Below are positions 1 to 64,000 of a stretch of DNA of 64,000 nucleotides, one piece after another. The translations under genes were made by a program, and so were the position numbers. Within the stretch, counting starts at the first letter, position 1, and each line of letters starts with the position of its first letter. The stretch is from Yersinia canariae. Lineage in GTDB: Bacteria > Pseudomonadota > Gammaproteobacteria > Enterobacterales > Enterobacteriaceae. The stretch is from contig NZ_CP043727.1 of assembly GCF_009831415.1 (NCBI RefSeq), forward strand, positions 3,038,001-3,102,000, read 5' to 3'. The notes under the pieces were generated by a model. It had not been told where the DNA came from, ran no database searches, and was given only the letters and a program-made list of their open reading frames with translations.

Positions 1-809
1 ATATCAAAGATCAGGGCCAAATCTCGCCATTCATAATTCTTATGAAGATGAGTATCTTGCTCATGTAATGCAACGGCTATAGAATAACTACCTTCGCCTA
101 GATTCATTGGAAATGAGAAATTAAACGATATTATTTGCCCGCTTGTTAAACTCTTAATTTCTTTATCTAAATGATAGGTGTTAGTACCATATATCACTTG
201 CCCTAAACGATCTTTTATCATATATCCCAATACTATTTCTGGAATATCTGATGCAATACCAACTTTAATACATAAATTTGCTAGCTCACCAACATTAAAA
301 ACCTCAGTTCTTACACCTTCATTGTTATAAAGGCCAATATCTATTATGGATGCATCCCCAGAACCCGATACTGTTTGTATTAAACCATCTGGACTTTCAG
401 TTTGTTTAACTGAAGAAGTATCCTTCGCAGCTAGCATAGCATTATAATAATCCATCACTGCTTCGGGTTTCCCTTCCATTAAAATAGTTCCTGCATTTAG
501 CAAAATAGCCCTATCACAAATGGATTGAATTGCCGCTTTATCGTGTGAAACAAGTAGTAATGTAGTACCTTGCTTGCGATACTCTCGAATTCTTTCAAAA
601 CTTTTATGCTGAAAATAGGCATCACCTACTGATAGTGCTTCATCGACAATAAGGATATCCGGCCTTATCGCTGTAGCTACACTAAAAGCAAGACGCATTT
701 GCATACCACTAGAATATACCCGTACTGGTTGATCGATATATTCTCCGATCTCAGCAAATGCTTCTATCTCTGGCATCAATCGTTCAATTTCTCCAACCGA
801 CAGACCTAA
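1..809 (-). pseudogene. wzt: wzt, 3' part: O-antigen ABC transporter ATPase, cut by IS5
   Basis: This is the distal part of the O-polysaccharide export ATPase, reading leftwards off the window edge. It has no start of its own. Joined to the 5' part after removing IS5 and one CTAA copy, the frame is restored exactly (...QLLG|LSVGEIERLMPEIEAF...). Visible motifs are the ABC signature SSGMQMRLAFS (about 660-700), Walker B ILIVDEALSVGDA (about 615-650) and the switch histidine LLLVSHD (about 540-560). The last 350 or so bases encode a beta-rich tail like the carbohydrate-binding C-terminal domain (Wzt_C family) that recognises the capped end of polymannose O antigens. The true C-terminus lies outside the window. 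With IS5 present this half should not be translated as part of Wzt. Confidence 0.88.
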
Positions 810-2004
<1,195 letters not shown>

Positions 2005-2350
2005 CTAAGAGTTGTCCAGACATATATACATTCTGCCTGCCAGAAAAGTCCGGATGAAAACCAATCCCCAACTCAAGTAATGCCGCAACACGACCAGTCA
2101 ACTTGATTGAACCTGTTGTTGGATGAGCCGTTCCAGTAATCAGTTTTAGTAAAGTACTCTTCCCCGCACCATTAATACCTATTAATCCTATAGCCTCGCC
2201 CGGCCTAACAGTGAAACTAATATCCCGGAGAACCCATGTTAAGGTATGTCGTATTATTTTTACTGGTGATATCCATTCAACCAATCGACCAAAACGTGAA
2301 GGGTACTTTTTGTAGGCTTTACCTATATTAGTGACAGTGATGCTTCCCAT
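2005..2350 (-). pseudogene. wzt: wzt, 5' part: O-antigen ABC transporter ATPase, cut by IS5
   Basis: This is the N-terminal 115 codons of the Wzt ATPase, the energising subunit that exports lipid-linked O polysaccharide with Wzm. Walker A is GINGAGKST and the Q-loop region begins at GIGFHPDFSGRQNVYMSG. The start ATG shares one base with the wzm stop (TAATG), so the two were translationally coupled. After QLL the frame runs into IS5 and ends at 1982 after seven foreign residues, giving a 122-residue product that lacks the signature motif and Walker B. It should be inactive. Its 3' part is at 1-809. Confidence 0.93.
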
Positions 2351-3144
2351 TACAATTCATCCACCATATCTGCTGAATGTTTTCTAAATAGATACATACC
2401 TAAAACACATAGGAAAACAGCTAGTATTGCTACAGGCCATAGCGCAGACCAATTGGGCATATGCTGCTTTATAATTATTTGTTGATAATTGTCAACCAAG
2501 ACAGCCATAGGATTAAACCTTAATAAGGATTGTGCTCCTTTTGGTAGAGTACTCATTACATAGACAATAGGAGTAAACCAAAACCAAAATTGGAGTAGCA
2601 CAGTTACAAATTGACCTACATCTCTAAAAAATACGTTTATTACACCTAGAGAAATTCCAAGCCCTGTTGCAAATAACACTTGAATTAAAAGAGGTATAAT
2701 TAAGGCTATTATAGAAATAGGATGGAAGTTACCAGTTACAATCAAAAAAACAACAAACAATGAAAATATAATAATAAAATTAATAAGTGCGGACAATACG
2801 ACAATAATGGGTAAACATATCTTAGGAAAATTTAGCTTTTTCAATAAACCAGCATTTTCAATAAAAACATTCTGTCCCCGTCCTACTATCTCAGCGAAAA
2901 GCCCCCATGTAATAATACCGATACATAGATATATGCTGTAGGAAAATGTCCCTGCGTCACCTGGTAAGCGAGCTTTCATTACCTGAGAAAAGACTAAAGT
3001 GTATACTAAAATCATTGACAGTGGCTGTAAAACAAGCCAAGTAGCACCCAGCATACTTTTCTGGTATTTTGCTTGGAACTCCCGTTTTACACTACCAAGA
3101 ATAAATCCTCTATAACGATAAATCGCCAATAGCATATCTTTCAC
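2350..3144 (-). CDS. wzm: Wzm, O-antigen ABC transporter permease
   Basis: This is the inner-membrane permease of the ABC-2 family that moves completed undecaprenyl-linked O polysaccharide to the periplasm with Wzt. It is 264 residues, normal for Wzm/KpsM-type proteins. It starts with a cytoplasmic segment (YRGFILGSVKREFQAKYQKS, the typical amphipathic opening) followed by about six hydrophobic spans. It lies 2 bp downstream of manB and overlaps the wzt start by one base, so it is a middle gene of manC-manB-wzm-wzt. The frame is intact, but its partner wzt is split by IS5 and manB has a premature stop, so it probably has no function in this isolate. The assignment to a homopolymer O-antigen system is firm; polymannose as the substrate is inferred from the flanking manC and manB. 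Confidence 0.92.
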   Translation of the reverse strand: MKDMLLAIYRYRGFILGSVKREFQAKYQKSMLGATWLVLQPLSMILVYTLVFSQVMKARLPGDAGTFSYSIYLCIGIITWGLFAEIVGRGQNVFIENAGLLKKLNFPKICLPIIVVLSALINFIIIFSLFVVFLIVTGNFHPISIIALIIPLLIQVLFATGLGISLGVINVFFRDVGQFVTVLLQFWFWFTPIVYVMSTLPKGAQSLLRFNPMAVLVDNYQQIIIKQHMPNWSALWPVAILAVFLCVLGMYLFRKHSADMVDEL

Positions 3145-3146
3145 GG

Positions 3147-4523
3147 TTATTCCCCTGCCAACAATTCTAGAATTTCTTTTGTCTTTTTATCCATTAATAT
3201 GCCATCCCCTACCGACTCAACATTCAAGCGAACCACTGGCTCTGTATTAGAGGTTCTTAGGTTAAAACGCCAGTCGCTGTACTCAATACTGATGCCATCA
3301 GTGAAATCAACATTAACTGCATCAGGTTCGTAAATAGCTCTAACTTTAGCAATGCTACTTTTAGCATCAACCAGTTTCCGATTAATCTCACCAGAGGCTG
3401 GGAATGCACGCATCCGATCGCCAACTAATTGGCTTAAAGACATATTTTTAACACAAAGTAATTCAGCGACCAATAACCAAGGAATCATCCCACTATCACA
3501 GTATGCAAAATCACGGAAGTAATGGTGAGCACTCATTTCACCACCGTATATTGCATCTTCTTTGCGCATCCTTTCCTTAATAAAGGCATGTCCAGTTTTG
3601 GACATAATAGGAATGCCGCCCGCCTTAGAAATGATATCAATCGTGTTCCAAGTTAACCTTGGGTCATGGATTATTTTGGCGCCCTTCTCTTTTTGCAAGA
3701 AAGCTTCGCCCAGGAGACCTACAATATAATAGCCTTCAATAAACTGAGCATTCTCATCAAATAAGAAGCAGCGGTCAAAGTCACCATCAAAGGCGATCCC
3801 CATATCTGCACTTGTTTCGCTAACTGCTTTTTCAGTATCAGCTCGGCATTCGGGTAATAGAGGATTAGGGATCCCATTAGGGAAATGACCATCAGGCTGA
3901 TGGTGAATTTTTATAAATTCGATAGGAAGCTGTGCAGCCTTGAAACGTTTTTCAATTTCATCAATAACATGCCCAGCAGCGCCATTGCCGGAGTTTATTG
4001 CAAGTTTCAGTGGACGGGTAAAGTTTTTGAAATCGATATAACCCATCAAATGATCAATGTATTCATTAAGTATCGAGATTCTTTTATAACTTCCTTTCTT
4101 GTTTTTATCTGGTGCTGCAAAATCATTTTCTTCAGCCAATCTTTGGATATCACGTAAGCCGGTATCACCACTAATAGGCTTTGCATCTTCCCGAACCAGC
4201 TTCATGCCATTATAGTCCATTGGATTATGACTAGCAGTTACTTCAATGCCACCATCAACACCTAGATGAAAAGTAGCAAAATAAATTTCTTCTGTTCCAC
4301 TTAACCCAATATCCAAGACGTCACTGCCCGCGTCCATTAACCCTTCGGCCAAAGCCATTTTTAATGATTCGCTGGTTAACCGAACATCACCACCGACGAC
4401 AATAGTTTTTGGTTTCAAATATTCACCAAAAGCTCAACCAATTCGGTAGGCAATATCTTCATTCAATTCTGAACCTAATCGACCGCGAATATCATAAGCT
4501 TTAAAACAAGTTAAGGTCTTCAT
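3147..4523 (-). pseudogene. manB: manB, phosphomannomutase, with in-frame stop at codon 30
   Basis: ManB converts mannose-6-phosphate to mannose-1-phosphate for GDP-mannose synthesis. The gene starts at 4523 ([17 protein letters not shown]) behind a good ribosome site and would encode 458 residues, the usual size. Codon 30 is TGA (4434-4436), within [13 protein letters not shown] where the family has Arg (RIGRA); a single C-to-T change of CGA explains it. Downstream the frame is fully open: phosphoserine loop [11 protein letters not shown], metal site DGDFDR and the C-terminal substrate loop RTSNTEP. Restart at TTG 4418 would give 423 residues lacking the conserved N-terminal strand, so activity is doubtful. 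manC ends 13 bp upstream and wzm begins 2 bp after the stop. A sequencing error is the main alternative. Confidence 0.9.
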
Positions 4524-4536
4524 TGTTTCCTCTAAA

Positions 4537-5955
4537 TCAGCAACGTCCATAGTGGTCTTTAATTCTGATAATATCGTCATCGCCCAGATAAGAGCCTGAT
4601 TGAACCTCAATAAGTTCAAGTGGAATTTTCCCAGGATTTTCTAACATATGAAGTGATCCAATAGGAATAAAAGTAGATTGGTTTTCAGTTATTAAAAACG
4701 TTTTATCCCCAATTGTTACTTTGGCTGTACCTGATAATACAATCCAATGCTCTGCCCGATGATGATGCATCTGCATAGAGAAAGCGCCACCCGGCTTAAC
4801 TGTAATGCGGTTAACGTTAAAACGTTGTTCACTAACAACAATATCGCAACGACCCCAAGGACGATAAGTTTCTCTATGGCGGCGATACTCGCTGCGTTTA
4901 GTTTGTTTCAAGTGCTCAACGATTTTTTTAACGTCTTGTACTTTCGATTTATCTACGACTAATACCGCGTCTTTCGTGCTGACGATAACTAAGTTATCTA
5001 CGCCCACGGCTGCAACTAATTTCTCATCAGTATTGATATAGCAATTTTGTGTATCATGCAGGAATGTGTCGCCGGTAACCGCATTTCCTGATTTATCTTT
5101 ATTGCTTACATCCCAGAGAGCAGACCAAGAACCGACATCGCTCCACCCAGCATCTAGCGGTACAACCACCGCATTACTGGTTTGTTCCATTACGGCATAA
5201 TCTATTGACTCATCAGGACAAACACTAAATTTATCTTTATCAATGGTAATAAAGTCTTTGTCTGAATCCGAATCTTTCATGGCGGCTTTGCAAGCTTCAA
5301 GAATATCGGGTCTGAACTTCTCCAACTCTTGGATATATCGCTTAGCACGAAACATAAACATGCCGCTATTCCAATAATACTCACCAGAACTAATATATTG
5401 CTCGGCTGTTTTTAAATCAGGTTTTTCAACAAAGCGCTGTACTTTGAAAGCTTCAGAAATATCATTAACCGTTATTTCACCGCGCTGTATATAGCCATAA
5501 CCTGTTTCGGGGCCCGTCGGAACAATCCCAAAAGTAACCAGACTGTCTTTTTTAGCAAACGGAATAGCATGGGTGATGGCTTGGTGGAAAGCGTTACAAT
5601 CATTAATGATATGATCTGCGGCCAATACCAACATGATAGGGTCGTCGCCTTGGGAGATGGCATTTAATGCAGCTAATGCAATAGCGGGGGCTGTGTTACG
5701 GCCAACAGGTTCTAATATTATATTGTGTGAAAGTTTATTTATTTGCCGCAACTGTTCAGCAACTAAGAAACGATGCTCTTCATTACAAATGACAACTGGC
5801 TCTCTGACAGAAATACCCTCCAGCCGGTTTACTGTCTCTTGTAGCATCGAACTTACCCCATGTAAGCGCAGAAATTGCTTGGGATAAAGTTCTCTTGACA
5901 TTGGCCATAGACGACTACCCGTTCCACCAGCCATAATCACCGGAAGTAACATCAT
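4537..5955 (-). CDS. manC: ManC, mannose-1-phosphate guanylyltransferase
   Basis: ManC makes GDP-mannose from mannose-1-phosphate and GTP in the cytoplasm, the donor for mannose-containing O antigen. It is 472 residues, normal for the type II (bifunctional-type) family. The N-terminal nucleotidyltransferase domain opens with [20 protein letters not shown] and contains the FVEKPD motif. The C-terminal cupin (phosphomannose-isomerase type) domain carries RPWGRCDIV and [20 protein letters not shown]. It is the first gene of the operon, about 110 bp downstream of a JUMPstart/ops element. In E. coli O8/O9 the order manC-manB-wzm-wzt is followed by the mannosyltransferase genes, so those are expected beyond the left edge of this window. 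Confidence 0.95.
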
Positions 5956-6063
5956 ATATCCTTAATCACTAAAAAGTTACATGCTAGAAGTTTCACACTT
6001 CAAATGAGAACAATAATTATTCCACCCGAAATAATTATCAGCATTATTAATTATTTGATTTAA

Positions 6064-6100
6064 CAACGCTACCGCTCTTGGCTTTACAGCTACCAAAGGC
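6064..6100 (-). promoter_or_regulatory. JUMPstart with ops element upstream of manC
   Basis: On the minus strand this reads GCCTTTGGTAGCTGTAAAGC followed by CAAGAGCGGTAGCGTTG. It is the JUMPstart sequence found ahead of O-antigen and capsule operons, including the ops core GCGGTAGCGT at its distal end (first ops base is A rather than G). In enterobacteria RfaH loads onto RNA polymerase paused at ops and keeps it elongating through long polysaccharide operons. It lies about 110 bp before the manC start, inside the 489-bp gap 5956-6444. That gap is otherwise AT-rich, with no gene that I can see, and must also hold the operon promoter and the yegH promoter. Confidence 0.85.
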
Positions 6101-6444
6101 TATATGGTCATATTTACAGCATATTGAGGGCGTTGTTTAATTATAGATGTATGATTCTATTGAGCAAATTATACTCATATAATTATTTCGACTTATTATC
6201 TATCATATCGCATTAAATTTGACTAGGAAACATCTGTTAGTTGCCTTGAGTTGTTAGAGGTTTTATTATCAATAATTATGACATAGTTTCAATTAGTTAC
6301 AGATTGTCGCTGTATTGTTCACAACTCTATTTCTGCTATGCTTTATCAATAATCTCTTATATTTGAATTTGAAAATTTTACGTTATGCGCTCATTATTTG
6401 TTTTGGCAGTATAAACCGCAGAAATAAAAGGTGAAGTTAGGTAT

Positions 6445-8031
6445 ATGGAATGGATCGCAGATCCTACTATTTGGGCAGGACTGGCGACGCTGGTTGTGCT
6501 CGAAATTGTATTGGGTATTGATAACCTAATATTTATTGCCATTTTGGCAGAAAAACTCCCACGACATCAACGGGATAAAGCTAGAGTCACTGGTCTACTG
6601 TGCGCATTGTTGATGCGTCTGGTGCTACTGGCCTGTATCTCGTGGTTAGCCACATTAACCGCGCCATTGGTTACCCTTTCAGGACATCCATTCAGTGCCC
6701 GTGACTTGATTATGCTTGTCGGGGGGATATTCCTGCTCTTCAAAGCCACCATGGAGCTTAATGAGCGCCTTGAGGGCAAGGATCATCAGCAGAATCAGCA
6801 ACGTAAAACCGCGCGGTTCTGGCCCGTTGTGGCGCAGATTGTGGTGCTGGATGCCATATTCTCCCTCGACTCAGTGATTACTGCCGTCGGTATGGTGGAC
6901 CACCTTGCGGTGATGATGGCGGCGGTTTGTATTGCGATTGGCCTGATGCTATTAGCCAGCAAGCCATTGACTCGCTTTGTAAATGCCCATCCAACCATTG
7001 TCATTTTGTGCTTGAGTTTCTTACTGATGATCGGCTTCAGCTTAGTCGCTGAAGGCTTTGGCTACCATATTCCGAAAGGGTATCTATACGCTGCGATTGG
7101 TTTCTCTGTAATCATTGAATCACTGAATCAGTTTGCTCAATTCAACCGCCGCCGCTTCCTGTCGGCTGTCCGCCCATTACGCGAAAGAACCGCAGAAGCC
7201 GTGCTGCGAATGCTCAGTGGTAAGCATGAAGAGGCTGAGTTAGATAATCATACGGCTAATCTGATTGCAGATAGCACCAGCGTGGGTCAAGAGGTGTTCA
7301 ATGAGCAGGAACGCCGGATGATCGAACGGGTATTGGGGCTGGCACAGCGTACCGTCAGTAGTATCATGACATCACGCCATGATGTTGAATATTTGGACCT
7401 TAATGATCCACCGGAGAAGCTGACTCAGTTGCTGACAAAAAATCTGCATACGCGAATTGTCGTCACAGAAGACAGCTCAACAGATGAACCGCTGGGTGTT
7501 ATTCACGTCATTGATCTATTGAAGCAGCAGTTATCAGGCGAAAAACTCGACTTGCGGACATTAATTCGCCAACCCTTAATTTTCCCAGAACAAGTTTCTT
7601 TGCTGATGGCATTGGAACAATTTCGCCAGGCGCAGACCCATTTTGCCTTTGTGGTCGATGAGTTCGGCTCCATCGAGGGGGTGGTTACCTTGACCGATGT
7701 GATGGAGACAATTGCCGGTAATCTGCCAGTAGCGGGTGAAGAGTTGGATGCCCGCCATGATATTCAGCAAACTGAGGATGGCTGCTGGATTGCGAATGGT
7801 TACATGCCACTGGAAGATTTAGTGCTCTATCTGCCACTGCCGATTGATGATAAACGCGAATATCACACTTTGGCCGGATTATTGATGGAGTACAGCCAGC
7901 GAATCCCCAAAGTGGGTGAGCAGTTGAAGATTGGTGACTATCTGTTTGAACCACTGGAAGTGAGCAGCCATCGTATTTTGAAAGTGAAGATAACGCCGCT
8001 GAAAGCTCCAGATCCTGATTACGAAGTGTAA
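6445..8031 (+). CDS. yegH: YegH, TerC-family membrane protein with CBS and CorC domains
   Basis: This is an integral membrane protein of unknown exact function; TerC-type relatives act in metal-ion export or homeostasis. It is 528 residues against about 527 in E. coli YegH. The N-terminal half (about 1-230) is the TerC domain with seven hydrophobic spans, including the acidic motifs [15 protein letters not shown] and [22 protein letters not shown] pair follows at about 300-420 ([16 protein letters not shown]..., [18 protein letters not shown]), and then a CorC/HlyC-type C-terminal domain (about 435-520). In E. coli yegH also borders a polysaccharide cluster on one side and asmA-dcd-udk on the other; here dcuC lies between yegH and asmA. 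The start has an AGG-rich leader just upstream. Confidence 0.95.
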
Positions 8032-8060
8032 TTAGCTAGCCGTTAAGTAAAAACAGATAA

Positions 8061-8096
8061 AAAAAGCCGGGTTGCTTATCGCTCCCGGCTTTTTGC
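8061..8096. terminator. Bidirectional terminator between yegH and dcuC
   Basis: An 11-bp perfect stem (AAAAAGCCGGG / CCCGGCTTTTT) with a 12-base loop has an A run on one side and a T run on the other. It serves the converging yegH and dcuC transcripts. Confidence 0.93.
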
Positions 8097-8112
8097 TTGA
8101 TACACGCCGAGA

Positions 8113-9471
8113 TTATAAGTGCACGGGCACCAGAATCTCAGTCGCCACAATCACCACCACCAGCCCAACCAGCACCGGTACAGAAGTCCGTTTTACCACT
8201 TCAAAAGGTGAGATTTTTGCCATCCCTGCTACCGCCACCACAACGCCAGAAACTGGGGATAAAGTCCGCCCCAAATTCGAGGCTTGCAGCATCGGGATAA
8301 CCAGATAGGCCGGATTAATCCCCATTTGTGCTGCAAGTTTTGGAATCAATTCAACAAAGGCATAAAACGGCGCATTACCAGAGCCAGTTGTCATCGCCGC
8401 CAGCATCGTGATGGTGACCAACACCAGCATCATAATAATGCCGCCAGTACCGAAAGATTGTGCTAATCCAATCAGCCCACTGATAAAGCCAACAGTACTT
8501 AACCCCTGCGCAAATACCCCTGCGGCGACCAACAGCATCACCACCGTCGCGAATGCATCAGCCATGCCGCGATAAGCAACTTCCAGACCGGCAAAAACAG
8601 TTTTAGCATTGAAACTGCGCAAGAACTCAATCACAGCGGCAATCAACATGCAGATGACTAATACCGTGATGATATGCAGTTCTGGCCCCCACTTGCCATC
8701 AAATATCAGCACACCAATAATTGGAGTGAATGGCAAAATGGCATAAAAGCTGGGAGCATTGGTTGTGATCTCATTGACATCCATCATCTCATGCTTTTCC
8801 TGACTTTTATTGTCCAGATAGCGCTGCCAGAAGAAGTGAGCGATAGCCATACAAACAATCGCGGCAATAGAGATGGGTAAGGTGGTTTTAAAGGCGAAAT
8901 CGACCAGTGGCATTTCAGAGGCTTTTGCCGCCAAGACCACGTCGCCAGACGTCGGAGCCAGAATAATAGCTGCCGGAGAGGCGCAAATTGCGGCTGCCGC
9001 ACCGCGGCTGATGCCCACATTGACCATGACCGGGAACAGTGTCGCCATTAACAGCACACCCAGCCCCGTTGCAGATGACACCGCTAAAGACATCAGGCAG
9101 GCCACAATATAAGCCGCAACCATCAGCAAATATGGGGAGTTGATCATTTGTAGTGGTTTGGACGCAATCTTGACCACGACATCATTTGCACCGATATGTG
9201 TCATATAAGCGGCAAAACCGCATAACATCATGATCATCATGCCGAGATCGCCACCACGGCTCATCAGCAGGATTTTGACATACTCGACGATGTCCGTGGC
9301 ACGCCAACCGGTTGGCGTTGCGCTGGCAGGTAATACGTTTTTGCCCATCAAAGCGCTGATAATTAATAGCAGCAAACCACCGACCATCAGCACACCTGTT
9401 GCTGAATAGCCTTTAATGATGTAGCGGCCTACGCCAATGGCCACTACAATCCCAATCAAAAGATCTAACAT
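8113..9471 (-). CDS. dcuC: DcuC, anaerobic C4-dicarboxylate transporter
   Basis: DcuC is an inner-membrane carrier that exports succinate or exchanges fumarate and succinate during anaerobic growth. It is 452 residues with about 12 hydrophobic spans, and it closely matches E. coli DcuC. Family blocks include DIVEYVKILLMSRGGDLGMM, SSATGLGVLLMATLFPVMV, SPAAIILAPTSGDVVLAA and LGRTLSPVSGVVVAVAGMAK. The start has AGAGGG four bases upstream of ATG. It stands alone, converging on yegH. E. coli has dcuC elsewhere (near pagP/cspE), so its place here differs. A weak FNR-like half site (TTGAT) lies in the upstream gap, which would fit anaerobic induction but is not convincing. Confidence 0.95.
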   Translation of the reverse strand: MLDLLIGIVVAIGVGRYIIKGYSATGVLMVGGLLLLIISALMGKNVLPASATPTGWRATDIVEYVKILLMSRGGDLGMMIMMLCGFAAYMTHIGANDVVVKIASKPLQMINSPYLLMVAAYIVACLMSLAVSSATGLGVLLMATLFPVMVNVGISRGAAAAICASPAAIILAPTSGDVVLAAKASEMPLVDFAFKTTLPISIAAIVCMAIAHFFWQRYLDNKSQEKHEMMDVNEITTNAPSFYAILPFTPIIGVLIFDGKWGPELHIITVLVICMLIAAVIEFLRSFNAKTVFAGLEVAYRGMADAFATVVMLLVAAGVFAQGLSTVGFISGLIGLAQSFGTGGIIMMLVLVTITMLAAMTTGSGNAPFYAFVELIPKLAAQMGINPAYLVIPMLQASNLGRTLSPVSGVVVAVAGMAKISPFEVVKRTSVPVLVGLVVVIVATEILVPVHL

Positions 9472-9751
9472 ATACCCTCTCTCACCGAATACTCGCCTGT
9501 TGCTGTGTATACCCTGTATTTTGGGCGCTGCAATATTGTTCGCGATACGCCAAATACTTTAGGTATAAGTCATTATTATTGTTAAAACGCAGAAATAGCT
9601 CTGCACTCTGCCCAAAGTCCGTGGGCGAGTTTATGACATCTATCAATGATTCGCAGAGATTTTAGAAACAAATATCAGTTTGTGAGTAAGAGAGAGAATT
9701 TTATGTTTAGAAAGGCGAGATTGGCGAACAAAAGCACAACAGATATCTAAC
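9472..9751 (-). promoter_or_regulatory. dcuC upstream region (no gene)
   Basis: This gap between the dcuC start and the asmA terminator has no plausible coding sequence. It must hold the dcuC promoter. On the minus strand 9632-9647 reads ATTGATAGATGTCATA, which keeps one perfect FNR half site (TTGAT) and a poor second half (GTCAT), so FNR control is only suggested. Confidence 0.4.
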
Positions 9752-9784
9752 AAAAGACCCGATAAGTCGCGAAACCTATCGGGG
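9752..9784 (-). terminator. asmA terminator
   Basis: On the minus strand the stem CCCGATA / TATCGGG, with a 12-base loop, is followed by TCTTTTGTT. It lies directly downstream of the asmA stop. Confidence 0.75.
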
Positions 9785-9796
9785 ATGATTAGTGCT

Positions 9797-11644
9797 TTAA
9801 AGCTTATCAATCAGCTTTTTAAGATCTTGACTTCCACGGCTCTGCTGATTGCGTTCAGCCCAGTCGCTAAGTGCTTTTTTAGCTCGCTGTTGCAATTCAT
9901 TACGCAAAAGCTGCTCTACATTCAATTGATAACTGAGCTGAGTCCATGGGCCATAAATACGCAGCGGGATATCCGTATTTTGCAGCATCTTGACCAAGCT
10001 ATCTTGCCCGCTCCAGCCTTGCATCACTCGCACAGACAGATTCATGTCACATTGCCGCGCGGGCAAATTGAGTTCTCCGGCACCTTTAATAGATATCAAT
10101 GCGGAATCAGCACTGAGATTACTGACATTCATCGCCCCTCGACTCAAGGCCAAATTCGCTTGCAGTTGCTTAACTTCAGTATAGCGATCATATCTGTCTT
10201 GACCTTTCACATCACTGGAACTACGAGTGACAGCTTGCTGAATAAGTTGCTGAATATTCAGCCCCTCCAGCCTCGCATCATTCATACTGAACTGCGCATT
10301 ACCTTTCCAGCGATGGTTGAATGCCTCAACATTAACACCCTCTCCAGACAGTTGCGCTTTCATGGAGAATTTACCGGTCATCATCTGCGGTAAATCTGCT
10401 GCTGCCAATACCGGCCCTAATTCCATGTGATTTATCACTGGGTTTACAGTAGTGAGTACTTTCTTGCCCATAACATCCAGTGAACCTGGTAGTGAAAAAT
10501 CACCGCCCAGCGCACTGCCCGTTAAACGGCTAATTTGCACATCACCTTGTTGGTTCGAGGCCTGTAAATTCAGTTGTGTCACTTTTATTGCGCGATACAC
10601 CAAATTATTCGCCGTGAGTGTAATTTGCGCCTTAAAGTCACGTAATGCCTGTAAGTCCTGCCCGACATCATCATCAGCCTGAATAGCAATTACCGGCGCG
10701 GTCACGATAGCCTGTTTGGCACTGTCTTTATTACTGGTTGTGTTCTTAGATTCCCAACCGAAAATCGAATCCAAGTTGAGATTATCAGCAGCCAGATTAA
10801 TAACATACTCAGGAACAGGGCCGAGAGTCGCTTTAGCACTCCCTGTAAGCTGGTTGTTATTTGCCGTAAAGCTCAGTTGATTGAGCAACAATTGCTGGAG
10901 ATCACGCTGATAACTGGCTTGTAATGTCCCCTCGCCGCTCACCCCACCCACAGGAATATCCGCCCCTTCCAATTTATATGCAAATTGGCTGATATTCGCA
11001 CTGAACTGCTCTGGGTAATGACTCATATCTGCGTCGGCAACCATGGAGAAAGTGACATCCCGCTGATTACGGTTAACACGGCTGGCGAGCGTGACATGAA
11101 CTTGCCGTTGGGGGTCTTGGCTAAGCTCAAGATTAATATCACGGACATTCACTTGATCATTATCTGTCCGTTGCCAAATTAGCAGGCTGTCGACAACCTG
11201 AACTCTATTGATATCAAGTTTCCAAGCGCGATGTTCATCAACCGGTGCATTACCTGCAGGTGCGACCGGTGCCCCTGGTTGTTGTTGCGCTTCACTGTCA
11301 GGTGTTAGGCGGATAACCGCCCCTTTTAGCATCACCTGCTTAACATCAAGCTGGTGTGACAACAGTGGCCAAAGTTTGACATCAAGACGCATATTCTCTG
11401 CACTGACCACCGGCGCTGCTGCTCCGGGCGCGGTTAGCGCAGTTCGGCCAGCGATAATGCTAAGTTGTGGCCAAACATGCCAACGCAAATCCCCTTCCAA
11501 TTGCAGATGATAGCCACTTTTTCTTTCGACCTGTTTGACCATGTAAGCGCGAAAGTCATTAGGATTTACTAGCAATACCAATGCGCTCATTCCTGCAACC
11601 AATACCACTAGCAGGATAATTAACGTCGTTAGTAATCGTCTCAT
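9797..11644 (-). CDS. asmA: AsmA, inner-membrane-anchored envelope protein
   Basis: AsmA is a periplasmic protein anchored by one N-terminal span (RRLLTTLIILLVVLVAGMSA). It belongs to the AsmA-like repeating beta-groove family thought to move phospholipid towards the outer membrane; asmA mutations suppress outer-membrane protein assembly defects in E. coli. It is 615 residues against 617 in E. coli. After the anchor come NPNDFRAYMVKQVERKSGYHL, typical of the family opening, a long beta-rich region, and the C-terminal AsmA block (GAGELNLPARQCDMNLSVRV). It lies downstream of dcd in the same direction with 67 bp between, as in E. coli, and has its own terminator. Confidence 0.95.
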   Translation of the reverse strand: MRRLLTTLIILLVVLVAGMSALVLLVNPNDFRAYMVKQVERKSGYHLQLEGDLRWHVWPQLSIIAGRTALTAPGAAAPVVSAENMRLDVKLWPLLSHQLDVKQVMLKGAVIRLTPDSEAQQQPGAPVAPAGNAPVDEHRAWKLDINRVQVVDSLLIWQRTDNDQVNVRDINLELSQDPQRQVHVTLASRVNRNQRDVTFSMVADADMSHYPEQFSANISQFAYKLEGADIPVGGVSGEGTLQASYQRDLQQLLLNQLSFTANNNQLTGSAKATLGPVPEYVINLAADNLNLDSIFGWESKNTTSNKDSAKQAIVTAPVIAIQADDDVGQDLQALRDFKAQITLTANNLVYRAIKVTQLNLQASNQQGDVQISRLTGSALGGDFSLPGSLDVMGKKVLTTVNPVINHMELGPVLAAADLPQMMTGKFSMKAQLSGEGVNVEAFNHRWKGNAQFSMNDARLEGLNIQQLIQQAVTRSSSDVKGQDRYDRYTEVKQLQANLALSRGAMNVSNLSADSALISIKGAGELNLPARQCDMNLSVRVMQGWSGQDSLVKMLQNTDIPLRIYGPWTQLSYQLNVEQLLRNELQQRAKKALSDWAERNQQSRGSQDLKKLIDKL

Positions 11645-11711
11645 GACATCCTCTTGTCTTATCGGGCTAAAAAGTCCAAACAGGCTAAAATCTCACTAAG
11701 AGAAGAAGTGG

Positions 11712-12293
11712 CTAGTCTTTGTCAATACGACTGGCTACAGCGCCTTGTTGACCACGATATTTGGCATCCTGACGGCTATTATAAGGACGGGCCGCAGGGC
11801 CGGAAAGTGGCTCAAAACTCAGCGCACCAATCAGCATTCCTGGGCGCAGTGCCAACGGCAGCTTACCTGAATTATAGAACTCCAGCACAATCTTGCCTTG
11901 CCAACCGGGATCAATTCGGTGTGCCGTCACATGAACCATCAACCCAAGGCGGGCCAATGAGGAACGACCATCAAGCCAACCGACCAGATCATCGGGGATA
12001 GTCACTGACTCCAACGTCACCGCTAACGCCAACTCCCCCGGGTGCAGGAAGAATGCCTCTCCTTCTGGCAGATTTATCTCATCACTCATGACCCGTTCTA
12101 GCGCGGCGCTAACTTCATCTTTCGGGCCGCTTAAGTCAATGAATGCCGCCGTGTGTCCAGTGAAAACACGAAACTGATTGCCTAAGCGAACATCGACCGT
12201 GGCACCATTGATACGTTCTACCGGTGGACGAGGATCAATACCTAATTTACCGCTGTCCAGCCAAGCTTCTATGTCACGATCGCACAGTCTCAT
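11712..12293 (-). CDS. dcd: Dcd, dCTP deaminase
   Basis: Dcd deaminates dCTP to dUTP, the main route to dTMP in enterobacteria; it acts as a cytoplasmic trimer. It is 193 residues from the start [11 protein letters not shown], identical in length to E. coli Dcd. An in-frame ATG six codons upstream (12311) is possible but not conserved. Key blocks are [10 protein letters not shown], the substrate and catalytic region [39 protein letters not shown] and the C-terminal [15 protein letters not shown] lid. It lies between udk and asmA, the same order as in E. coli. Confidence 0.96.
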
Positions 12294-12378
12294 TGCCAAA
12301 ATCTCCATCAAAATTCACATGTTACAGCTTGCATACTACGAAAGCTGCCATATTAAGAAGCAAAGGTCCAGACGAACA

Positions 12379-13020
12379 TTACTCAAAGAACTGACTGATT
12401 TTCGCTTTTAGAATATCGATCGCAATTCGGTTCTTGCCGCCGCGCGGAACAATAATGTCAGCATATTGTTTGGAAGGTTCTATAAATTGCAGAAACATTG
12501 GGCGCACTGTTTTTTGGTATTGTGCCATCACGGAGTCCATCGAGCGGCCGCGTTCATTCACATCACGCTTCATTCGGCGCATCAGACAGATATCCAATGG
12601 GGTGTCGACAAAGATAGAGAAGTTCATTTCTTGGCGCAAACGAAGATCAGTCAGCAGCAAAATACCTTCCAAAATAATGACTTTTTTAGGCTCTAAATGA
12701 ATGGTTTCTTTTTTGCGCGTGTGCTCAGTGTAACTATAAAGCGGCAGTTCAATCGACTTACCTGCTTTCAGCGATTGCAAATGCTCCAGCAATAAGTTGT
12801 GGTCCATGGCGCTGGGGTGGTCATAGTTAGTTTTGACCCGCTCTTCCATTGACAGGTGACTCTGGTCTTTGTAATAACCATCTTCAGGGATGACACCAAT
12901 ATGTTGGTCACCGACCTGATCGCGCAATTCACGATACAAGGTGCTGGCGATAAGACTTTTACCGGAGGCAGAGGCACCGGCTATCCCAATAATGACGCAC
13001 TGGTGTGCTTTGTCAGTCAT
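12379..13020 (-). CDS. udk: Udk, uridine kinase
   Basis: Udk phosphorylates uridine and cytidine with GTP or ATP in pyrimidine salvage. It is 213 residues from [20 protein letters not shown], the E. coli length. A longer reading from 13164 adds 48 residues that do not look conserved, so I chose the internal ATG. The P-loop is [12 protein letters not shown] (about 11-22); the family motifs [11 protein letters not shown] and [10 protein letters not shown] bind the nucleoside, and [18 protein letters not shown] is the lid. It is upstream of dcd in the same direction. Confidence 0.96.
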
Positions 13021-13107
13021 AAAATTAAAGACCTGATTACGAAGTGTGAGGGGAGACAAAGCACGCGAGGTGCTTCGAGCGCGCCAATTATAGGGAGTTA
13101 GCTGGCC

Positions 13108-13188
13108 TGACGCCAGCCCTATACCCTGCGCCATTGAAATTACAGCGGTGTTGGCCGCTCTCATTTACCCGAATCACTCGCCTAAATC
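13108..13188 (-). repeat. Partial ERIC element between udk and apbC
   Basis: On the minus strand this reads as the right half of an ERIC repeat: AGTGATTCGGGTAAATGAGA, then GCGGCCAACACCGCTG and a GGGTATAGGG end. The core matches the complete copies at 24534 and 26434 with several changes. It occupies most of the 247-bp gap. Just beyond it (13205-13221) is a 7-bp perfect hairpin GAGCCTC-aaa-GAGGCTC with no T run on the minus strand, so it is not a clear terminator for apbC. Confidence 0.65.
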
Positions 13189-13267
13189 AGCACGTCGGGT
13201 TAATGAGCCTCAAAGAGGCTCACCATTTTTGAACATAAATAAAGCTTGGATATAAATAAAGTGGCAA

Positions 13268-14380
13268 TTACACCGCGCGGAATGAGATTTCCGTCGGAAT
13301 TGCCTCACCCTGCCAATACATTTCTGCGGCCACATTGGATGCCAGTTGGCGATAGATATCTGCAAATTCACTATCGGGATGGCTGACAACTGTTGGCTCG
13401 CCGCGGTCAAGGTCTTCGCGTAGTGAGATATGCAGTGGGATTTGGCCCAGCAGCTTGCAATGGTATTTCTGCGCCAGTTTCTCTGCACCGCCAGTACCAA
13501 AAATAGGCTCCAGATGGCCACAATTACTGCAAATATGCATGCTCATATTTTCAATAATACCCAGCACCGGCACATGTACCTTCTCAAACATGACAATGCC
13601 TTTCATTGCATCAATCAGGGCAATATCCTGAGGAGTAGTGACCACCAGCGCGCCCGTGACAGGGATATTCTGTGATAACGTCAGTTGGATATCACCCGTT
13701 CCCGGTGGCATATCAATGACTAAATAATCCAAATCCGGCCATAAGGTATCTTGCAGCATCTGCATTAAAGCCTTACTAGCCATCGGCCCGCGCCACACCA
13801 TGGCGTTCTCATCGGTGACTAAATACCCAATCGAGTTGGTGGCAATTCCATGGGCCATAATGGGCGCCATATGCTTACCATCCGGGGAGGTTGGCCGCTG
13901 ATTCATCGTACCCAGCATGTTCGGGATGGAAGGGCCATAAATATCAGCATCCAGAATACCGACTTTTGCGCCCTCTTCAGCCAATGCCAGCGCGAGGTTC
14001 ACAGCGGTACTGGATTTCCCCACCCCGCCTTTACCGGAACTGACGGCCACAATATTGCGTACGCCTTTCACACCAGGTTGATCATTGGCGCGTTTTAGCG
14101 TGGTGATATTGTGAGAAAGCTTCCAATCGATAGCCTTGGCACCCGTCACCGCCAGCAACTCGCCGCTGACTGACTCTTTTAATATGTCAAAACCAAATTG
14201 CCAGGCAAAAGGCATCACCAGCTCGATATGCAGCACATTGTCCAATAAGGCACAGTGATGAATAGCGCGCAGCTCGGTTAGGCTTTTTTGCAGTGTTGGG
14301 TGTTTAAAGGCCGCAAGAACCTTTGAAATTTGTGATTGCAGCAGGTCAGGGTTGGTCTGCTCGGGGGATTTTGGGCTCAT
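13268..14380 (-). CDS. apbC: ApbC/Mrp, iron-sulfur cluster carrier ATPase
   Basis: ApbC is a cytoplasmic P-loop ATPase of the Mrp/Nbp35 family that binds and transfers 4Fe-4S clusters to apoproteins. It is 370 residues against 369 in E. coli Mrp. An N-terminal MIP18-like domain (about 1-85) precedes the deviant Walker A SSGKGGVGKSSTAVN (about 114-128). LDADIYGPSIPNMLG and DMPPGTGDIQLTL follow, with the cluster-binding CxxC in MHICSNCGHLEP. It is divergent from metG, as mrp and metG are in E. coli. A cluster carrier may help load the many Fe-S proteins of the nearby hydrogenase island, but that link is only contextual. Confidence 0.95.
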   Translation of the reverse strand: MSPKSPEQTNPDLLQSQISKVLAAFKHPTLQKSLTELRAIHHCALLDNVLHIELVMPFAWQFGFDILKESVSGELLAVTGAKAIDWKLSHNITTLKRANDQPGVKGVRNIVAVSSGKGGVGKSSTAVNLALALAEEGAKVGILDADIYGPSIPNMLGTMNQRPTSPDGKHMAPIMAHGIATNSIGYLVTDENAMVWRGPMASKALMQMLQDTLWPDLDYLVIDMPPGTGDIQLTLSQNIPVTGALVVTTPQDIALIDAMKGIVMFEKVHVPVLGIIENMSMHICSNCGHLEPIFGTGGAEKLAQKYHCKLLGQIPLHISLREDLDRGEPTVVSHPDSEFADIYRQLASNVAAEMYWQGEAIPTEISFRAV

Positions 14381-14637
14381 CCCGGCTCCTTGAATTTATC
14401 GTTATTAACCAACAATAGTGTACCAGAACTCCACCGCACCTGCGTGGGGCTAATCGAGAGAAAACGGGATCAGCCCACATAACCGGGTGTGTTAATAACC
14501 AAATATGCTGAAAATAGGCCAAAACAGCATTGTTATGACTTAAGGCAAAGTGTGGGTTGCCTTGCCCTAGCGGCAAACCAGCATATCGGTTAACATCAAA
14601 GACCCTTTAATCGACATAAAGAAAGCAATTTCCCACT

Positions 14638-16668
14638 ATGGCTCAAGTCGCGAAAAAAATATTGGTGACGTGCGCGCTACCATACGCTAACGGTTCTATT
14701 CATCTCGGACACATGCTCGAGCACATCCAGGCTGATATTTGGGTCCGTTTCCAGCGAATGCGCGGCAACCAGGTTCATTTTATCTGTGCAGATGATGCCC
14801 ACGGCACCCCTATCATGCTGAAAGCTCAGCAATTGGGTATCGAACCGGAGCAGATGATTGCCGAAATGAGCCAGGAGCACCAACAGGATTTCGCCGGTTT
14901 CGCTATCAGTTATGATAACTATCACTCTACTCACAGTGATGAAAACCGTGAACTGTCGAGCCTGATATACAACCGCCTGAAAGCAAACGGTTATATCAAG
15001 AATCGCACGATTTCTCAGCTCTATGATCCTGAGAAAGGCATGTTCCTGCCCGATCGCTTTGTGAAAGGTACCTGTCCGAAGTGTAAATCACCGGATCAGT
15101 ATGGCGATAACTGTGAAGTCTGTGGTGCAACTTACAGCCCGACTGAGCTTATTGACCCAAAATCTGCGGTTTCCGGCGCAACACCAGTCATGCGCGAATC
15201 TGAGCACTTCTTCTTCGACCTTCCTGCTTTCAGCGACATGTTGCAAGCCTGGACGCGTTCTGGCGCACTGCAAGAACAAGTTGCGAACAAAATGCAGGAA
15301 TGGTTTGAATCAGGTCTGCAACAGTGGGATATCTCCCGCGATGCGCCCTACTTTGGTTTTGAAATACCTGATGCGCCGGGTAAATATTTCTACGTTTGGC
15401 TAGATGCGCCAATCGGCTATATGGGCGCATTCAAAAATCTGTGTGATAAGCGCAGCGATTTGGATTTTGATGAGTTCTGGCGTAAAGATTCTACAACCGA
15501 TCTGTATCATTTCATCGGTAAAGACATTGTTTACTTCCATAGTCTGTTCTGGCCAGCCATGCTCGAAGGCAGTAATTTCCGCAAGCCGACCAACCTGTTC
15601 GTCCATGGCTATGTCACGGTAAACGGCGCAAAAATGTCAAAATCCCGTGGCACATTCATTAAAGCGGGCACTTACCTGAAACATCTGGATGCCGACTGTC
15701 TACGTTATTACTACGCGGCCAAGCTTTCCTCCCGCATTGATGATATCGACTTGAATCTTGAGGATTTCGTCCAGCGCGTCAATGCCGATATCGTCAACAA
15801 AGTGGTGAACCTGGCCTCACGTAATGCTGGCTTTATCAACAAACGTTTTGCGGGCAAGTTAGCAGATAAACTTGCTGATCCGGCGTTATATAAAACCTTT
15901 ATAGATGCAGCTGCCAGTATTGCAGATGCCTATAGCAACCGTGAGTCAAGCAAAGCGATTCGTGAAATTATGGCGCTGGCCGATGTTGCCAACCGCTATG
16001 TTGATGAACAAGCTCCATGGGTCGTGGCGAAAGAAGAAGGCCGTGATGCCGACTTACAAGCTATCTGCTCAATGGGTATCAACTTGTTCCGGGTGCTGAT
16101 GACTTACCTGAAGCCGGTTCTGCCGGCACTGACTGAGCGTACCGAGGCTTTCCTTAATACGGAATTAACATGGGACAGCATCGAACAACCGCTGCTAGAT
16201 CATCAGATTAATGTCTTTAAAGCGCTGTTTAACCGTATTGATTTGGATAAGGTGAGTGAAATGGTCGCCTCTTCTAAAGAAGATATGGCTGCAACAACAG
16301 CAGCAGTCACTGGCCCGTTAGCCGATGATCCGATTCAGGAAACAATCAGTTTTGATGATTTTGCTAAAGTGGATATGCGCATCGCGCTGATTCAACAAGC
16401 TGATTTTGTCGAAGGCTCAGATAAGCTATTGAAACTGAAATTAGATCTTGGCGGTGAAACCCGTCAGGTCTTCTCGGGTATCCGCTCGGCTTACCCAGAT
16501 CCAAAAGTATTAGAAGGTCGGCTCACCGTGATGGTTGCAAATTTGGCACCACGCAAAATGCGCTTCGGTATTTCTGAAGGCATGCTGATGGCAGCGGGTC
16601 CTGGCGGCAACGATATCTTCTTGCTCAGCCCGGACAATGGTGCGCAACCCGGTATGCAAGTGAAATAA
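14638..16668 (+). CDS. metG: MetG, methionyl-tRNA synthetase
   Basis: MetG charges tRNA-Met with methionine. It is 676 residues, matching the E. coli length of about 677. It is a class I synthetase with the HIGH-type motif [12 protein letters not shown] near residue 20 and KMSKSRGTF near 333. The zinc-knuckle insertion is [19 protein letters not shown] (about 146-164). The C-terminal dimerisation and tRNA-binding OB fold (about 575-676) begins [14 protein letters not shown]. The 257-bp upstream gap shared with apbC shows no gene. A strong terminator follows. Confidence 0.97.
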
Positions 16669-16685
16669 GGTCGAACTTAGAGACC

Positions 16686-16724
16686 AAAATGCCGGCCATG
16701 GGAAACCTGACCGGCATTTTTATT
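16686..16724 (+). terminator. metG terminator
   Basis: A 10-bp stem AAAATGCCGG / CCGGCATTTT with a 15-base loop is followed by TTATTATT. It lies 18 bp after the metG stop. Confidence 0.9.
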
Positions 16725-16747
16725 ATTACTCTCTGCGTGAAAAATAA

Positions 16748-17596
16748 TCACTCATCTCTTTGGACTGTGGGTAACCTATCTCGTTGCCATGCCTCTAACC
16801 AAAACAGCATATTAATGAATAAACTTAACGAGAAAATCAGAAATAAAATATTATCCAGTAAAGAAATCTTAATCAGTGCATTGATAATAATATTCTGATG
16901 GTGTTTTATTTCTACAAATCCTGATGAGAAAAACCAGAACACACCGACGGCACCCAATATATTTAATGCTACAACCGGCCAATGCCACTTGGCCAGTAAA
17001 AAGAAAATCCATGACAACATCATTAATGAAATGATGGCATCATCTAATTCAAACAGCATGAAAAAGCTGATGTATAATAAGGAAAAACAGACCAGCGCCA
17101 ATCCAAATGGATACTCATTAGGCAAGGTTGAAGACAACTTTTTTCTGCATTCACATGCAAGCGGTTTTATATCATAAATATTTATAGATATAAAATAGAG
17201 TAAAAAAAGACCCAATAAAAATATACTCAATAAGCCGTGCGAAAAATAACAGCCGAATGGAAGAAGATGAAAAATTAATAAATTAGGGCTTAAATTTTGG
17301 CTAGCCAAACGGTTTGAGCAAGGTAACAATAACACTAATGAAAACATAGCGGGGAAAGACGAAACAGAAAGATCCAGGATATCATCAATCAAGTCCGGGA
17401 ATATGATGGTGACCAGAAATACAATTGTCATTAATGCTAATAAATAGCGTGCAAATAAAAAAACGCATTCACTGCGAGACATATAACGATAAATTGGGCT
17501 ATCCATAATACTGTTATTGATAAAATAATCCAAATTCAGCGGTACCGTATCATTGCTATCCTTTCTGAATTTGTATAGGTTGCTAATTTTACCCAT
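16748..17596 (-). CDS. Membrane protein of unknown function
   Basis: I do not recognise this 282-residue protein. It has a soluble N-terminus of about 43 residues, then roughly seven hydrophobic spans (about 44-67, 78-95, 108-140, 162-183, 186-203, 207-226 and 240-266), so it is almost certainly an inner-membrane protein. A Cys pair (CEC at about 148-150) lies in a cytoplasmic or periplasmic loop. Codons are AT-rich compared with metG, pointing to acquired DNA. It converges on metG and is alone. The start ATG at 17596 follows a modest GGAT-type site; the coding frame is long and clean, so I think it is real. Confidence 0.65.
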   Translation of the reverse strand: MGKISNLYKFRKDSNDTVPLNLDYFINNSIMDSPIYRYMSRSECVFLFARYLLALMTIVFLVTIIFPDLIDDILDLSVSSFPAMFSLVLLLPCSNRLASQNLSPNLLIFHLLPFGCYFSHGLLSIFLLGLFLLYFISINIYDIKPLACECRKKLSSTLPNEYPFGLALVCFSLLYISFFMLFELDDAIISLMMLSWIFFLLAKWHWPVVALNILGAVGVFWFFSSGFVEIKHHQNIIINALIKISLLDNILFLIFSLSLFINMLFWLEAWQRDRLPTVQRDE

Positions 17597-18058
17597 GGTG
17601 ACAATAATCCTTTAAATATCATTAAACTAAAATAGTGAAAATTCACTGATGCTATAGTAATTAGCCTCTATTATTTATTATTATGACTGACGCTCTATTT
17701 AGAATATCAGTACTGAGTAGGCAGTGAAATAAAATATTAACACGGATATTTATCCGCAGTAAAAATAACCCTCTGCCGCCCTCCCATATAATCCCACTCA
17801 AATAGAGAGGTTATTGATGCTGTTTGCGATCATTATACTTATCTCTTTCTGCATTCTGCATTCTGCTGCTTATTTAAGCCATCCAAACTAAAAGATATAA
17901 CGCGATCAAAAAATTCATAACAAAGTTAATTCCTTATCAAAATAGTTATGGTTATGATGCTGTACAGAGACAGATAGACGTCTAGACACAAAGATAGCCA
18001 TAACAATGATAATCGCGTTCACCTTGCATAACTTACCAACACCATGACGGAGTTCCGG
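17597..18058 (+). other. Gap before the sugar-binding protein gene
   Basis: This AT-rich intergenic stretch of about 460 bp holds the divergent promoters of the unknown membrane protein and the periplasmic binding protein. The only candidate gene in it is the 24-codon frame at 17817. No operator, riboswitch or tRNA was recognised. Confidence 0.5.
17817..17891 (+). CDS. Possible 24-residue membrane peptide
   Basis: A short frame with an AGAGAGG ribosome site seven bases before its ATG encodes 24 residues. The first 18 are strongly hydrophobic (MLFAIIILISFCILHSAA), followed by YLSHPN and TAA. The composition resembles the small single-span inner-membrane proteins of enterobacteria, but I cannot match it to a named one. 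It has no obvious terminator and sits alone in an AT-rich gap. Chance occurrence in AT-rich DNA is a real alternative. Confidence 0.35.
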   Translation: MLFAIIILISFCILHSAAYLSHPN

Positions 18059-19135
18059 ATGAAAAAAATTGTTTCCCCATTACTGGCCCTGGGCCTACTG
18101 ACGGCACTGCCAGTCTTCGCTGCGGACACCGCCACACTCGCCCCTATCCCTGATGCAATCGCCAAACATCAAGGGCAGATAAAAATTGCCGTCATCCGTA
18201 ATTTGGGTTCTGACGACAACACAACACAGTTCCTGTCCGGTGTATTGAAAGAAGGTAAAAAACTCGGCTTCAAAGTTGATACTTTCTTGAGTAACGGGGA
18301 TGACGCACGTTTTCAGGACTTTGTTAACCAGGCTATTAGCCAAAAATATGATGGGATTATTCTTTCCCAGGGCCGTGATCCTTATTCAACTGAGCTGGTT
18401 AAGCGGATTGCCGCCAGCGGTATTGCTGTATCTGTCTTTGATACGGCCATTCAGGGTGATATCCCCGGGCTAACCATCACCCAGCAGGATGATGCCTCTC
18501 TCACCAATGAGTCTTTCGGTCAGTTGGTGAAAGACTTCAACGGCAAAGCAAATATTATCAAACTCTGGGTTGCCGGTTTCCCGCCAATGGAACGTCGTCA
18601 GGCGGCTTATCAGGCTTTGTTGAAACAGAATCCGGGTATTACAGAACTGGAATCTATCGGTGCCGTTTCATCTGATGTTCAAGGTGATACCGCGAACAAA
18701 GTAGGTGCAGTTTTGGCGAAGTACCCGAAAGGTAAAATCGATGCAATTTGGGGAACTTGGGATGCTTTTACACAAGGTGCTTATAAAGCCTTGCAGGAAA
18801 ATGGCCGTACCGAGATCAAACTGTACAGCATTGATATCTCAAATCAGGATTTGCAACTGATGCGCGAAGCTAATAGCCCATGGAAAGTCAGCGTTGCTGT
18901 CGATCCTAAGCTGATTGGCGCGGTTAACTTGCGTCTGGTGGCCAAGAAAATTGCGGGCGAAGAGACCCCTACAAGTTATGAGTTCCGCGCAGCTTCTATC
19001 CCGCAAGCGCTGCTGGCGAGCCAACCTGGCCCGGTTAACGTCGCGGGCTTGAGTAAAATCATTCCTGGCTGGGGACAATCAGATGATTTCAACTCACCTT
19101 GGTTTGCTACCCTTGCGGCTAAAAACGGTCAGTAA
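18059..19135 (+). CDS. Periplasmic sugar-binding protein, orphan
   Basis: This is a substrate-binding protein of the ribose/galactose (Peripla_BP_4) type, with a signal peptide MKKIVSPLLALGLLTALPVFA and probable cleavage before ADTATLAPIP. I chose the ATG at 18059 because GGAG lies six bases upstream and the signal peptide begins there; an ATG five codons earlier is in frame. Two Rossmann-like lobes are visible: IKIAVIRNLGSDDNTTQFLSG, then YDGIILSQGRDP, and later KIDAIWGTWDAFTQGAYKAL for the hinge and second lobe. The product is 358 residues. No permease or ATPase gene adjoins it; the next gene, 46 bp on, is an LVIVD protein. Ligand unknown: a sugar or polyol is likely from the fold. Confidence 0.85.
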   Translation: MKKIVSPLLALGLLTALPVFAADTATLAPIPDAIAKHQGQIKIAVIRNLGSDDNTTQFLSGVLKEGKKLGFKVDTFLSNGDDARFQDFVNQAISQKYDGIILSQGRDPYSTELVKRIAASGIAVSVFDTAIQGDIPGLTITQQDDASLTNESFGQLVKDFNGKANIIKLWVAGFPPMERRQAAYQALLKQNPGITELESIGAVSSDVQGDTANKVGAVLAKYPKGKIDAIWGTWDAFTQGAYKALQENGRTEIKLYSIDISNQDLQLMREANSPWKVSVAVDPKLIGAVNLRLVAKKIAGEETPTSYEFRAASIPQALLASQPGPVNVAGLSKIIPGWGQSDDFNSPWFATLAAKNGQ

Positions 19136-19181
19136 TGAGCAATTAAAGGCCAATATGACCAATCGATTTGGAGTGCAATAA

Positions 19182-20435
19182 ATGGCAGCGCAAGGATACT
19201 TGCCGACACCGGAATACAGCCGCAATATGCGGCTGATTGGTCATAGCGACCAAGGCGGTAAACCCGATGGCGTACAAGTGATGGTGCATCGGGGTTACGC
19301 CTATGTCGGCCATATGGTGTCGCAGGGCGTATCAATTATTGATGTACGAGATGCAAAAAACCCACGTCCGGCCGGTTTTATCGCCGCCCCACCCAATACA
19401 TGGAATGTCCACTTACAGGCCCATGATGACCTGCTACTGGTCATTAATGCACGAGATCTCTTCGCTGATGTCAGTTTTGCCGAAGAGAAAGTGTATTACA
19501 CCCGCTCGGTCGCCCAAACGATCAGTACCCGGCAGGAAGGTCGCAGTTGGAGTGCCGGTTTACGTATTTTTGATATTTCGACGCCGGATAAGCCGCGTGA
19601 AATAAGCTTCTTGTCACTTGATGGCATTGGTATCCACCGTATCTGGTATGTCGGCGGGCGCTGGGCCTATGTTTCTGCGCTATTGGATGGCTACAGTGAT
19701 TATATCTTCCTGACTATTGACTTAGCTGACCCGCAAAAACCACAGGTTGCTGGGCGTTATGCTTTACCCGGCATGCATACCGCGGCGGGTGAACAAGCAA
19801 GCTGGCCCGAAGGTAAGCGCTATGCGCTGCATCATGCCATTGTCAGCGGCGACACTGCATATGGCAGTTGGCGTGATGGCGGCTTGACACTATTGGATGT
19901 CAGCGACCGCTCGGAACCCAAGCTGATCAGTCATCGCAACTGGAGCCCCCCTTTTGGCGGCGGGACTCATACCGCGCTGCCCCTACCTGACCGCGACTTA
20001 TTGGTGGTGCTGGACGAAGCCGTGCTGGACAATCAAGAGGACGGTGAGAAGCATATTTGGGTTTTCGACATTCGCGAACCGAGCAATCCCGTCAGTATCT
20101 CAACCTTCCCGGTGCCCAATGAAAGAGATTATGTGAAAAAAGGCGCTCATTTTGGCCCACATAATCTGCATGAAAATCGGCCTGGCAGTTTTATCAGCTC
20201 AACGCTGATTTTTGCGACCTACCAAAATGCCGGAGTTCGTGCTTATGATATCAGCAACCCCTATCAGCCGAAGGAGACGGGGGCGTTAGTACCTGCCGCA
20301 CCGGAAAAAATGATGGATAAGCGGCCAGGTCGCCCGCAAATCATTCAGTCATGCGATGTGTTTGTTGATGCTCAAGGGATTATTTACAGCACCGACTATA
20401 ACGGCGGGTTATCTATCATCGAGTATTTAGGTTAA
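19182..20435 (+). CDS. LVIVD-repeat beta-propeller protein
   Basis: This 417-residue protein is built of repeated blades of the LVIVD type: YAYVGHMVSQGVSIIDVRDA, WSAGLRIFDISTPDKPREIS, YGSWRDGGLTLLDVSDRSEP, IWVFDIREPSNPVSI, and AGVRAYDISNPYQPKETG. There is no signal peptide, so it is probably cytoplasmic. It begins 46 bp after the periplasmic binding protein gene, in the same direction, with GGAG upstream, and the two likely form an operon. The function of this family is not established; conserved His and Asp residues in the blades could bind a metal or a substrate, but that is a guess. A cytoplasmic propeller encoded beside a periplasmic binder suggests a catabolic role for the bound compound. 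Confidence 0.82.
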   Translation: MAAQGYLPTPEYSRNMRLIGHSDQGGKPDGVQVMVHRGYAYVGHMVSQGVSIIDVRDAKNPRPAGFIAAPPNTWNVHLQAHDDLLLVINARDLFADVSFAEEKVYYTRSVAQTISTRQEGRSWSAGLRIFDISTPDKPREISFLSLDGIGIHRIWYVGGRWAYVSALLDGYSDYIFLTIDLADPQKPQVAGRYALPGMHTAAGEQASWPEGKRYALHHAIVSGDTAYGSWRDGGLTLLDVSDRSEPKLISHRNWSPPFGGGTHTALPLPDRDLLVVLDEAVLDNQEDGEKHIWVFDIREPSNPVSISTFPVPNERDYVKKGAHFGPHNLHENRPGSFISSTLIFATYQNAGVRAYDISNPYQPKETGALVPAAPEKMMDKRPGRPQIIQSCDVFVDAQGIIYSTDYNGGLSIIEYLG

Positions 20436-20502
20436 TTGTCCCGTTGTCCCTGGAACTGCGGGGATAAGTTGCACCACTAATAGCCTTGGGTATGTCTATC
20501 AA

Positions 20503-20530
20503 TAGCAGGTCGATTTAGGTCGATCTGCTA
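20503..20530. repeat. Inverted repeat after the LVIVD gene
   Basis: An 11-bp stem TAGCAGGTCGA / TCGATCTGCTA (one G-U pair) has a 6-base loop. It lies 68 bp after the LVIVD stop. There is only a weak T-rich stretch downstream, so a terminator role is possible but unproven. Confidence 0.5.
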
Positions 20531-20691
20531 TCTGCGAAAAATTTTCTTCCTCCCCCCTCTCTTTAGTTACTGCAATAGTCTACTGTAATTGGCTGAGCCC
20601 GCTGTCTTAATGCTGTTCGAGTCATTATTTTGATTGAAAAAACCGCATAGAAACAGTTCATTATCCAAAAAAATATAAATAAGAAAATGCC

Positions 20692-21915
20692 ATGAAAGGA
20701 TTTCCATCGCGCGTGACCAACCTGCTGATTGCTTCGCTGGTCTTGACTATTGGGCGAGCCGTAACCCTCCCCTTTATTACTATCTATCTGGCAGAACACT
20801 TTCAGTTAGCACCTGATAAGGTTGGGCTGGTGTTGGGAGCGAGTTTGACTCTGGGTATTTTTACCAGCCTATACGGGGGGTATCTGGTGGACAAATTCAA
20901 TAAAAAGCAGTTGATTCTGCTGGCAATTTCCTTGTTTTCGGCGACCTTTTTTTCCTTGCCGTGGGTTCAGCATCCGGCATGGATTATCCTGATTTTGGCT
21001 TTGCTACATTCGGCGTATTCCGTCTACAGCATCGCCATTAAAGCCTGTTTTGCTGACTGGTTACCGGTCAATGAGCGCATCAAAGCTTTTTCAGCCAATT
21101 ATACTTTGGTCAATGTTGGCTGGGCAGTCGGGCCGGGATTGGGCGTTTTAGTCGTCAGCATGGGGCCGCAAGTACCTTTTATTATTTCTGGCATACTGGC
21201 GTTGTTGGTCGCCATCACGTTGAAATTCAGAATAGACAGCACTGATATGTCAGTCGCTGAACATACGCAGACTGAATCCGTGCCCGATTTTCGTCAAACA
21301 TTCCGGATTTTACGCAATGACAAGCGGCTGATTTATTTCACTATTGGGAGCATGCTCAGCGCCATTGTCTTTGGCCAATTCTCCGGTTACCTATCCCAAT
21401 ATCTGATAACTGTTTCTGATGCTAAATTTGCCTATCAAGTCATTGGCGCGGTGATGACGGTCAATGCGGCTATTGTTATTACCTTGCAATACCTATTAAG
21501 CCGCCGGATGAATCAGCAGAACTTAATGCGCTGGCTGATGCTGGGTACCCTGTTCTTTATTATTGGTTTGTTCGGGTTTATGGTGGCTCAACAATCAATC
21601 CCCTTGTGGATGTTGGCGATGGCCATTTTCTCATTGGGCGAGATTATTGTTATCCCGGTCGAATACTTGTTTATCGATTTTATTGCTCCGGCGAATCTCA
21701 AAGGCAGTTATTATGGAGTCCAGAATCTTGGCCAATTAGGCGGTGCAGCTAACCCGGTTCTCTGTGGTTTCTTGCTGGCCTATAGCGCGCCACAAATGAT
21801 GTTCTATATGCTGATAATCGCGGCAATTTTGGGACTGGCCTTTTTCCATCGCGGCTACCAGTTGGCAAAAACACAGGAAGATCAACCGGCTAAGCCCGTG
21901 CAATGTGAAAAATGA
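20692..21915 (+). CDS. MFS transporter, YdeE-like
   Basis: This is a 407-residue major facilitator with 12 hydrophobic spans. The opening VTNLLIASLVLTIGRAVTLPF and blocks such as SANYTLVNVGWAVGPGLG and FSLGEIIVIPVEYLFIDFIA resemble E. coli YdeE, an exporter reported to act on dipeptides and arabinose. The gene stands alone between the LVIVD protein and yohJ. The ATG start has only a weak upstream purine stretch (AAGAAAATGCC). Substrate is inferred only from the family; a related drug or sugar exporter is equally possible. Confidence 0.8.
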   Translation: MKGFPSRVTNLLIASLVLTIGRAVTLPFITIYLAEHFQLAPDKVGLVLGASLTLGIFTSLYGGYLVDKFNKKQLILLAISLFSATFFSLPWVQHPAWIILILALLHSAYSVYSIAIKACFADWLPVNERIKAFSANYTLVNVGWAVGPGLGVLVVSMGPQVPFIISGILALLVAITLKFRIDSTDMSVAEHTQTESVPDFRQTFRILRNDKRLIYFTIGSMLSAIVFGQFSGYLSQYLITVSDAKFAYQVIGAVMTVNAAIVITLQYLLSRRMNQQNLMRWLMLGTLFFIIGLFGFMVAQQSIPLWMLAMAIFSLGEIIVIPVEYLFIDFIAPANLKGSYYGVQNLGQLGGAANPVLCGFLLAYSAPQMMFYMLIIAAILGLAFFHRGYQLAKTQEDQPAKPVQCEK

Positions 21916-22005
21916 GAAGGATATTATTTATTCATAGTGTGATGACTAGCACAGTGCCAAAGTTAATTGTATGATGAATACACTCCGTTACTCAGGACTC
22001 TTTTT

Positions 22006-22413
22006 ATGCGCAATGTGACTTCACTTTGCTGGCAGTATCTGCGAGCGTTCGCCATTATCTATCTGTGTTTATGGGCAGGTAAGGCGTTGGCCTTGCTGCT
22101 GCCCATCACTATTCCTGGCAGCATTATCGGCATGTTGATTCTGTTTGCCCTGCTTGCCTCGCAAATTTTACCCTCAACATGGGTAAAACCCGGTTGCCAC
22201 CTGCTTATCCGCTATATGGCACTGCTGTTCGTGCCGATAGGTGTCGGTGTAATGCAATATTATGACCAACTGACCAAACAATTCGGCCCGATCGTGGTTT
22301 CGTGTTTTGTCAGCACCCTGATAGTGATGCTGGTTGTGGGGTACAGCTCGCATTATGTCCACCGCGAACGCAAAGTGATTGGTTCTCCGACCCACACGGA
22401 GGAAGACGAATGA
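22006..22413 (+). CDS. yohJ: YohJ, LrgA/CidA-family membrane protein
   Basis: This small holin-like inner-membrane protein of 135 residues has four hydrophobic spans, with the family block [20 protein letters not shown] and [18 protein letters not shown]. coli YohJ is 132 residues. I chose the start [12 protein letters not shown] because it aligns with YohJ and follows an AGGA site; a reading from 21967 adds 13 unconserved residues. Its stop overlaps the yohK start (ATGA), so the pair is translationally coupled. The homologous LrgA/LrgB-type pairs are tied to export of small metabolites or murein hydrolase control. Confidence 0.93.
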
Positions 22414-23105
22414 TCAGCAACTTATGGTGGTCACTGCCACTGACTCTTATTGTCTTCTTTGGCGCGCGCCGTTTGGCCCGCTGGCTGAAAATGCCGCTGC
22501 TGAACCCATTGCTGATATCAATGGTTGTTATTATTCCATTGCTGTTAGTGACCCATATGCCCTATGCCAACTATTTTGCGGGCAGCAAAATTCTGAATGA
22601 CTTGTTGCAGCCGGCAGTGGTGGCACTGGCCTTCCCGCTGTATGAACAATTACATCAAATTCGTGCCCGCTGGAAATCAATCATTAGTATCTGTTTTATC
22701 GGCAGTATTACTGCCATGGTCAGCGGCACTGCGGTTGCCTTATGGATGGGAGCAACGCCTGAGATTGCCGCGTCAGTCTTGCCCAAATCCGTCACGACGC
22801 CGATCGCCATGGCCGTGGCCGAATCCATTCATGGTTTGCCCGCCATCAGTGCGGTATGTGTTATTTTTGTTGGTATTTTGGGGGCCGTGTTTGGCCACAG
22901 CTTGCTAAATCTATTAAAAATCACCACCAAAGCCTCACGTGGCCTGGCGATGGGGACGGCTTCGCACGCCCTCGGTACCGCCCGTTGTGCTGAGATGGAT
23001 TTTCAAGAAGGCGCATTCAGCTCACTTGCATTGGTTATTTGTGGGATTATCACCTCACTGCTGGCTCCCTTCTTGTTTCCGGTACTGCTGCATTTATTTG
23101 GTTAA
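22410..23105 (+). CDS. yohK: YohK, LrgB-family membrane protein
   Basis: YohK is the partner of YohJ. It has 231 residues, the same as E. coli YohK, and about six or more hydrophobic spans. The LrgB block is [19 protein letters not shown], followed by [18 protein letters not shown]. The start ATG overlaps the yohJ stop by four bases. The order yohJ-yohK-cdd-sanA is the same as in E. coli, except that maeA has entered between cdd and sanA here. Co-regulation with cytidine deaminase is not implied, since cdd has its own CRP-controlled promoter. Confidence 0.94.
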
Positions 23106-23232
23106 TTTTCAAACGGCTGGAGTGTTAACTGCGGGGCCAACGCAAGCACGGTGCAAAATCAATTTGCCCTTCGCTTGCCGCTCTCCTGCCCCTTGAAATC
23201 TATTGGGTACTGTGAGGGTTAATTCATAAATT

Positions 23233-23325
23233 TGAGATACATCTCTCATTTGAGATTTTACTTGCATGAATTTCATATATAACGAGATCTGCATCACACC
23301 AAGAAGCCTCCAAGCTGCCTAAAAT
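23233..23325 (+). promoter_or_regulatory. cdd promoter with tandem CRP sites
   Basis: Two CRP-like 16-mers lie 50 bp apart: TGAGATACATCTCTCA at 23233-23248 and CGAGATCTGCATCACA at 23283-23298. A -10 box TAAAAT sits at 23320-23325, giving a start near 23332 that places the sites at about -41.5 and -91.5. This is the classic CytR/CRP layout of E. coli cdd and deoP2, with room for CytR between the two CRP dimers. Confidence 0.72.
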
Positions 23326-23354
23326 AGTTTCCCGTAACTACTGGAGAGAACCCT

Positions 23355-24239
23355 ATGCAAGCACGTTTTCATGACGTTTGGGCTGAACTGCCCGCCTCAC
23401 TGCAATCCGCACTTGAACCTATCTTGAGCGCAAACGATTTCGCCGCAATGCTGACAGCAGAACAAGTGAAAACGGTGAAAAGTATCAGTGGGTTAGATGA
23501 TGATGCGCTGGCATTTGCGTTACTACCGCTAGCTGCCGCTTGCGCATTAACACCTATCTCCCATTTTATGGTTGGCGCTATCGCTCGGGGCATCAGCGGC
23601 AATCTCTATTTCGGTGCCAATATGGAGTTCAGCAGCGCACCGCTACAACAAACCATTCATGCCGAACAGTGTGCTGTAACTCATGCCTGGTTACGTGGTG
23701 AAGCCCGTTTGGTCTCTATTACTGTCAATTACACCCCGTGCGGCCATTGCCGCCAGTTTATGAATGAACTGAACAGTGGAACAGACTTGCATATCCACCT
23801 ACCGGGCCGCCCGGCGTCAACACTCGGGCAATATTTACCTGACTCTTTCGGCCCGAAAGACTTGGATATCAATACCTTGCTGATGGATCCTGTCGATCAC
23901 GGCTATAAAGTCACTGACACTGATTCACTGACTCAGGCGGCACTTGACGGTGCCAATCACAGCCATGCACCTTATAGCCTTTCCCACAGCGGTGTGGCGG
24001 TGGAAACCACCGATGGCAACATTTATGCCGGCCGTTATGCGGAAAATGCGGCGTTTAACCCAAGCTTGCCCCCCCTGCAAGCTGCATTAATTCTGACCAA
24101 CTTGTCAGGCAAAGACTGTAGCGCTATCCGCCGCGCAGTGCTGGTTGAAGGCAGCCGACCTATGTTGACTCAGTGGGATGCCACCCAAGCAACATTGGCA
24201 ACCCTTGGCTGTACTGATGTAAAACGCGTGACATTCTAA
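23355..24239 (+). CDS. cdd: Cdd, cytidine deaminase
   Basis: Cdd deaminates cytidine and deoxycytidine to uridine and deoxyuridine in nucleoside salvage. It is 294 residues, the length of the dimeric E. coli enzyme with duplicated domains. The catalytic half has the proton-shuttle HAEQCAV (about 102-108), and [12 protein letters not shown] supplies the two zinc cysteines. The N-terminal helical domain (1-48) and a degenerate C-terminal repeat (about 190-294) are present. The ribosome site is GGAGAG upstream of ATG. Regulation is probably by CRP and CytR through the tandem sites upstream. Confidence 0.96.
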
Positions 24240-24255
24240 TCAGATAACAGCAAAT

Positions 24256-24277
24256 CGGGGTTAGCTGACTAACCCCG
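24256..24277 (+). terminator. Probable cdd terminator
   Basis: A 9-bp perfect stem CGGGGTTAG / CTAACCCCG with a CTGA loop lies 16 bp after the cdd stop. The downstream T tract is weak (GTTACAGCTTTGC). Confidence 0.65.
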
Positions 24278-24533
24278 GTTACAGCTTTGCGCCGCACTTT
24301 CACTCATTGGCTCACGCAACCAACTATGATTACTTTTGCCGTTCCGGAGGGTAATGCAGTAAAAGTTTCGTTTGGCCAATGAATCAAGCTGACAGTCAAT
24401 CAATCTGCTGGCGGTAATTGAGCTGTAAAATCTGCAACTTAATTCGCACTTTTGCTGATAACTGACATATTTAACTAACAAAAGCTGTACATATTTTTCT
24501 TATCTTTTAGGATCGGAGCAACAATAACTGTCC

Positions 24534-24656
24534 AGACCCAAAGTCAGTGGAGTTACAGATAGGTAGCCAGCGAAGGCTTTCCGATGAGCTTACTCAAGTC
24601 AATCATTCGGATAAGCGCCCGCAGCGCCCCCTGCGACGTCAAGGACGAAGGGTATA
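24534..24656 (+). repeat. ERIC element in the maeA leader
   Basis: This is a complete but diverged ERIC repeat of about 123 bp: AGACCCAAAGTCAGTGGAGT, CCGATGAGCTTACTCAAGTC, CATTCGGATAAGCGCC and a GACGAAGGGTATA end. The centre GAGCTTACTCAAGTCAAT corresponds to the ERIC core used in typing primers. It ends 22 bp before the maeA start, so it is likely transcribed in the maeA leader, where ERIC RNA folds into a long hairpin that can affect mRNA stability. The rest of the 439-bp gap (24278-24533) shows no gene. Confidence 0.75.
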
Positions 24657-24660
24657 ATAA

Positions 24661-26376
<1,716 letters not shown>

Positions 26377-26382
26377 ATATTA

Positions 26383-26408
26383 TCGGCCCGTACTTCGGTG
26401 TGGGCCGA
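26383..26408 (+). terminator. Possible maeA terminator
   Basis: The stem TCGGCCC / GGGCCGA with a 12-base loop lies 6 bp after the maeA stop. It is followed by ATAATGATG rather than a T run, so termination may be weak. Confidence 0.5.
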
Positions 26409-26433
26409 ATAATGATGTCCCCTGCCACTGCAA

Positions 26434-26688
26434 CCCCAAAATCATTGGAATGACAGGAAGGCGGCCAGAGAGATAATCCCAATGAGCTGACCCCGGTCAG
26501 TGATTTGGGTTATTGAGCGCAGCCAACACACCTGTAGCTTGAAAGATATAAAAGGGTATCCCCAATGGATTTCAAGTGACAGGAAGGCGGCCAGGGAGAT
26601 AATCCCAATGAGCTGACCCCGGTCAGTGATTTGGGTTATTGAGCGCAGCCAACACACCTGTAGCTTGAAAGATGATGGGGATAGGTAT
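26434..26688 (+). repeat. Tandem pair of ERIC elements
   Basis: Two head-to-tail copies (26434-26559 and 26560-26688) have a 126-bp period, the size of one ERIC unit. A 97-bp segment (26451-26547 and 26577-26673) is identical in the two copies apart from one base (CCAGAGAG / CCAGGGAG). The core GATAATCCCAATGAGCTGAC and GTCAGTGATTTGGGTT plus GCAGCCAACACACCTGTAGC is the ERIC consensus with few changes. Near identity points to a recent duplication of the unit. The copies sit between maeA and sanA and may form long hairpins in a sanA leader transcript. Confidence 0.85.
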
Positions 26689-26733
26689 TGCGCTACATGG
26701 GCGGGTACAGTAGCCTTGCAATATCACCAGTGA

Positions 26734-27507
<774 letters not shown>

Positions 27508-27624
27508 TTTTAAATGGATTTTTCTTTCGCTTTGACGTTAGGCGCAATCAGGAATATTGCCAACAAACTGCCTGGGTAGACTGTGAGCCGCAGTAATAAT
27601 TCACTTTCAACAATATGTAACCAA

Positions 27625-27903
27625 CTAGCCCCTTTGCCCTAAAAACGCCCCAACATCACTTTCAACCTCTCCCATCTCTTGCAATAACTGCAATGTTTCC
27701 AATGCCTCATCCTCATCCAACCGGCTCATGGCAAACCCCACATGCACCAAAACCCAATGGCCGATTAGTGCAGAACTTGCCTGCGCATCCGCAGCCACCA
27801 GCATAATATTCACCGAACGGCGCACACCACAAACATCCACCCAGGCCGTACCCGGTTGAGTCTCATCCAACGCGACAATTTGCCCCGGAATTCCTATGCA
27901 CAT
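27625..27903 (-). CDS. hypC: HypC-family hydrogenase maturation chaperone
   Basis: This small chaperone begins MCIGIPGQIVALDE, with the essential N-terminal Cys2 that binds the Fe(CN)2CO precursor with HypD and the large subunit. It is 92 residues, with the C-terminal family block LIGHWVLVHVGFAMSRLDEDEA. Its end (VESDVGAFLG) is closer to HypC than to HybG. It follows hypA by 40 bp in the same direction, from a sigma-54 promoter, so it is produced with the Hyf hydrogenase whose large subunit needs it. hypB, hypD and hypE are not in this window and must be elsewhere. Confidence 0.93.
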   Translation of the reverse strand: MCIGIPGQIVALDETQPGTAWVDVCGVRRSVNIMLVAADAQASSALIGHWVLVHVGFAMSRLDEDEALETLQLLQEMGEVESDVGAFLGQRG

Positions 27904-27943
27904 AATCTGGCTCCCGCTGTATCAGAGCATAAAAAAAGTAAAT

Positions 27944-28291
27944 TCATTCTACCTCCAGCCGCTTAATCATCACGCCGTCATCAGCCGCGCCAATGTGTAA
28001 GTGGCTCCCGGCACACAATGGGCAACGCGTTACTTTACTGCTGAGTAAATTAACGTGTTGCTGACAGTCATGGCACCATACTTGTGATGGTTGCTGGCTA
28101 AGGTGCAAAACACAGCCTTCGGCCAAGGTGCCCCGGCACACCAATTCAAAACAGAACTCCAACGCCTGCGGCTCGATACAAGAAAATGCGCCGGTTTCCA
28201 GCCATACCCCAGTAATTCTCCGTGCACCATGCAGCCGCGCCTGCTGTTCCATCATGCCAATCGCATTTTGGCACAAAGTTATCTCGTGCAT
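27944..28291 (-). CDS. hypA: HypA, hydrogenase nickel-insertion protein
   Basis: HypA delivers nickel to the hydrogenase large subunit together with HypB. It is 115 residues from MHEITLCQNAIGMMEQQA; His2 and Glu3 are the Ni site. The zinc domain has two CxxC pairs, WCHDCQQ and TRCPLCAG. A longer reading from 28375 adds 28 unconserved residues and would run through the sigma-54 promoter, so I rejected it. It is divergent from hyfA, with about 400 bp of shared regulatory DNA between them. Confidence 0.94.
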   Translation of the reverse strand: MHEITLCQNAIGMMEQQARLHGARRITGVWLETGAFSCIEPQALEFCFELVCRGTLAEGCVLHLSQQPSQVWCHDCQQHVNLLSSKVTRCPLCAGSHLHIGAADDGVMIKRLEVE

Positions 28292-28329
28292 GACCGTTCT
28301 CCCTATTTGAGCTTTTCTTGCAAAAACAA

Positions 28330-28345
28330 TGCAAGGACGATGCCA
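28330..28345 (-). promoter_or_regulatory. Sigma-54 promoter of hypA-hypC
   Basis: The minus strand reads TGGCATCGTCCTTGCA, with GG and GC separated by exactly ten bases, close to the consensus TGGCACG-N4-TTGCA. The predicted start is near 28320, about 29 bases before the hypA ATG. Confidence 0.85.
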
Positions 28346-28449
28346 GTAATTCAGGACTTGCCACCGGCTCGACACTCATCCTAATAAATTGATAAATAAG
28401 GTTATTATTCGCCACCACTGCGCGATAAATTCATGAGATGGATAATCAC

Positions 28450-28496
28450 TGTCGAAGTGTCATCGGTAAGCAGTTGTTTCGTCACTAATGTCGACA
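28450..28496. promoter_or_regulatory. Candidate activator sites between hypA and hyfA
   Basis: Two related elements, TGTCGAAGTGTCA (28450-28462) and the palindrome TGTCGACA (28489-28496), lie midway between the two divergent sigma-54 promoters, 105-165 bp from each. That spacing suits an enhancer-binding protein of the FhlA/HyfR type serving both sides. The rest of the 406-bp gap shows no gene. The assignment to the adjacent hyfR product is inference. Confidence 0.45.
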
Positions 28497-28615
28497 CTTA
28501 ACCATGGCAATCACACTGTTTTTACTGCCTTTTAAATCCCTGCCTTTTATCTGATATCCCCCAAATGCGCAGCAGACGGGCTTTCACGACTCTTTTGCAT
28601 CAGCAGCTAACGTAC

Positions 28616-28631
28616 TGGCACAGAATATGCT
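28616..28631 (+). promoter_or_regulatory. Sigma-54 promoter of the hyf operon
   Basis: TGGCACAGAATATGCT has GG-N10-GC spacing and a perfect TGGCAC -24 box. The predicted start is near 28642, some 56 bases before the hyfA ATG. Confidence 0.88.
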
Positions 28632-28697
28632 TTGGTGCTGGGAAATGATTTTTATCAGCCTGACTGTCACCAGATTTTTGTCCCGGAGGGTATGGCT

Positions 28698-29339
28698 ATG
28701 AACCGCTTTGTGATTGCGGAGCCGAGGCTTTGTATTGGATGTAATACCTGCATGGCTGCTTGCAGCCAGGTACATAAAGCCGAGGGTTTACAAGAGCATC
28801 CCAGATTGACCGTTATGCGCAATGCCACAGTGACGGCACCGATTCTCTGTCGTCACTGTGAGGATGCGTGGTGCGCGCGGGTTTGCCCGGTCAATGCCAT
28901 CACCCTGACCAATAACGCCGTCGAATTAAATGAAACCACCTGCATCGGCTGCAAGCTCTGCGGTATCGCCTGCCCGTTTGGCGCAATCACCCCTGCTGGC
29001 AGTAAGCCATTAGCGGTGCCAGAAAATTTCCCTGAATACATCCCGATGACCGAGTTATCCGATGTGCCATTCAGCCCGGCCAACATGAATCCGTTCCTCG
29101 CTTGGAATGCGGGAGTTCGTGCTGTTGCCGTGAAATGTGACTTATGCAGCTTCCAATCACAGGGGCCAGAATGTGTGCGGGTCTGCCCGACTAACGCCTT
29201 GATACTGGTGGATAAAAACAGCATTGAACAGGCGAATCACGCTAAACGCCTAGCAGCCGCCAGTGGGTTTGCAAACGAGCTGCCCTTTATGACCGTGGGC
29301 ACGTCGTCCGCCATCTCTCACGAGGAGCAGAAAAGATGA
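28698..29339 (+). CDS. hyfA: HyfA, hydrogenase-4 ferredoxin-like subunit
   Basis: HyfA is an electron-transfer subunit of the membrane-bound hydrogenase-4 complex. It is 213 residues from MNRFVIAEPRLC; this ATG is seven bases after GGAGGG, while an ATG two codons earlier is too close. Four 4Fe-4S motifs are visible: CIGCNTCMAAC, CRHCEDAWCARVC, CIGCKLCGIAC and CDLCSFQSQGPECVRVC. E. coli HyfA is 205 residues. It is the first gene of an operon running to hycI with mostly overlapping or tightly spaced frames; its stop overlaps the hyfB start. Confidence 0.93.
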   Translation: MNRFVIAEPRLCIGCNTCMAACSQVHKAEGLQEHPRLTVMRNATVTAPILCRHCEDAWCARVCPVNAITLTNNAVELNETTCIGCKLCGIACPFGAITPAGSKPLAVPENFPEYIPMTELSDVPFSPANMNPFLAWNAGVRAVAVKCDLCSFQSQGPECVRVCPTNALILVDKNSIEQANHAKRLAAASGFANELPFMTVGTSSAISHEEQKR

Positions 29340-31360
29340 TGAATTCGCTTGAGCTATTATGCCTCTCCTTGCTGCTTTATCTGGCTGGCGCATTGCTTTC
29401 TCTGCTCTTGGCACGGCGCGAAACTCTGGCAATTTATGCTTCCGGATTAGCATCATTACTGGGAGGGCTTGCGGGGCTGTTAGCCGCCGCGCCGACGCTA
29501 CTCGGGGGCGGCATTATCACATTTACCACTGCCGGGCCTTTCCCATTCGCGGCATTTAGTTTACGTCTTGATCCATTGGCGGCATTTATGCTGATGGTCA
29601 TTTCATTGCTGGTGGTGATAACCGCACTTTATTCATTGGCTTATGTGCAGGAATACAAGGGCCGCGGCGCATGGGGAATGGGGGTCTTTATGAACCTATT
29701 CATCGCCTCAATGGTGGCGCTGGTGGTCGTAGATAACGCCTTCTACTTTATTATTTTCTTCGAAATGATGTCGCTGGCTTCCTACTTCCTAGTAATTTCC
29801 GATCAAGACGATGACGCCATCAGCGCGGGTTTGCTCTATTTTCTGATTGCCCACGCCGGCTCCGTGCTCATTATGATTGCGTTTTTCCTGTTGTATCGCC
29901 TCAGCGGCAGTCTGGAATTTGCTGCTTTTCGGCAGGCCAACCCGCAGCCTGTCATGGCCTCGATTATCTTCTTATTAGCTTTCTTCGGTTTCGGTGCCAA
30001 AGCCGGGATGTTGCCGCTCCATGGTTGGTTGCCACGAGCGCACCCTGCGGCCCCTTCCCATGCCTCCGCCCTGATGTCCGGCGTTATGGTCAAAATTGGT
30101 ATCTTCGGCATCATCAAAGTGGGCATTGACTTGCTGGGTGCCAGCCAACTGTGGTGGGGCGTGGTGGTGCTGGGCTTTGGCGCGGTGTCTTCAGTGCTGG
30201 GCGTGCTGTATGCATTGGCAGAGCATGACATCAAACGCCTACTGGCTTATCACACAGTCGAGAACATCGGCATTATCCTGATGGGGGTCGGCGTGGGCAT
30301 GATAGGGATTGCCAGCCACCAACCGGTGTTAGCCGCGCTTGGCCTACTCGGCGCGCTTTACCATCTGCTCAATCACGCCGTTTTCAAAGGGCTGCTGTTC
30401 CTCGGTGCTGGTGCAGTCATATATCGCGTACACACCAAAGACATGGAAAAGATGGGCGGATTGGCCAGAATGATGCCTTACACCGCGCTGGCTTTTCTGG
30501 TCGGATGTATGGCAATTTCAGCCCTTCCGCCATTCAATGGTTTTGTCAGTGAATGGTTTACCTACCAATCGCTGTTTACCATGACCAAAGACGGCGGTTT
30601 TATTATTCGTCTCGCCGGGCCAATTGCTATCGTGATGCTGGCAATTACTGGTGCATTGGCGGCCATGTGTTTTGTGAAAGTTTACGGTATCAGCTTCTGT
30701 GGCCTGCCGCGCACAGAAAAAGCCGCTCTTGCACGCGAAGTCCCTTGGCCGATGACCTCCGCCATGTTGCTGCTGGCGTTACTCTGTTTGGCGTTAGGGA
30801 TAGGCGCTACCCATGTCGCTCCGGTGATTGGCCGTATTGCCTCCAGCCTGATCGCGCCGCCAGTGCCATCCTTGCAAGTGGCACAAGGCGCTGTTTTGTT
30901 CCCGCAACACAGTTCTCAGGCAATGTTATCCACCCTGTATATCTTCTTTGGTTTATTGATTTTGCCACTGGTGATTTTACTGGTCGCCAGCCTCTACAAA
31001 GGCAGCCGTCTGGCATTTCGTCATGGCGGTGATCCATGGGCTTGCGGTTATGCCTACGAACAGGCCATGACCGTCTCTGCCGGTGGTTTTACCCAGCCAC
31101 TGCGGGCCATGTTTGCCCCGCTCTATCGGCTACGTAAAACACTGGATCCCGCACCGGTAATGCAACGCGCATTGGAGCATTCAATCAGTGGCGCGGGTCG
31201 AGTGGAGCCGGTTTGGGATGACAAAGTTGTGGCCCCGCTTATCCGCTTGATCCAATGGCTCAGCCAGCGAATTCAATGGCTGCAACAGGGTGATTTCCGC
31301 CTCTATTGTCTGTATGTGGTCGCCGCACTGGTTACCCTGCTTATCATTGCGGCCATTTAA
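29336..31360 (+). CDS. hyfB: HyfB, hydrogenase-4 membrane subunit
   Basis: HyfB is a large proton-antiporter-like membrane subunit related to NuoL/HycC. It is 674 residues against about 672 in E. coli, with at least 14 hydrophobic spans. The antiporter core carries FGAKAGMLPLHGWLPRAHPA, LMSGVMVKIGIFGI, HDIKRLLAYHTVENIGII and LYHLLNHAVFKGLLFLGAGA, including the conserved Lys and His residues of the proton path. The start ATG overlaps the hyfA stop (ATGATG; the second ATG is equally possible). It belongs to one of three antiporter-like subunits (with HyfD and HyfF) that distinguish Hyd-4 from the Hyd-3 complex. Confidence 0.95.
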   Translation: MMNSLELLCLSLLLYLAGALLSLLLARRETLAIYASGLASLLGGLAGLLAAAPTLLGGGIITFTTAGPFPFAAFSLRLDPLAAFMLMVISLLVVITALYSLAYVQEYKGRGAWGMGVFMNLFIASMVALVVVDNAFYFIIFFEMMSLASYFLVISDQDDDAISAGLLYFLIAHAGSVLIMIAFFLLYRLSGSLEFAAFRQANPQPVMASIIFLLAFFGFGAKAGMLPLHGWLPRAHPAAPSHASALMSGVMVKIGIFGIIKVGIDLLGASQLWWGVVVLGFGAVSSVLGVLYALAEHDIKRLLAYHTVENIGIILMGVGVGMIGIASHQPVLAALGLLGALYHLLNHAVFKGLLFLGAGAVIYRVHTKDMEKMGGLARMMPYTALAFLVGCMAISALPPFNGFVSEWFTYQSLFTMTKDGGFIIRLAGPIAIVMLAITGALAAMCFVKVYGISFCGLPRTEKAALAREVPWPMTSAMLLLALLCLALGIGATHVAPVIGRIASSLIAPPVPSLQVAQGAVLFPQHSSQAMLSTLYIFFGLLILPLVILLVASLYKGSRLAFRHGGDPWACGYAYEQAMTVSAGGFTQPLRAMFAPLYRLRKTLDPAPVMQRALEHSISGAGRVEPVWDDKVVAPLIRLIQWLSQRIQWLQQGDFRLYCLYVVAALVTLLIIAAI

Positions 31361-31371
31361 GGAGACGAGCA

Positions 31372-32325
31372 ATGCCAACTACTGATATGCCTGCGGTCTC
31401 TATGATTGCTTTCGCCATTGTGCAGGCGCTTCTCATGCTTGCACTGGCGCCGTTGATGTCGGGTATTTCGCGCATGGTAAAAGCCCGCATGCACTCCCGC
31501 CGTGGGCCGGGCATCCTGCAAGAGTATCGTGATTTAGCCAAATTACTGAAACGCCAGGATGTCGCCCCGGCCAATGCCGGCATTATCTTTCGCCTGATGC
31601 CCTATGTGCTTCTGGGCAGTATGTTATTGATTGCGATGGCGTTACCCATTTTCACTTTGGCCTCCCCCTTTGGGGTGGCGGGTGACCTGATAACCCTGCT
31701 CTATCTGTTCGCGCTGTTCCGCTTTTTCTTCTCACTGGCGGGTCTCGATAGCGGCAGCATTTTCGCCGGTATCGGTGCCAGTCGTGAGTTGACACTCGGG
31801 GTGTTGGTCGAACCGACCTTGATTCTTTCACTGCTGGTTGTCGGGCTGATTGCGGGTTCCACCAATATCGGCACCATCAGTACCGCGCTGTCTCAAGGGC
31901 ACTGGCAATCACCGACCGCCACGGGTCTGGCACTACTGGCTTGCGGTTTTGCGGTGTTTATCGAAATGGGCAAAATTCCATTTGATGTCGCCGAAGCTGA
32001 GCAAGAACTACAAGAAGGGCCACTGACCGAATATTCCGGTGCCTCATTAGGGTTAGTCAAATGGGGGATTAGTTTAAAACAAGTGGTGGTGGCGCAGCTT
32101 TTCCTCGGTGTGTTTATCCCCTTTGGCAAGTTGGCGGTGCTGAGTGGGCCGGGCCTGCTGTGGGCGTTAGTGGCCTGTGTTATCAAGCTCGTGGTGGTAT
32201 TTGTGCTGGCCTCCATCGTAGAAAACAGTATTGCCCGTGGGCGCTTCCTGTTGACCTCTCGCGTGACCTGGCTGGGGTTTGGCGTAGCCGCCTTGTCTCT
32301 GGTTTTCTATCTCACCGGTCTTTAA
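31372..32325 (+). CDS. hyfC: HyfC, hydrogenase-4 NuoH-like subunit
   Basis: HyfC is a membrane subunit related to NuoH and HycD that links the hydrogenase arm to the membrane arm. It is 317 residues, with about eight spans. Family blocks include RMHSRRGPGILQEYRDLAKL, GLDSGSIFAGIGASRELTL and EMGKIPFDVAEAEQELQEG, the last with the acidic cluster near the quinone-site equivalent. The start MPTTDMPAVSM follows GGAGACGAGC, 11 bp after the hyfB stop. An upstream extension from 31306 lies within hyfB and was rejected. Confidence 0.95.
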   Translation: MPTTDMPAVSMIAFAIVQALLMLALAPLMSGISRMVKARMHSRRGPGILQEYRDLAKLLKRQDVAPANAGIIFRLMPYVLLGSMLLIAMALPIFTLASPFGVAGDLITLLYLFALFRFFFSLAGLDSGSIFAGIGASRELTLGVLVEPTLILSLLVVGLIAGSTNIGTISTALSQGHWQSPTATGLALLACGFAVFIEMGKIPFDVAEAEQELQEGPLTEYSGASLGLVKWGISLKQVVVAQLFLGVFIPFGKLAVLSGPGLLWALVACVIKLVVVFVLASIVENSIARGRFLLTSRVTWLGFGVAALSLVFYLTGL

Positions 32326-32343
32326 GGAGCTAATAAACCCATC

Positions 32344-33813
32344 ATGGAGAACATGGCTCTTATGAACACAGCCCTTATAAACATCGCCTTTGCAACCATT
32401 CTGGTCCCGTTTGTCGGCGCAATCCTCACGGCTTGTTTGCCGCAACGCATGGCGAAATGGTCCTGTACTTTCTTTGCGCTACTGGCAACCCTCGGCACTG
32501 TGCTGCTGGCTTATGTCTATCTGAGTGGCGGCAAGGTTGATATCACTTTCGACCTGATTCATTACGGTGATATGGCGCTATTCGGCCTGACAATCGACCG
32601 CATCAGTACCTTGATTGCTTTCGCCGTGGTGTTCCTTGGTTTGCTGGTCAGTATCTATTCCACGGGTTATCTGACACTGGGTAATCGTGAGCACCCACAC
32701 GAGGGTACTAACCGCTACTATGCGCTGCTGCTGGTATTTATCGGCGCGATGGCTGGGCTGGTATTATCATCCACCCTGCTGGGTCAGTTATTCTTCTTTG
32801 AAATCACCGGCGGTTGCTCGTGGGGATTGATTGGCTACTATCAAAGCCAGAAGTCTCTGCGCTCGGCGCTAAAAGCCTTGCTGGTCACCCACGTCGCGGC
32901 CATCGGCCTGTATCTGGCGGCAGCGGTGTTACTGGTCAATACCGGTACTTTTGCCCTGACCGCGTTGGCGCAGCTGGACCACACCACCAAAATCATCGTA
33001 TTCGGTGGTATTTTGTTTGCCGCTTGGGGGAAATCGGCCCAGTTGCCACTGCATATCTGGTTACCGGACGCAATGGAAGCGCCAACCCCTGTCAGTTCCT
33101 ATCTCCATGCCGCCTCGATGGTGAAAGTCGGCGTATATATCTTTGCCCGCGCCATCTATTCTGCCGGTGACGTCCCCCAGATTATCGGCACCGTGGGCAT
33201 GGTGATGGCGGTTATCACCTTGATTTACGGCTTCTTTATGTATCTGCCGCAAAAAGATATGAAGCGGTTGCTGGCCTACTCCACCATCACGCAGTTGTCT
33301 TACATTTTCTTTGCGCTGTCTTTGGCAATCTATGGTTCAAAATTGGCCTTTGATGGCGGTATCGCCTACATCTTCAACCACGCGTTTGCCAAGAGTTTAT
33401 TCTTCCTGGTCGCCGGGGCGCTGAGCTACAGCTGCGGTACCCGTATGTTACCCAAACTCAAGGGCATCATGGGCAAAATGCCGCTGCTGGGGGTGGGGTT
33501 CTGTGTCGCCGCACTCGCCATCACGGGGGTGCCTCCATTTAACGGCTTCTTCAGCAAATTCCCCATTTTTGCCGCAGGTTTCTCACTTTCTCACGAACAT
33601 TGGCTGCTGATCCCCCTGTTGGTGCTGGCTCTGATTGAATCAGTTGCGAGCTTCGGCTGGTTTCTGTACTGGTTCGGACAAACCGTGCCCGGCAAGCCAT
33701 CTGAGGAAGTTGCCAGTGCCAAGCCGTTGCCATTAGCCATGCAAGGGGTGCTGGTGGTGCTGGTGATTATGTCAGTGTGCTCAAGCTTTATTGCCGTCGC
33801 CTGGCTCGGATAA
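32344..33813 (+). CDS. hyfD: HyfD, hydrogenase-4 antiporter-like subunit
   Basis: HyfD is the second Mrp/NuoL-type subunit, 489 residues against about 479 in E. coli, with roughly 14 spans. The core is [59 protein letters not shown] and NHAFAKSLFFLVAGALSYS. The difference from E. coli is a slightly longer N-terminus (MENMALMNTALINIAF). HyfD has no counterpart in the Hyc (Hyd-3) operon, so its presence with HyfE and HyfF marks this as a hydrogenase-4 type complex that could move additional protons. Confidence 0.95.
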   Translation: MENMALMNTALINIAFATILVPFVGAILTACLPQRMAKWSCTFFALLATLGTVLLAYVYLSGGKVDITFDLIHYGDMALFGLTIDRISTLIAFAVVFLGLLVSIYSTGYLTLGNREHPHEGTNRYYALLLVFIGAMAGLVLSSTLLGQLFFFEITGGCSWGLIGYYQSQKSLRSALKALLVTHVAAIGLYLAAAVLLVNTGTFALTALAQLDHTTKIIVFGGILFAAWGKSAQLPLHIWLPDAMEAPTPVSSYLHAASMVKVGVYIFARAIYSAGDVPQIIGTVGMVMAVITLIYGFFMYLPQKDMKRLLAYSTITQLSYIFFALSLAIYGSKLAFDGGIAYIFNHAFAKSLFFLVAGALSYSCGTRMLPKLKGIMGKMPLLGVGFCVAALAITGVPPFNGFFSKFPIFAAGFSLSHEHWLLIPLLVLALIESVASFGWFLYWFGQTVPGKPSEEVASAKPLPLAMQGVLVVLVIMSVCSSFIAVAWLG

Positions 33814-33824
33814 GGGAGTAAAAA

Positions 33825-34475
33825 ATGACCGGAACATTACTCGTTAACAATCTTGCAGGGCTGCTGATAATTACCTCGCTGCTGGTAATTATCGTGAAGA
33901 AGCCCGCGACCTCGGCACTGTTTTATGCCTTGCAATCACTGGTGTTGGTACTGATTTTCCTGGTATTAGCTGAAACACTGCACGCCCACGAGCTCTATAT
34001 GTGGTCATTAACAGCCTTTATCACCAAGGTGGTGTTGGTGCCATGGATTATGTATCGCGCGTTTCGCCAGATGGACGATCCCAAAGCCAATGGCGGCGTG
34101 ATAGGCACTGCCAGTCTAATTTTTATCGCCGCCATCATCATTTTACTGAGCTACTTTGTGGTCGAGCCGGTGCAGTTGCCCATGGTCACCGCCCTGAAAC
34201 CCGCACTGGCCGTCTCGCTGGGGCACTTCCTGATTGGCCTGCTGTGCATTGTCAGCCAACGCAATATTCTAAAAAACATCTTCGGCTACTGCTTGATGGA
34301 AAATGGTGCTCACCTGATGTTGGCGCTGTTGGCTTTCCGCGCACCGGAACTGGTCGAGATTGGCATTGCCACCGACGCCATTTTCGCCGTGGTGGTGATG
34401 ACGCTAATGGCGCGCAAGATTTACCGCACGTTGCACACGCTGGATGTTAAACAACTGACGGCGCTAAAGGGGTAA
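33825..34475 (+). CDS. hyfE: HyfE, hydrogenase-4 membrane subunit
   Basis: HyfE is a small integral subunit, 216 residues as in E. coli, with about six to seven spans. The N-terminal and C-terminal parts resemble NuoK-type and antiporter-associated small subunits: [20 protein letters not shown], and [19 protein letters not shown] with the conserved Glu. It lies 11 bp after hyfD and 4 bp before hyfF, so it is tightly coupled. No counterpart exists in the Hyc operon. Confidence 0.94.
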
Positions 34476-34479
34476 TGAA

Positions 34480-36099
34480 ATGAGTAATACTGACCTGCTG
34501 TTGTTACTGCTGGCGATACCTCTGATAGCCTCGCTGCTGGCATTTGCTTGCCGGGCATTGGGCAGTGCGGCACGAATGGCTTCCACTTGGGTGCATTTTA
34601 TCGGTATCACCCTGTTGCTGATAGTGGCATTGACCGTCGTGTGCCGAGTGGCCGTGGATGGAGAAATTCTGGTCGTTCACAACTGGCTGCATATCGATAG
34701 CCTCAGCGCGCTATTCCTCGCTATTTTGGGCATTATCGGCTTTATCACTGGCCTCTACTCCCTTGGCTATATGCGCCATGAAGTCAATAATGGCGAAATC
34801 ACCGTCGCAACACTGTGCAATTACTACGGATTTTTCCATCTATTCTTATTCACCATGCTGCTGGTGGTCACCAGTAATAACCTGATTCTGATGTGGGTGG
34901 GGATTGAAGCCACGACCCTCAGCTCCGCCTTTTTGGTGGGGTTATATGGTCAGCGCTCATCACTGGAAGCCGCCTGGAAGTACATTATTATTTGTACTGT
35001 CGGGGTCGCGTTTGGGTTGTATGGCACAGTGCTGGTGTATGCCAATGCCGCCAATGTGTTGGCGGATCCGGGCAGTGCTATTTTCTGGACGGTGGTCGCC
35101 GAACATGCCAAAGAGCTGGATCCTAGCCTGATGCACTTGGCATTTGTGTTTATCCTGATTGGCTTTGGCACCAAAACCGGCCTGTTTCCAATGCACTCCT
35201 GGCTACCCGATGCCCACAGTGAAGCCCCCAGCCCGACTAGCGCCTTGCTGTCTGCCGTGTTACTCAACTGTGCGCTGCTGGTTATCATCCGCTATTACAT
35301 CATCATCAGTGCCGCTATCGGCCCACATTTCCCACAAATGTTGCTGTTGGTGTTCGGCATGATGTCAGTTGCCGTCTCCGCATTCTTTATTTTGGCGCAG
35401 CGCGATATGAAGCGCTTGCTAGCTTACTCCAGTGTGGAAAACATGGGTCTTATCGCCGTGGCGTTAGGTATTGGTGGCCCGCTAGGCGTGCTGGCAGCCC
35501 TGTTCCACACCCTCAATCACAGTCTGGCAAAAACCTTATTGTTCTGCGGGTCCGGTAATGTGTTGTTGAAATACGGCACACGGGATATGGGCGCAATCAA
35601 AGGTATTATCCGAGTGGCTCCGCTCACCGCAGTGATGCTGGCTGGTGGGGCATTGGCACTGGCTGGGATGCCGCCTTTTAATGTGTTTATCAGTGAATTT
35701 ATGGTGGTTGCCGCCGCCGTTAAAGCCGGCCACATCACTCTGGTGATTGTGCTGTTATTGCTGTTAACACTGGTGCTGGCGGGGCTGGTGCGCATGATAG
35801 CCAGCACAGTGCTGGGTACGCCACCACCGGCGGTTAGCAAAGGTGAATTGGGTATTCTGACCACCGCGCCGATGGCCATTTTGTTGCTGTTAATGCTACT
35901 ACTCGGGGTTCACATTCCCGCACCGGTCACTCGTTTGCTGACAGATGCTGCGCAGATTGTCCTCAATAGCGATGAGCAAACACCTGTTCAACAACATTTT
36001 ATGCTGCCGTGGGATGTTATCTCTCCAGCTCAACCCACCCCTTCCGTCGCAGATACGCATGCCGCTCTGCCATTCACCCCGACACGTCAGGAGATGTAA
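34480..36099 (+). CDS. hyfF: HyfF, hydrogenase-4 antiporter-like subunit
   Basis: HyfF is the third NuoL-like subunit, 539 residues against about 526 in E. coli, with around 14 spans. Proton-path blocks are [57 protein letters not shown] and [19 protein letters not shown]. The short hydrophilic C-terminal tail ([10 protein letters not shown]... to FTPTRQEM) is cytoplasmic or periplasmic. It ends one base before the hyfG GTG start. Confidence 0.95.
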
Positions 36100-36100
36100 C

Positions 36101-37891
36101 GTGACTCACGAAACGCCTATTTCAGCGACTTCAGCTTCAGGCCATCCACACGGCGGTGAAAAACTGGGAGCCGCCTATGTCGCTCGCCTGCGCGAACAAT
36201 TTCCGACAGTTGTCCTCGATGAAGAGTGGCAAACCGCTGATCAACTGACCATTACCATCAAGCTGAATAGCCTGCCGGATGTGGTCGAGTATCTTTATTA
36301 TCAACAAGGCGGCTGGTTGTCAGTGTTGTTTGGCAATGATGAGCGCAGTTTGAATGGCTATTTTGCTATTTACTATGTGTTGTCAATGGAGGGCCGCGAG
36401 CAATACGGTATTGATACTGGCAAGCAATATGGCGACAAATGCTGGGTGATTGTCAAAGCGCTGATTAGCCCCGAACGCCCTGAATTCCCATCTGTGACCC
36501 CGCGGGTGCCAGCAGCGGTCTGGGGTGAGCGCGAAGTGCGCGATATGTATGGTTTACAACCCGTTGGCCTGCCTGATGAGCGCCGTTTAGTCCTGCCCGA
36601 TGATTGGCCGGATGACCTTTATCCGCTGCGCAAAGATACCATGGATTACCGCCAGCGGCCGACGCCGACCAGCAATACGGAAACTTATCAGTTTGAAAAT
36701 GAAGCGGGCAGCAGTAGCCGGGTGGTGCCCATCGGCCCGATGCATATTACCTCCGATGAACCGGGCCATTTCCGGCTATTCGTGGATGGTGAAGATATTA
36801 TCGACGCAGATTACCGCCTGTTTTATGTCCATCGCGGCATGGAAAAACTGGCTGAAACCCGCATGGGCTACAATGACGTGACTTTCCTGTCAGATCGTAT
36901 CTGTGGCATTTGCGGCTTCACCCACAGCGTGGCCTACACCTCTTCCATTGAGAATGCCCTCGGCATCATCGTGCCACCACGGGCGCAGATGATCCGCACC
37001 ATTTTGCTGGAAGTCGAGCGGCTACATAGCCATCTGCTCAATATCGGTTTGTCCTGCCATTTTGTCGGGTTTGATACCGGCTTTATGCAATTCTTCCGAG
37101 TACGCGAAAAAGCCATGACTATCGCCGAGATGCTCACCGGCGCGCGCAAAACCTACGGCCTGAATCTGATTGGCGGGGTACGCCGCGACATTCTGAAAGC
37201 TGACCGCATCAAAACCCTGCAATTGGTGGCAGAGATGCGCGCCGATATTAGCGAGTTGGTGGACATGTTGATGAGCACCGCCAATATCGAGCAGCGCACG
37301 GTGGGTGTTGGCTTGCTTGACCGCAAAATTGCGCGCGATTTTAGCCCGGTTGGCCCGATGATCCGCGCCAGTGGATATGCGCGCGATATGCGCCATGACC
37401 ACCCTTATGCCAACTACGCCAATGTGCCTAAAGAGCTGTTTAGCCTTGATGGTTGCGATGTGAACTCACGTCTGCTGGTGCGGGTGCGGGAATTCTTCGA
37501 CTCACTGGTCATGATTGAATATGGGCTAAACCATATGCCCGGCGGCCCATTGCTGGAGGAGAAAGTCCACTATCAGCCGTATAAATTTGCGCTCGGTTTT
37601 TCGGAAGCCCCGCGCGGTGAAGATGTCCATTGGAGTATGACCGGCGACAATCAGAAACTGTTCCGCTGGCGCTGCCGCGCCGCCACTTACGCCAACTGGC
37701 CGGTACTGCGCTATATGCTGCGCGGCAATACGGTTTCAGACGCGCCATTGATTATCGGCAGCCTAGACCCCTGTTACTCCTGTACCGACCGGGTGACCTT
37801 GGTGGATGTGCGCAAGCAAAAATCCGTCACCGTGCCTTACAAAGAGATCGAACGCTATGGCATTGAGCGCACCCATTCGCCGCTCAAATAG
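36101..37891 (+). CDS. hyfG: HyfG, hydrogenase-4 [NiFe] large subunit
   Basis: HyfG is the catalytic subunit that makes H2 from protons or oxidises it. The start is GTG at 36101, seven bases after AGGAG; earlier in-frame ATGs lie inside hyfF. It has 596 residues: a NuoC-like N-terminal domain (about 1-180), then the NuoD/HycE-like large-subunit domain. The [NiFe] ligands are in RICGIC (Cys268 and Cys271) and DPCYSC (Cys558 and Cys561). After DPCYSCTDR (Arg564) a 32-residue tail remains (VTLVDV...SPLK). It has the same length and position as the tail removed from HycE by HycI, whose gene is in this operon. Nickel insertion would need HypA; the Fe(CN)2CO group would need HypC. Confidence 0.96.
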   Translation: MTHETPISATSASGHPHGGEKLGAAYVARLREQFPTVVLDEEWQTADQLTITIKLNSLPDVVEYLYYQQGGWLSVLFGNDERSLNGYFAIYYVLSMEGREQYGIDTGKQYGDKCWVIVKALISPERPEFPSVTPRVPAAVWGEREVRDMYGLQPVGLPDERRLVLPDDWPDDLYPLRKDTMDYRQRPTPTSNTETYQFENEAGSSSRVVPIGPMHITSDEPGHFRLFVDGEDIIDADYRLFYVHRGMEKLAETRMGYNDVTFLSDRICGICGFTHSVAYTSSIENALGIIVPPRAQMIRTILLEVERLHSHLLNIGLSCHFVGFDTGFMQFFRVREKAMTIAEMLTGARKTYGLNLIGGVRRDILKADRIKTLQLVAEMRADISELVDMLMSTANIEQRTVGVGLLDRKIARDFSPVGPMIRASGYARDMRHDHPYANYANVPKELFSLDGCDVNSRLLVRVREFFDSLVMIEYGLNHMPGGPLLEEKVHYQPYKFALGFSEAPRGEDVHWSMTGDNQKLFRWRCRAATYANWPVLRYMLRGNTVSDAPLIIGSLDPCYSCTDRVTLVDVRKQKSVTVPYKEIERYGIERTHSPLK

Positions 37892-37902
37892 AGGGATGAA
37901 GA

Positions 37903-38475
37903 ATGTTAAAACTGTTTAAAACCATCCTGAAAGTCGGCGATACCACGGTAAAATATCCGTTTAAGCCGCTCGAGGTTAGCCACGGGTTTCGTGGCAAACC
38001 ACAATATGATGCCGAACAGTGCATTGCCTGTGGTGCCTGTACTATGGCCTGCCCTGCCAATGCGCTGACCATGGAAACCGACATCACCCAAGGAACTCGC
38101 CAATGGCAACTGTTCCTTGGACGCTGCATTTTTTGTGGTCGCTGCGAGGAGGTCTGCCCGACCCGCGCGATTGTGTTGTCACAAGAGTTTGAACTGGCGG
38201 TGTTCAATAAAGCCGATTTATATCAACGCGCCAGCTTTACCCTCGCCCATTGCCAACAGTGCCAAAAACCTTTCGCCCCCAAAAAAGAAGTGGATTACGT
38301 CATGGCGCTGCTGATTCACTCCGGGATGAGCGCTGAGGATGTCGAGCAACAACGGCCTCATTTTGAAACTTGCCCTGAGTGTAAACGCAAACAGAATGTG
38401 GGTGGAAATGAAAATATTTCCATGAATAACAGCATCATACCGAATCACCACCGCGACGGGGGGAACCCTCTATGA
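37903..38475 (+). CDS. hyfH: HyfH, hydrogenase-4 NuoI-like Fe-S subunit
   Basis: HyfH is a cytoplasmic-side Fe-S protein, 190 residues against about 181 in E. coli, with two 4Fe-4S motifs [12 protein letters not shown] and [12 protein letters not shown]. An additional Cys-rich C-terminal part ([14 protein letters not shown] and TCPECKRKQ) could bind a further metal. It lies 11 bp after hyfG, and its stop overlaps the hyfI start by four bases. It passes electrons between the HyfA/HydN-type subunits and HyfI. Confidence 0.94.
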
Positions 38476-39275
38476 GTCAGCCACATTCATTAAAACCGGG
38501 CTGGGGGCACCACGTGAGTCAACCGGTCGCACTTGACCCTTCCATCGCCCAGTTAAAAAGCAAATTACTGAAAGATATCAAACGCTCAGCTTATGTCTAT
38601 CGGGTGGACTGTGGCGGTTGCAATGGTTGTGAAATTGAGATTTTCTCCTCGATTACGCCACTGTTTGACACCGAACGGTTTGGTATCAAAGTGGTCGCCT
38701 CACCACGGCATGCCGACATCTTACTGTTCACCGGCGCGGTAACTCGAGCAATGCGCTCACCGGCCTTACGCGCCTATGAGTCGGCCCCTGACCCCAAAAT
38801 TTGTGTCTCTTACGGCGCTTGTGGCTGCGGCGGCGGTATCTTCCACGACCTGTATTGTGTCTGGGGCGGTAGCGACACTATTGTGCCCATTGATGTTTAT
38901 ATCCCCGGCTGCCCCCCTACCCCGGCGGCCACGATTTATGGCTTTGCGGTGGCGCTGGGCTTGCTGGAGCAGAAACTCAAAGGAGAGGATCATCAGGAAG
39001 CTGTCGACGAACGCGTCGCGCTGATTCACCCGGATGCGCCGCTGACTCTGCGGGTGTTGTTAGAGCGCGAGGCTCGCCGTATGGCGGGTTACCGTCACGG
39101 GCGGGAAATCACCGACAGCTTCTTGTCCCTGCTGGTTAACCAACCGTTGCAAGGGCTGGAACAGCGCTGCCAGAGTTATCTCCAGCAGCAGGATGATCCG
39201 CGTTTAAATGAGATATTTGCCAGCTTGCAACAGATAGCCCTGATGCAACTGGCAGGAGGGCATGTTGATGCCTAA
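38472..39275 (+). CDS. hyfI: HyfI, hydrogenase-4 [NiFe] small subunit
   Basis: HyfI is the NuoB-like small subunit that holds the Fe-S cluster proximal to the [NiFe] site. It is 267 residues (E. coli 252). Cluster ligands are visible in [14 protein letters not shown], in [12 protein letters not shown], and in [15 protein letters not shown]. The start ATG overlaps the hyfH stop. Its C-terminal extension (about 180-267) is Arg- and Gln-rich and has no Cys. The stop overlaps the next gene. Confidence 0.95.
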
Positions 39276-39669
39276 AGTGATTTTTTATGCCCTGAACCAG
39301 AAATTCCTCGACAGTGATGAGGACATGCCCGAGCAAGCGCAGCAAGTGATGTATTACTCCCTGGCTATCGGCCACCATGTCGGCGTCATTGATTGCTTAA
39401 AAGCCATTATGGAATGCCCGCTGGCTGAGTATGAGCCGTGGTTCAGTCAGTTACCCGAAGGAGAAGCTCGCCGCAAAATGGCGGGCTTACTAAAGTTTGG
39501 CGAAATCACCATCGACAGCACTCACACCCAATTACTGGCCCAAGCCTTTGCGCCATTGGCGCAGGATTCGAATTCATTGCACCAGCTCTGGAGCCAACAA
39601 TTACTACAAACCCTGTATGATATTGAACAGGAACCGGCTATTTATTTGATGGTGAAACGCCGCCCATGA
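39268..39669 (+). CDS. hyfJ: HyfJ/HycH-like hydrogenase maturation protein
   Basis: This is a 133-residue protein of the HycH/HyfJ family, needed in E. coli for assembly of the formate hydrogenlyase large subunit. Blocks shared with HycH are [39 protein letters not shown] and [15 protein letters not shown]. The start MPKVIFYAL lies eight bases after AGGAGG; an ATG two codons upstream (39262) is too close. It overlaps the hyfI stop by eight bases and the hycI start by four. Whether it is orthologous to HyfJ or HycH cannot be settled by eye; position favours HyfJ. Confidence 0.88.
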
Positions 39670-40139
39670 ACCCTCTAAATACAGTGACGAATGTTGTTTT
39701 AACCGTCGGCAATAGCATGATGGGCGATGACGGCGCAGGGCCATTACTGGCCGAGCGCATGACACAGCAACCGGTAGCTGACTGGCAAGTTATCGACGGC
39801 GGCTCGGCCCCAGAAAATGTGGTGCATCGCGTCCGTGCTTTGCAGCCCAGCCGCCTGATTATTGTTGATGCCGCTGATATGGAGCTGCCCCCTGGGGAAA
39901 TTCGTATTATTGACCCAGAGCGAATTGCCGAGATGTTCATCATGAGCACCCATAACTTACCGCTCAATTTTCTCATCGATCAGCTCAAAGAAGATATTCC
40001 AGACGTTATCTTCGTCGGGATCCAACCCACATTAGTGGCGTTCTACTTCCCGATGACCGATATTGTCAAACACGCGGTTGAGATTGTGTACCAAAAATTG
40101 CCCCATTGGCAGGGTGACGGCGGTTTTAGTCACTTGTAA
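39666..40139 (+). CDS. hycI: HycI-type hydrogenase large-subunit protease
   Basis: HycI is the nickel-checking endopeptidase that removes the C-terminal tail of the hydrogenase large subunit after metal insertion. It is 157 residues against 156 in E. coli HycI. Ni-probing residues lie in VGNSMMGDDGAGPLLAERM (Asp), IVDAADM (Asp) and MSTHNLPLNFLIDQL (His). In E. coli hycI lies in the hyc operon and hyf has no protease, so here the Hyf operon carries its own dedicated enzyme. The start overlaps the hyfJ stop, and this is the last gene of the operon. Confidence 0.95.
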   Translation: MNPLNTVTNVVLTVGNSMMGDDGAGPLLAERMTQQPVADWQVIDGGSAPENVVHRVRALQPSRLIIVDAADMELPPGEIRIIDPERIAEMFIMSTHNLPLNFLIDQLKEDIPDVIFVGIQPTLVAFYFPMTDIVKHAVEIVYQKLPHWQGDGGFSHL

Positions 40140-40277
40140 TGATGTGACGGTGTGGCGTCGTCAAATTTGCCGACGTCACCGCCGCCGACAGTTTTTCTTC
40201 TGTTACTCCCTCTCATGAAAACCCATAAATCCTTTTAAAACAACCAGATTAGTCATCTTCTTTCCCACTACTTCAAG

Positions 40278-40294
40278 TTGGCATAAACCATGCA
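40278..40294 (+). promoter_or_regulatory. Sigma-54 promoter of hydN-fdhF
   Basis: TTGGCATAAACCATGCA shows GG-N10-GC spacing. The predicted start is near 40304, giving a leader of about 124 bases before hydN that includes a partial ERIC element. Upstream, 40141-40200 has several GTCG/CGAC-type short repeats that may be activator sites; there is no gene in this 288-bp gap. Confidence 0.78.
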
Positions 40295-40373
40295 GTATGT
40301 AAGGTAATGAGCCAGATTCGCGCACCTAAACGCAAATCTGCCAGACCCCTTAATTGATACCCGATAAATTTCA

Positions 40374-40415
40374 CGGTGCAGCCAACACACCTGCGACCTG
40401 AAAGATCAAGGGCAA
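40374..40415 (+). repeat. Partial ERIC element in the hydN leader
   Basis: GGTGCAGCCAACACACCTGC followed by GACCTGAAAGATCAAGGGCA corresponds to the right third of an ERIC unit. It ends about a dozen bases before hydN and merges with its AAGGAGAGAAAG ribosome-site region. Confidence 0.6.
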
Positions 40416-40427
40416 GGAGAGAAAGCA

Positions 40428-40970
40428 ATGAACCGGTTCATAATTGCAGATCCAAAAAAGTGTATTGGCTGCCGCACCTGTGAGGTTGCCTGCGTGCTGG
40501 CACACAACGGAGGCAAGCTCGACACCATGACAAAGGCCAATTTCGCCCCACGGTTGAAAGTGGTCAAAGGATTGAATGTCAGCACCACCATTATGTGTCG
40601 CCACTGCGAAGATGCGCCTTGTGCCAATGTTTGCCCTAACGGCGCGATTGTGCGTGCGGCAGACAGCATTCAGGTATTGCAGGAAAAATGCATTGGCTGC
40701 AAAACCTGCGTTGTTGCCTGCCCCTACGGCGCCATGAATGTGGTGACCAAACAGGTCGAAGTCATGTTTAACGGCCTGTCGCAAGGCTTTTGCCTAAAAG
40801 CTGAAGCACAAAAATGTGATTTGTGCGAAGGGCGTGCCGCCGGGCCAGCCTGCATCTCAGTTTGCCCCACTCAGGCACTGCATTTAATCGGCCGTGACAC
40901 CATGCAGGCCATGCTACGCAAGAAACAAATGCGCGCGGCACTGGATGAAGCCAACGAGATGAATTTCTAA
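40428..40970 (+). CDS. hydN: HydN-like 4Fe-4S ferredoxin protein
   Basis: This electron carrier of the HydN/HycB/YsaA family is associated with formate dehydrogenase H. It is 180 residues, with four 4Fe-4S motifs: CIGCRTCEVAC, CRHCEDAPCANVC, CIGCKTCVVAC and CDLCEGRAAGPACISVC. The opening MNRFIIADPKKCIGCRTCE is close to E. coli HydN. It lies 87 bp upstream of fdhF and is probably the electron acceptor of FdhF, passing electrons to HyfA and the hydrogenase. Since HyfA has the same fold, HycB-like is an equally acceptable description. Confidence 0.88.
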   Translation: MNRFIIADPKKCIGCRTCEVACVLAHNGGKLDTMTKANFAPRLKVVKGLNVSTTIMCRHCEDAPCANVCPNGAIVRAADSIQVLQEKCIGCKTCVVACPYGAMNVVTKQVEVMFNGLSQGFCLKAEAQKCDLCEGRAAGPACISVCPTQALHLIGRDTMQAMLRKKQMRAALDEANEMNF

Positions 40971-40991
40971 GCCGATACTGCCACAACATCA

Positions 40992-41047
40992 AATCAGTGA
41001 TTCGGGTAAACAAGAGCTGCTGACACCGCTCAGCTTCAAGAATAAAG
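40992..41047 (+). repeat. Degenerate ERIC element between hydN and fdhF
   Basis: AAATCAGTGATTCGGGTAAA, GAGCTGCTGACACCGCTCAG and CTTCAAGAATAAAGGAT keep the order of the right half of an ERIC unit with many changes. It fills the leader just before fdhF. Confidence 0.45.
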
Positions 41048-41057
41048 GATAATTAAC

Positions 41058-43205
41058 ATGCACAAAGCACTCACTGTCTGTCCTTATTGCGGCTCTGGCT
41101 GCAAAATCAATTTACTGGTCGAAAATGGCAAAGTCGTTGGTGCTGAAGGCGCTAATGGCGTCACCAATCAGGGCGAGCTGTGTCTGAAAGGCTACTACGG
41201 CTGGGATTTTCTCAATGACACCAAGCTACTCACGCCGCGTTTAAAAAAACCAATGATTCGTCGCCAAAAAGGCGGAAAACTGGAAGCGGTTTCCTGGGAT
41301 GAAGCTATCGAGTTCGCCAGTAGTAAACTGCGAGAAATTAAAGAAAAATATGGCCCTGAAGCTATTATGCACACGGGTTCTTCTCGTGGGCCGGGCAATG
41401 AAACCAACTATGTGATGCAAAAATTTGCCCGCGCCGTCACCGGCAGCAATAATATCGACTGCTGTGCTCGCGTATGTCACGGCCCATCAGTGGCGGGTTT
41501 GCAAGTGACACTGGGTAACGGCGCGATGAGTAACTCCATCTGCGAGATTGAAGACACCAAATGCATTTTGGTCTTTGGCTATAATGCAGCGGATTCCCAC
41601 CCCATCGTGGCCCGGCGCATTCTAAAAGCCAAAGAGAAAGGCGCTAAAGTCATTGTTTGCGATCCTCGTCATATCGAAACCGCACGGATTGCCGATCTCT
41701 GGTTACCCTTGAAAAACGGCTCCAATATGGCGCTGGTGAATGCATTTGCCAATGTGCTCATTACCGAAGAGTTATATGATAAAGACTATGTTTCGCGCTA
41801 TACCGAAGGTTTTGATGAATATCGCGAAATTGTCGCCAAATACACACCAGAATATGTCGAAGGCATTACCGGCTTGCCAGCACAAACTATCCGTGAGGCT
41901 ATGCGCATCTATGCCGCAGCACCTTCTGCTACCATTTTGTGGGGCATGGGGGTAACACAATGGGGCCAAGGGGTTGATGTCGTTAAAGGATTATCGGGAT
42001 TGGCATTACTGACGGGTAACCTCGGTCGCCCGAATGTCGGTGTTGGCCCAGTGCGTGGGCAAAATAACGTGCAAGGTGCCTGTGATATGGGAGCTTTGCC
42101 TAATATGTATCCCGGCTATCAAGCCGTGACTGACCCGGCCACACTTGAGAAGTTTGCCAAAGCCTGGGGTGTCCCTTCCCTGTCCGGCAAAATTGGTTAT
42201 TCACTGACTGATGTCCCACATAAGGTGAAAGAAGGCAAAATCAAAGCCAACTATGTGATGGGCGAAGATCCGCTGCAAACAGAGCCGGATCTGTCGATGA
42301 TGCGCGAAGCTTTCAGCGAGTTGGAATTGCTGATTGTCCAAGATATCTTTATGACCAAAACAGCGGCTGAGGCGGATGTTATCTTCCCTGCAACCTCATG
42401 GGGCGAACATGAGGGGGTCTATTCAGCCGCCGACCGTGGTTTCCAGCGTTTTGAAAAAGCGGTTGATCCACAAGGCGATGTCAAACCAGATTGGGAGATT
42501 ATCAGTCTGATGGCAACCGCCCTCGGCTACCCAATGAAATACAACAATACCAAAGAAATTTGGGATGAGTTGCGCGAATTATGCCCGCTGTATTACGGCG
42601 CAACCTACGAGAAAATGGCCGGTTTAGGTTATATCCCGTGGCCATGTACGACTGAAGACAGCCCAGGGACGCCATGGCTATATGCCGGTAATAAGTTCGA
42701 TCGCCCGGGAGGTAAAGGGTTGCTGTTTGCCAGCGAATGGCGTGCGCCAATGGAACAAGTGGATGAGGAATATCCTCTGGTGCTGTGTACCGTCCGTGAA
42801 GTCGGCCACTATTCCTGCCGCTCAATGACCGGGAATTGTTCAGCATTACAAACACTGGCCGATGAGCCGGGTTATGTCCAAATCAGCCCGCAGGACGCAG
42901 ATAAAATGCGCTTGCAGGATCAGCAATTAGTCTGGGTTGAATCGCGGCGCGGTAAGGTAATTACTCGCGTGTCCGTCAGCGAACGAATTAATGTCGGCGC
43001 GGTATATATGACATATCAGTGGTGGATTGGTGCTTGTAACGAATTAACACTTGACCATCTGGACCCTATTTCTAAAACACCGGAGTATAAATATTGCGCG
43101 GTGAAACTGGAGGCCATAACGGACCAAACATGGGCGGAAAATTATGTTCAGCAAGAGTACAGCCAATTGAAGGCGCGCTTACGCAGAGAAGCTGAAGTAA
43201 TTTGA
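41058..43205 (+). CDS. fdhF: FdhF, formate dehydrogenase H, cysteine variant
   Basis: FdhF oxidises formate to CO2 at a bis-MGD molybdenum site and feeds electrons to the hydrogenase. It is 715 residues, identical in length to E. coli FdhF. The 4Fe-4S ligands are Cys8, Cys11, Cys15 (CPYCGSGC) and Cys42 (GELCLKG). The active-site position 140, in ARVCHGPSVAG, is Cys encoded by TGT (41475-41477) where E. coli has selenocysteine (TGA); His141 is kept. MGD-binding and C-terminal blocks are present (ILWGMGVTQWGQGVD, MGEDPLQTEPDLSM, HYSCRSMTGNCSAL, MTYQWWIGACNELT). It follows hydN and probably shares its sigma-54 promoter. A Cys enzyme is expected to be slower but independent of SelABCD. Confidence 0.96.
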   Translation: MHKALTVCPYCGSGCKINLLVENGKVVGAEGANGVTNQGELCLKGYYGWDFLNDTKLLTPRLKKPMIRRQKGGKLEAVSWDEAIEFASSKLREIKEKYGPEAIMHTGSSRGPGNETNYVMQKFARAVTGSNNIDCCARVCHGPSVAGLQVTLGNGAMSNSICEIEDTKCILVFGYNAADSHPIVARRILKAKEKGAKVIVCDPRHIETARIADLWLPLKNGSNMALVNAFANVLITEELYDKDYVSRYTEGFDEYREIVAKYTPEYVEGITGLPAQTIREAMRIYAAAPSATILWGMGVTQWGQGVDVVKGLSGLALLTGNLGRPNVGVGPVRGQNNVQGACDMGALPNMYPGYQAVTDPATLEKFAKAWGVPSLSGKIGYSLTDVPHKVKEGKIKANYVMGEDPLQTEPDLSMMREAFSELELLIVQDIFMTKTAAEADVIFPATSWGEHEGVYSAADRGFQRFEKAVDPQGDVKPDWEIISLMATALGYPMKYNNTKEIWDELRELCPLYYGATYEKMAGLGYIPWPCTTEDSPGTPWLYAGNKFDRPGGKGLLFASEWRAPMEQVDEEYPLVLCTVREVGHYSCRSMTGNCSALQTLADEPGYVQISPQDADKMRLQDQQLVWVESRRGKVITRVSVSERINVGAVYMTYQWWIGACNELTLDHLDPISKTPEYKYCAVKLEAITDQTWAENYVQQEYSQLKARLRREAEVI

Positions 43206-43228
43206 TAGATTAACGGCTATTGCACTTT

Positions 43229-43254
43229 GCCATTCTGGGCATGCCCAGAATGGC
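43229..43254. repeat. Perfect 26-bp palindrome after fdhF
   Basis: GCCATTCTGGGCA is followed directly by its exact complement TGCCCAGAATGGC. It lies in the 154-bp gap between the converging fdhF and hyfR. As RNA it would form a very stable hairpin with almost no loop; the following TTTGCTCG is a weak T tract. A terminator or a processing site for the two converging transcripts is likely. Confidence 0.7.
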
Positions 43255-43359
43255 TTTGCTCGCAACGCCTCGTTCGAGTAGAAAAGTTTGTCACATTTGG
43301 TGTTCGACTCAGCGACCCGCAAAATAGAATATTCATCTTATTCAGAACAAATAAATGCG

Positions 43360-45513
43360 TTAGTTCATCTCATCTTCGATGCTTTTTACTGATATTCCTA
43401 ACCGTTGCATACGAGATAACAACGTCGTGCGTTTTAGCCCTAACTTAATGGCAGCCCCTTTCGGCCCGGCGACCACACCATTGGTTTCTCGTAATACTCG
43501 AATAATCTGCGCACGTTCTGATTCTGAAAACTCCGGCTCGTCACTCTCAGGTAATAAAGGTTTGTGAACAACCCTTTCCGACGCCGGTTTAGCCATCTCT
43601 AGTGGTGATAAATGATATTCCAGTTCTTGTAACTGTAAATTCAGCGTAGTGCCACGACTGAGTATCACCGCACGTTCAATCACATTTTCCAACTCACGAA
43701 TATTACCCGGCCAGGGTAAACGGCTGAGCAAACGCAATGTCTCCCCCGGAATGGTATCAATAGTGCGGTTCATGCGTTTGGCTATTTTCTGAGTAAAGAA
43801 TTTCACCAATAAAGGGATATCTTCCGGGCGTTCACGCAAAGGCGGGATTACAATAGGGAATACATTAAGCCGATAATACAGATCACTACGATATTCCCGA
43901 TTCACCATCATTAACTTTAAATCACGGTTAGTTGCGGCAATCAACCGGACATCAACCGGAATAATTTTACTGCCCCCCAATCGCTCTATTTCGCGCTCTT
44001 GTAATACCCGTAGGAGTTTCGGTTGTAGCTCGAGAGGAATATCACCGACCTCATCGAGAAATAACGTGCCACCATCCGCCATTTCAAATCGGCCAATACG
44101 TTGTGACGCCGCGCCGGTATATGCCCCCTTTTCATGACCAAATAGATCACTTTCCATTAGACCGGAAGGAATGGCTGCACAGTTCATTTTCACCATGCGT
44201 TTATTCTTGCGGGTACTTAAATTATGAATAGCGCGAGCAATTAATTCTTTACCTGTGCCAGTTTCTCCGAGGATCAATACCGTACAATCACTGGAGGCCA
44301 CCATTTCAACCTGCTCCAACACCGCTTGGATAGCTGCACTGTGGCCGATAATTTCGCCAAACTCTTCATTATGAATAATCTGGTCAGTTAAATAGAGATT
44401 TTCATTGACCAACGAATCTTTCAAGCGAGTAATTTCATTATAAGCAAGAGCATTGTCGACGGCGATGGCGATACGAGCAGCTATCTGCCGTAACAGTTTA
44501 AGGTTGCTGTCAGTGAAAATATCACTCTGACATTGTGCTAATTTTAATACGCCCAGCATCTTATGGCCGAAAAATAGTGGCAATAGGCAAACCACCTGTA
44601 AACCAGCATCCAGCATATTTGCCAGTTGCTTATCATCTGGTGCCAAAAGAGCAATATCCGCCAGATTAACTAGCAATAATTCCCGGCTGTGTAAAACTTG
44701 CCCGGCTAATGTGCCAGTCATATCGACCCAAGCTTGCTGATATTGCACTGCTTTACCAGACTGATAGCGAGTAGAAAAAACATTCAGTTTGTTTTTGTCA
44801 TTGTGGGTGCCACATATTGCTAAACTAATGTAATCAATATTGAAAAAACGGTGTATCTCTTTGGAGACCTCCGCCGCCAATACATCTAACTCTAGTTTAG
44901 AAATAACTGTATTGGTGACATCAACTAATATACGGAAATGATCTCGTTCAAAACGCAACCGCTCGCGCTCGGAAAATGCCCGATTTATTTCAGTAATATT
45001 GTCTACCGCGATGGCCACAATTTCTGCCAATAATCCTAGAAAGGTAATAGCTTGTTCATCAAACTCGCTATTATCTGTTTTAATAAACTCAACACAACCC
45101 GACCAGTGATTATCATGGCCAAGCGGAAAATGGCAGCCGGAGTGTAACGCCTGATAAGGCGGCAAATCGCAAACCGCAGAAAACTCCCTTTGCATACGGA
45201 AATTATCAGTTTGCAAAGGCGTCTGTTGCTGCCATGCCAGCCCGCCAGGCCCCTCGGCAAATAAGATATTTTGCGCTCCCACGACTGAGTCTGACACATC
45301 ATCATGGCTATAGAGGGTCATTTGGTTATACAAGGGATTAAGCAATAATAAATTGACCCGTTGAAAGCGGACTACAGAAAAGGAAAGCTTCCTGAGTTCA
45401 TTAACTAAATCGGTTATATCCCGTAGTAATAATAACTTTTTCGATGCCGTGAACAATGTGTCTTGCCAGACTTGAGCCAATGTGGGACGGGGTAGTTTTT
45501 TTGCGCTATCCAT
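43360..45513 (-). CDS. hyfR: FhlA/HyfR-type sigma-54 activator
   Basis: This enhancer-binding protein is probably formate-responsive and activates the sigma-54 promoters of this island. It is 717 residues (E. coli FhlA is about 692). Two GAF domains span roughly 30-175 and 200-365. The AAA+ domain follows, with Walker A GETGTGKELIARAIH, the sigma-54 contact loop GAYTGA, FLDEVGDIPLELQPKLLRVL (Walker B) and the arginine finger region. The C-terminal Fis-type helix-turn-helix ends the protein (PKGAAIKLGLKRTTLLSRMQ). It converges on fdhF and is divergent from focB. FhlA and HyfR are close paralogues and cannot be told apart by eye; position in a hyf locus favours HyfR. Confidence 0.92.
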   Translation of the reverse strand: MDSAKKLPRPTLAQVWQDTLFTASKKLLLLRDITDLVNELRKLSFSVVRFQRVNLLLLNPLYNQMTLYSHDDVSDSVVGAQNILFAEGPGGLAWQQQTPLQTDNFRMQREFSAVCDLPPYQALHSGCHFPLGHDNHWSGCVEFIKTDNSEFDEQAITFLGLLAEIVAIAVDNITEINRAFSERERLRFERDHFRILVDVTNTVISKLELDVLAAEVSKEIHRFFNIDYISLAICGTHNDKNKLNVFSTRYQSGKAVQYQQAWVDMTGTLAGQVLHSRELLLVNLADIALLAPDDKQLANMLDAGLQVVCLLPLFFGHKMLGVLKLAQCQSDIFTDSNLKLLRQIAARIAIAVDNALAYNEITRLKDSLVNENLYLTDQIIHNEEFGEIIGHSAAIQAVLEQVEMVASSDCTVLILGETGTGKELIARAIHNLSTRKNKRMVKMNCAAIPSGLMESDLFGHEKGAYTGAASQRIGRFEMADGGTLFLDEVGDIPLELQPKLLRVLQEREIERLGGSKIIPVDVRLIAATNRDLKLMMVNREYRSDLYYRLNVFPIVIPPLRERPEDIPLLVKFFTQKIAKRMNRTIDTIPGETLRLLSRLPWPGNIRELENVIERAVILSRGTTLNLQLQELEYHLSPLEMAKPASERVVHKPLLPESDEPEFSESERAQIIRVLRETNGVVAGPKGAAIKLGLKRTTLLSRMQRLGISVKSIEDEMN

Positions 45514-45958
45514 ATATACCCAAAGTAATTAAGCCCAAAAATGGATGATAACTACTTTAAGGTATTGAAATGAAAAAATATATATTAACCCGCGATAAGC
45601 TTGATCTGGATTAACAAACTATTTTGCCACATTCACCTGTGAAGACTTATTATTGAAATCACGTCTCATTTACATTAAAAATAACAATAAAACATAGAGT
45701 TACATATCGCCACATCTTTTATTTGATGTTCACTATTAGTGCATCGATGTATAAATATATATATAGCGACATAATTATATATTCACTGAAAATTGTGAAT
45801 AAAATACCTAATCTAGCTCATTACTCCACTAGCACACCGTCAAGATACCACCGATTTCATGGTATGAAAAATGCATAAAATCCTTGTCACTAAAATAAAT
45901 ATTTAATTTTTATCTTACCCTTTTCCTTAACATAAAAATAAGCAACAAGGAGTTATCA
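45514..45958. promoter_or_regulatory. hyfR-focB divergent regulatory region with sigma-54 promoter
   Basis: This AT-rich 445-bp gap has no gene. At 45860-45875 TGGTATGAAAAATGCA has the sigma-54 GG-N10-GC spacing, with predicted start near 45885, pointing to focB. Near 45519 an ERIC end-like fragment (ATACCCAAAGTAATTAAG) lies close to the hyfR start; hyfR itself has no clear ribosome site. Confidence 0.65.
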
Positions 45959-46813
45959 ATGAGCATTGAAAATCCCTTTGATCTGCGACTTCCGGTTGAT
46001 ATGGCAAAGCTTGCAGAACAAGTTGGTATATATAAAGCCACTAAAAATCCGGCCACAACTTTTTATTTAGCGATGACCGCCGGTGTGTTTATCTCCATTG
46101 CATTTGTCTTCTATATAACCGCAACTACTGGCACCGCAGGTGTGGCATACGGTCTGGCGAAATTAGTCGGCGGTTTATGTTTCTCCCTCGGATTGATTCT
46201 GGTCATTATTTGCGGCGCTGATTTGTTCACCTCCACGGTATTGATTGTGGTAGCCAAAGCCAGTGGCAAGATCAGTTGGAAACAATTAATTGCCAACTGG
46301 ATCAATGTTTATTTTGGTAATTTGATTGGGGCATTATTCTTTGTTGCCCTGATTTGGTTTGCCGGTCAGCATACTGCGGCAAATGGTTTATGGGGCCTGA
46401 ATGTACTGCAAACAGCCGAGCACAAATTGCATCATACCTTTGTAGAGGCGGTGTGTTTGGGGATTCTGGCTAACTTGATGGTGTGCCTGGCAGTATGGAT
46501 GAGTTATTCCGGCCATACCTTAACGGATAAAATTGTAGTCATGCTACTCCCTATCGGTATGTTTGTTGCCAGTGGTTTTGAGCACAGTATTGCTAATATG
46601 TTTTTGATCCCCTTAGCTATTGTAATTCGTGATTTTGCCTCACCCGAATTCTGGCACGCTATTAATGCTACTCCAGAACAATTTACTTCGCTGACGATGT
46701 CCAATTTTATTATCGATAATCTAATCCCTGTTACAATCGGTAATATTATTGGTGGCGGATTATTGGTAGGGCTGACTTATTGGATTATTTATCTACGTAA
46801 TCCGGCTCATTGA
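45959..46813 (+). CDS. focB: FocB-type formate channel
   Basis: FocB is an inner-membrane pentameric channel of the FNT family that imports or exports formate. It is 284 residues (E. coli FocB 282). FNT signatures are YLAMTAGVFISIAFVFYI, KLVGGLCFSLGLILVIICGA, NLIGALFFVALIWFAGQ, SLGILANLMVC-like CLGILANLMVCLAVWMSYSG and ASGFEHSIANMFLIPLA, with the pore His in the last. Six spans. The ribosome site AAGGAG is seven bases upstream. It would supply intracellular formate to FdhF. The closest alternatives are FocA and a nitrite channel NirC; the formate setting supports FocB. Confidence 0.92.
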   Translation: MSIENPFDLRLPVDMAKLAEQVGIYKATKNPATTFYLAMTAGVFISIAFVFYITATTGTAGVAYGLAKLVGGLCFSLGLILVIICGADLFTSTVLIVVAKASGKISWKQLIANWINVYFGNLIGALFFVALIWFAGQHTAANGLWGLNVLQTAEHKLHHTFVEAVCLGILANLMVCLAVWMSYSGHTLTDKIVVMLLPIGMFVASGFEHSIANMFLIPLAIVIRDFASPEFWHAINATPEQFTSLTMSNFIIDNLIPVTIGNIIGGGLLVGLTYWIIYLRNPAH

Positions 46814-46872
46814 GTCTATTGCGTCGGAAATTATGATGTCTCTCGACAATTTTGACGAAAAAAATGACAATT

Positions 46873-46912
46873 AAAAAAGCCAGCCGAGTTTCACTCTGGC
46901 TGGCCTTCTTTT
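46873..46912. terminator. Bidirectional terminator between focB and mglC
   Basis: The stem GCCAGCC / GGCTGGC with a 12-base loop is flanked by AAAAAA on the left and CTTCTTTT on the right. It serves the converging focB and mglC transcripts. Confidence 0.92.
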
Positions 46913-46927
46913 AAAGCTATTAACCGA

Positions 46928-47938
46928 TTATTTTTTCTTAGCGTATTTCAATGAATCCAGTGCTACCGCAAAGATAATGATCGCGCCTTTAATAATGTAC
47001 TGCCAGTACGGGTTCACACCGATATAAGTTAGCCCGTAGTTAATCACGGTAAAGATAATGACACCGGTCACAACACCGATAACGGTACCAACACCACCAC
47101 TGAAGGACACGCCCCCGACCACGCAGGCGGCAATCGCATCTAACTCATACATGAAGCCCAAGTTATTAGTCGCGCTACCGATACGGCCAGCTTCTAACAT
47201 CCCACCGAATGCATAGAACACACCAGATAGGGCATAAATCATGATTAAGTTTAGCGGCACATTCACACCAGAAACTTTTGCGGCTTCTGGGTTACCCCCG
47301 ATGGCGAAGATATTCTTACCAAAGCGTGTTTTATTCCACAGTACCCAAACAAAACCAATAGCAATCAAGGCGTAGAATGTAATATAGGACAGTTTGAAAT
47401 CACCAAACCGCAAGAACCCTTGTGCAAAAGTTGAGAATGCGGGGTCAAAACCAGCAATCGGTGATGCGCCGACAAAGTCGTAATACAGAGAGTTAATCCC
47501 GTAAACAATAATCATCGTACCCAATGTGGTAATAAATGGCGTCACATTTAGATAAGCAATAATAATACCGTTGACTAAACCAATAATCGCACCAATTAAG
47601 CACACGGTTAAGATAACAATTGGGATAGGTACAGTATGCAAATCTGGGAAAACTTTATTAACGTTATCCATAGCTTGCAGCATTGTTGCCGCAACCACCG
47701 CAGCTAACCCCACCTGGCGGCCAGCTGACAAGTCAGTCCCTTGAGTCACAATCAGCCCCGCCACACCGAGCGCGATAATAATACGCACCGAAGATTGGGT
47801 CAGAATGTTACTTAAGTTCATCAAGCTTAAAAATGTCGGGTCCTTAACAATAATTATTGCCAGCAATACGAATAATACGACGTAAATCCCGCTCTCTTTA
47901 AGGTAAGTGAGCATACTTTTCTTATTTAACGCATTCAT
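46928..47938 (-). CDS. mglC: MglC, galactose/methylgalactoside ABC permease
   Basis: MglC is the inner-membrane permease of the MglABC importer, 336 residues as in E. coli, with about ten hydrophobic spans. Family blocks are LGVAGLIVTQGTDLSAGRQV, TPFITTLGTMIIVYGINSL and LDAIAACVVGGVSFSGGVGT. It is the last gene of mglB-mglA-mglC, 20 bp after mglA, and ends at the bidirectional terminator shared with focB. Confidence 0.96.
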   Translation of the reverse strand: MNALNKKSMLTYLKESGIYVVLFVLLAIIIVKDPTFLSLMNLSNILTQSSVRIIIALGVAGLIVTQGTDLSAGRQVGLAAVVAATMLQAMDNVNKVFPDLHTVPIPIVILTVCLIGAIIGLVNGIIIAYLNVTPFITTLGTMIIVYGINSLYYDFVGASPIAGFDPAFSTFAQGFLRFGDFKLSYITFYALIAIGFVWVLWNKTRFGKNIFAIGGNPEAAKVSGVNVPLNLIMIYALSGVFYAFGGMLEAGRIGSATNNLGFMYELDAIAACVVGGVSFSGGVGTVIGVVTGVIIFTVINYGLTYIGVNPYWQYIIKGAIIIFAVALDSLKYAKKK

Positions 47939-47958
47939 AATAAGAACCTTCGACTAGA

Positions 47959-49479
47959 TTAGAGATGCAAGGATGCAAGGCGTAATATTTCATTTTGCGT
48001 GGTTTGTTTGGTTTCAACAATTCCCGCAACCTGACCATTACTCATTACTAAAATTCTGTCAGTGATCCCTAATAGCTCAGGCATTTCAGAGGAAATAATA
48101 ATAATTCCTTTGTCTTTCTTCGCTAGTTCAGTCATTAACTGATAGATTTCAAACTTAGCACCGACATCAATCCCCCGAGTCGGTTCATCCAACATTAATA
48201 TTTCTGGCTGAGTTAATAGCCAACGGCCAATAATGACTTTCTGCTGATTACCACCTGACAATGAGCCAATACTGGTGCGATGTCCGGGAGTTTTTACCCG
48301 CATGGCGTCGATAACCCATTGGGTATCACTCTTCATACGCGTATTATCCAGCAGCCCAAATTTGTTTTTATAGTTACGAATATTAGAAATCAGGGAATTA
48401 AAACCCACATCGAGATAAGCATAAATCCCGGTTGAGCGGCGCTCTTCAGTGACTAATGCAAAGCCGTGGTTAATAGCTTCATTGGCGCTATGGTTATTAA
48501 TACTCTTGCCATGCAACTTAATCGTGCCAGCCACTTTTTCGCGGATACCAAATAACGTTTCAACAATATCAGTTCGTTTGGCCCCGACTAATCCGGCAAT
48601 TCCTAGAATCTCACCTTTATGCAGATCAAAGGAGATATCACGGATTGAAGGTTGGCGCAGTGAGGTCAGATTCTTCACTTCCAGAATAACTTCACCCGGC
48701 TTATTGAGGCGGTCAGGGAATCGTTGACTTAAAGAGCGCCCGACCATCATGGAGATTATCTGATCCATGGTCAGCCCTTCCAGTGGTTGGGTTGTAATCC
48801 ACTGACCATCACGCAAAATAGTGATTTCATCACACAGTTGGAATATCTCTTCCATCTTATGAGAGATATAAACAATTCCGCAGCCCCGCTCTTTCAATTT
48901 GCGGATAATCGTAAATAGATGATTAACTTCTTTTTCAGTTAATGAAGAAGTGGGTTCATCCATAATCACAATTTTGGCATTGTAAGAGAACGCTTTGGCA
49001 ATCTCGATCATTTGCATTTGGGATACCGATAAAGTGGCAACTTTATCTCGTGGATCAATATCAATATCCAATTCATCGAAGATTGCTTTGGTGTCTTTGT
49101 ACATTTTATCTTGATCGACAAAGAAACCTTTAGTCGGGTAACGCCCCAACCACATGTTATCCATTACGGTGCGTTGCAATACTAGGTTTAATTCCTGATG
49201 CACCATAGAGACACCATGCTCTAATGCTTCTTTAGAGCTTTTAAATTCTATTTCTTGCCCCTGGAAGATAATACTCCCGGAGTCTTTTTTATAGATACCA
49301 AACAGACATTTTAATAGCGTTGACTTACCTGCTCCATTTTCTCCCATTAAGGCATGGATAGAATTTGGCCGCACTTTAAGATTTACGTTATCTAACGCCT
49401 TTACACCCGGAAATGATTTATTAATATTACTCATTTCCAGCAACCACTCGCGGGGTTGTGCTGTATTAATATCGGCCAT
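47959..49479 (-). CDS. mglA: MglA, galactose/methylgalactoside ABC ATPase
   Basis: MglA has two fused ABC cassettes, 506 residues as in E. coli. The first has Walker [14 protein letters not shown] and Walker [16 protein letters not shown]. The second has the degenerate P-loop [14 protein letters not shown], signature [15 protein letters not shown] and Walker [17 protein letters not shown] degenerate second P-loop is typical of the MglA/RbsA group. It is separated from mglB by a 211-bp gap holding a terminator-like hairpin, so it is expected to be made in smaller amounts than MglB. Confidence 0.96.
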
Positions 49480-49572
49480 AGTTGTACCTGGCTAAGAATC
49501 GCTACTGATCTACTGGATATATATCGCAACCGCACCAGCCGTTCAGCGCATATTCAAAATAAGGATCAATGC

Positions 49573-49624
49573 AAAAAACCTTCCGCCCCGGCGCTGGCGA
49601 CCCAATAACGGGGCCAGAAGGTTA
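49573..49624 (-). terminator. Attenuating terminator between mglB and mglA
   Basis: On the minus strand AACCTTCTGGCCCCG pairs with CGGGGCGGAAGGTT (one unpaired base), followed by TTTTTTGC. It lies after mglB and before mglA, where partial termination would raise the ratio of binding protein to ATPase and permease. Confidence 0.8.
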
Positions 49625-49690
49625 ATAATAACGTCTTTACCCAAAGTAATTAAAGCTACTGTGGGTATAACCCATCACGACTACTGGCTA

Positions 49691-50683
49691 TTATTTAGTA
49701 AATTCAGCCAGGTTATCTTTATCAACACCTACATACGGAATACGGACGATTTTGTTGTCGATTTTCCATTTAGTCCCTTCAGCGGCAGGTTTGCCATCGG
49801 CCAGGTTTTTCGCCAGATCGAAGGTCGCTTTTGCCTGATTATTCGCATCATTCAGCACAGTACCGGCCATTTGGCCAGATTTCACCAGAGCTAATGCTTC
49901 AGGTAAGGCATCAACACCAAAGACTGGAATGCTGGTTTTGTTATGCGCTTTCAATGCTTCTACTGCGCCCATGGCCATCGCATCGTTGTTAGCGATAACC
50001 ACTTCAATTTTGTTGGCGTTAGGGCCGGATAACCAGGCATCCATCTTATCTTTAGCCTGTGCGGTATCCCACATTGCGGTATCTAACTGCAATTGCTGAG
50101 TTGGAATGCCTTTCTCGTTAAGGGTCTTGATGACATAAGTGGTACGGGCTTCTGCATCTGGGTGGCCCGGCTCGCCTTTCAACAGCACAAATTGAATTTT
50201 GCCATCTTTGTTCAGATCCCAATTTGGATTGGCTTTCCAATGTTTAGCAATCAACTCACCCTGGATAACACCAGATTCTTTGGAGTCAGTACCGACATAA
50301 TAAGCTTTGTCATAGCTATCAAGCGCTTTGCGTGAAGGTTCTTTGTTATAGAACACAATTGGAACATCATTTGCGCGGGCTTTATCAATAACCACTGGCG
50401 CTGCAGCAGGGTCAACCAAGTTGATTGCCAATGCTTTTACGCCTTTAGCCAGCAACACGTCAATTTGATCGTTTTGCTTGGATTGGTCATTCTGAGAATC
50501 ATTCATCAGTAAGGTAACGTCAGGAGATGATTTTGCATCTTTCTCGATAGCTTTACGGACCACGGACATAAAGTTGTCATCATATTTATAAATAGTGACA
50601 CCAATACGGGTATCAGCTTGAGCCGCCGCGCCGAACATCATGCTGGCAACCAGAGTCGCTAATGTGAAAACCTTCTTATTCAT
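49691..50683 (-). CDS. mglB: MglB, periplasmic galactose-binding protein
   Basis: MglB is the periplasmic galactose/glucose-binding protein that feeds MglAC and the Trg chemoreceptor. It is 330 residues (E. coli 332) with signal peptide [23 protein letters not shown]. After cleavage, [20 protein letters not shown] begins the first lobe; ligand contacts such as [34 protein letters not shown] and [20 protein letters not shown] are in place. A calcium-loop DLNKDGKIQ is visible. The promoter lies about 270 bp upstream. Confidence 0.97.
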
Positions 50684-51037
50684 TTATATCTCCGGGTTTA
50701 TGTAGGGTAGTACAGGGTGATAACACCATCGCCTTAACGTGAGAAAGACCCATCGTTCAAAGCAGCTGACACTGAATATCTTTCGTCCTTGAGCGCACTC
50801 CACTCCGAAAAGCTGCCTGAGTCGTCAAAAACCATGTCATTTACAAACTTCTCGTTTGCGGAACTCGTGTTTGTAAATCGCTATTCTAAAACCCGCTACC
50901 GTGTGTTTTTTTATCCGGTAACTGATGACATATTGATACATTCAGGTAGAAAACAACTAGAGCATAGACGGGCCGTTGTTAAGAATCTGTGAATTTTCTC
51001 ACAGATTGAAAACGGTTACACAAGAATAAATACGTAA
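50684..51037 (-). promoter_or_regulatory. mglBAC promoter: Gal operator, CRP site, long leader
   Basis: A Gal operator is at 51006-51021 (minus strand GTGTAACCGTTTTCAA). A near-perfect CRP site is at 50988-51003 (TGTGAATTTTCTCACA). A -10 box TATGCT lies at 50961-50966, giving a start near 50954 with CRP centred at about -41.5. The leader to mglB is then about 270 nt and has no convincing gene. GalS, encoded just upstream, is the expected repressor. Confidence 0.82.
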
Positions 51038-52075
51038 CTAGTGAGCGACACCACAAATTGCGACAGAATGCCGTGGCACTAGTGTGGGATTAAAACAATA
51101 AGAGGCATGAGGGTCTGGCGCACGGCTAGCACCTTCAAGAGCCAGCTCCGTGGCTAAAGTTGCCATAGAAACAATAGGATAGCGAACTGTGGTCAATTTA
51201 GGACTGGTATAGCGTGCAATCGGGATGTCATCAAAGCCCACCAGCGAAAATTGTTCTGGAACACTGATACCGTTTTCTTTTAATACCGCCAGCGCTCCGG
51301 CAGCCATTGAGTCGTTATAGGCAAACACTGCACTGAGCTGTAAATTACGCCCCAGCAAGTCAATCATCGCCCGCTCACCTCCGGCTAGGTCCGGGGTACC
51401 ATAGGCGCGCCATGTATCAGGGACAGTAATACCGGCCCCTTCAAGCGCGTTGAGGTAGCCAGTTTGGCGCTGCATAACATCATCAATAGGGTGATTGGAA
51501 CCGAGAAAACCGATGCGCTGGTGACCTTGTTTGAGCAGCAAGCGACACGCCATTTGCGCACCGCTAACATTGTCTAATCCTACACAACGGTGCTCAAACT
51601 TGGGAATTATCCTATTAATCAAAACCATACCGGGGACTTGTTCTAAAAAGGAGATTAATTCACTGTCACTCAATGCCTTAGCATGAACAACTAACGCATT
51701 ACATCGTTGGCGAAGTAACACCTCAATGGCATGCCGCTCCTTATCCGCCTGATGATAACTATTGCCAATTAACAGATATTTTTGATGCCGCTGGGCAACA
51801 GTGTCTACCGCTTTCACCAATGCACCAAAAAAGGGATCTGACACATCCATCACGACCACACCGACCGTATCACTGCTTTGGGTTGCCAGCGCCTGCGCAT
51901 TGGCATTTGGCCGGTAGCCTAATTCAGATACCGCTTTCAGCACGGCGGCCCGTGTTTCAGGGCGGATAGAAGCACTGTTATTAAGGACTCGGGATACCGT
52001 AGCCAGCGAAACACCTGCCCGTGAGGCCACATCGCGAATAGTAATACTGTTTCCAACTAAGTGCACAGCGGCCAT
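51038..52075 (-). CDS. galS: GalS, galactose-responsive LacI-family repressor
   Basis: GalS represses mglBAC and its own gene and is induced by galactose. It is 345 residues (E. coli GalS 346). The N-terminal helix-turn-helix is [20 protein letters not shown], followed by the hinge and the periplasmic-binding-protein-like core ([70 protein letters not shown]). The in-frame N-terminal MAAVHLVGN is longer than the E. coli start by a few residues. GalR is a close paralogue; position beside mgl identifies GalS. Confidence 0.93.
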
Positions 52076-52153
52076 GACTTCATCCTGTGAATCTTATTTT
52101 ATCAATAAGTCGCCATGCATACGTTGAGTTCAACCTGTCATGGCAGGTGGCCT

Positions 52154-52215
52154 ATCCTAACCAGTTTGTTGAAATTGCCACGTGAAATACGTCACAAGAA
52201 AGAAAACGTTTACAT
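52154..52215 (-). promoter_or_regulatory. galS promoter with CRP site and Gal operator
   Basis: A Gal operator-like site lies at 52202-52215 (minus strand ATGTAAACGTTTTC), a CRP site at 52181-52196 (CGTGAAATACGTCACA in plus reading), and a -10 box TAGGAT at 52154-52159. The geometry is the same as for mglB, with the start near 52147, and supports autoregulation by GalS. Confidence 0.75.
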
Positions 52216-52258
52216 ACAAATTTGCAACCGCTCAATCCTTCTCCGGTTATTGACGTAT

Positions 52259-53434
52259 TCAAGACTTAGTGTTGCGTGGTTGTAACGATTGGCCGCAAGC
52301 ATAGGCAGTCAACTTGCGCCAGAGCCATTCGGCTGGCCCTTGGGGAAAATAATGCAGCCATAACAAAGAGAAAAGGATACAACATAGCCAAACAAATGGA
52401 ACGACGGCTAATAATTGCAAGCGATCCAGTTGTTGATATAGGCCGAGGTGATAGAAGATAAAAGTGCATATCAATGTCTGTAATAAATAATTGCTGAGTG
52501 CCATGCGGCCGACTTGAGAAAGCCAATGGCTGACTCGCCAACCCGATAATGTCGGCCAGAAACCATACAATAATGCTAAATACCCGATAGCCTGTAACGG
52601 CGCACCTAACTCACGGGGAACTTGCAGTAAAAAACCGCTCCACCGGAAATCCCATCCGACCATCCATTGCAATGCCACTCCCGGTATTTGGATAACCAAT
52701 GAAAGCGGTATCAAAAAAGCCGCTAATAGGCGGTAATGGCGCAAGCTGAATTCGCCCCGCAGCCAACCACAGCGCATCAATCCGGCACCAAATAGCATCG
52801 AACCTGCCAATTCCCAGCCATATTGTGCGCCTATAGCAATCAAATTGGATGACAGCAGATCAAGCCGATTTTTCCAAGCCTCCACCCCGCCCTGCAATTT
52901 CCAGAATTGCTCATATTGTAGATCTGCCGGCCCCGGTTGCCAGAAGCGGCCCGGTTCTCCGCTGGTGATAAAACCCAGCAGCAATAATACCGCCACGCCG
53001 AGTAAATAGAGTACCGCCCCAGTGCGCAATAAGCTGGCGGCATTTTTAGCATCACGAATCATTCTCCAGCACACCAACCCAATCAAACCATAGGCCAGGA
53101 GAATATCGCCATCCCAGAAAAAAATGCCGTGAATCAATCCCAATAACAGTAAGAGAGAAAGCCGTGCTCGTATCCAACTTTTACCGCGTTTTAGGAGTAG
53201 CTCAAGGCCCGCACCAAATAAAATGGCAAAAATAGAGAGGAACTTTGCTTGCGCGATAATATCCAGAATGGCCCATGTCCAGCTATCAGACACAGAGGGA
53301 AGACCAAGATAAGCGGGATTAAGATAAGCAGCCTTTGGTAGACCAAAAGCACTAATATTGAGCAGAAGAATGCCAAGAATGGCCAGACCTCGCGCGCTGT
53401 CTAACGTTGCGATGCGTTGACGCATACCCGACAT
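52259..53434 (-). CDS. yeiB: YeiB, DUF418-family membrane protein
   Basis: YeiB is an inner-membrane protein of 391 residues, close to E. coli YeiB (385), with around ten hydrophobic spans. The DUF418 opening is RIATLDSARGLAILGILLLN, and the C-terminal region has GRMALSNYLLQTLICTFIF and WLHYFPQGPAEWLWRKLTA. Its biochemical role is not known. It follows folE by 59 bp in the same direction, as in E. coli, so the two are probably cotranscribed. Confidence 0.94.
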   Translation of the reverse strand: MSGMRQRIATLDSARGLAILGILLLNISAFGLPKAAYLNPAYLGLPSVSDSWTWAILDIIAQAKFLSIFAILFGAGLELLLKRGKSWIRARLSLLLLLGLIHGIFFWDGDILLAYGLIGLVCWRMIRDAKNAASLLRTGAVLYLLGVAVLLLLGFITSGEPGRFWQPGPADLQYEQFWKLQGGVEAWKNRLDLLSSNLIAIGAQYGWELAGSMLFGAGLMRCGWLRGEFSLRHYRLLAAFLIPLSLVIQIPGVALQWMVGWDFRWSGFLLQVPRELGAPLQAIGYLALLYGFWPTLSGWRVSHWLSQVGRMALSNYLLQTLICTFIFYHLGLYQQLDRLQLLAVVPFVWLCCILFSLLWLHYFPQGPAEWLWRKLTAYACGQSLQPRNTKS

Positions 53435-53493
53435 CCTGTATTAGGGGCACCCATTGGTGCCCACTGGCAAAAGGCTAATTCGCCGTTGTGACG

Positions 53494-54156
53494 TTAGCTA
53501 TTATGACGAACAGCACGCAGGAATTCCTGGCGAGTATTCTGGCTGGATTTGAATAACCCGCCCAATGATGTGGTGGTGGTCGCACTGGTCGCATCGCGGA
53601 TACCGCGAGCTTTGACACAATAATGCACTGCGTCGATAGAAACAGCGACATTATTTGTTCCTAATAAGGTCTGCAACGCCAGCAAAATTTGCTGCGTCAG
53701 GCGCTCTTGAACTTGTGGGCGCTGAGCGAAAAACTGCACGATACGGTTGATTTTGGATAAACCAATCACGCTATCTTTCGGAATATACGCCACTATCGCT
53801 TTGCCATCAATCGTCACAAAATGATGCTCGCAAGTGCTGGTTAGGGTGATATCTCGCACCGTAACCATTTCATCAACCTTCATTTTATTTTCGATCAGTG
53901 TAATTTTGGGGAAATTTTCGTAATCCAGTCCGGAGAAAATCTCATCAACATACATCTTGGCAATACGTCTTGGTGTATCGGCCAGGCTGTCGTCAGATAA
54001 ATCAAGATTCAACAATTGCATGACTTGCGTCATATGCTCCTGAATCCGGGTTTTGCGGGTTTCAGCATCAAATTCTTGTTTGCGCAATGGGGTTTCAAGG
54101 CCACGGGCCAGCAGTGCTTCATGAACCAGCTCAGCTTCTTTACTCAGCGATGACAT
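53494..54156 (-). CDS. folE: FolE, GTP cyclohydrolase I
   Basis: FolE converts GTP to 7,8-dihydroneopterin triphosphate, the first step of folate synthesis. It is 220 residues from [15 protein letters not shown], behind GGAGAAAAGA; a reading from 54210 adds 18 unconserved residues. Zinc and substrate ligands are in [13 protein letters not shown] (Cys, His) and [14 protein letters not shown] (Cys). [19 protein letters not shown] and [20 protein letters not shown] are highly conserved. Gene order galS-yeiB-folE matches E. coli. Confidence 0.96.
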
Positions 54157-54310
54157 TCTTTTCTCCAACAGGCGTACGTATCTGAGCGGAATAAACATGA
54201 TGCAGATCACGTTCAGATTTTGCTCCCCACTTTAGTTGAGAGCAAAATGATTATCCAGTGATTGTTCTTTATATCCGATGATTGTTATTCATCTGCTGTT
54301 GTTCTTTTTA

Positions 54311-55483
54311 TCATGATGAAATAGTGGCCTCTGGATTGGCGGCAATTTCGCGTGCTCTGGCGGGCGTTTTAATCACTAAAGCACCGGCAATAATCAGCGC
54401 CACCACGGCGACATAGAGCGCGGGTTCCAGCCGGTGGGTCAATGCAGTAGAAATCGCGGATAATATTGGCCCAACCAACTGACCAATAGCATAGCCGGTG
54501 GTCAGCAAGCCAGCCATATAGCGGGTATGTTCAGGTGCCAACTCGCGGCCATGTTGCAAAGAAAGCTGGACAACACTGAGGAACCCGCCGCCCGTCAATA
54601 ACGCGCCTAATGCCAACCCCGTCACCCCTGGCACCAGTTCGGCACACAGCACTCCCAGGGCCTGAACCCATAGCGTTAATGCCAGCCGCGTTTGTGACGT
54701 CAGACAATGACGCGTCAAAATACCGAGGGTAATACCTATCACCGCCGCACCACCGAAAACGGGCCAGACAAACTGGGCGAACAAGCTATCCGGGAAGCGA
54801 GCGGTTGCCATCTGCGATAAGAAAGTCGCAGGTAAAATATAACCAAATCCCGCTAAGCTGTAGCTCCACACTAGCCGTTTCAGTGCCGGTGTTAAGGTCA
54901 GTGGCATCGCGACAATATGTGGGCGATGCAACTCGCCACTGCGCGGTAAATTAATACTAATGGAGGCAATAATAATCAACGCCAATGTGCCATATACCAG
55001 CCAGGCCTCACTAGCCGATAACCCATAGCTATGGATGAGAACTGCTAACATACCGCTGATGAATATACCGGCTCCCGGCCCGGCAAAAACAGCCGCACTC
55101 AGCGCGGGGCGGCCAAAATGAGCCAGCCGCTCATTCGTCCAGGCCGCAACCAACACCATCGACCAACCACTGGCCCAGCCGATAGCAAAACGTACCACGC
55201 CATGCCACCACGGCCCATCAACGACAGCAGATAGCAATGTTAGCGCTACAGCCCCCCAGACTCCCAACCATAAACGGCGTTCTACATGGCGGCTGGCCCG
55301 CATAGCATCAAACGCGCCAAACAGATATCCCAGATAATTAAACGCCGCAACGAGCCCAGCCCCGGTCAAAGTGAATTGATGCTCTGCAATCATAAGGGGC
55401 ACTTGGGGGGTGAAAGCAAAGCGGCCAATCCCCATCGCCACCACTAATGCCAGAAAACCACTCAATGCAATTCTTAATGCCAT
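54311..55483 (-). CDS. MFS transporter of the YbfB/YjiJ family
   Basis: This is a 390-residue transporter with 12 hydrophobic spans. The opening LSGFLALVVAMGIGRFAFTP and blocks SAAVFAGPGAGIFISGMLAV, SLAGFGYILPATFLSQMA and GALLTGGGFLSVVQLSLQHG are close to E. coli YjiJ. Substrate unknown. It is divergent from a LysR-family gene with 119 bp between the starts, a layout typical of a transporter under control of its neighbour. Confidence 0.85.
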   Translation of the reverse strand: MALRIALSGFLALVVAMGIGRFAFTPQVPLMIAEHQFTLTGAGLVAAFNYLGYLFGAFDAMRASRHVERRLWLGVWGAVALTLLSAVVDGPWWHGVVRFAIGWASGWSMVLVAAWTNERLAHFGRPALSAAVFAGPGAGIFISGMLAVLIHSYGLSASEAWLVYGTLALIIIASISINLPRSGELHRPHIVAMPLTLTPALKRLVWSYSLAGFGYILPATFLSQMATARFPDSLFAQFVWPVFGGAAVIGITLGILTRHCLTSQTRLALTLWVQALGVLCAELVPGVTGLALGALLTGGGFLSVVQLSLQHGRELAPEHTRYMAGLLTTGYAIGQLVGPILSAISTALTHRLEPALYVAVVALIIAGALVIKTPARAREIAANPEATISS

Positions 55484-55602
55484 CTACCCTGCCCGTTTAT
55501 TGCTGTCAGTCTGTTAAAAGAAAGTTGCGAATATCATGCCAGAGCATTAGAATCACGAAAAATGAATAATAATCACCAAGTTCATCACGAAAAGAGAACA
55601 GT

Positions 55603-56472
55603 ATGGATCTGACTCAACTGCGCATGTTTTGTTGCGTCGCAGAAACTGGCTCTGTCGCCCGAGCAGCGGAGCAGATGCACCGCGTTCCGTCAAATTTGAC
55701 AACACGCCTACGCCAGCTTGAAATTGAGTTAGGCGCAGACCTGTTTATTCGTGAAAAACAGCGCTTACGCCTGTCACCCATGGGCCACAATTTCCTCTGC
55801 TATGCCAACCGCATTCTGGCGCTGAGCGAAGAGGCGATGAGCATTACTCATGCAGGTGAGCCCGCAGGCAATTTTCCACTCGGTTCGATGGAAAGCACGG
55901 CGGCGACTCGTCTGCCCAACCTGCTTGCGGCCTTCCACCAGCGCTATCCCAAAGTCTCTTTATCACTGAACACAGGGACATCTGGTGAAATTATTGAGCA
56001 AGTGCGTGCCGGGACACTGGCAACCGCACTGGTCGATGGCCCGGTACAACATGATGAACTGCACGGCTGCCTCTCGTTCGAAGAACAGCTCGTGATCATT
56101 TCCTGTTTGGATCACCCGGCTATTGTGCAAGCCCGTGATGCTGTGGATGAAACTCTGTTTGCCTTTCGCCCCAGTTGTTCATACCGACTGCGGCTTGAAA
56201 ATTGGTTCCGCCAGGCGGGCTGCTTGCCCGGGCAAGTCATGGAAATCCAGTCCTACCACGCCATGCTAGCTTGTGTCGCTAGTGGTGCTGGCTTGGCGCT
56301 TATCCCGCATTCGGTATTGGCTCTGTTGCCCGGTCACGAGCGGGTACAAGTCCATCACCTGCCACCAGATATTGCCGAGACTGCAACCTGGCTCATTTGG
56401 CGTAAAGATGCCTTTAGCCCTAATGTTCGCGCGCTCAAAGAACTGATCATTGAACAGATTGAAACTCAGTAA
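55603..56472 (+). CDS. LysR-family regulator, PtrR/YneJ-like
   Basis: This 289-residue transcription factor has the N-terminal winged helix MDLTQLRMFCCVAETGSVAR and AAEQMHRVPSNLTTRLRQLE, then the effector-binding domain with SMESTAATRLPNLLAAFHQR and SCSYRLRLENWFRQAGC. The Val-Pro-Ser-Asn recognition-helix motif is that of E. coli PtrR (YneJ), a regulator of putrescine use. No putrescine gene lies nearby; the divergent MFS gene is the likeliest target. Confidence 0.85.
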   Translation: MDLTQLRMFCCVAETGSVARAAEQMHRVPSNLTTRLRQLEIELGADLFIREKQRLRLSPMGHNFLCYANRILALSEEAMSITHAGEPAGNFPLGSMESTAATRLPNLLAAFHQRYPKVSLSLNTGTSGEIIEQVRAGTLATALVDGPVQHDELHGCLSFEEQLVIISCLDHPAIVQARDAVDETLFAFRPSCSYRLRLENWFRQAGCLPGQVMEIQSYHAMLACVASGAGLALIPHSVLALLPGHERVQVHHLPPDIAETATWLIWRKDAFSPNVRALKELIIEQIETQ

Positions 56473-56583
56473 TTGGGCGGGCAGAACCGCTGTTTACGGT
56501 CATAATTCATACAATAACGGCCTATCGTCAGCATAAAAGATTGCATGCAACATATATGATACATAAACAATATATTTATATAA

Positions 56584-57771
<1,188 letters not shown>

Positions 57772-57791
57772 AGCAAGGAGGCAGACAAAAC

Positions 57792-58634
57792 ATGAATACG
57801 TCACTTGAACTTCTCGAAGAGCACCGGATGTTTGGTGGATGGCAGCAGCGCTATCGCCACGCCAGCAGCAGCCTGAATTGCAATATGACCTTCAGCATCT
57901 ATCTGCCCCCCCCACGGGATGATAACCCGCCGCCGGTGCTTTATTGGCTATCGGGCCTGACCTGTAATGATGAAAATTTCACATTGAAAGCGGGCGCGCA
58001 GCGGGTTGCTGCTGAGCTAGGGTTGGTTCTGGTGATGCCCGATACCAGCCCACGTGGTGCTGAGGTTCCTAATGATGACGGTTATGATTTAGGCCAAGGG
58101 GCGGGATTCTACCTGAATGCAACACAGGCCCCCTGGTCTGAACATTTTCATATGTACGATTACATCAGCCAGGAATTGCCAGCGCTTATCCGCCAGCACT
58201 TTAGTGTCAATGCCCTGCAATCAATCTGTGGTCACTCAATGGGGGGCCATGGTGCGTTGATGTTGGCTTTACGAAATCCGCAGCAATATCAATCCGCTTC
58301 GGCTTTTGCACCCATAGTCAATCCATGTCAGGTGCCGTGGGGCCGCAAAGCCTTTAGCGCATATTTGGGCGAGGATGAAAGTCAATGGCTTCAATATGAT
58401 AGCTGCCATTTACTGACACATGCGCGAACTCAACTACCCATGTTGGTGGATCAAGGGGATGGGGATCAATTCCTTGCCGACCAATTACAACCGGCAAAAT
58501 TAGCCGAGCTGGCACGCCAGCGCGACTGGCCACTGACTCTTCGTATTCAGCCGGGTTATGATCATAGCTATTTCACCATAGCGACATTTATTGAAGATCA
58601 CTTGCGCTTCCACGCGGAATATTTACACCCGTAA
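57792..58634 (+). CDS. fghA: S-formylglutathione hydrolase, YeiG/FrmB type
   Basis: This esterase splits S-formylglutathione into formate and glutathione. It is 280 residues, alpha/beta hydrolase fold, with catalytic serine in [11 protein letters not shown], the acid in [14 protein letters not shown], and His in [14 protein letters not shown]. The sequence is closest to E. coli YeiG, whose gene follows folE there; here frmA has joined it, giving frmA-fghA in one operon. The AGGAGG ribosome site lies ten bases before ATG. A strong terminator follows. Confidence 0.95.
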
Positions 58635-58669
58635 CAGGTATAGCTAAAGTTTTCATTAATAATAACCTT

Positions 58670-58691
58670 AAGCCCCTCCGGGGGCTTTTTA
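58670..58691 (+). terminator. frmA-fghA terminator
   Basis: AAGCCCC and GGGGCTT pair around a TCCG loop, followed by TTTTATTT. It separates the housekeeping block from the darobactin operon. Confidence 0.92.
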
Positions 58692-58798
58692 TTTCATAGC
58701 GAACATAGGGCTTTGGACCTGTTACACAAATAACCCATAAACAGTTAGTTTAATAATTAATAAATTAGATCTTATAAATAATATGATGAAAAAAAACA

Positions 58799-58856
58799 TT
58801 GATAAAACAGGATAAAAGAATTACAAGTAAATGGCTTAGTACTGTTCAATACTAAG
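58799..58856 (+). promoter_or_regulatory. Candidate darA promoter and inverted repeat
   Basis: TTGATA at 58799-58804 and TACAAG at 58822-58827, 17 bp apart, are a plausible but imperfect sigma-70 promoter. Just downstream (58835-58856) CTTAGTA and TACTAAG form an inverted repeat with an 8-base spacer. It could be an operator or a leader hairpin ahead of darA. The gap 58692-58881 has no gene and is very AT-rich. Confidence 0.4.
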
Positions 58857-58881
58857 TAGCATCAAAAAGGAAATCATTTAA

Positions 58882-59091
58882 ATGGAGAATTATATGGACA
58901 TTTCACATCAGCCAGACAGAAAAACAAAAAATACCCATTTAATGGCATTGAAAACCAAGTTAGCATCGTTGGAAAAATCTTTTAAAAACAACACACTCGC
59001 TATAAGTGACGATGAAATTGAAAACCTAATAAATACTAATACCGATAATAAAATAACTGCATGGAATTGGTCAAAAAGCTTTACACAATAG
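58882..59091 (+). CDS. darA: DarA, darobactin A precursor peptide
   Basis: This is a ribosomally made precursor of 69 residues. Near its C-terminus it carries WNWSKSF (59062-59082; W61-F67), the exact core of darobactin A, followed by Thr-Gln. In darobactin the radical SAM enzyme DarE joins Trp1 to Trp3 through an ether and Trp3 to Lys5 through a C-C bond; the bicycle then blocks the lateral gate of BamA. The 60-residue leader is polar, helix-prone (LKTKLASLEKSFKNN, ISDDEIENLINTN). Two starts are possible: ATG 58882 (AGGA ten bases upstream) and ATG 58894 (GGAG six bases upstream, 65 residues). The downstream genes darB, darC, darD and darE support the assignment. It is very AT-rich like the whole operon. 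Confidence 0.96.
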   Translation: MENYMDISHQPDRKTKNTHLMALKTKLASLEKSFKNNTLAISDDEIENLINTNTDNKITAWNWSKSFTQ

Positions 59092-59120
59092 TAAGTTAAC
59101 TAATGATGTTTTATAACAAC

Positions 59121-59154
59121 AGAATTAAGGTGCTTTTATTAGCATCTTAATTCT
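59121..59154 (+). promoter_or_regulatory. Stable hairpin between darA and darB
   Basis: AGAATTAAGGTGCT and AGCATCTTAATTCT form a 14-bp stem (one G-U pair) with a TTTATT loop. No T run follows (GGGAATTACC), so it is more likely an mRNA stabiliser or attenuator than a full terminator. It lies 30 bp after the precursor stop, in a 173-bp gap before darB. Confidence 0.75.
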
Positions 59155-59264
59155 GGGAATTACCATAACTTAATACATTGTGAAATTAATTTAAAAGTAA
59201 AAGACATTACTATTAATTATAAATCAAACCATTACTCTATTTTATTATAAACGGTGAAATATCC

Positions 59265-61637
59265 ATGTTAACCAGTGAGTTTATCAATGATCTGAAACTA
59301 AGTCCTATATCAAGCCTGTTAGCAATAGTAATAACAGCAATCGGCTTAGTATCATTATTTTTTATGTTACTCATTTATTTAACAGACTCACAGATTGAAA
59401 AACATCATGAGAACCATAAAGATATTTATCGAGTAGAGACATTATTTAATCTGCCAAACGGGGATAAGGTAAAATCAGCGCAGACTCCCTTGCCACTTAT
59501 TTCAGCATTAAAAAATGATAGCAGTATTAAGCATATTGATTTTATAGTCCGTATTTTTACCCGATTACAAATCAACGATAAGACGCATTTAAATGTTGAT
59601 ATCTATGCCGTCAGCAATGATTTTTTAAACACATTGAATCCCTTTCAAGAAAATGTCTCATCGCTGGCACAGAATGAAATTATTATCACGCCTGAATTTA
59701 ACCGGAAATATCTCCATCTAGATAGTCCCAAGGGTAAAATTATTACATTAGGAGATAAAGGCCAATTTATTATTAAAGATGTTATTGAACTTAACCACTC
59801 TAGCCGTTTTAAAACTACCGCCGTTATAGCATTCACACCTGAAATACTGGATGGCTACCATGATAAACGACATGATTGGTATGATACACATGCATATACT
59901 TTTATTACTATGAAATCAGGGATAAAACCTACACCAGAGCAACTGAATAAATTTGTTACTCAATTTTCCCCCCAACTCACCGGCGCCCCTTTTAGCCCCG
60001 AGGAGTTTATTCAGTTATCTGCCCGTAATATTGCTGATATTCATTACGATACTGCATTACCAGATGATATAACCACAGTAGTTTCATCTGCCTATTTGAA
60101 CATTTTATACACCTCAGGATTGTTTGTTTTTTTTGCTACGTCGATGAATTTCTTTAATATTAACAATGTAATAAATGCGAAGAAAAAGAATAGCTTTTAT
60201 ATAAAAAAAGCAGTCGGTGCATCCCATCGTCAACTAATTATAGAATCCTTCTTTGTCGCTACACTACAAACTGCATGCGTACTCTTACTCGCCACTTTTA
60301 TTTTGATGTCACTCGTCCAATGTTCTGATGACGCCAGAGAGCTTATATTATCTCATGGAAGAAGTGATTTTTTAACTGCATTATCTATGACAACATCGCT
60401 AACTTATGCAGCTATTTTACTCGCCCATTACCTTTTTTTGTTTACTCTTACTTTGCCAAAAAATATCTATAGTAGCATAGCTGCGCAATCTTCTCACTCA
60501 CACTATATGAGTCGTATTATTTTTTGCATACAAATTATCATTGCCAGCATTATTATATATTTATGGGCTGGAGTAATAACACAAATTAATTTCATTAAAA
60601 ATCACAGTTTTGGTTATGACAAAGAAAATGTAATAACATTTTCATTAAGTGATGAGTTAAACTCAAGTGTTGCAATAAATAATTTACAGGATGAGTTAAG
60701 AAACAAAATTGGTGTTAATAATATAGCTATAAGCAGTTGGCGGCCATTTGACATGTCGCGTAGTAATATTTCCATATTCCATAACAATCAGCAAGAAAAC
60801 GATAAATTAGTTACAGTCAACATACTTAAAGTAGACAAGAATTTCATTAACACTTGGGGAATAAAAACACTGGCTGGTAGTAAAAATCCATTGTTACCCA
60901 GTGATAATAATAAAATCCTTCATGCTATCGTTACAAAATCTTTTATGGTACTAATGGGGCTTAAATCCTATGAGGATATGCTGAGCACTCTATTTTATAT
61001 TAATGAAGATGATTCACAAACATCAGTTAGAGTTCTAAAAGTAATAGATGACTTTTATCTTTCAGACAGGGAGAACCCACCACGCCCTTTGCTTATTTTA
61101 ATTCAAAAAAGCGGCCCTCAACGCTATGGAGCTATCAAACTTAGAAATATTAATGACATGGAAAAACTAGAGAAAACACTAAGCCGATATCATGTCAACA
61201 GTGAACAAATAATATCAGCCAACAACTTGCATAAAGAATATTTCAACAGTAACGTACTACTGCACAAAACGATCAATGCTGCGACATTTTTTTCGGTGAT
61301 ATTAATATTAATAAGCACAATAATAATTGGAAGCACTGAAACAAAACGTCTAGAAAAAACATTAAAAATAATGGACTCTATTGGCGGCTCAACCTATACA
61401 CATATAGTATTTTTTATACAACAAAATATCGTACCAATACTCATTGCAACAATAATATCACTCCCAGCAAGTTTTTTATTATTGCATAAATGGCTGGCAC
61501 AATACAGTTTGGCAAAGCAATTATCTTATGCCTATGCCACAGGTTCATTAATCATTTCCACTTTAAGTATAATTATCGTGATGGTAATAACGTTTATTTT
61601 AAATAGTCACATAGTAAACACCAGGAAATATAAATAA
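59265..61637 (+). CDS. darB: DarB, FtsX/MacB-type ABC permease
   Basis: This 790-residue permease is likely to export darobactin with DarC and DarD. The N-terminal span (about 18-42) and a large periplasmic domain (about 45-280) are followed by four spans and the FtsX motif YIKKAVGASHRQLIIESFF. A second half repeats the plan: a span near RIIFCIQIIIASIIIYLWAG, a second periplasmic domain, and three C-terminal spans with IMDSIGGSTYTHIVFFIQQ. Two MacB-like periplasmic domains and eight spans in one chain make it a fused double permease. The start MLTSEFINDLKL has only a weak ribosome site (CGGTGAAAT). darC begins three bases after the stop. It matches the position and type of DarB in known darobactin loci. 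Confidence 0.88.
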   Translation: MLTSEFINDLKLSPISSLLAIVITAIGLVSLFFMLLIYLTDSQIEKHHENHKDIYRVETLFNLPNGDKVKSAQTPLPLISALKNDSSIKHIDFIVRIFTRLQINDKTHLNVDIYAVSNDFLNTLNPFQENVSSLAQNEIIITPEFNRKYLHLDSPKGKIITLGDKGQFIIKDVIELNHSSRFKTTAVIAFTPEILDGYHDKRHDWYDTHAYTFITMKSGIKPTPEQLNKFVTQFSPQLTGAPFSPEEFIQLSARNIADIHYDTALPDDITTVVSSAYLNILYTSGLFVFFATSMNFFNINNVINAKKKNSFYIKKAVGASHRQLIIESFFVATLQTACVLLLATFILMSLVQCSDDARELILSHGRSDFLTALSMTTSLTYAAILLAHYLFLFTLTLPKNIYSSIAAQSSHSHYMSRIIFCIQIIIASIIIYLWAGVITQINFIKNHSFGYDKENVITFSLSDELNSSVAINNLQDELRNKIGVNNIAISSWRPFDMSRSNISIFHNNQQENDKLVTVNILKVDKNFINTWGIKTLAGSKNPLLPSDNNKILHAIVTKSFMVLMGLKSYEDMLSTLFYINEDDSQTSVRVLKVIDDFYLSDRENPPRPLLILIQKSGPQRYGAIKLRNINDMEKLEKTLSRYHVNSEQIISANNLHKEYFNSNVLLHKTINAATFFSVILILISTIIIGSTETKRLEKTLKIMDSIGGSTYTHIVFFIQQNIVPILIATIISLPASFLLLHKWLAQYSLAKQLSYAYATGSLIISTLSIIIVMVITFILNSHIVNTRKYK

Positions 61638-61640
61638 CAT

Positions 61641-62903
61641 ATGGATATAAAAATAGAAAATAAAATCAATACAAGTAAAATGGTTAAATTAATCATTTTA
61701 TTTATATTGTTTATTATAACTTCTTGCATTTACTATATTTATTATTTATCTACAATGCAGCACACTTTGCTCATGTCACGAGAGGAAGCTGTTTTTCATA
61801 CTATTCAGTTGGAAATGTATCAAGACTCACTAATTACTCGTGCCATTGCAGTGCCAAGAGAAAGCATAATTGTATCGACTGAACGAGGAGGTAAAGTCAC
61901 GGAGGTCGTAAAGCAGGCTTTCGATACTGTTGTAAAAGGTGATGTCATTGCTCGTTTATCTAACTATGATTTTATGCTGGAAGCAACATCTAGAATGGCG
62001 AGTATTACTGAGCAAATAAATAACCTTCGCAATATGCGAATACAGTTAGAACAAGATAATCGAGATACAAAACTTAACTTACAAGAGGCTAAATATCAAA
62101 TAGCTATTATTTCAAAAGATTTAGCCAGATATAAAATACTCGATAGAAAATCGATGATTGCAAAATCCGAGCTGGAATATAAAGTCAGTATGTTAAGCAA
62201 CTGGAAAATTAAAAGTAGAATTCTGAGAGAGCATGATAATAAAAACAAAAGGTTATTCCCTTCGCAATTTAAAAACATAGATAACTCTATTCTATTACTG
62301 GAGCAAATGACGGAGGTAATTAAACGTGGCATGGAACAATTAGTCATAGCTGCCCCAATTGATGGAACTTTATCTGTCCTTGATATTGAATTAGGTCAGC
62401 AAATAAAGCCTGGGGAAAAAATTGCGATAATAGACAATTTGCAATCATATTATTTTAATGTTTATTTCAGTGAGTACTATTTTGATAAAATAAAACCACA
62501 AAGCCACATTACTTCAGCAGTAAACGGCCAAAACATGCCATTACTGATTGAGTCAGTATCAACTATCGTAGAAAATGGTAAATTCAAAGCAAAGCTAATT
62601 CCACTAAAAGAAAGCGCTACTCAATTTAAAAGAGGACAATCCATTGAAATAAAAATCCCATTACAAGAAGAGAATAATCATGTGCTATTAGTACCTACTG
62701 ACAGTATCATTTCAGACAATAATGGAAATTATTTTATCTATATTTATCAATCAGATAATAATCATGCGGTTAAATCTAAAGTCGAGATTAAACGTCGGGG
62801 CTCTACAAATACTGAAATAATAACAGGAGCAAAACCTGGTCAAGTTATCGTTATTCCTCCGGAAGGAAACCGTAATGAACACGATATCATTGGATTTAAA
62901 TAA
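61641..62903 (+). CDS. darC: DarC, HlyD-family membrane-fusion protein
   Basis: This periplasmic adaptor of 420 residues is anchored by one span (KMVKLIILFILFIITSCIYY). A lipoyl-like half (RGGKVTEVVKQAFDTVVKGD and VIARLSN) is followed by a long coiled coil (about 115-215, SITEQINNLRNMRIQLEQD to SELEYKVSMLSNWKIKS) and the second lipoyl half (VIAAPIDGTLSVLDIELGQQ). A C-terminal beta-barrel and membrane-proximal region follow. It would link DarB/DarD to an outer-membrane channel such as TolC. It follows darB by three bases; its end overlaps darD by 29 bp. Confidence 0.87.
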   Translation: MDIKIENKINTSKMVKLIILFILFIITSCIYYIYYLSTMQHTLLMSREEAVFHTIQLEMYQDSLITRAIAVPRESIIVSTERGGKVTEVVKQAFDTVVKGDVIARLSNYDFMLEATSRMASITEQINNLRNMRIQLEQDNRDTKLNLQEAKYQIAIISKDLARYKILDRKSMIAKSELEYKVSMLSNWKIKSRILREHDNKNKRLFPSQFKNIDNSILLLEQMTEVIKRGMEQLVIAAPIDGTLSVLDIELGQQIKPGEKIAIIDNLQSYYFNVYFSEYYFDKIKPQSHITSAVNGQNMPLLIESVSTIVENGKFKAKLIPLKESATQFKRGQSIEIKIPLQEENNHVLLVPTDSIISDNNGNYFIYIYQSDNNHAVKSKVEIKRRGSTNTEIITGAKPGQVIVIPPEGNRNEHDIIGFK

Positions 62904-63564
62904 TATGTTAAATATGCATAATGCCGAAAAATGCTATATCACTAAAACAGTTAAAACTAAGGTTTTTAGTCATCTTAATTTTACTGTAGCAAAAGGTGAC
63001 TTTGTTTCAATTATGGGGCCGTCAGGATCGGGTAAATCAACACTACTTAATATCATTGGTATGTTTGATAGCCTCGACAGTGGTTCATGTACCCTAGCGG
63101 GAAAAGAGACTGTTGGCATGAGCCATTCACAAAAAATAATTCTAAGAAGATTATTAATAAGCTACATATTTCAATCATTTAATCTTATTACTCATTTATC
63201 TATCTTTGATAACATTGCCTTACCCCTCAAATATCGTGGTGTTGCCAAAAAAGAACGTATTGAACGAGTAAATAATATTTTAAATCTTTTCAGCATTGAT
63301 AACAGAAAAAACCATACACCAGCGCAACTATCAGGAGGTCAGCAACAACGAGTAGCAATCGCCAGAGCTATGGTATCCAACCCTGAATTTCTCTTAGCTG
63401 ATGAACCTACCGGAAATTTGGATAGTAAAAATGCCCATGCTGTACTTCAACAATTAAAAAATATAAATAAAAAAGGTACAACTATTATTATGGTTACACA
63501 TTCAGATGAAGCCTCTATATATGGCAACAGAATAATAAAAATGAAAGATGGTAAACTCACATAA
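62875..63564 (+). CDS. darD: DarD, MacB-type ABC ATPase
   Basis: This 229-residue ATPase of the LolD/MacB group powers the DarBC exporter. Walker A is GPSGSGKST (48-56), Q-loop FQSFNLITHLS, signature LSGGQQQRVAIARAM (152 on), Walker B FLLADEPTGNLDS (172 on) and switch His in MVTHSDEAS. The start ATG at 62875 lies seven bases after AAGGA inside the end of darC, which is the best ribosome site; an internal ATG at 62905 would give 219 residues. The next gene, darE, follows after 17 bases. Confidence 0.9.
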   Translation: MNTISLDLNNMLNMHNAEKCYITKTVKTKVFSHLNFTVAKGDFVSIMGPSGSGKSTLLNIIGMFDSLDSGSCTLAGKETVGMSHSQKIILRRLLISYIFQSFNLITHLSIFDNIALPLKYRGVAKKERIERVNNILNLFSIDNRKNHTPAQLSGGQQQRVAIARAMVSNPEFLLADEPTGNLDSKNAHAVLQQLKNINKKGTTIIMVTHSDEASIYGNRIIKMKDGKLT

Positions 63565-63581
63565 CTGACTAGGAATATATC

Positions 63582-64000
63582 TTGGGAAATTTAATACCGA
63601 TACAAAATATTGATTGCATAAATGACGATCACATGAAATATCTAGAGAAACTTAATACTTGTGAGTATAAAATATTATCAGCTTATTTTATTGGTAAGAT
63701 ACCTGCTGAGAATTTATTTGATGCTGATGAATTGGAGATATTAAACCGCGAGATAAATAGAAAAATATCAGCAAAAGCTATTAAAGCAAAAAAACTAGTC
63801 GTTGTATTGAAAGCTACTCGTTTATGTAATCTTCGTTGTACATACTGTCACTCATGGGCCGAGGGCCCTAATCAGACAGTTTCATTTCATACACTAGTCC
63901 GAACGGTACGACAAATCCTTGCTATTCCTAATGTAAATAGATTTGAGTTTGTCTGGCATGGTGGTGAAATTACACTATTGAAGCCAGAGTTTTTTAAAAA
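63582..64000 (+). CDS. darE: DarE, radical SAM darobactin synthase, N-terminal part
   Basis: The first 139 codons are present; the rest lies beyond the right edge. The radical SAM motif CNLRCTYCH (Cys82, Cys86, Cys89; CxxxCxxC) binds the 4Fe-4S cluster used with S-adenosylmethionine, and HGGEIT (about 126-131) is the SAM-binding GGE block. Some 80 residues before the motif form a region that could recognise the leader peptide (helical, charged: DDHMKYLEKLN..., ELEILNREINRKI). I chose the TTG at 63582, behind AGGA, as the start; there is no upstream ATG in frame after the darD stop, and the first in-frame ATG (codon 18) has no ribosome site. By position and the darA core it is DarE, which installs both ring closures. 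Confidence 0.9.
   Translation, partial: MGNLIPIQNIDCINDDHMKYLEKLNTCEYKILSAYFIGKIPAENLFDADELEILNREINRKISAKAIKAKKLVVVLKATRLCNLRCTYCHSWAEGPNQTVSFHTLVRTVRQILAIPNVNRFEFVWHGGEITLLKPEFFK

Follow-up and report, generated by a model that had tools for sequence, protein, structure and literature searches.

A complete darABCDE operon with the exact darobactin A heptapeptide in Yersinia canariae and a conserved hairpin behind its precursor gene

Darobactin A carries W-O-W and W-K links, and according to the sections of PMC9055067 drawn on here, DarE of Photorhabdus khanii alone forms both crosslinks, while E. coli hydrolases take off the leader and follower; a Yersinia cluster is also described there. 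In Table 1 of PMC8694152, seven Yersinia species account for 11 DarA rows, 6 of them of type A. An earlier note on the present DNA had therefore been right that the family is already known in Yersinia. Its mass of about 966 Da for the singly charged ion was also right, the neutral mass of darobactin A given in the consulted part of PMC8694152 being 965.4032 Da. The same part reports that no compound was detected from the predicted producers that were grown, Yersinia included. Here, we compare with these systems a locus from a genome consisting of one contig of 4,710,154 bases. The window, meaning the whole 64,000-nucleotide stretch that was analyzed, covers positions 3038001 to 3102000 of that contig.

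Gene content of the locus and its precursor peptide

Open reading frames and their translations place darA, darB, darC, darD, and darE in dar order in the window, all on the + strand:

57792 to 58634, + strand: left neighbor, S-formylglutathione hydrolase-like, which we take to be fghA
58799 to 58827, + strand: predicted promoter-like block TTGATA-N17-TACAAG upstream of darA
58894 to 59091, + strand: darA, 65 aa from the likelier start; NF038004 darobactin_RiPP, 79.3 bits (cut-off 45)
59062 to 59082, + strand: darobactin A core WNWSKSF, then tail codons ACA CAA and stops TAG TAA
59265 to 61637, + strand: darB, FtsX/MacB-type exporter permease, 790 aa, with FtsX domain; NF038008, 1196.8 bits (cut-off 700)
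61641 to 62903, + strand: darC, HlyD-type periplasmic adaptor, 420 aa; NF038010, 707.9 bits (cut-off 450)
62875 to 63564, + strand: darD, exporter ATPase, 229 aa; NF038007, 424.5 bits (cut-off 375)
63582 to 64000, + strand: darE, radical SAM/SPASM crosslinking enzyme, first 139 codons in the window; NF038005, 805.5 bits (cut-off 650)

We called DarA to DarE by the NCBI curated equivalog cut-offs, which 5/5 Dar proteins exceeded. Together with the gene order, these cut-offs agree with the earlier reading of an FtsX permease, HlyD adaptor, ATPase, and radical SAM gene in dar order. A Pfam search found FtsX, HlyD, ABC, and radical SAM domains in the DarB to DarE products and no family for DarA. 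The darE gene is truncated by the window edge and is full in the genome (434 aa; L002:7583-8887); its cysteines 82, 86, and 89 (CxxxCxxC) and eight further cysteines are common to 10/10 aligned DarE proteins. Its start codon is TTG (window 63582, L002 7583), compared to ATG in each of the remaining 12 of 13 complete Yersinia operons, and this TTG start may lower the DarE level. Behind the 173-nt gap between darA and darB, the genes lie close together (darB-darC 3 nt, darC-darD overlapping, darD-darE 17 nt). The locus thus holds a darobactin-family precursor with a WNWSKSF-type core close to its C terminus, a radical SAM/SPASM enzyme of the DarE type that has the CxxxCxxC motif and the SPASM cysteines, and the exporter genes darB, darC, and darD adjoining darA and darE in the expected order. 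A chance seven-residue match to WNWSKSF is ruled out by the five curated families and the synteny.

The 69-residue frame with exact core and two tail residues that had been claimed for the precursor is present as described: the 69 codons at 58882-59091 (+) end NKITAWNWSKSFTQ, followed by TAG TAA, and the C terminus reads ITA, WNWSKSF, TQ. We searched 25 Yersinia genomes for the core pattern, with the reversed pattern as a control. The pattern matched once each in 18/25 genomes and the reversed control in 2/25. Cores in the 18 loci were WNWSKSF (12), WNWSRSF (5), and WSWSKSF (1), and tails were three residues long in 15/18 and two in 3/18 (TQ in the window, SQ in G010, and AE in G017). A third tail codon, CAA, precedes the stop in 9 of the 11 other WNWSKSF Yersinia loci; the window has TAG there and then an in-frame TAA, and this TAG would appear to be a stop gained within the tail. 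Among the database relatives (33 found, 10 of these retrieved), the TQ ending was observed in P0001, P0002, and P0018 of the 10 retrieved. Two-residue tails recur, then, in other Yersinia loci and in database relatives, and we dropped the tail as a novelty.

The second potential start of darA, at 58894, is ATG in 17/18 Yersinia loci, compared to 10/18 for the first, at 58882. Six loci have AAG as the codon at the first position; it is part of AAGGAG in five of them and of AAGGAT in one, with six bases between this sequence and the second ATG. Therefore, 65 aa from 58894 is the likelier length of DarA, and the first ATG likely falls inside the ribosome-binding sequence. One genome, G020, speaks the opposite way, with the first ATG present and ATA at the second position; nevertheless, we rejected ATG 58882 as the main start. 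Where the earlier note had thought that leader, tail, and start might be new, the novelty of tail and start has proved small, and NCBI already names relatives "darobactin family peptide antibiotic."

Upstream of darA, TTGATA-N17 was found in 18/18 Yersinia loci, 86 to 107 nt ahead of the gene, followed by a second hexamer of TACAAA (14 loci), TACAAG (2), TACACA (1), or TAAAAG (1). This TTGATA-N17-TACAA block looks like a sigma-70 promoter whose second hexamer is weak. A promoter consensus scan, whose rule demands T at position 6, did not list the TTGATA-N17-TACAAG block of the window.

Predicted product, distribution, and possible silence

Because the five-gene operon is complete and its core sequence exact, we consider it highly probable that this darABCDE operon, as predicted from sequence, makes and exports darobactin A, an inhibitor of BamA. 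By analogy with characterized dar operons, transcription would likely begin at the conserved TTGATA-N17-TACAA block, with a start predicted close to 58834, and a hairpin after darA (see below) would likely protect the 3' end of the short darA message, such that the precursor would outnumber the enzyme and exporter. DarE would form the Trp-Trp ether bond and the Trp-Lys C-C bond. Cleavage behind ITA and removal of the TQ tail would fall to unspecific proteases of the host, and DarB, DarC, and DarD would export the product. Darobactin A would then inhibit BamA, the outer-membrane protein assembler. Such a complete locus is a candidate for supplying an antibiotic lead selective for Gram-negative bacteria.

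The operon occupies a common chromosomal slot in Yersinia. The presumed fghA lies left of darA in 18/18 loci, and an MFS gene lies right of darE in 12/18; this gene was not seen in the retrieved stretches of G005, G006, G018, and G020, while those of G004 and G017 end before it. Since the slot is common to the Yersinia loci, it suggests an ancestral Yersinia locus that has been lost repeatedly. We found the operon complete on one retrieved stretch in 13/25 Yersinia genomes. In G004 it is divided between contigs, and a full-length darE lies on another stretch; in G001, G007, and G010 its genes are in pieces, part of which assembly faults could explain; the G017 locus ends at a contig edge; and G023 lacks a core match and has only part of darE, located where a contig ends. 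The remaining 6/25 (G002, G008, G014, G015, G016, and G021) gave no core match and no DarE match exceeding 32% identity. When 394 genomes were sampled evenly across the order, three Yersinia genomes exceeded the DarE cut-off, and the same three were the ones to exceed that of DarA.

Two further features of the surroundings were observed. Phage-tail-like genes (tape measure, sheath, tube, and baseplate-like, read from translations; L002 10857-20000) start about 2 kb past darE, beyond the MFS gene, to the right of the window. Carriage by a known phage was rejected, as a search of the phage collection with DarE at E 1e-30 found nothing. A JUMPstart RNA element (RF01707, 36.3 bits) lies at window 6065-6098 (-); such elements usually precede polysaccharide gene clusters.

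The earlier note had seen in this locus very strong evidence for a producer. Core, gene order, and family hold, and the loss of radical SAM or transport genes from the complete genome, which it had named as counting against the claim, did not occur: all are intact. However, its wording was too strong, given that the consulted part of PMC8694152 reports no compound from the grown predicted producers, Yersinia among them, and for this reason the dar locus may be silent. The corresponding alternative is that the operon, though its sequence is intact, is silent or being lost, and that this strain no longer expresses what was once an ancestral trait of Yersinia. The fragmented operons of G001, G007, and G010, the six genomes with neither core nor close DarE match, the TTG start of darE found only in the window among 13 operons, and the published Yersinia strains without product (PMC8694152, as far as consulted) are all in keeping with it. 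In contrast, the five genes of the window are open and over their cut-offs, the catalytic cysteines are kept, and so are the promoter-like block and the hairpin. We therefore regard a silent relic as possible but on the unlikely side, and a functional darobactin A operon as the preferred reading. What the genomes themselves show is that the genes are present and intact, that the core is exact, that the slot is shared, and that the hairpin covaries.

The hairpin between darA and darB

The gap between darA and darB contains one further element:

59120 to 59155, + strand: darA-darB hairpin, 15-pair stem and 6-nt loop, no T-run after the stem

Folding of the whole gap gave a z-score of -3.66, with 1/200 shuffles as good. 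Hairpins were present in 17/18 Yersinia loci, 19 to 31 nt past the darA stop, with stems of 9 to 15 pairs; in shuffle controls (100 each), none was as good for 14/17 stems (1 for G010, 3 for G013, and 3 for G017). The exception, G022, has a gap of 68 nt and no hairpin, yet its operon is complete, and the hairpin is therefore not required everywhere. We aligned the 17 loci (15 distinct rows) to quantify covariation. In this alignment, whose rows were picked for having the hairpin, which favors pairing, 148/150 cells were paired (98.7%), compared to 18.7 to 49.3% in slid versions, and 6/10 hairpin pairs were compensated on both sides. Both-side changes occurred in 30 cells (shuffled mean, 10.9; 0/500 as high), a count in which related rows enter one event many times; by this measure, compensatory changes exceed the shuffled and slid controls. 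The covariation score was 0.605 (shuffled, 0.299; 0/500 as high), and RNAalifold recovered the identical 10 pairs. Two other covariation measures did not rise above the shuffles (pairs with any both-side change, 272/500 as high; further pair types, 500/500).

We infer that the hairpin is likely a stabilizing 3' end that holds the darA message above that of darB-E. A competing reading sees in it not a stabilizer of the darA 3' end but a leaky terminator, by which part of the transcription into darB-E would be stopped. A stem of 9 to 15 pairs directly 3' of the precursor gene would suit such a terminator, and either role would lead to more darA than darB-E message. However, as tested for intrinsic (rho-independent) termination, 0/17 stems have at least 5 T in any 8-base stretch starting 0 to 2 bases past the stem (maximum, 4), and a terminator scan of the window lists only a site at 58670-58687, not the hairpin. 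Leaky termination is thus a tentative second choice, with odds clearly against it. Very unlikely is a DNA operator for a regulator in place of an RNA element: a palindromic operator would likewise keep its halves complementary, but the arm sequence varies by group (GATTAAGATGC, GGTTAGGCCAT, AATTAGGCCA) with pairing kept, some pairs are G-U, and the repeat lies downstream of darA.

Outside Yersinia, 8/10 loci (G702 left out) had an inverted repeat with 7 or more pairs within 170 nt of the start of the gap, and G627 and G673 had none; the repeats that no shuffle equaled were those of G536, G687, and G757 alone. A Vibrio crassostreae plasmid described below has an inverted repeat 8 nt after the darA stop, found without a shuffle control. 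The literature searched contained no report pairing darobactin with a stem-loop, and matches for a darA terminator were off-topic by title. A conserved stabilizing hairpin would offer a handle on the expression of operons that are silent in the laboratory.

BamA residue 426 and comparison with known dar systems

To read the predicted target, we used the numbering of E. coli BamA (5ayw) for the BamA loci L131-L155, L161-L186, and L191-L204. A family search of G000, the window genome, found one full BamA, and all weaker matches fell in one 584-aa frame, presumably TamA-like. Within residues 422 to 446, the BamA of the window genome differs from that of E. coli at two positions, with Leu in place of Phe at 426 and Val in place of Ala at 442. 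Residue 426 belongs to the strand that darobactin binds. It is Leu in 25/25 Yersinia genomes and Leu or Ile in 10/10 other precursor-bearing enteric genomes (4 g131, 3 g205, 2 g235, and 1 g237; G757 left out), that is, in all five dar-bearing genera read; in 16 genomes without a DarA match it is Phe in 13 and Leu in 3. A family-wide BamA pattern matched 92/149 sampled genomes at 93 places (57/149 without a match were unscored), with Phe at 62, Leu at 20, Met at 7, and Ile at 4. Fisher tests with the dar genera counted once gave P = 0.0098 (4 genera) and P = 0.0029 (5 genera); these are post hoc and unadjusted for kinship, for a residue picked out by eye among about thirty and with G702 counted as dar-bearing though its precursor alone was found. 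In a BamA tree of 32 rows with site 426 removed, carriers stood in several places (5 changes; bootstrap, 4 to 5).

This pattern is suggestive but post hoc. It would fit the idea that dar operons persist only in lineages with an aliphatic residue instead of Phe at position 426 in the gate strand of their own BamA, a target-side tolerance present in parallel in several producer lineages, with the precursor dose set by the hairpin after darA. According to the part of PMC10107326 consulted, F426 and V444 belong to a pocket that analogue D9 uses through its residue 7. Counting against tolerance, the consulted part of PMC10476194 describes darobactin-BamA contacts via backbone hydrogen bonds, and non-Phe residues at 426 are common without dar (26/88 other matches). 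We therefore regard the idea as quite doubtful. Genus g41 (taken as Vibrio) has Ile or Val at 426 in 14/14 genomes, with no DarA found there. Within Yersinia, a BamA change tied to dar presence was rejected: no column sets the 13 genomes with a complete operon apart from the six that lack a close copy, all with Leu at 426. Resistance positions 429, 434, 435, 443, 445, and 807, as given in the part of PMC10135246 used (705 left out), are the same in Yersinia and E. coli, and residue 394 is Tyr for Phe in Yersinia and likewise in 26/26 other enteric genomes. Residue 426 makes producer self-tolerance testable with purified protein, and hairpin and BamA pattern are the parts worth following.

The closest known loci are those of Yersinia listed in PMC8694152, which share genus, operon, and, in the six type A rows, the core. 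The precursor of Y. frederiksenii ATCC 33641 has a leader 74% identical to that of the window darA. Type A rows in the part consulted end TQQ, SQD, or TEN, whereas the window tail is TQ and its darE starts with TTG. The darABCDE operon of P. khanii, the source of darobactin A (PMC9055067 and PMC8694152, as consulted), has the same core, gene order, and enzyme family; Photorhabdus differs in its QEI tail, shorter leader, and, in some strains, a second precursor. In two Photorhabdus-like genomes, DarE is 55% identical to that of the window and the darA-darB gap is longer (578 nt in G536 and 628 nt in G687, versus 173 nt); G536 has the core WNWSKSF, and G687 (L119 and L126) has WNWSKSF plus a second, Photorhabdus-like precursor with WNWIKKF. 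On a V. crassostreae conjugative plasmid (NZ_AP025478.1; L205), darA to darE lie in the same order with the core WNWSKSF, annotated as darobactin, and DarE is 58% identical to that of the window; unlike the window locus, it is plasmid-borne (typed conjugative) and has no tail past the core. This plasmid also carries an extra ABC transporter gene after darE, which could serve immunity or export.

A DarA model run over 392 genomes of the family matched 15, of which 7 exceeded the cut-off (4 Yersinia, 2 g235, and 1 g237) and 8 did not (5 g131 and 3 g205; G731, G506, G702, G432, G559, G638, G757, and G673). Genus g235 would appear to be Photorhabdus, judging from its QEI and PI tails. The eight precursors below the cut-off (L111-L118, L120-L124, and L128-L130) have the core WNWSKGF in seven and WNWSKSF in G506, and G627 (g237; L110 and L125) has a natural WNWSKAF core. 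Relatives of darB-E follow the precursor in 10/11 retrieved non-Yersinia loci, the two Photorhabdus-like ones included; G702 shows none within the retrieved stretch, and in G432 and G757 the dar-like genes are in pieces. The daropeptide-like operons of g131, g205, and g237 thus differ from the window locus in that 8/9 precursors fall below the DarA cut-off and most cores are WNWSKGF. Neither WNWSKGF nor WNWIKKF was found in the literature searched, where WNWSKAF appears only as the engineered compound D16 (PMC10107326, as far as consulted). The natural WNWSKGF and WNWSKAF cores predict darobactin analogues. Operons of the darobactin type are already published, and the window locus is a further instance; new here is a conserved RNA hairpin 3' of the precursor gene, which would likely raise precursor output.
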